Below, piece after piece: positions 1-9,363 of a stretch of DNA of 9,363 nt. Position 1 is the first letter of the stretch. Each line of letters starts with the position of its first letter. The DNA is from an uncultured beta proteobacterium (GTDB lineage Bacteria; Pseudomonadota; Gammaproteobacteria; Burkholderiales; SG8-39), in NCBI GenBank assembly GCA_902826155.1, contig CADEDU010000045.1:27918-37280 (forward strand), written 5' to 3'. The notes below the pieces were generated by a model. It did not search any database and had not been told where the DNA came from. It saw only the letters and a list, made by a program, of their open reading frames with translations. The translations under genes and the position numbers were made by a program.

Positions 1-23
1 AGATCGTCGAGAGGTCATCCGCA

Positions 24-1061
24 ATGAAAACGGTCGGACACGTCCACTTCGTCGGCAGCGTACCGATGTCCGATGCGCGCGCGGTGATGAAGACGCTCGG
101 TGAACGGTTTCGCGCCACGCTCAGGCGCATTCCCGATGGTGAGACCGGCGATCGCATCAACTGGCTGCAGTTCCAGGAGCAGGTGTTTGCTCGCACGCCG
201 CAGCTCGAAGCCGTCGCAGGGGACTTCGACTGGCGCAACGCCACCGCCAAGCGGCCGGCCACCACGCAGTTTCGGTTGCGCCAAGGCATGGCGGTAACCG
301 CGCGCGACCTCGGGCAACTCGGTTACGCGAGCAGCGCGCTCGCGTCGTATCGCGATTTCGCCGCGCTGCAAAGCACCGGGTCGATTGCGGCCAACGCGCG
401 CTTTCTGGTGGCGATGCCCTCGCCCTACAACGTGATCTCGTGGGGCATCGCCAACGAATCGAAGACGCAGGTCGAGATCGCCTACGAAGCGCGCGTGCTC
501 GAGGAGCTGGACGAGATCTGCGCCGCTGTCCCGCATGCGAAGCTGGCGATCCAGTGGGACTGCGCGCACGACATGCAGGCGTTCGAAGGCGCGCGCACGC
601 CGTGGTTCTCACCGGCCAAGGCCGGCATCGTCGAGCGTCTGGCGCGCATCGGCAATCGCGTGCCGGCCGAGATCGAGCTCGGCTATCACTTGTGCTACGG
701 CAGCTTCGGCGGACGCCACTTCGTCGAACCGAAGGACGGCACTGCGATGGTGGAGATCACCAACGCGGTGCTCGCAGCGATCGGGCGCACCGTGGAATTC
801 ATGCACATGCCGGTGCCGATCGAGCGCGATGACGATGCGTTCTTCGCGCCGTTCAGCGCGCTCCGGCTACGGCCCGAAACCGAGCTGTATCTGGGCCTGA
901 TTCACGACGCCGACGGCGTCGCGGGCTCGCAGCGACGCATCACCGCCGCGCGGCGCTACGTGTCCGACTTCGGCATCGCCACCGAGTGCGGCTTCGGGCG
1001 ACGACCCGCCGAGACGCTGTCGCCGCTGATCGAACTGCACGAGCAGCTCGTGCGAGGCTGA
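24..1061 (+). CDS. MetE/UROD-like family protein of unknown substrate (345 aa)
   Basis: The start is the ATG at 24, supported by GAGAGG at 9-14 with 9-base spacing. The protein looks cytoplasmic: no signal peptide or membrane segment. Near the N terminus it has HVHFVGSVP (residues 6-14) and RRIPDGETGDR (34-44). Later motifs are IQWDC (176-180), YHLCYGSFGG (221-230) and ECGFGRR (321-327). The H222-x-C224 pair followed about 100 residues later by C322 resembles the zinc site of cobalamin-independent methionine synthase (H-x-C in an IHTHMC-like motif, then a C in a DCG-like motif). This suggests a TIM-barrel protein of the MetE/uroporphyrinogen-decarboxylase superfamily that binds zinc and may activate a thiol for methyl transfer. 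At 345 residues it matches one MetE catalytic domain, without the duplicated N-terminal half. Substrate and partner are unknown. The gene stands alone at the window's left edge and converges with the dehydrogenase. Fold assignment is fairly sure; function is not. Confidence 0.8.
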   Translation: MKTVGHVHFVGSVPMSDARAVMKTLGERFRATLRRIPDGETGDRINWLQFQEQVFARTPQLEAVAGDFDWRNATAKRPATTQFRLRQGMAVTARDLGQLGYASSALASYRDFAALQSTGSIAANARFLVAMPSPYNVISWGIANESKTQVEIAYEARVLEELDEICAAVPHAKLAIQWDCAHDMQAFEGARTPWFSPAKAGIVERLARIGNRVPAEIELGYHLCYGSFGGRHFVEPKDGTAMVEITNAVLAAIGRTVEFMHMPVPIERDDDAFFAPFSALRLRPETELYLGLIHDADGVAGSQRRITAARRYVSDFGIATECGFGRRPAETLSPLIELHEQLVRG

Positions 1062-1071
1062 CGCAACCAGG

Positions 1072-1098
1072 CGGTCGAGGTTTGTAGCATCTCGACCG
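1072..1098. terminator. Hairpin between convergent genes, possible bidirectional terminator
   Basis: CGGTCGAG (1072-1079) and CTCGACCG (1091-1098) form a perfect 8-bp stem around an 11-base loop. It sits in the 63-base gap between two converging stop codons. There is no T-run on either side, so it is not a classical intrinsic terminator; it may stop transcription weakly or protect 3' ends. Confidence 0.4.
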
Positions 1099-1124
1099 GC
1101 CCGCCCAGGCTGCGCTCGCCGGCG

Positions 1125-2558
1125 TTACAACCCCGCCTGCGATACGAACTTCGGATTGAGGTACGGCTCGATCGCCTCTGACCCGCCTTCGGAACCGTAG
1201 CCCGAATCCTTCACGCCGCCGAACGGCACTTCGGGCAGCGCCAGGCCGAGGTGGTTGATCGTCATCATGCCGGTTTCGACTTCAGCGGCGATGGCGTTCG
1301 CGGTCTTCGCCGAGCGCGTGAAGGCGTAGGCAGCCAGACCGTAGGGCAGGCGATTGGCTTCGCGCACCGCGTCGTCGAAGGTCTTGAACGGGTTGATCAC
1401 CGCCAGCGGCCCGAACGGTTCCTCGTTCATCACCTTGGCGTCGTTGGGCAACTCGGCCACCACGGTCGGCTCGTAGAAATTGCCTTCCTTGCCGATGCGA
1501 TGTCCGCCCGCGAGCACCTTGCCGCCGTGCTTCTGCGCATCTTCGACGTGGGTCTCGATCGACTTGGGCCGGCGCGGATTGGCGAGCGCACCCATGTTGA
1601 TGCCTTGCTCCAGACCGTTGCCGACCTTGAGCGCTTTGGCGCCGGCGACGAACTTGTCGACGAAGCTGTTGTAGACCTTCTCGTGCACCAGGAAGCGCGT
1701 CGGCGACACGCACACCTGACCGGCATTGCGGAACTTGCTGCCGACCATCATCTTGGCGACCTGATCGACGTCGACATCGTCGAACACGATCACCGGTGCG
1801 TGGCCGCCCAGTTCCATGGTCGCGCGCTTCATGTGCTGACCGGCCATCGCGGCCAGTTGCTTGCCGACGACGGTCGAGCCGGTAAACGAGATCTTGCGGA
1901 TGACCGGATGCGGAATCAGGTACGACGAGATCTCCGCCGGCACGCCGTACACCAGATTGACCACGCCGGCCGGCACTCCTGCGTCGGCGAAGCAGCGGAT
2001 CAGCTCGGCGGGCGAGGCCGGTGTTTCCTCCGGCGCCTTGACGATGATCGAGCAACCGGTGGTGAGCGCGCCCGAGAGCTTGCGCACCACTTGATTGATC
2101 GGGAAGTTCCAGGGCGTGAACGCGGCTACCGGGCCGACCGGCTCCTTCACCACGAGCTGATACACCCCTTCGGCGCGCGCCGGGATCACGCGGCCGTAAG
2201 CGCGGCGGCCCTCCTCGGCGAACCAGTCGATCACATCGGCACCGGCCAGCACTTCGCCCTTGGCTTCGGCGAGCGGCTTGCCTTGCTCCTGCGTGAGCAG
2301 CGAGGCGACCTGATCGGCACGCGCGCGAAACAAGTCGGCCGCCTTGCGCATGATCTTGTAGCGCTCGAATGCCGAGGTCTTGCGCCAGATGCGAAAACCC
2401 TTCTCGGCGGCTTCCAGTGCGCGATCGAGGTCGGCTTTCTCGGCGTGCGCGACGGTGCCGATCTGCTTGCCGGTGGCGGGGTTGACCACCGGAAGTGTGC
2501 GGCCGCCGCTGGCCGCGGTCCATTTGCCGTCGATGAAGAGCGAGACATCGGTGTACAT
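1125..2558 (-). CDS. NAD(P)-dependent succinate-semialdehyde dehydrogenase-like aldehyde dehydrogenase (477 aa)
   Basis: This is a full-length member of the aldehyde dehydrogenase superfamily, which oxidises an aldehyde to a carboxylate with NAD(P)+. Counting from the ATG at 2558, visible hallmarks are PWNFP (oxyanion N151), [10 protein letters not shown] (cofactor-binding K174), FTGSTVVG (225-232), MELGG (general base E249), NAGQVC (catalytic Cys283) and EEPFGP (E380). The 34-residue gap between E249 and C283 is the usual one. Overall it resembles the GabD/succinate-semialdehyde group, but related families act on other semialdehydes and aromatic aldehydes, so the substrate is uncertain. The start at 2558 is preferred because AGGAG lies 7 bases upstream; an in-frame extension to 2648 would add 30 Arg/Pro-rich residues that lack family features. 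The gene is divergent from the lipoprotein-protease pair. It could process an aldehyde made by the oxygenase cluster, but only proximity hints at this. Confidence 0.93.
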
Positions 2559-2565
2559 GGCGGAT

Positions 2566-2570
2566 CTCCT
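2566..2570 (-). promoter_or_regulatory. Ribosome binding site fixing the dehydrogenase start
   Basis: On the minus strand this reads AGGAG, 7 bases upstream of the ATG at 2558. It decides for the 477-residue product over a start at 2648. Confidence 0.75.
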
Positions 2571-2667
2571 GAGTGAAACGACGCGGTGTGCGATGCGCTG
2601 AGGTTGGGCGCGACGACCCGGCAGGGGCCGCGCGAAGGCGGGGCGCAATGGTAGCGCTCCGGCGTGT

Positions 2668-2697
2668 TGTTATGCGAGCGTAACGCGCGGTTGCGCA
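2668..2697 (-). promoter_or_regulatory. Candidate promoter for the dehydrogenase
   Basis: On the minus strand TTGCGC (2697-2692) is followed after 18 bases by CATAAC (2673-2668). These match the sigma70 -35 and -10 consensus at 3 and 4 of 6 positions. It lies about 110 bases upstream of the start codon and overlaps the dyad at 2675-2710. This is a weak call from pattern only. Confidence 0.25.
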
Positions 2698-2710
2698 AGC
2701 GTGACGCTCG
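2675..2710. promoter_or_regulatory. Imperfect inverted repeat in the divergent intergenic region
   Basis: CGAGCGTAAC (2675-2684) and GTGACGCTCG (2701-2710) are inverted copies matching at 9 of 10 positions, separated by 16 bases. It lies in the 251-base gap between the divergent dehydrogenase and lipoprotein genes, where an operator would be expected. Otherwise this gap shows only the weak minus-strand promoter and the dehydrogenase RBS. No regulator gene is adjacent. Confidence 0.3.
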
Positions 2711-2809
2711 GCTGCCCTTCGGTGGCGCGGCGCGGGGGATCGGTCATGCGACGGACGGGCGTGCGGGTTACGATCGGCGGGTTGCCCGAAGCAGCACGAC
2801 AAAGCGAGG

Positions 2810-3415
2810 ATGAAAAAAGCGACGAAGAAAGCAGCGACGCAGAGCCTGCTGTGGTGTGTATTGGCTGCCGCCTTCGCCGTGGCGCCGCTCACCGGCTGTG
2901 CATCGGGCGCCGATCCCATGGACAAGTCTCCCGAGAGCTTCAAGCTGCAGGACCGATCGCTGCAACGCATCGACCGCAAGGAGATGCAACCGATCGATCG
3001 TGCGAGTCTGCTGGCGCGCGAACGCGAAGTGGCCAGCACCCAGGCTCGGCCCGGTCCGACGCGGTTCGCCGTGAGCGAGGAGGTGGCGTTCACGCTGGAT
3101 AACGCCGGCACCTGGCACGACGTGCCCAATGGACGGGTGTGGCGGCTGTTGATCCGTGCACCGCAGGCGCTCAGCATCAATCTGAATTTCTCGCGCTTCG
3201 ATCTGCCCGAAGGCGCGAAGCTGTGGCTCTACGATCCGGCACGCAAGCTGATTCAAGGACCGTACACCGCGCGCGATCGCAGTCCGCGCGGGCGACTCGC
3301 CACCCCGATCATCGAGGGCGAGGAGCTGGTGGTGGAGCTGTTCACGCCTGCCGGTGCGACAAAGCCGACGGTCGAGATCGGCGCGGTGAACAAGGCCTTT
3401 CGAACATTGAATTGA
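2810..3415 (+). CDS. Lipoprotein made of a free-standing lysyl-endopeptidase prodomain (201 aa)
   Basis: The N terminus has Lys residues, a hydrophobic stretch and the lipobox LTGC, giving lipidated Cys30 and a mature start CASGAD. With Ala at +2, outer-membrane sorting is expected. From about residue 40 to 200 it aligns with only one gap to the prodomain of the protease encoded next door (residues about 39-199): roughly 92 identities in 161 columns by hand count. Shared stretches include NAGTWHDV, FDLPEGAKLW, YTARDRS and GRLATPIIEG. It ends (RTLN) at the point where the protease's mature catalytic domain begins, so it contains no catalytic residues. The protease follows after 30 bases, so the two are very likely co-transcribed. 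The ATG is the only sensible start; a GAGG directly abuts it, so initiation may be weak. Possible roles are folding the protease in trans, inhibiting it, or protecting the cell; none is proven. A decayed duplicate is less likely because the frame is intact and the signal peptide class differs. Confidence 0.85.
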   Translation: MKKATKKAATQSLLWCVLAAAFAVAPLTGCASGADPMDKSPESFKLQDRSLQRIDRKEMQPIDRASLLAREREVASTQARPGPTRFAVSEEVAFTLDNAGTWHDVPNGRVWRLLIRAPQALSINLNFSRFDLPEGAKLWLYDPARKLIQGPYTARDRSPRGRLATPIIEGEELVVELFTPAGATKPTVEIGAVNKAFRTLN

Positions 3416-3445
3416 TAAGGTGAATCGAGAAGGGGGTATCGCGTG

Positions 3446-5158
3446 ATGACAACACCAACAAGAACAACCATGACTCTGACAACCCGAACGCTGTTGGGGC
3501 TGTGCGCGGCGGCGAGCCTGCTTGTGCCGGCACTCGCCTTCGCCAAGACCGGCGAGGTGCCCGAGAGCTTCAAGATGGCCGATCGCTGGCTCGAGCACGT
3601 TGATCGCCGCGTGGTCGCGCAGGTCGATCGCGCGTTGCTGCTCGCCCAGGATCGCCAGCTCGAGAAGGCGCAGCGCACGCAACCGGCACCGGCGCGTTTC
3701 GCGGCCGGCGAGGCCGTCGCGATGACCCCGACGAATGCGGGCACCTGGCACGACGTGGCCGACGGTCGAATGTGGCGCTTGCGTGTGCATGCCCCCGAGG
3801 CGATGAGCCTCAACCTCATCTTCACGCAATTCGATCTGCCCGAGGGCGCGAAGCTGTGGATCTACGACGCCGCCGGTCGCCGCGTGGAGGGGGCATACAC
3901 CGCGCGCGATCGTAGCCATCACGGGCGGCTCGCCACGCCGATCATCGAAGGCGATGAGGTCATCGTCGAGCTGTTCATGCCGCGCGGTGCGGCTGCTCCC
4001 GCGTTGACGCTGGGCAGCATCAATAAGGGCTACCGCAGCCTGGAGAAGGCCGGCACCTGCAACAACGACGTGGTGTGCCCCGAGGGCAATGCCTGGCGCG
4101 ATCAGATTCGCTCCGTGGCCCGGTACACCATCAGCGGCCAGTTCGTGTGCACCGGCCAGTTGATGAACAACACCGCGCAGAACGGCGCGCCGTACTTCCT
4201 GAGCGCCAACCATTGCGGAGTGACGGCGAACACCGACGACACCGTGGTCGTTTACTGGAACTTCCAGGCGGCAACCTGCGGGGCGCAAAGCGGCGGCAGT
4301 CTCGCCCAGAATCAAAGCGGCTCGACGCTGCGTGCGACCAGCACCGCGAGCGACTTCACGCTGATGGAGCTCGCGGCGCGTCCGGATGCAGCGTTCAACG
4401 TGTACTACGCCGGTTGGGACGCGCGCGGCACTGCGCCGAGCACGTCGGTGAGCATCCATCACCCCTCGGGCGACGAGAAGTCGATCTCGTTCAACAACAA
4501 CGCCGTGACAAGCACAGCATCCGGCAGCGCGGCGGTCAACGCATCAGCGGCGTTCTGGCGTGTCGATGCCTGGGAGGATGGCACCACCGAAGGCGGATCG
4601 TCGGGCGCGTGCCTGTGGGATGCCACTTCGAAGCGCTGCGTCGGTCAACTGTTCGGCGGCACCGCGGCGTGTACGGCGCCCGCCGATCCTGATTGGTTCG
4701 GCAAGCTGAGTGCGAGTTTCACCGGCGGCGGCACCTCGGCGTCACGGTTGCGCGACTGGCTCGATCCAGGCAATAGCGGCGCGCTCGCATTGGACGGGAC
4801 TTCGAGTCCAAGTGGTACGGGTGGCGGCGGTGGAGCCGGTGGTGGCACGCCAGCGGGCGACAGCGGTGGTGGGGGTGGAGGCGGCGGCTGCTTCATCGCC
4901 ACGGCGGCGTTCGGCACCGCGATGGCCGACGAGGTGCGTCACCTGCGCGCCTTCCGCGATCAATACCTGCTGACGAACGACTGGGGTCGATCCTTTGTCG
5001 ACTGGTACTACCGCACCAGCCCGCCGCTCGCCGACTACTTGCGCGAGCGCGATGGCCTGCGCGCGGTGGTGCGTGCGGCGCTGCAGCCGCTGATCGGACT
5101 GGCCAAGCTGATCGTGAGCCAGGAACACGTGCAGGCGCAGACGGCCGCGCGGCCCTAG
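3446..5158 (+). CDS. Secreted lysyl-endopeptidase-like serine protease with CFI-box C-terminal domain (570 aa)
   Basis: This is a preproprotease of the trypsin-like S1 fold, related to Achromobacter protease I and Lysobacter lysyl endopeptidase, which cut after Lys. Numbered from the ATG at 3446: signal peptide 1-33 (ends ALAFA), prodomain about 34-199, catalytic domain about 200-450, Gly-rich linker about 456-481, and a C-terminal domain starting CFIATAAFG (Cys482). The triad is H256 (SANHC), D303 (ASDFTL) and S386 (EGGSSGA). D416 in DWFGK aligns with the Asp giving Lys specificity in protease I. Cys205, 211, 235, 257, 278 and 409 match the three conserved disulfides; Cys389 and Cys398 are extra. 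Maturation by a cut after Lys201, just before AGTC, fits self-processing. AGGGGG at 3431-3436 serves either the ATG at 3446 or the GTG at 3443; an ATG at 3470 would also keep the signal peptide. It is encoded 30 bases after its prodomain-like lipoprotein. Family and catalytic assignments are strong; exact specificity is inferred. Confidence 0.92.
   Translation: MTTPTRTTMTLTTRTLLGLCAAASLLVPALAFAKTGEVPESFKMADRWLEHVDRRVVAQVDRALLLAQDRQLEKAQRTQPAPARFAAGEAVAMTPTNAGTWHDVADGRMWRLRVHAPEAMSLNLIFTQFDLPEGAKLWIYDAAGRRVEGAYTARDRSHHGRLATPIIEGDEVIVELFMPRGAAAPALTLGSINKGYRSLEKAGTCNNDVVCPEGNAWRDQIRSVARYTISGQFVCTGQLMNNTAQNGAPYFLSANHCGVTANTDDTVVVYWNFQAATCGAQSGGSLAQNQSGSTLRATSTASDFTLMELAARPDAAFNVYYAGWDARGTAPSTSVSIHHPSGDEKSISFNNNAVTSTASGSAAVNASAAFWRVDAWEDGTTEGGSSGACLWDATSKRCVGQLFGGTAACTAPADPDWFGKLSASFTGGGTSASRLRDWLDPGNSGALALDGTSSPSGTGGGGGAGGGTPAGDSGGGGGGGGCFIATAAFGTAMADEVRHLRAFRDQYLLTNDWGRSFVDWYYRTSPPLADYLRERDGLRAVVRAALQPLIGLAKLIVSQEHVQAQTAARP
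4806..4892 (+). repeat. G-rich tract encoding the polyglycine linker
   Basis: A low-complexity GGT/GGC run encodes a Ser/Gly/Thr-rich linker ending in eight Gly residues and then Cys. It joins the catalytic domain to the C-terminal CFI-box domain. Such tracts are prone to slippage, so linker length may vary among strains. Confidence 0.7.
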
Positions 5159-5206
5159 CGCTGCCAACGAACTCGAGGCGTACCTCGATCGCACCTCGGT
5201 CAGCGC
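5158..5206 (+). terminator. Candidate terminator hairpins after the protease
   Basis: Directly after the protease stop, TCGAGG (5173-5178) and CCTCGA (5183-5188) form a perfect 6-bp stem with a CGTA loop. GCGCTG (5158-5163) and CAGCGC (5201-5206) can pair outside it. There is no T-run, so this is a weak or Rho-assisted terminator at best. It would separate the protease unit from the oxygenase cluster. Confidence 0.35.
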
Positions 5207-5221
5207 GTTGACGACGACGCG

Positions 5222-5250
5222 TTGACAGAGCTTGCCCGGAGGTCTAAGCT
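5222..5250 (+). promoter_or_regulatory. Sigma70-type promoter of the Bug/Rieske cluster
   Basis: A consensus TTGACA (5222-5227) is followed after 17 bases by TAAGCT (5245-5250), a poor -10 element matching 3 of 6 positions. Transcription would start near 5257, about 105 bases before the first gene. The -10 end overlaps the palindromic operator at 5247-5291, the layout expected for repression. A TCTAAG at 5243-5248 with 15-base spacing is an alternative -10. Confidence 0.5.
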
Positions 5251-5291
5251 CGTTTCATATATGGATTGGTGTTCCATATATGGAACGAGCT
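5247..5291. promoter_or_regulatory. Operator-like inverted repeat with two CATATATGG sites
   Basis: AGCTCGTTTCATATATGG (5247-5264) and CCATATATGGAACGAGCT (5274-5291) are inverted copies matching at 17 of 18 positions around a 9-base spacer. The right arm sits in a perfect 16-bp palindrome, GTTCCATATATGGAAC (5271-5286). A degenerate copy, GTTTCATATATGGATT (5252-5267), matches it at 13 of 16 positions, 19 bp upstream. Half-sites with TTCC/GGAA are typical of IclR-type regulators, so this looks like a tandem operator over the promoter's start site. The regulator gene is not in the window. The assignment to a family is inference; the symmetry is directly visible. Confidence 0.6.
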
Positions 5292-5300
5292 GTGGAGCAA

Positions 5301-5336
5301 CGTATGGAACAAACCATCGAACCAACCATCGAACAA
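5301..5336 (+). repeat. Three 12-bp direct repeats in the leader
   Basis: CGTATGGAACAA, ACCATCGAACCA and ACCATCGAACAA run head to tail. The first carries TATGGAAC, identical to the right half of the operator palindrome (5279-5286), and the others carry the variant ATCGAAC. They may be extra regulator half-sites or simple slippage products. They lie upstream of the first gene's start codon. Confidence 0.6.
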
Positions 5337-5345
5337 ATGCACCGG

Positions 5346-5353
5346 GAGAGGGA
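5346..5353 (+). promoter_or_regulatory. Ribosome binding site fixing the first Bug gene start
   Basis: GAGAGGGA lies 7 bases before the ATG at 5361. That ATG gives a protein starting with a proper signal peptide. It rules out an in-frame start at 5232, which would add 43 residues encoded by the operator and repeats. Confidence 0.75.
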
Positions 5354-5360
5354 CCTCGTA

Positions 5361-6353
5361 ATGAACAATCATCGTCGTCGGCTCGTTTCCACCTTGATGG
5401 CTTGCGGTGCGCTCGGCACCGCTGTGCATGGCGCGCCGGTGCTGGCGCAGGCCTGGCCGAGCAAACCGGTCACGATCATCGTGTCGTTTCCGCCGGGTGG
5501 CGATACCGACGCGCTCGCGCGCGTGTTCGCCGAGAAGCTCACGCCGCGCATCGGCCAGCAGGTCGTGGTCGAAAATCGCACCGGCGCGAGCGGCACGATC
5601 GGAAATTCGTTCGTCGCCAAGGCGGCGCCTGACGGGCACACGCTGCTGTTCACGCCGAACACCTTCTCGACCGCACCGCTCGTGCTCAAGCCCGGTACCG
5701 GTGCGGCGTACGACGTGCTCAACGACTTCGCGCCCATCATCCAGGTCGGCACGCAATCGTTGTTCGTGGTCGCCACGACCGCCAGCGGTGTGGGCAGCAT
5801 GAAGGATCTGGTCGGTGCGGCGAAGGCCGGCAAGATCACCTCGTACGCGAGTCCCGGCAGCGGCTCGCCGATGCACATCCTGGGCGAGTTGTTCAATAAG
5901 TCGGCCGGCGTGAAGCTGCAGCAGGTGCCGTATCGCGGCAGCGGCCCGGCGATCAATGATCTGGTCGGTGGCCACATCCCCATGATGTACACCACGCTCG
6001 GTCCGGTCGCGCCGCACATCGCCGCAGGCAAGCTGCGCAATCTGGCGGTGGCCGACGCGAAGCGCTCACCGCTCGCGCCTGACGTGCCGACGCTCGCCGA
6101 ACTTGGTTTCCGTGATGCCGAAGTGCCGGCGTGGCAGGGCTTCATGGCGCCCAAAGGGACGCGCCCCGAGGTCATCAAGGCGATCAACGGGCACGTCAAC
6201 GAGATCCTCAAGATGCCCGACGTGGTGCAGCGCATGACCACGCTCGCGTTGATCCCCTCCGGCGGAGAACCAGAAGTACTGGGCAAGCGCAACGCGGAGG
6301 ACCACGCACGCTACGGCAAGGTGATCAAGGAATTCGGCATCCAGGCGGACTGA
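5361..6353 (+). CDS. Bug/TctC-family periplasmic solute-binding protein (330 aa)
   Basis: This is a tripartite tricarboxylate transporter type binding protein, predicted to capture a carboxylated solute in the periplasm. It has an Arg-rich n-region (NNHRRR), a hydrophobic core and a cleavage site near PVLAQ (residues 26-30), giving a mature start close to AWPSKPVTIIV. Family hallmarks are FPPGG (43-47), VVVENRTGASG (68-78), PYRGSGP (190-196) and a C-terminal WQGFMAPKGT segment. Length is normal for the family. It is the first gene after the promoter and operator at 5222-5291, 122 bases ahead of the ferredoxin. No TctA/TctB membrane genes are seen here, so it is an orphan Bug protein, as is common in Burkholderiales. 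Ligand unknown; some Bug proteins act as sensors rather than transport components. Confidence 0.93.
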   Translation: MNNHRRRLVSTLMACGALGTAVHGAPVLAQAWPSKPVTIIVSFPPGGDTDALARVFAEKLTPRIGQQVVVENRTGASGTIGNSFVAKAAPDGHTLLFTPNTFSTAPLVLKPGTGAAYDVLNDFAPIIQVGTQSLFVVATTASGVGSMKDLVGAAKAGKITSYASPGSGSPMHILGELFNKSAGVKLQQVPYRGSGPAINDLVGGHIPMMYTTLGPVAPHIAAGKLRNLAVADAKRSPLAPDVPTLAELGFRDAEVPAWQGFMAPKGTRPEVIKAINGHVNEILKMPDVVQRMTTLALIPSGGEPEVLGKRNAEDHARYGKVIKEFGIQAD

Positions 6354-6365
6354 TATGAACGCTCT

Positions 6366-6385
6366 CCCTCCCCCCGCCCTTGCCC
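6366..6385 (-). other. G-quadruplex-forming motif
   Basis: The minus strand reads GGGCAAGGGCGGGGGGAGGG: four runs of three or more G with loops CAA, C and A. This is a canonical quadruplex pattern with very short loops. It lies just after the first Bug stop codon, within the 122-base gap before the ferredoxin, which holds no other gene. The plus strand is correspondingly C-rich and is followed by a purine-rich stretch at 6411-6425. Any role in termination or expression balance is speculative. Confidence 0.5.
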
Positions 6386-6475
6386 TTCTCGCGCCACCCA
6401 CGTGGCTAGAGGAGGAGGGAGCCGAGCTTGACTCGCGCTGCGGATCAGCGCTCGAACTGCAAAGGAGTCCATCGC

Positions 6476-6787
6476 ATGTCCGGTACCTGGCATGAAGTCG
6501 CGACCGCCGACGGTGTCACCGAAGACGGCCCGCTCGGCGTGAAAGTCGGCGACAAGGAGATCGGGCTGTTCCGGCTCGGCGACAAGCTCTATGCGCTCGA
6601 GGATGTCTGTCCGCATGCATACGCGCTGCTATCGAGCGGATTCATCGACGGCGAGACGGTGGAGTGCCCGCTGCATCAGGCGTGCTTCCACATTCCCACC
6701 GGCAAGTGCACCAATCCGCCGGCCGAGCGCGACGTCGCGGTGTATCCGGTGAAGGTCGAAGGCAACAAGGTGTTCGTGCAGGTTTGA
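6476..6787 (+). CDS. Rieske [2Fe-2S] ferredoxin (103 aa)
   Basis: This is a small electron-transfer protein of the kind that passes electrons from a reductase to the terminal oxygenase of Rieske non-heme iron systems. The cluster ligands are C45 and H47 in VCPHA and C64 and H67 in ECPLHQ, with 16 residues between H47 and C64. Length is typical of single-domain dioxygenase ferredoxins, and there is no signal peptide, so it is cytoplasmic. The start at 6476 is fixed by AAAGGAG (6461-6467) with 8-base spacing; an in-frame start at 6428 has no comparable site and adds non-family residues. The natural partner is the Rieske oxygenase at 8363, separated by two genes. A NirD-like or other Rieske role is possible but less likely in this context. 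Confidence 0.93.
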   Translation: MSGTWHEVATADGVTEDGPLGVKVGDKEIGLFRLGDKLYALEDVCPHAYALLSSGFIDGETVECPLHQACFHIPTGKCTNPPAERDVAVYPVKVEGNKVFVQV

Positions 6788-6862
6788 TCGTCGGCGCCCC
6801 GCTCGCGCCGAACCCACCACCCAGCGAAATCCAGCCAACCCAGCCAGAGGAGGCCGCTCGCC

Positions 6863-7231
6863 ATGGCCGAACGAGGACTGACCCGGGCGCACATGCCCAC
6901 CGCGAACACCGAAGGGGTGATCGCCGATTTCAATCCGTATCTCGAGGCGTATCGCAATCCGCGACGCAGTCCGAACGCCGGCAGTGGCCAGATCTTCCAG
7001 AAGAGCGAGCGCGATCTCATCACCTGGCAGACGCGGCCCGAGATCCCCGGCAACTACGAGTTGAACCTGGCCTCGGCGCTCGAGCAGATTTTCGCTCAGC
7101 GCATCTACGAACTGCCCGAGATCGTTGCCGCGCTCAATCGAGAGGGCATGCGTACGCCCGACGATCAAGCCTGGACCGAAGCCAACTTCCAATCGACGAT
7201 GCGTGAATTGGGCAAGCTCGCATTCGGTTGA
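6863..7231 (+). CDS. Small recombinase-like helix-turn-helix domain protein (122 aa)
   Basis: The start at 6863 follows AGAGGAGG (6846-6853). The N-terminal half (about 1-60) is polar and has no recognised domain. The C-terminal half contains LPEIVAALNREGMRTPDDQAW (residues 84-104 area) followed by a further helix, which closely resembles the helix-turn-helix of the 'recombinase' domain of large serine recombinases (IVxxLNxxGxxTPxGxxW). There is no resolvase catalytic domain or catalytic Ser region, so it is not a recombinase. It lies 75 bases after the ferredoxin and 77 bases before the second Bug gene (start 7309), all in one direction. It could be a local DNA-binding regulator, but the conserved acidic/aromatic N-terminal part and its place among enzyme genes would also fit an accessory subunit. 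Domain resemblance is from memory; function is unknown. Confidence 0.75.
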   Translation: MAERGLTRAHMPTANTEGVIADFNPYLEAYRNPRRSPNAGSGQIFQKSERDLITWQTRPEIPGNYELNLASALEQIFAQRIYELPEIVAALNREGMRTPDDQAWTEANFQSTMRELGKLAFG

Positions 7232-7297
7232 GCGTTTGCCACGCCCGGCCGATGGTGCCGCGCCGCCGATGATCACTCCTTTGCAATGATGAATTCA

Positions 7298-7302
7298 TGA
7301 GG
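7298..7302 (+). promoter_or_regulatory. Ribosome binding site deciding the second Bug gene start
   Basis: TGAGG lies 6 bases ahead of the ATG at 7309. The upstream in-frame ATG at 7297 overlaps this site and has no Shine-Dalgarno of its own, so 7309 is preferred. Confidence 0.5.
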
Positions 7303-7308
7303 TTTCAC

Positions 7309-8286
7309 ATGCTTTGTCGCCTGATGTTCCGTCACTCGATCGCCGCTCTCGCGCTGATCGCGCTCGCACCGCTTGCCTTGGCGCAGGGTTTTCCCAACAA
7401 GCCGATCAAGATCATCGTGCCGTTTCCGCCGGGCGGTTCGGCCGATCTGGTGGCGCGCTTGGTCGGCCAGCGCATGACCGACGACATCGGCCAGCCGGTA
7501 GTGGTGGAGAACAAACCCGGCGCCGACACCATCATCGCGATGGAGTTCGTGGCCAAGTCGGTGGCCGACGGCTACACCATCGGCTACGTCATCGGCTCAG
7601 CGCTGACGATGAACCCGACGCTGTATTCCAAGCTGCCGTACGACGCGGCCAAGGACTACGTTTCGCTCACCCACATCGCCAACGTGCCGCTGGCCATCGC
7701 GGTGCACCCGTCGGTGACCGCGACCAACGCCAAGGAGTTCGCCGACTTCATCCGCGCCAATCCGGGCAAGGTGTTCTACGCCAACGGCAACATCATCTCC
7801 AAGGTCGCCACCGAATCGTTCCAGCGCGCGGCCGGTGCGCCAGGGGCAATGGTGGAAGTGGCCTATCGCGGCAGCGCGCCGAGCCTGCAGGACTTGCTGC
7901 GCGGCACCGTGCAGATGTCGGTCGATCCGGTGATCGGCGTGATGCCGTACGTGCGCGACGGCAAGCTCAAGGTGATCGCGCTCACCGACAGCCGGCGCGC
8001 GCAGGCTTTCCCCGATATTCCGACGGTGGCCGAGAGCGGTATTCCCGGTTTCGCGTTCAACAACTGGCACGGCATGGTGCTGCCCGCCGGTACGCCGCGC
8101 GAGATCGTGACGAGACTGCACGCAGCGATCGTCAAGGCGGCGCGTCATCCCGATGTCGCCCCGAAAGTGCTGCAGTTGGGTGTGGAGATCGTGGCGAGCA
8201 CGCCCGAAGAGATGGCGAGCCGCGTCAACTCCGAGCGCGCCCACTGGGCCAAAGCGTTGCCGGAGATGAACATCAAAATGCAGTAG
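7309..8286 (+). CDS. Second Bug/TctC-family periplasmic solute-binding protein (325 aa)
   Basis: The signal peptide has a Leu/Ala-rich core ending APLALA, with cleavage after Ala25 giving QGFPNKPIKIIV. Hallmarks are FPPGG (39-43), VVVENKPGAD and VAYRGSAPS, followed by a normal C-terminal lobe (FNNWHGMVLPAGTP). It is only distantly similar to the other Bug protein in this cluster, so the pair is not a recent duplication and probably binds different ligands. In the segment that usually reads like Y-A-S-x-G-x-G-S before the second lobe, it has YANGNIISKVATESF, a departure that may alter the ligand pocket. It is encoded between the small helix-turn-helix protein and the oxygenase. An upstream ATG at 7297 would add four residues. 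No permease genes are seen. Confidence 0.92.
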   Translation: MLCRLMFRHSIAALALIALAPLALAQGFPNKPIKIIVPFPPGGSADLVARLVGQRMTDDIGQPVVVENKPGADTIIAMEFVAKSVADGYTIGYVIGSALTMNPTLYSKLPYDAAKDYVSLTHIANVPLAIAVHPSVTATNAKEFADFIRANPGKVFYANGNIISKVATESFQRAAGAPGAMVEVAYRGSAPSLQDLLRGTVQMSVDPVIGVMPYVRDGKLKVIALTDSRRAQAFPDIPTVAESGIPGFAFNNWHGMVLPAGTPREIVTRLHAAIVKAARHPDVAPKVLQLGVEIVASTPEEMASRVNSERAHWAKALPEMNIKMQ

Positions 8287-8303
8287 ATCCACGCGCCTCA
8301 CTG

Positions 8304-8344
8304 CCGCCTCGAACCCGCCTCCAACCGCCTCCAACCGCATCCAT
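8304..8344 (+). repeat. Four short C-rich tandem repeats
   Basis: CCGCCTCGAAC, CCGCCTCCAA, CCGCCTCCAA and CCGCATCCAT run in tandem in the 76-base gap before the oxygenase. The tract is C-rich and G-poor on the transcribed strand, like Rho-loading sites, but no function can be shown. Confidence 0.55.
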
Positions 8345-8362
8345 CGACAAGGACCTTCGATC

Positions 8363-9363
8363 ATGGCCGACCCGCAAGCTGTCGAGCGATTGATGAACCG
8401 CGGACTGCTCAACCAGTGGTATCCGGTGCTGCCGAGCTGGGCGGTGGCGGGCGCGCCGGTGGGCATTACGCGCCTGTCGGAAAACCTGGTGCTGTGGCGC
8501 GATGACTCCGGCGCGATCCACGCGATCGAAGATCGCTGTCCGCATCGCGGCGCCCGGCTGTCGCTGGGCTGGAACCTCGGCGATCGGCTCGCATGCTGGT
8601 ATCACGGCATCGAGGTCGACGGTACCGGCACGGTGCGCACGGTGCCCGCGGTCAATGCCTGTCCGCTCGAAGGCCAGCAGTGCGTCAAGCGCTATCCGGT
8701 GAAGGAAGTGCGCGGCGGCATCTTCGTCTACTTCGGCGATGCGCTGCATCAGGAACCCTGCGAGCTGAAACTGCCCGATGAGCTGGGGCGTGAAGACGAG
8801 TACGGCGCGATCCTGTGCTTCGCCAAATGGCAGTGCAATTACCGTTACGCGATCGATAACGTCATGGACCCGATGCATGGCGCCTATCTGCATGCGCTGT
8901 CGCACTCGATGGCCTCGGGCGACAAGACGGCCACGATGCAGGTGAAGAAGACGGCAACCGGGCTGACGTTCGAGAAGACCACGCAGCGCGACGTGAACTT
9001 CGACTGGGTGGAATTCGGCGAGTCCGGTGCGACGTGGCTGCGCCTGGCGATTCCTTATCGCCCCAATGCTGGACCGGGCGGCAACTTCGGCATTCTCGGT
9101 TTCGTCACGCCGGTCGACGAAAACAACTGCTGCGTGTTCTTCTGGCGCAATCGCAAGTGTTCGGGCTGGGTGCGCGACGTATGGCAGTTCATGTACCGCA
9201 CACGGCTCGAGGGCTTGCACTGGGCGGTGCTCGAGCAGGATCGCTTCGTGCTCGAACACATGGCGCCCGATGCGCGCGCGAAGGAATTTCTCTATCAACA
9301 CGACACGGGGCTCGCGCGCGTGCGGCGGGTCATGCAGAAAGCCGCCGAGTCGCAACTCGATGC
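8363..9363 (+). CDS. Rieske non-heme iron oxygenase, large (alpha) subunit, 3' end missing
   Basis: The reading frame is open from the ATG at 8363 to the last base of the window (333 full codons) with no stop, so the C terminus is outside. AAGGA at 8349-8353 (9-base spacing) supports the start. The N-terminal Rieske domain has C59-P-H61-R-G-A and C78-W-Y-H81-G, the [2Fe-2S] ligands. The catalytic domain has DNVMDPMHGAYLH, giving D169, H172 and H177 in the D-x2-H-x4-H pattern that binds mononuclear iron and links to the neighbouring Rieske centre. D293 in LEQDRF is the likely third, carboxylate ligand. The shape is closer to the phthalate/vanillate/dicamba-type oxygenases than to naphthalene dioxygenase; this is inferred from motif spacing. 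Electrons would come from the ferredoxin at 6476. Substrate unknown, perhaps an aromatic acid or ether; ring dihydroxylation and demethylation are both possible. Confidence 0.93.
   Translation, partial: MADPQAVERLMNRGLLNQWYPVLPSWAVAGAPVGITRLSENLVLWRDDSGAIHAIEDRCPHRGARLSLGWNLGDRLACWYHGIEVDGTGTVRTVPAVNACPLEGQQCVKRYPVKEVRGGIFVYFGDALHQEPCELKLPDELGREDEYGAILCFAKWQCNYRYAIDNVMDPMHGAYLHALSHSMASGDKTATMQVKKTATGLTFEKTTQRDVNFDWVEFGESGATWLRLAIPYRPNAGPGGNFGILGFVTPVDENNCCVFFWRNRKCSGWVRDVWQFMYRTRLEGLHWAVLEQDRFVLEHMAPDARAKEFLYQHDTGLARVRRVMQKAAESQLD

What the first reader, a model, noticed from the sequence alone, without database searches (positions are those of the whole stretch)
2810..3415. Outer-membrane lipoprotein that is a stand-alone copy of the neighbouring protease's prodomain
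Seen: the 201-residue product aligns to the prodomain of the adjacent protease at about 57% identity over about 160 residues with one gap. It stops at the prodomain/catalytic boundary and carries a lipobox (LTGC) instead of the protease's ordinary signal peptide. The two genes are 30 bases apart. Known: prodomains of many secreted serine proteases act as folding catalysts and tight inhibitors. Inference: this may be a dedicated membrane-tethered chaperone, inhibitor or immunity partner that folds the protease during export or protects the producing cell. I do not know of a described lysyl endopeptidase system with this arrangement.
Basis: partly seen in the sequence, partly recalled or inferred. 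Interest (0 to 1): 0.78.

Follow-up and report, generated by a model that had tools for sequence, protein, structure and literature searches.

The report
Membrane-tethered copy of a protease's safety catch
Next to the gene for a secreted lysine-cutting protease, this bacterium carries a second gene that makes only the protease's removable inhibitory front part, apparently fixed to a membrane; relatives keep the same extra gene, so it is most likely a self-protection device, although no one has tested that.

Summary
ORF 2810-3415 (201 aa) is a full-length prodomain homologue of the adjacent lysyl endopeptidase (92/161 identical), with an L-T-G-C lipobox, stopping one residue before the protease's predicted autoprocessing lysine. 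It is not a decaying duplicate: stand-alone relatives at 99, 75, 68 and 59% exist (P0001-P0004). The window's protein and P0002-P0004 form one clade (100/99), sister to the prodomains of four CFI-box-CTERM proteases (100/97), best read as one duplication before they split. All keep GCASG and end in LN; their domains are 65-78% identical, close to the prodomains' 69-81%. One relative's lipoprotein (P0002) and protease (P0008) both list a contig of exactly 6,962 bp. The only solved structure matching the lipoprotein by sequence is the propeptide chain of 9omd, an entry that also holds lysyl endopeptidase (weak E-values). The cut propeptide of P. aeruginosa protease IV inhibits the enzyme when added separately (PMC5493658, passages). 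Best reading: an envelope-tethered trans-acting inhibitor that protects the producer; the protease keeps its own prodomain, which argues against an obligatory foldase. Binding, inhibition, lipidation and location are untested. New variant of a known kind (compare Spi-SpeB, Bacteroides Bti).

The parts
2810..3415 (+). Stand-alone prodomain lipoprotein gene, 201 aa
2810..2896 (+). Predicted lipoprotein (signal peptidase II) signal, residues 1-29
   Evidence: lipobox LTG|C by the simple pattern only, GCASG invariant in four sequences; no signal-peptide predictor was available
2897..2929 (+). Predicted lipidated Cys30 and short tether (CASGADPMDKS)
   Evidence: lipidation and location inferred
2930..3412 (+). 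Prodomain homologue (residues 41-201), predicted beta-sandwich with a helix before it, CUB-like
   Evidence: AlphaFold2 pLDDT above 90 over nearly all of the domain; structure matches
3428..3436 (+). Shine-Dalgarno-like AGAAGGGGG ahead of the protease start
   Evidence: read in the sequence
3443..5158 (+). Lysyl endopeptidase precursor, 571 aa from GTG 3443 (570 from ATG 3446; 562 from ATG 3470)
3560..4045 (+). The protease's own prodomain (residues 40-201)
4046..4048 (+). Lys202, predicted P1 of autoprocessing (LEK|AGTC); absent from the lipoprotein
   Evidence: read in the sequence; alignment; cleavage itself inferred
4049..4828 (+). Catalytic domain, Achromobacter protease I type (residues 203-462)
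   Evidence: H257 and D304 invariant and S387 nearly so in A5; their role as the triad is inferred from motif context
4889..5095 (+). CFI-box-CTERM domain NF041770 (residues 483-551) after a Gly-rich linker

Best explanation
The lipoprotein arose by duplication of the 5' (signal + prodomain) part of a lysyl endopeptidase gene. It exchanged an ordinary signal peptide for a lipoprotein signal and was kept beside the protease. It is probably exported, lipidated at Cys30 and anchored by a short tether, most likely at the periplasmic face of the outer membrane. There it binds mature or prematurely activated protease as the cleaved propeptide would, and blocks it until the protease leaves the cell: a dedicated, non-secreted second safety catch (immunity protein). 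Shown: homology, gene order, retention, single clade, constraint, conserved lipobox region, missing P1 lysine, retained prodomain core. From literature on a distant homologue: the cut propeptide of P. aeruginosa protease IV binds and inhibits in trans. Inferred: co-transcription, lipidation, location, binding and inhibition.
For: Relatives P0001-P0004 are all stand-alone with the same ends. Lipoprotein clade 100/99, sister to CFI-box protease prodomains 100/97, joint clade 97/92 (rooted on the other rows). Lipoprotein domains 65-78% identical, prodomains 69-81%, catalytic domains 84-91%. Of 62 columns conserved in at least 90% of 14 other proteases, 44 are kept in all four lipoproteins and 44 in all four cognate prodomains. 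dN 0.31 against dS 1.05 between the two window copies. Fold predicted with pLDDT above 90 over nearly all of the domain. The protease keeps a full prodomain of its own. The lipoprotein gene comes first. The only PDB sequence match of the lipoprotein is the propeptide chain of 9omd, an entry that also holds lysyl endopeptidase, 8 chains of each. The propeptide binds and inhibits protease IV when added separately (PMC5493658, passages).
Against: No binding or inhibition evidence for this pair; no complex model. 9omd_I matches weakly (E 0.0037 and 0.0057 with profiles, 0.076 with the single sequence). The lipoprotein lacks the P1 lysine that a product-like inhibitor would leave in the active site, and is not poor in lysine (6, 4, 5, 4 in the four lipoprotein domains; 4, 5, 5, 5 in the prodomains), so it shows no obvious resistance to the enzyme. 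Adjacency is directly seen only in this window. The lipoprotein and protease trees are not clearly congruent (P0003 groups with P0004, whereas P0009 groups with P0007/P0008; true pairing unknown).
Confidence: 0.55

Rival explanations
1. Trans-acting steric chaperone: the tethered prodomain folds the catalytic domain in the periplasm or re-folds failed molecules, working like the lipase foldases (Lif).
For: Prodomains of subtilases are folding catalysts (PMC6993865 introduction, passage). Core prodomain residues are retained. Membrane anchoring recalls Lif (recalled).
Against: The protease keeps its own complete, conserved prodomain, so an external foldase is not needed. The 14 more distant proteases P0011-P0024 have the prodomain in cis; no intact stand-alone lipoprotein was recognised outside the window's clade, P0060 and P0069 being doubtful cases.
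Confidence: 0.15
2. Surface latch: the lipoprotein holds mature protease at the cell envelope as a latent complex, together with the protease's CFI-box C-terminus, and releases it on a signal such as another protease.
For: CFI-box-CTERM is found in 4 of 23 proteases, those being the window's, P0008, P0009 and P0010 (motif), which are sister to the lipoproteins. Protease IV is kept latent by its propeptide until LasB degrades it (PMC5493658, passages).
Against: 3 of the 19 proteases without the CFI motif end before the catalytic domain does and cannot tell. The function of the CFI box is not known from any call (no occurrence of the term in the 15 papers listed of 997). Surface exposure of the lipoprotein is unknown; the tether is 11 residues in three of four members.
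Confidence: 0.13
3. Neofunctionalised binding protein: the CUB-like domain now binds another ligand and has nothing to do with the protease.
For: The structure matches shown are mostly proteins with CUB domains (partly recalled), general binding modules. Eight fixed differences from the cognate prodomains; at two (P143, P151) the lipoproteins keep the residue of most other proteases, at E71, P159 and F197 they depart from it.
Against: Adjacency, upstream position, equal retention of the prodomain core (44 of 62 columns in both).
Confidence: 0.1
4. Decaying duplicate without function.
For: Few relatives found: four stand-alone lipoproteins, one of them a near copy, in a search of 5.8 billion proteins that reaches only relatives sharing exact words.
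Against: No stop or frameshift, dN/dS about 0.3 to its paralogue, retained in four distinct sequences with invariant lipobox region and C-terminus.
Confidence: 0.03

Closest known systems
Propeptide of Pseudomonas aeruginosa protease IV (PrpL); PMC5493658 (passages), PMC8549743 (abstract and outline); PDB 9omd
   Same: Same enzyme family. The cut propeptide binds and inhibits the mature enzyme when added as a separate chain. The 9omd propeptide chain is the only solved-structure sequence match of the lipoprotein; the species of 9omd was not shown by any search.
   Different: Made in cis as part of the protease, not a separate gene, not known to be lipidated; leaves with the protease and is degraded outside.
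SpeB-Spi of Streptococcus pyogenes
   Same: Separate gene beside the protease encoding a propeptide analogue that inhibits it (PMC2873492 and PMC3462683, passages only).
   Different: Cysteine (C10) protease, Gram-positive; described there as acting in the cytoplasm; not a lipoprotein and another fold (recalled).
Bfi/Bti inhibitors of Bacteroides C10 proteases
   Same: Small predicted inhibitors, several of them predicted lipoproteins of the outer membrane, encoded within 35 bp of exported proteases and co-transcribed with them in several cases (PMC3462683, PMC2873492, passages).
   Different: Staphostatin-like; the B. fragilis ones show no significant identity to known propeptides or Spi; cysteine proteases.
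Metzincin and TIMP-like lipoprotein pair of Listeria (PMC8235301, abstract start in a search listing)
   Same: A secreted protease and a lipoprotein resembling its inhibitor, encoded as a pair.
   Different: Metalloprotease; the lipoprotein resembles TIMP, not a prodomain; phage origin.
Stand-alone subtilisin propeptides (MEROPS I9: Pleurotus, yeast and Arabidopsis inhibitors; SUB1-ProM, TgMIC5)
   Same: Free-standing propeptide mimics that inhibit the enzyme; SUB1-ProM lies beside subtilisin-like genes (PMC6993865, abstract and passages).
   Different: Eukaryotic, subtilisin family, other fold; described there as possible convergent mimics, whereas here the tree points to a duplication.
Lipase-specific foldases (Lif/LipB), recalled
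   Same: Membrane-anchored partner encoded beside a secreted enzyme.
   Different: Lif is not a copy of a lipase prodomain and is anchored in the inner membrane; its lipases lack a prodomain of their own (all recalled).

Membership tests
Lysyl endopeptidase prodomain family (precomputed Pfam PF27052.1) | Sequence homology over the whole prodomain | tested here: met
   (57% to the neighbour); PF27052.1 is precomputed on P0001-P0004 and on the window's protease P0007; the model itself is not in the held Pfam copy, so its name is unknown to me
Lysyl endopeptidase prodomain family (precomputed Pfam PF27052.1) | Fused to a catalytic domain, as in the proteases (not a requirement of the domain itself) | tested here: not met
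   ORF stops at residue 201 before the processing lysine
Bacterial lipoprotein | Lipobox with Cys after a hydrophobic signal | tested here: inconclusive
   simple pattern met in the window, P0001, P0002 and P0004, not in P0003; strict pattern (recalled) met in none of the five; GCASG invariant; a weak NCBIfam lipoprotein match over residues 17-47, E 0.11, under the cut-off
Bacterial lipoprotein | Lipidation and outer-membrane location | not testable with these tools
   Ala at +2 only
Propeptide-like protease inhibitor (Spi / I9 type, functional class) | Separate gene resembling the protease's propeptide | tested here: met
Propeptide-like protease inhibitor (Spi / I9 type, functional class) | Inhibits the protease | not testable with these tools
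   no assay; the homologous free propeptide inhibits protease IV (PMC5493658, passages)
Steric foldase (Lif type, functional class) | Client lacks a prodomain of its own (recalled) | tested here: not met
   protease residues 40-201
CUB domain | CUB beta-sandwich fold | tested here: inconclusive

The most novel reading that the evidence does not exclude
A two-part envelope system: a lysyl endopeptidase with a CFI-box C-terminal sorting-like domain is held latent at the cell envelope by a lipid-anchored duplicate of its own prodomain, so that the producer keeps a tethered, releasable protease. This would be a surface-latency mechanism built by prodomain duplication; no example was seen in the rows listed by the paper searches made here.
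Probability: 0.13. Interest if true: 0.72.

Novelty: new variant of a known kind. Interest (0 to 1): 0.52.

Why it matters
It gives a clean natural case in which a protease's cis-acting prodomain seems to have been copied, cut loose and fixed to a membrane, with phylogenetic evidence for the duplication. Because the protease keeps its own prodomain, folding and protection can be separated genetically. The enzyme class (Lys-C type) is widely used (recalled), and a natural trans inhibitor might help in its production. It also gives a handle on what the uncharacterised CFI-box C-terminus does.

Tried and rejected
Decaying duplicate: rejected on retention and constraint. A neutral simulation of the 160 aligned codons left 122, 58, 33 and 15 of 500 runs stop-free at 0.3, 0.5, 0.8 and 1.2 changes per site, with mean identities of 62, 47, 32 and 21%; the missing stop alone is therefore weak evidence.

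Is a stand-alone prodomain common? In the phylum of the L001 genome (a Bacteroidales MAG), 45 of 395 sampled genomes have a match, 65 matches in all (at most 8 candidates per genome were scored). 62 of the 65 lie in open frames of 289 aa or more. The three shorter ones are a contig end (195 aa), one with an internal TGA (127 aa), and one of two neighbouring pieces (118 aa; the other is in a 537-aa frame with a TGA). No intact stand-alone gene was seen there, but that is not the window's group; a betaproteobacterial survey was not possible because no centre genome was available.

Other stand-alone candidates: the profile search gave 58 proteins, 52 of them new, from the 7,998 candidates that could be scored. 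Five (P0025, P0027, P0030, P0031, P0038) stop at the prodomain boundary with ordinary-looking signal peptides. They lie among protease prodomains (P0030/31/38 group at 95/84) and may be broken or contig-end genes. P0060 is a distant stand-alone with an atypical P-L-A-C; unresolved. P0069 has V-S-G-C at residues 33-36 and Pro at -4, like the window's, but its domain match breaks off midway; unresolved. Other lipobox-pattern hits (P0038, P0052, P0055, P0057) occur in proteins that I judge to have ordinary or uncertain signals. For the 45-row tree, 21 of the 52 new hits were added and 31 left out, P0069 among the latter.

Full protease structure: poor (pLDDT 54), so no prodomain-enzyme interface was read. 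9omd_I is not among the 50 rows shown in either structure search; whether that library holds it is unknown. A viral contig scan found no relative. The protease had only distant or partial matches in 11 plasmid records. Lysine avoidance: not seen. Tree congruence: not informative with four rows and unknown pairing.

Full report
What is there. The window (9,363 bp) carries, on the + strand, a 201-codon gene (2810-3415) followed by a lysyl endopeptidase gene (GTG 3443 or ATG 3446 to 5158). The first product matches the prodomain of the second at 92/161 identities with one gap. It begins with a basic, hydrophobic signal ending L-T-G-C and ends at Asn201. The protease at that point reads L-E-K-A-G-T-C, and Lys202 is the likely autoprocessing site (inference from the enzyme's Lys specificity). 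The catalytic part matches solved Achromobacter protease I / lysyl endopeptidase. The C-terminus carries NCBIfam NF041770, CFI-box-CTERM. The two genes share a reading frame, with a Shine-Dalgarno-like AGAAGGGGG before the second and no terminator-like site between them; no sigma-70-like promoter was found.

Is it a lipoprotein? The simple lipobox fits the window, P0001, P0002 and P0004 but not P0003, and a stricter pattern (recalled) fits none of the five because of proline at -4. Against that, signal peptides differ freely in length and sequence while G-C-A-S-G is invariant in the four distinct sequences. I take lipidation as likely, not shown. P0004 has a longer tether, rich in Ala, Gly and Pro.

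Is the gene kept by selection? A search of 5.8 billion proteins with the lipoprotein returned six proteins. Four are stand-alone (P0001-P0004, at 99, 75, 68 and 59%); P0005 runs on into a protease-like stretch and P0006 breaks off before the domain ends. A search with the protease's prodomain region returned 18 proteins, the window's own and 17 others. On a tree of 24 prodomain sequences (P0001 left out as a near copy), rooted on the 16 more distant rows, the four distinct lipoproteins are one clade (100/99), the four closest proteases another (100/97), and the two together a third (97/92). This is best read as one duplication before these lineages split. Adding 21 of the 52 further hits left both clades intact (100/99 and 100/98). 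Within the sets, lipoprotein domains are 65-78% identical, prodomains 69-81% and catalytic domains 84-91%. Of 62 columns conserved in at least 90% of 14 other proteases, 44 are unchanged in all four lipoproteins and 44 in all four cognate prodomains: the lipoprotein has kept as much of the prodomain core as the real prodomain. Eight positions are fixed differences; at two of them (P143, P151) the lipoproteins keep the residue of most other proteases and the cognate prodomains have changed. Between the two copies in the window dN is 0.31 and dS 1.05. All four lipoproteins end in L-N. A decaying duplicate would not look like this.

Is the pair kept? The window shows it. For P0003 (contig 1,467 bp), P0004 (1,158), P0009 (4,249) and P0010 (2,481) linkage is unknown.

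Mechanism. By sequence, the only solved structure that matches the lipoprotein is chain I of 9omd, named lysyl endopeptidase propeptide, in an entry that also holds lysyl endopeptidase, eight chains of each (E 0.0037 and 0.0057 with profiles, 0.076 with the single sequence). The matches are weak but fall on the shared core. No paper naming 9omd was found in the held library. For protease IV of P. aeruginosa, the cut propeptide co-purifies with the enzyme, and purified propeptide binds and inhibits it; the authors call it a safety pin that may prevent damage to periplasmic proteins (PMC5493658, passages; PMC8549743, abstract). A tethered copy could do the same without leaving with the enzyme. 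The protease here keeps its own full prodomain, so a foldase is not required; that and the gene order (partner first) favour an immunity-like inhibitor. Against this, the lipoprotein lacks the P1 lysine and is not poor in lysine, and no binding has been shown.

A possible link to the CFI box. NF041770 was found in 4 of 23 proteases scanned. The motif is in the window's protease and P0008-P0010, the sister clade of the lipoproteins, and in none of the other 19, of which 3 end too early to tell. If that C-terminus keeps the protease at the envelope, a membrane-bound inhibitor in the same place would make sense. A paper search gave no occurrence of the term CFI-box in the 15 papers listed of 997. 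This is the basis of the more novel reading.

What is known. Separate genes for propeptide-like inhibitors of proteases are known: Spi beside SpeB, a propeptide analogue (PMC2873492, PMC3462683, passages); SUB1-ProM and the I9 proteins in eukaryotes (PMC6993865, abstract and passages). Inhibitor-like lipoproteins beside exported proteases are known in Bacteroides, where they resemble staphostatins, and a metzincin with a TIMP-like lipoprotein in Listeria (PMC8235301, abstract start in the listing). In the rows listed by the searches made (some searches listed only part of their hits, and 15 of 16) I saw no lysyl endopeptidase with a separate prodomain gene; the library holds open-licence papers only. 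Hence: a new variant of a known kind.

Limits. No whole genome is held for the window, the one genome-contig scan gave a single Bacteroidales hit, and the genome survey reached only that phylum. All functional statements are inference.

Noticed in passing
window 4889-5095: The protease ends in a CFI-box-CTERM domain after a Gly-rich linker; found in 4 of 23 related proteases, those in the sister clade of the lipoproteins. The domain's role is unknown to me.
   Followed up: partly
window 2930-3412: The lysyl endopeptidase prodomain has a predicted CUB-like beta-sandwich fold.
   Followed up: partly
proteins P0025, P0027, P0030, P0031, P0038, P0060, P0069: Further proteins, six of which stop at the prodomain boundary: five with ordinary-looking signal peptides, P0060 with an atypical P-L-A-C. 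P0069 has a V-S-G-C lipobox but breaks off mid-domain. They may be other kinds of stand-alone prodomain, or broken genes.
   Followed up: partly
L002 2731-6290 (Comamonas odontotermitis plasmid NZ_CP083452.1): Two trypsin-like peptidase genes in tandem sit between ruvA and ruvB.
   Followed up: no
window 5361-9361: Downstream cluster of two TctC receptors, a Rieske ferredoxin, an HTH_62 protein and a VanA-type Rieske oxygenase, probably aromatic catabolism.
   Followed up: no
window 24-1058: 345-aa protein without a Pfam or NCBIfam match.
   Followed up: no
window 2768-4462, - strand: A 564-aa open frame lies antisense to the lipoprotein and the first part of the protease; probably a shadow of GC-rich coding sequence.
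   Followed up: no
   Followed up: no
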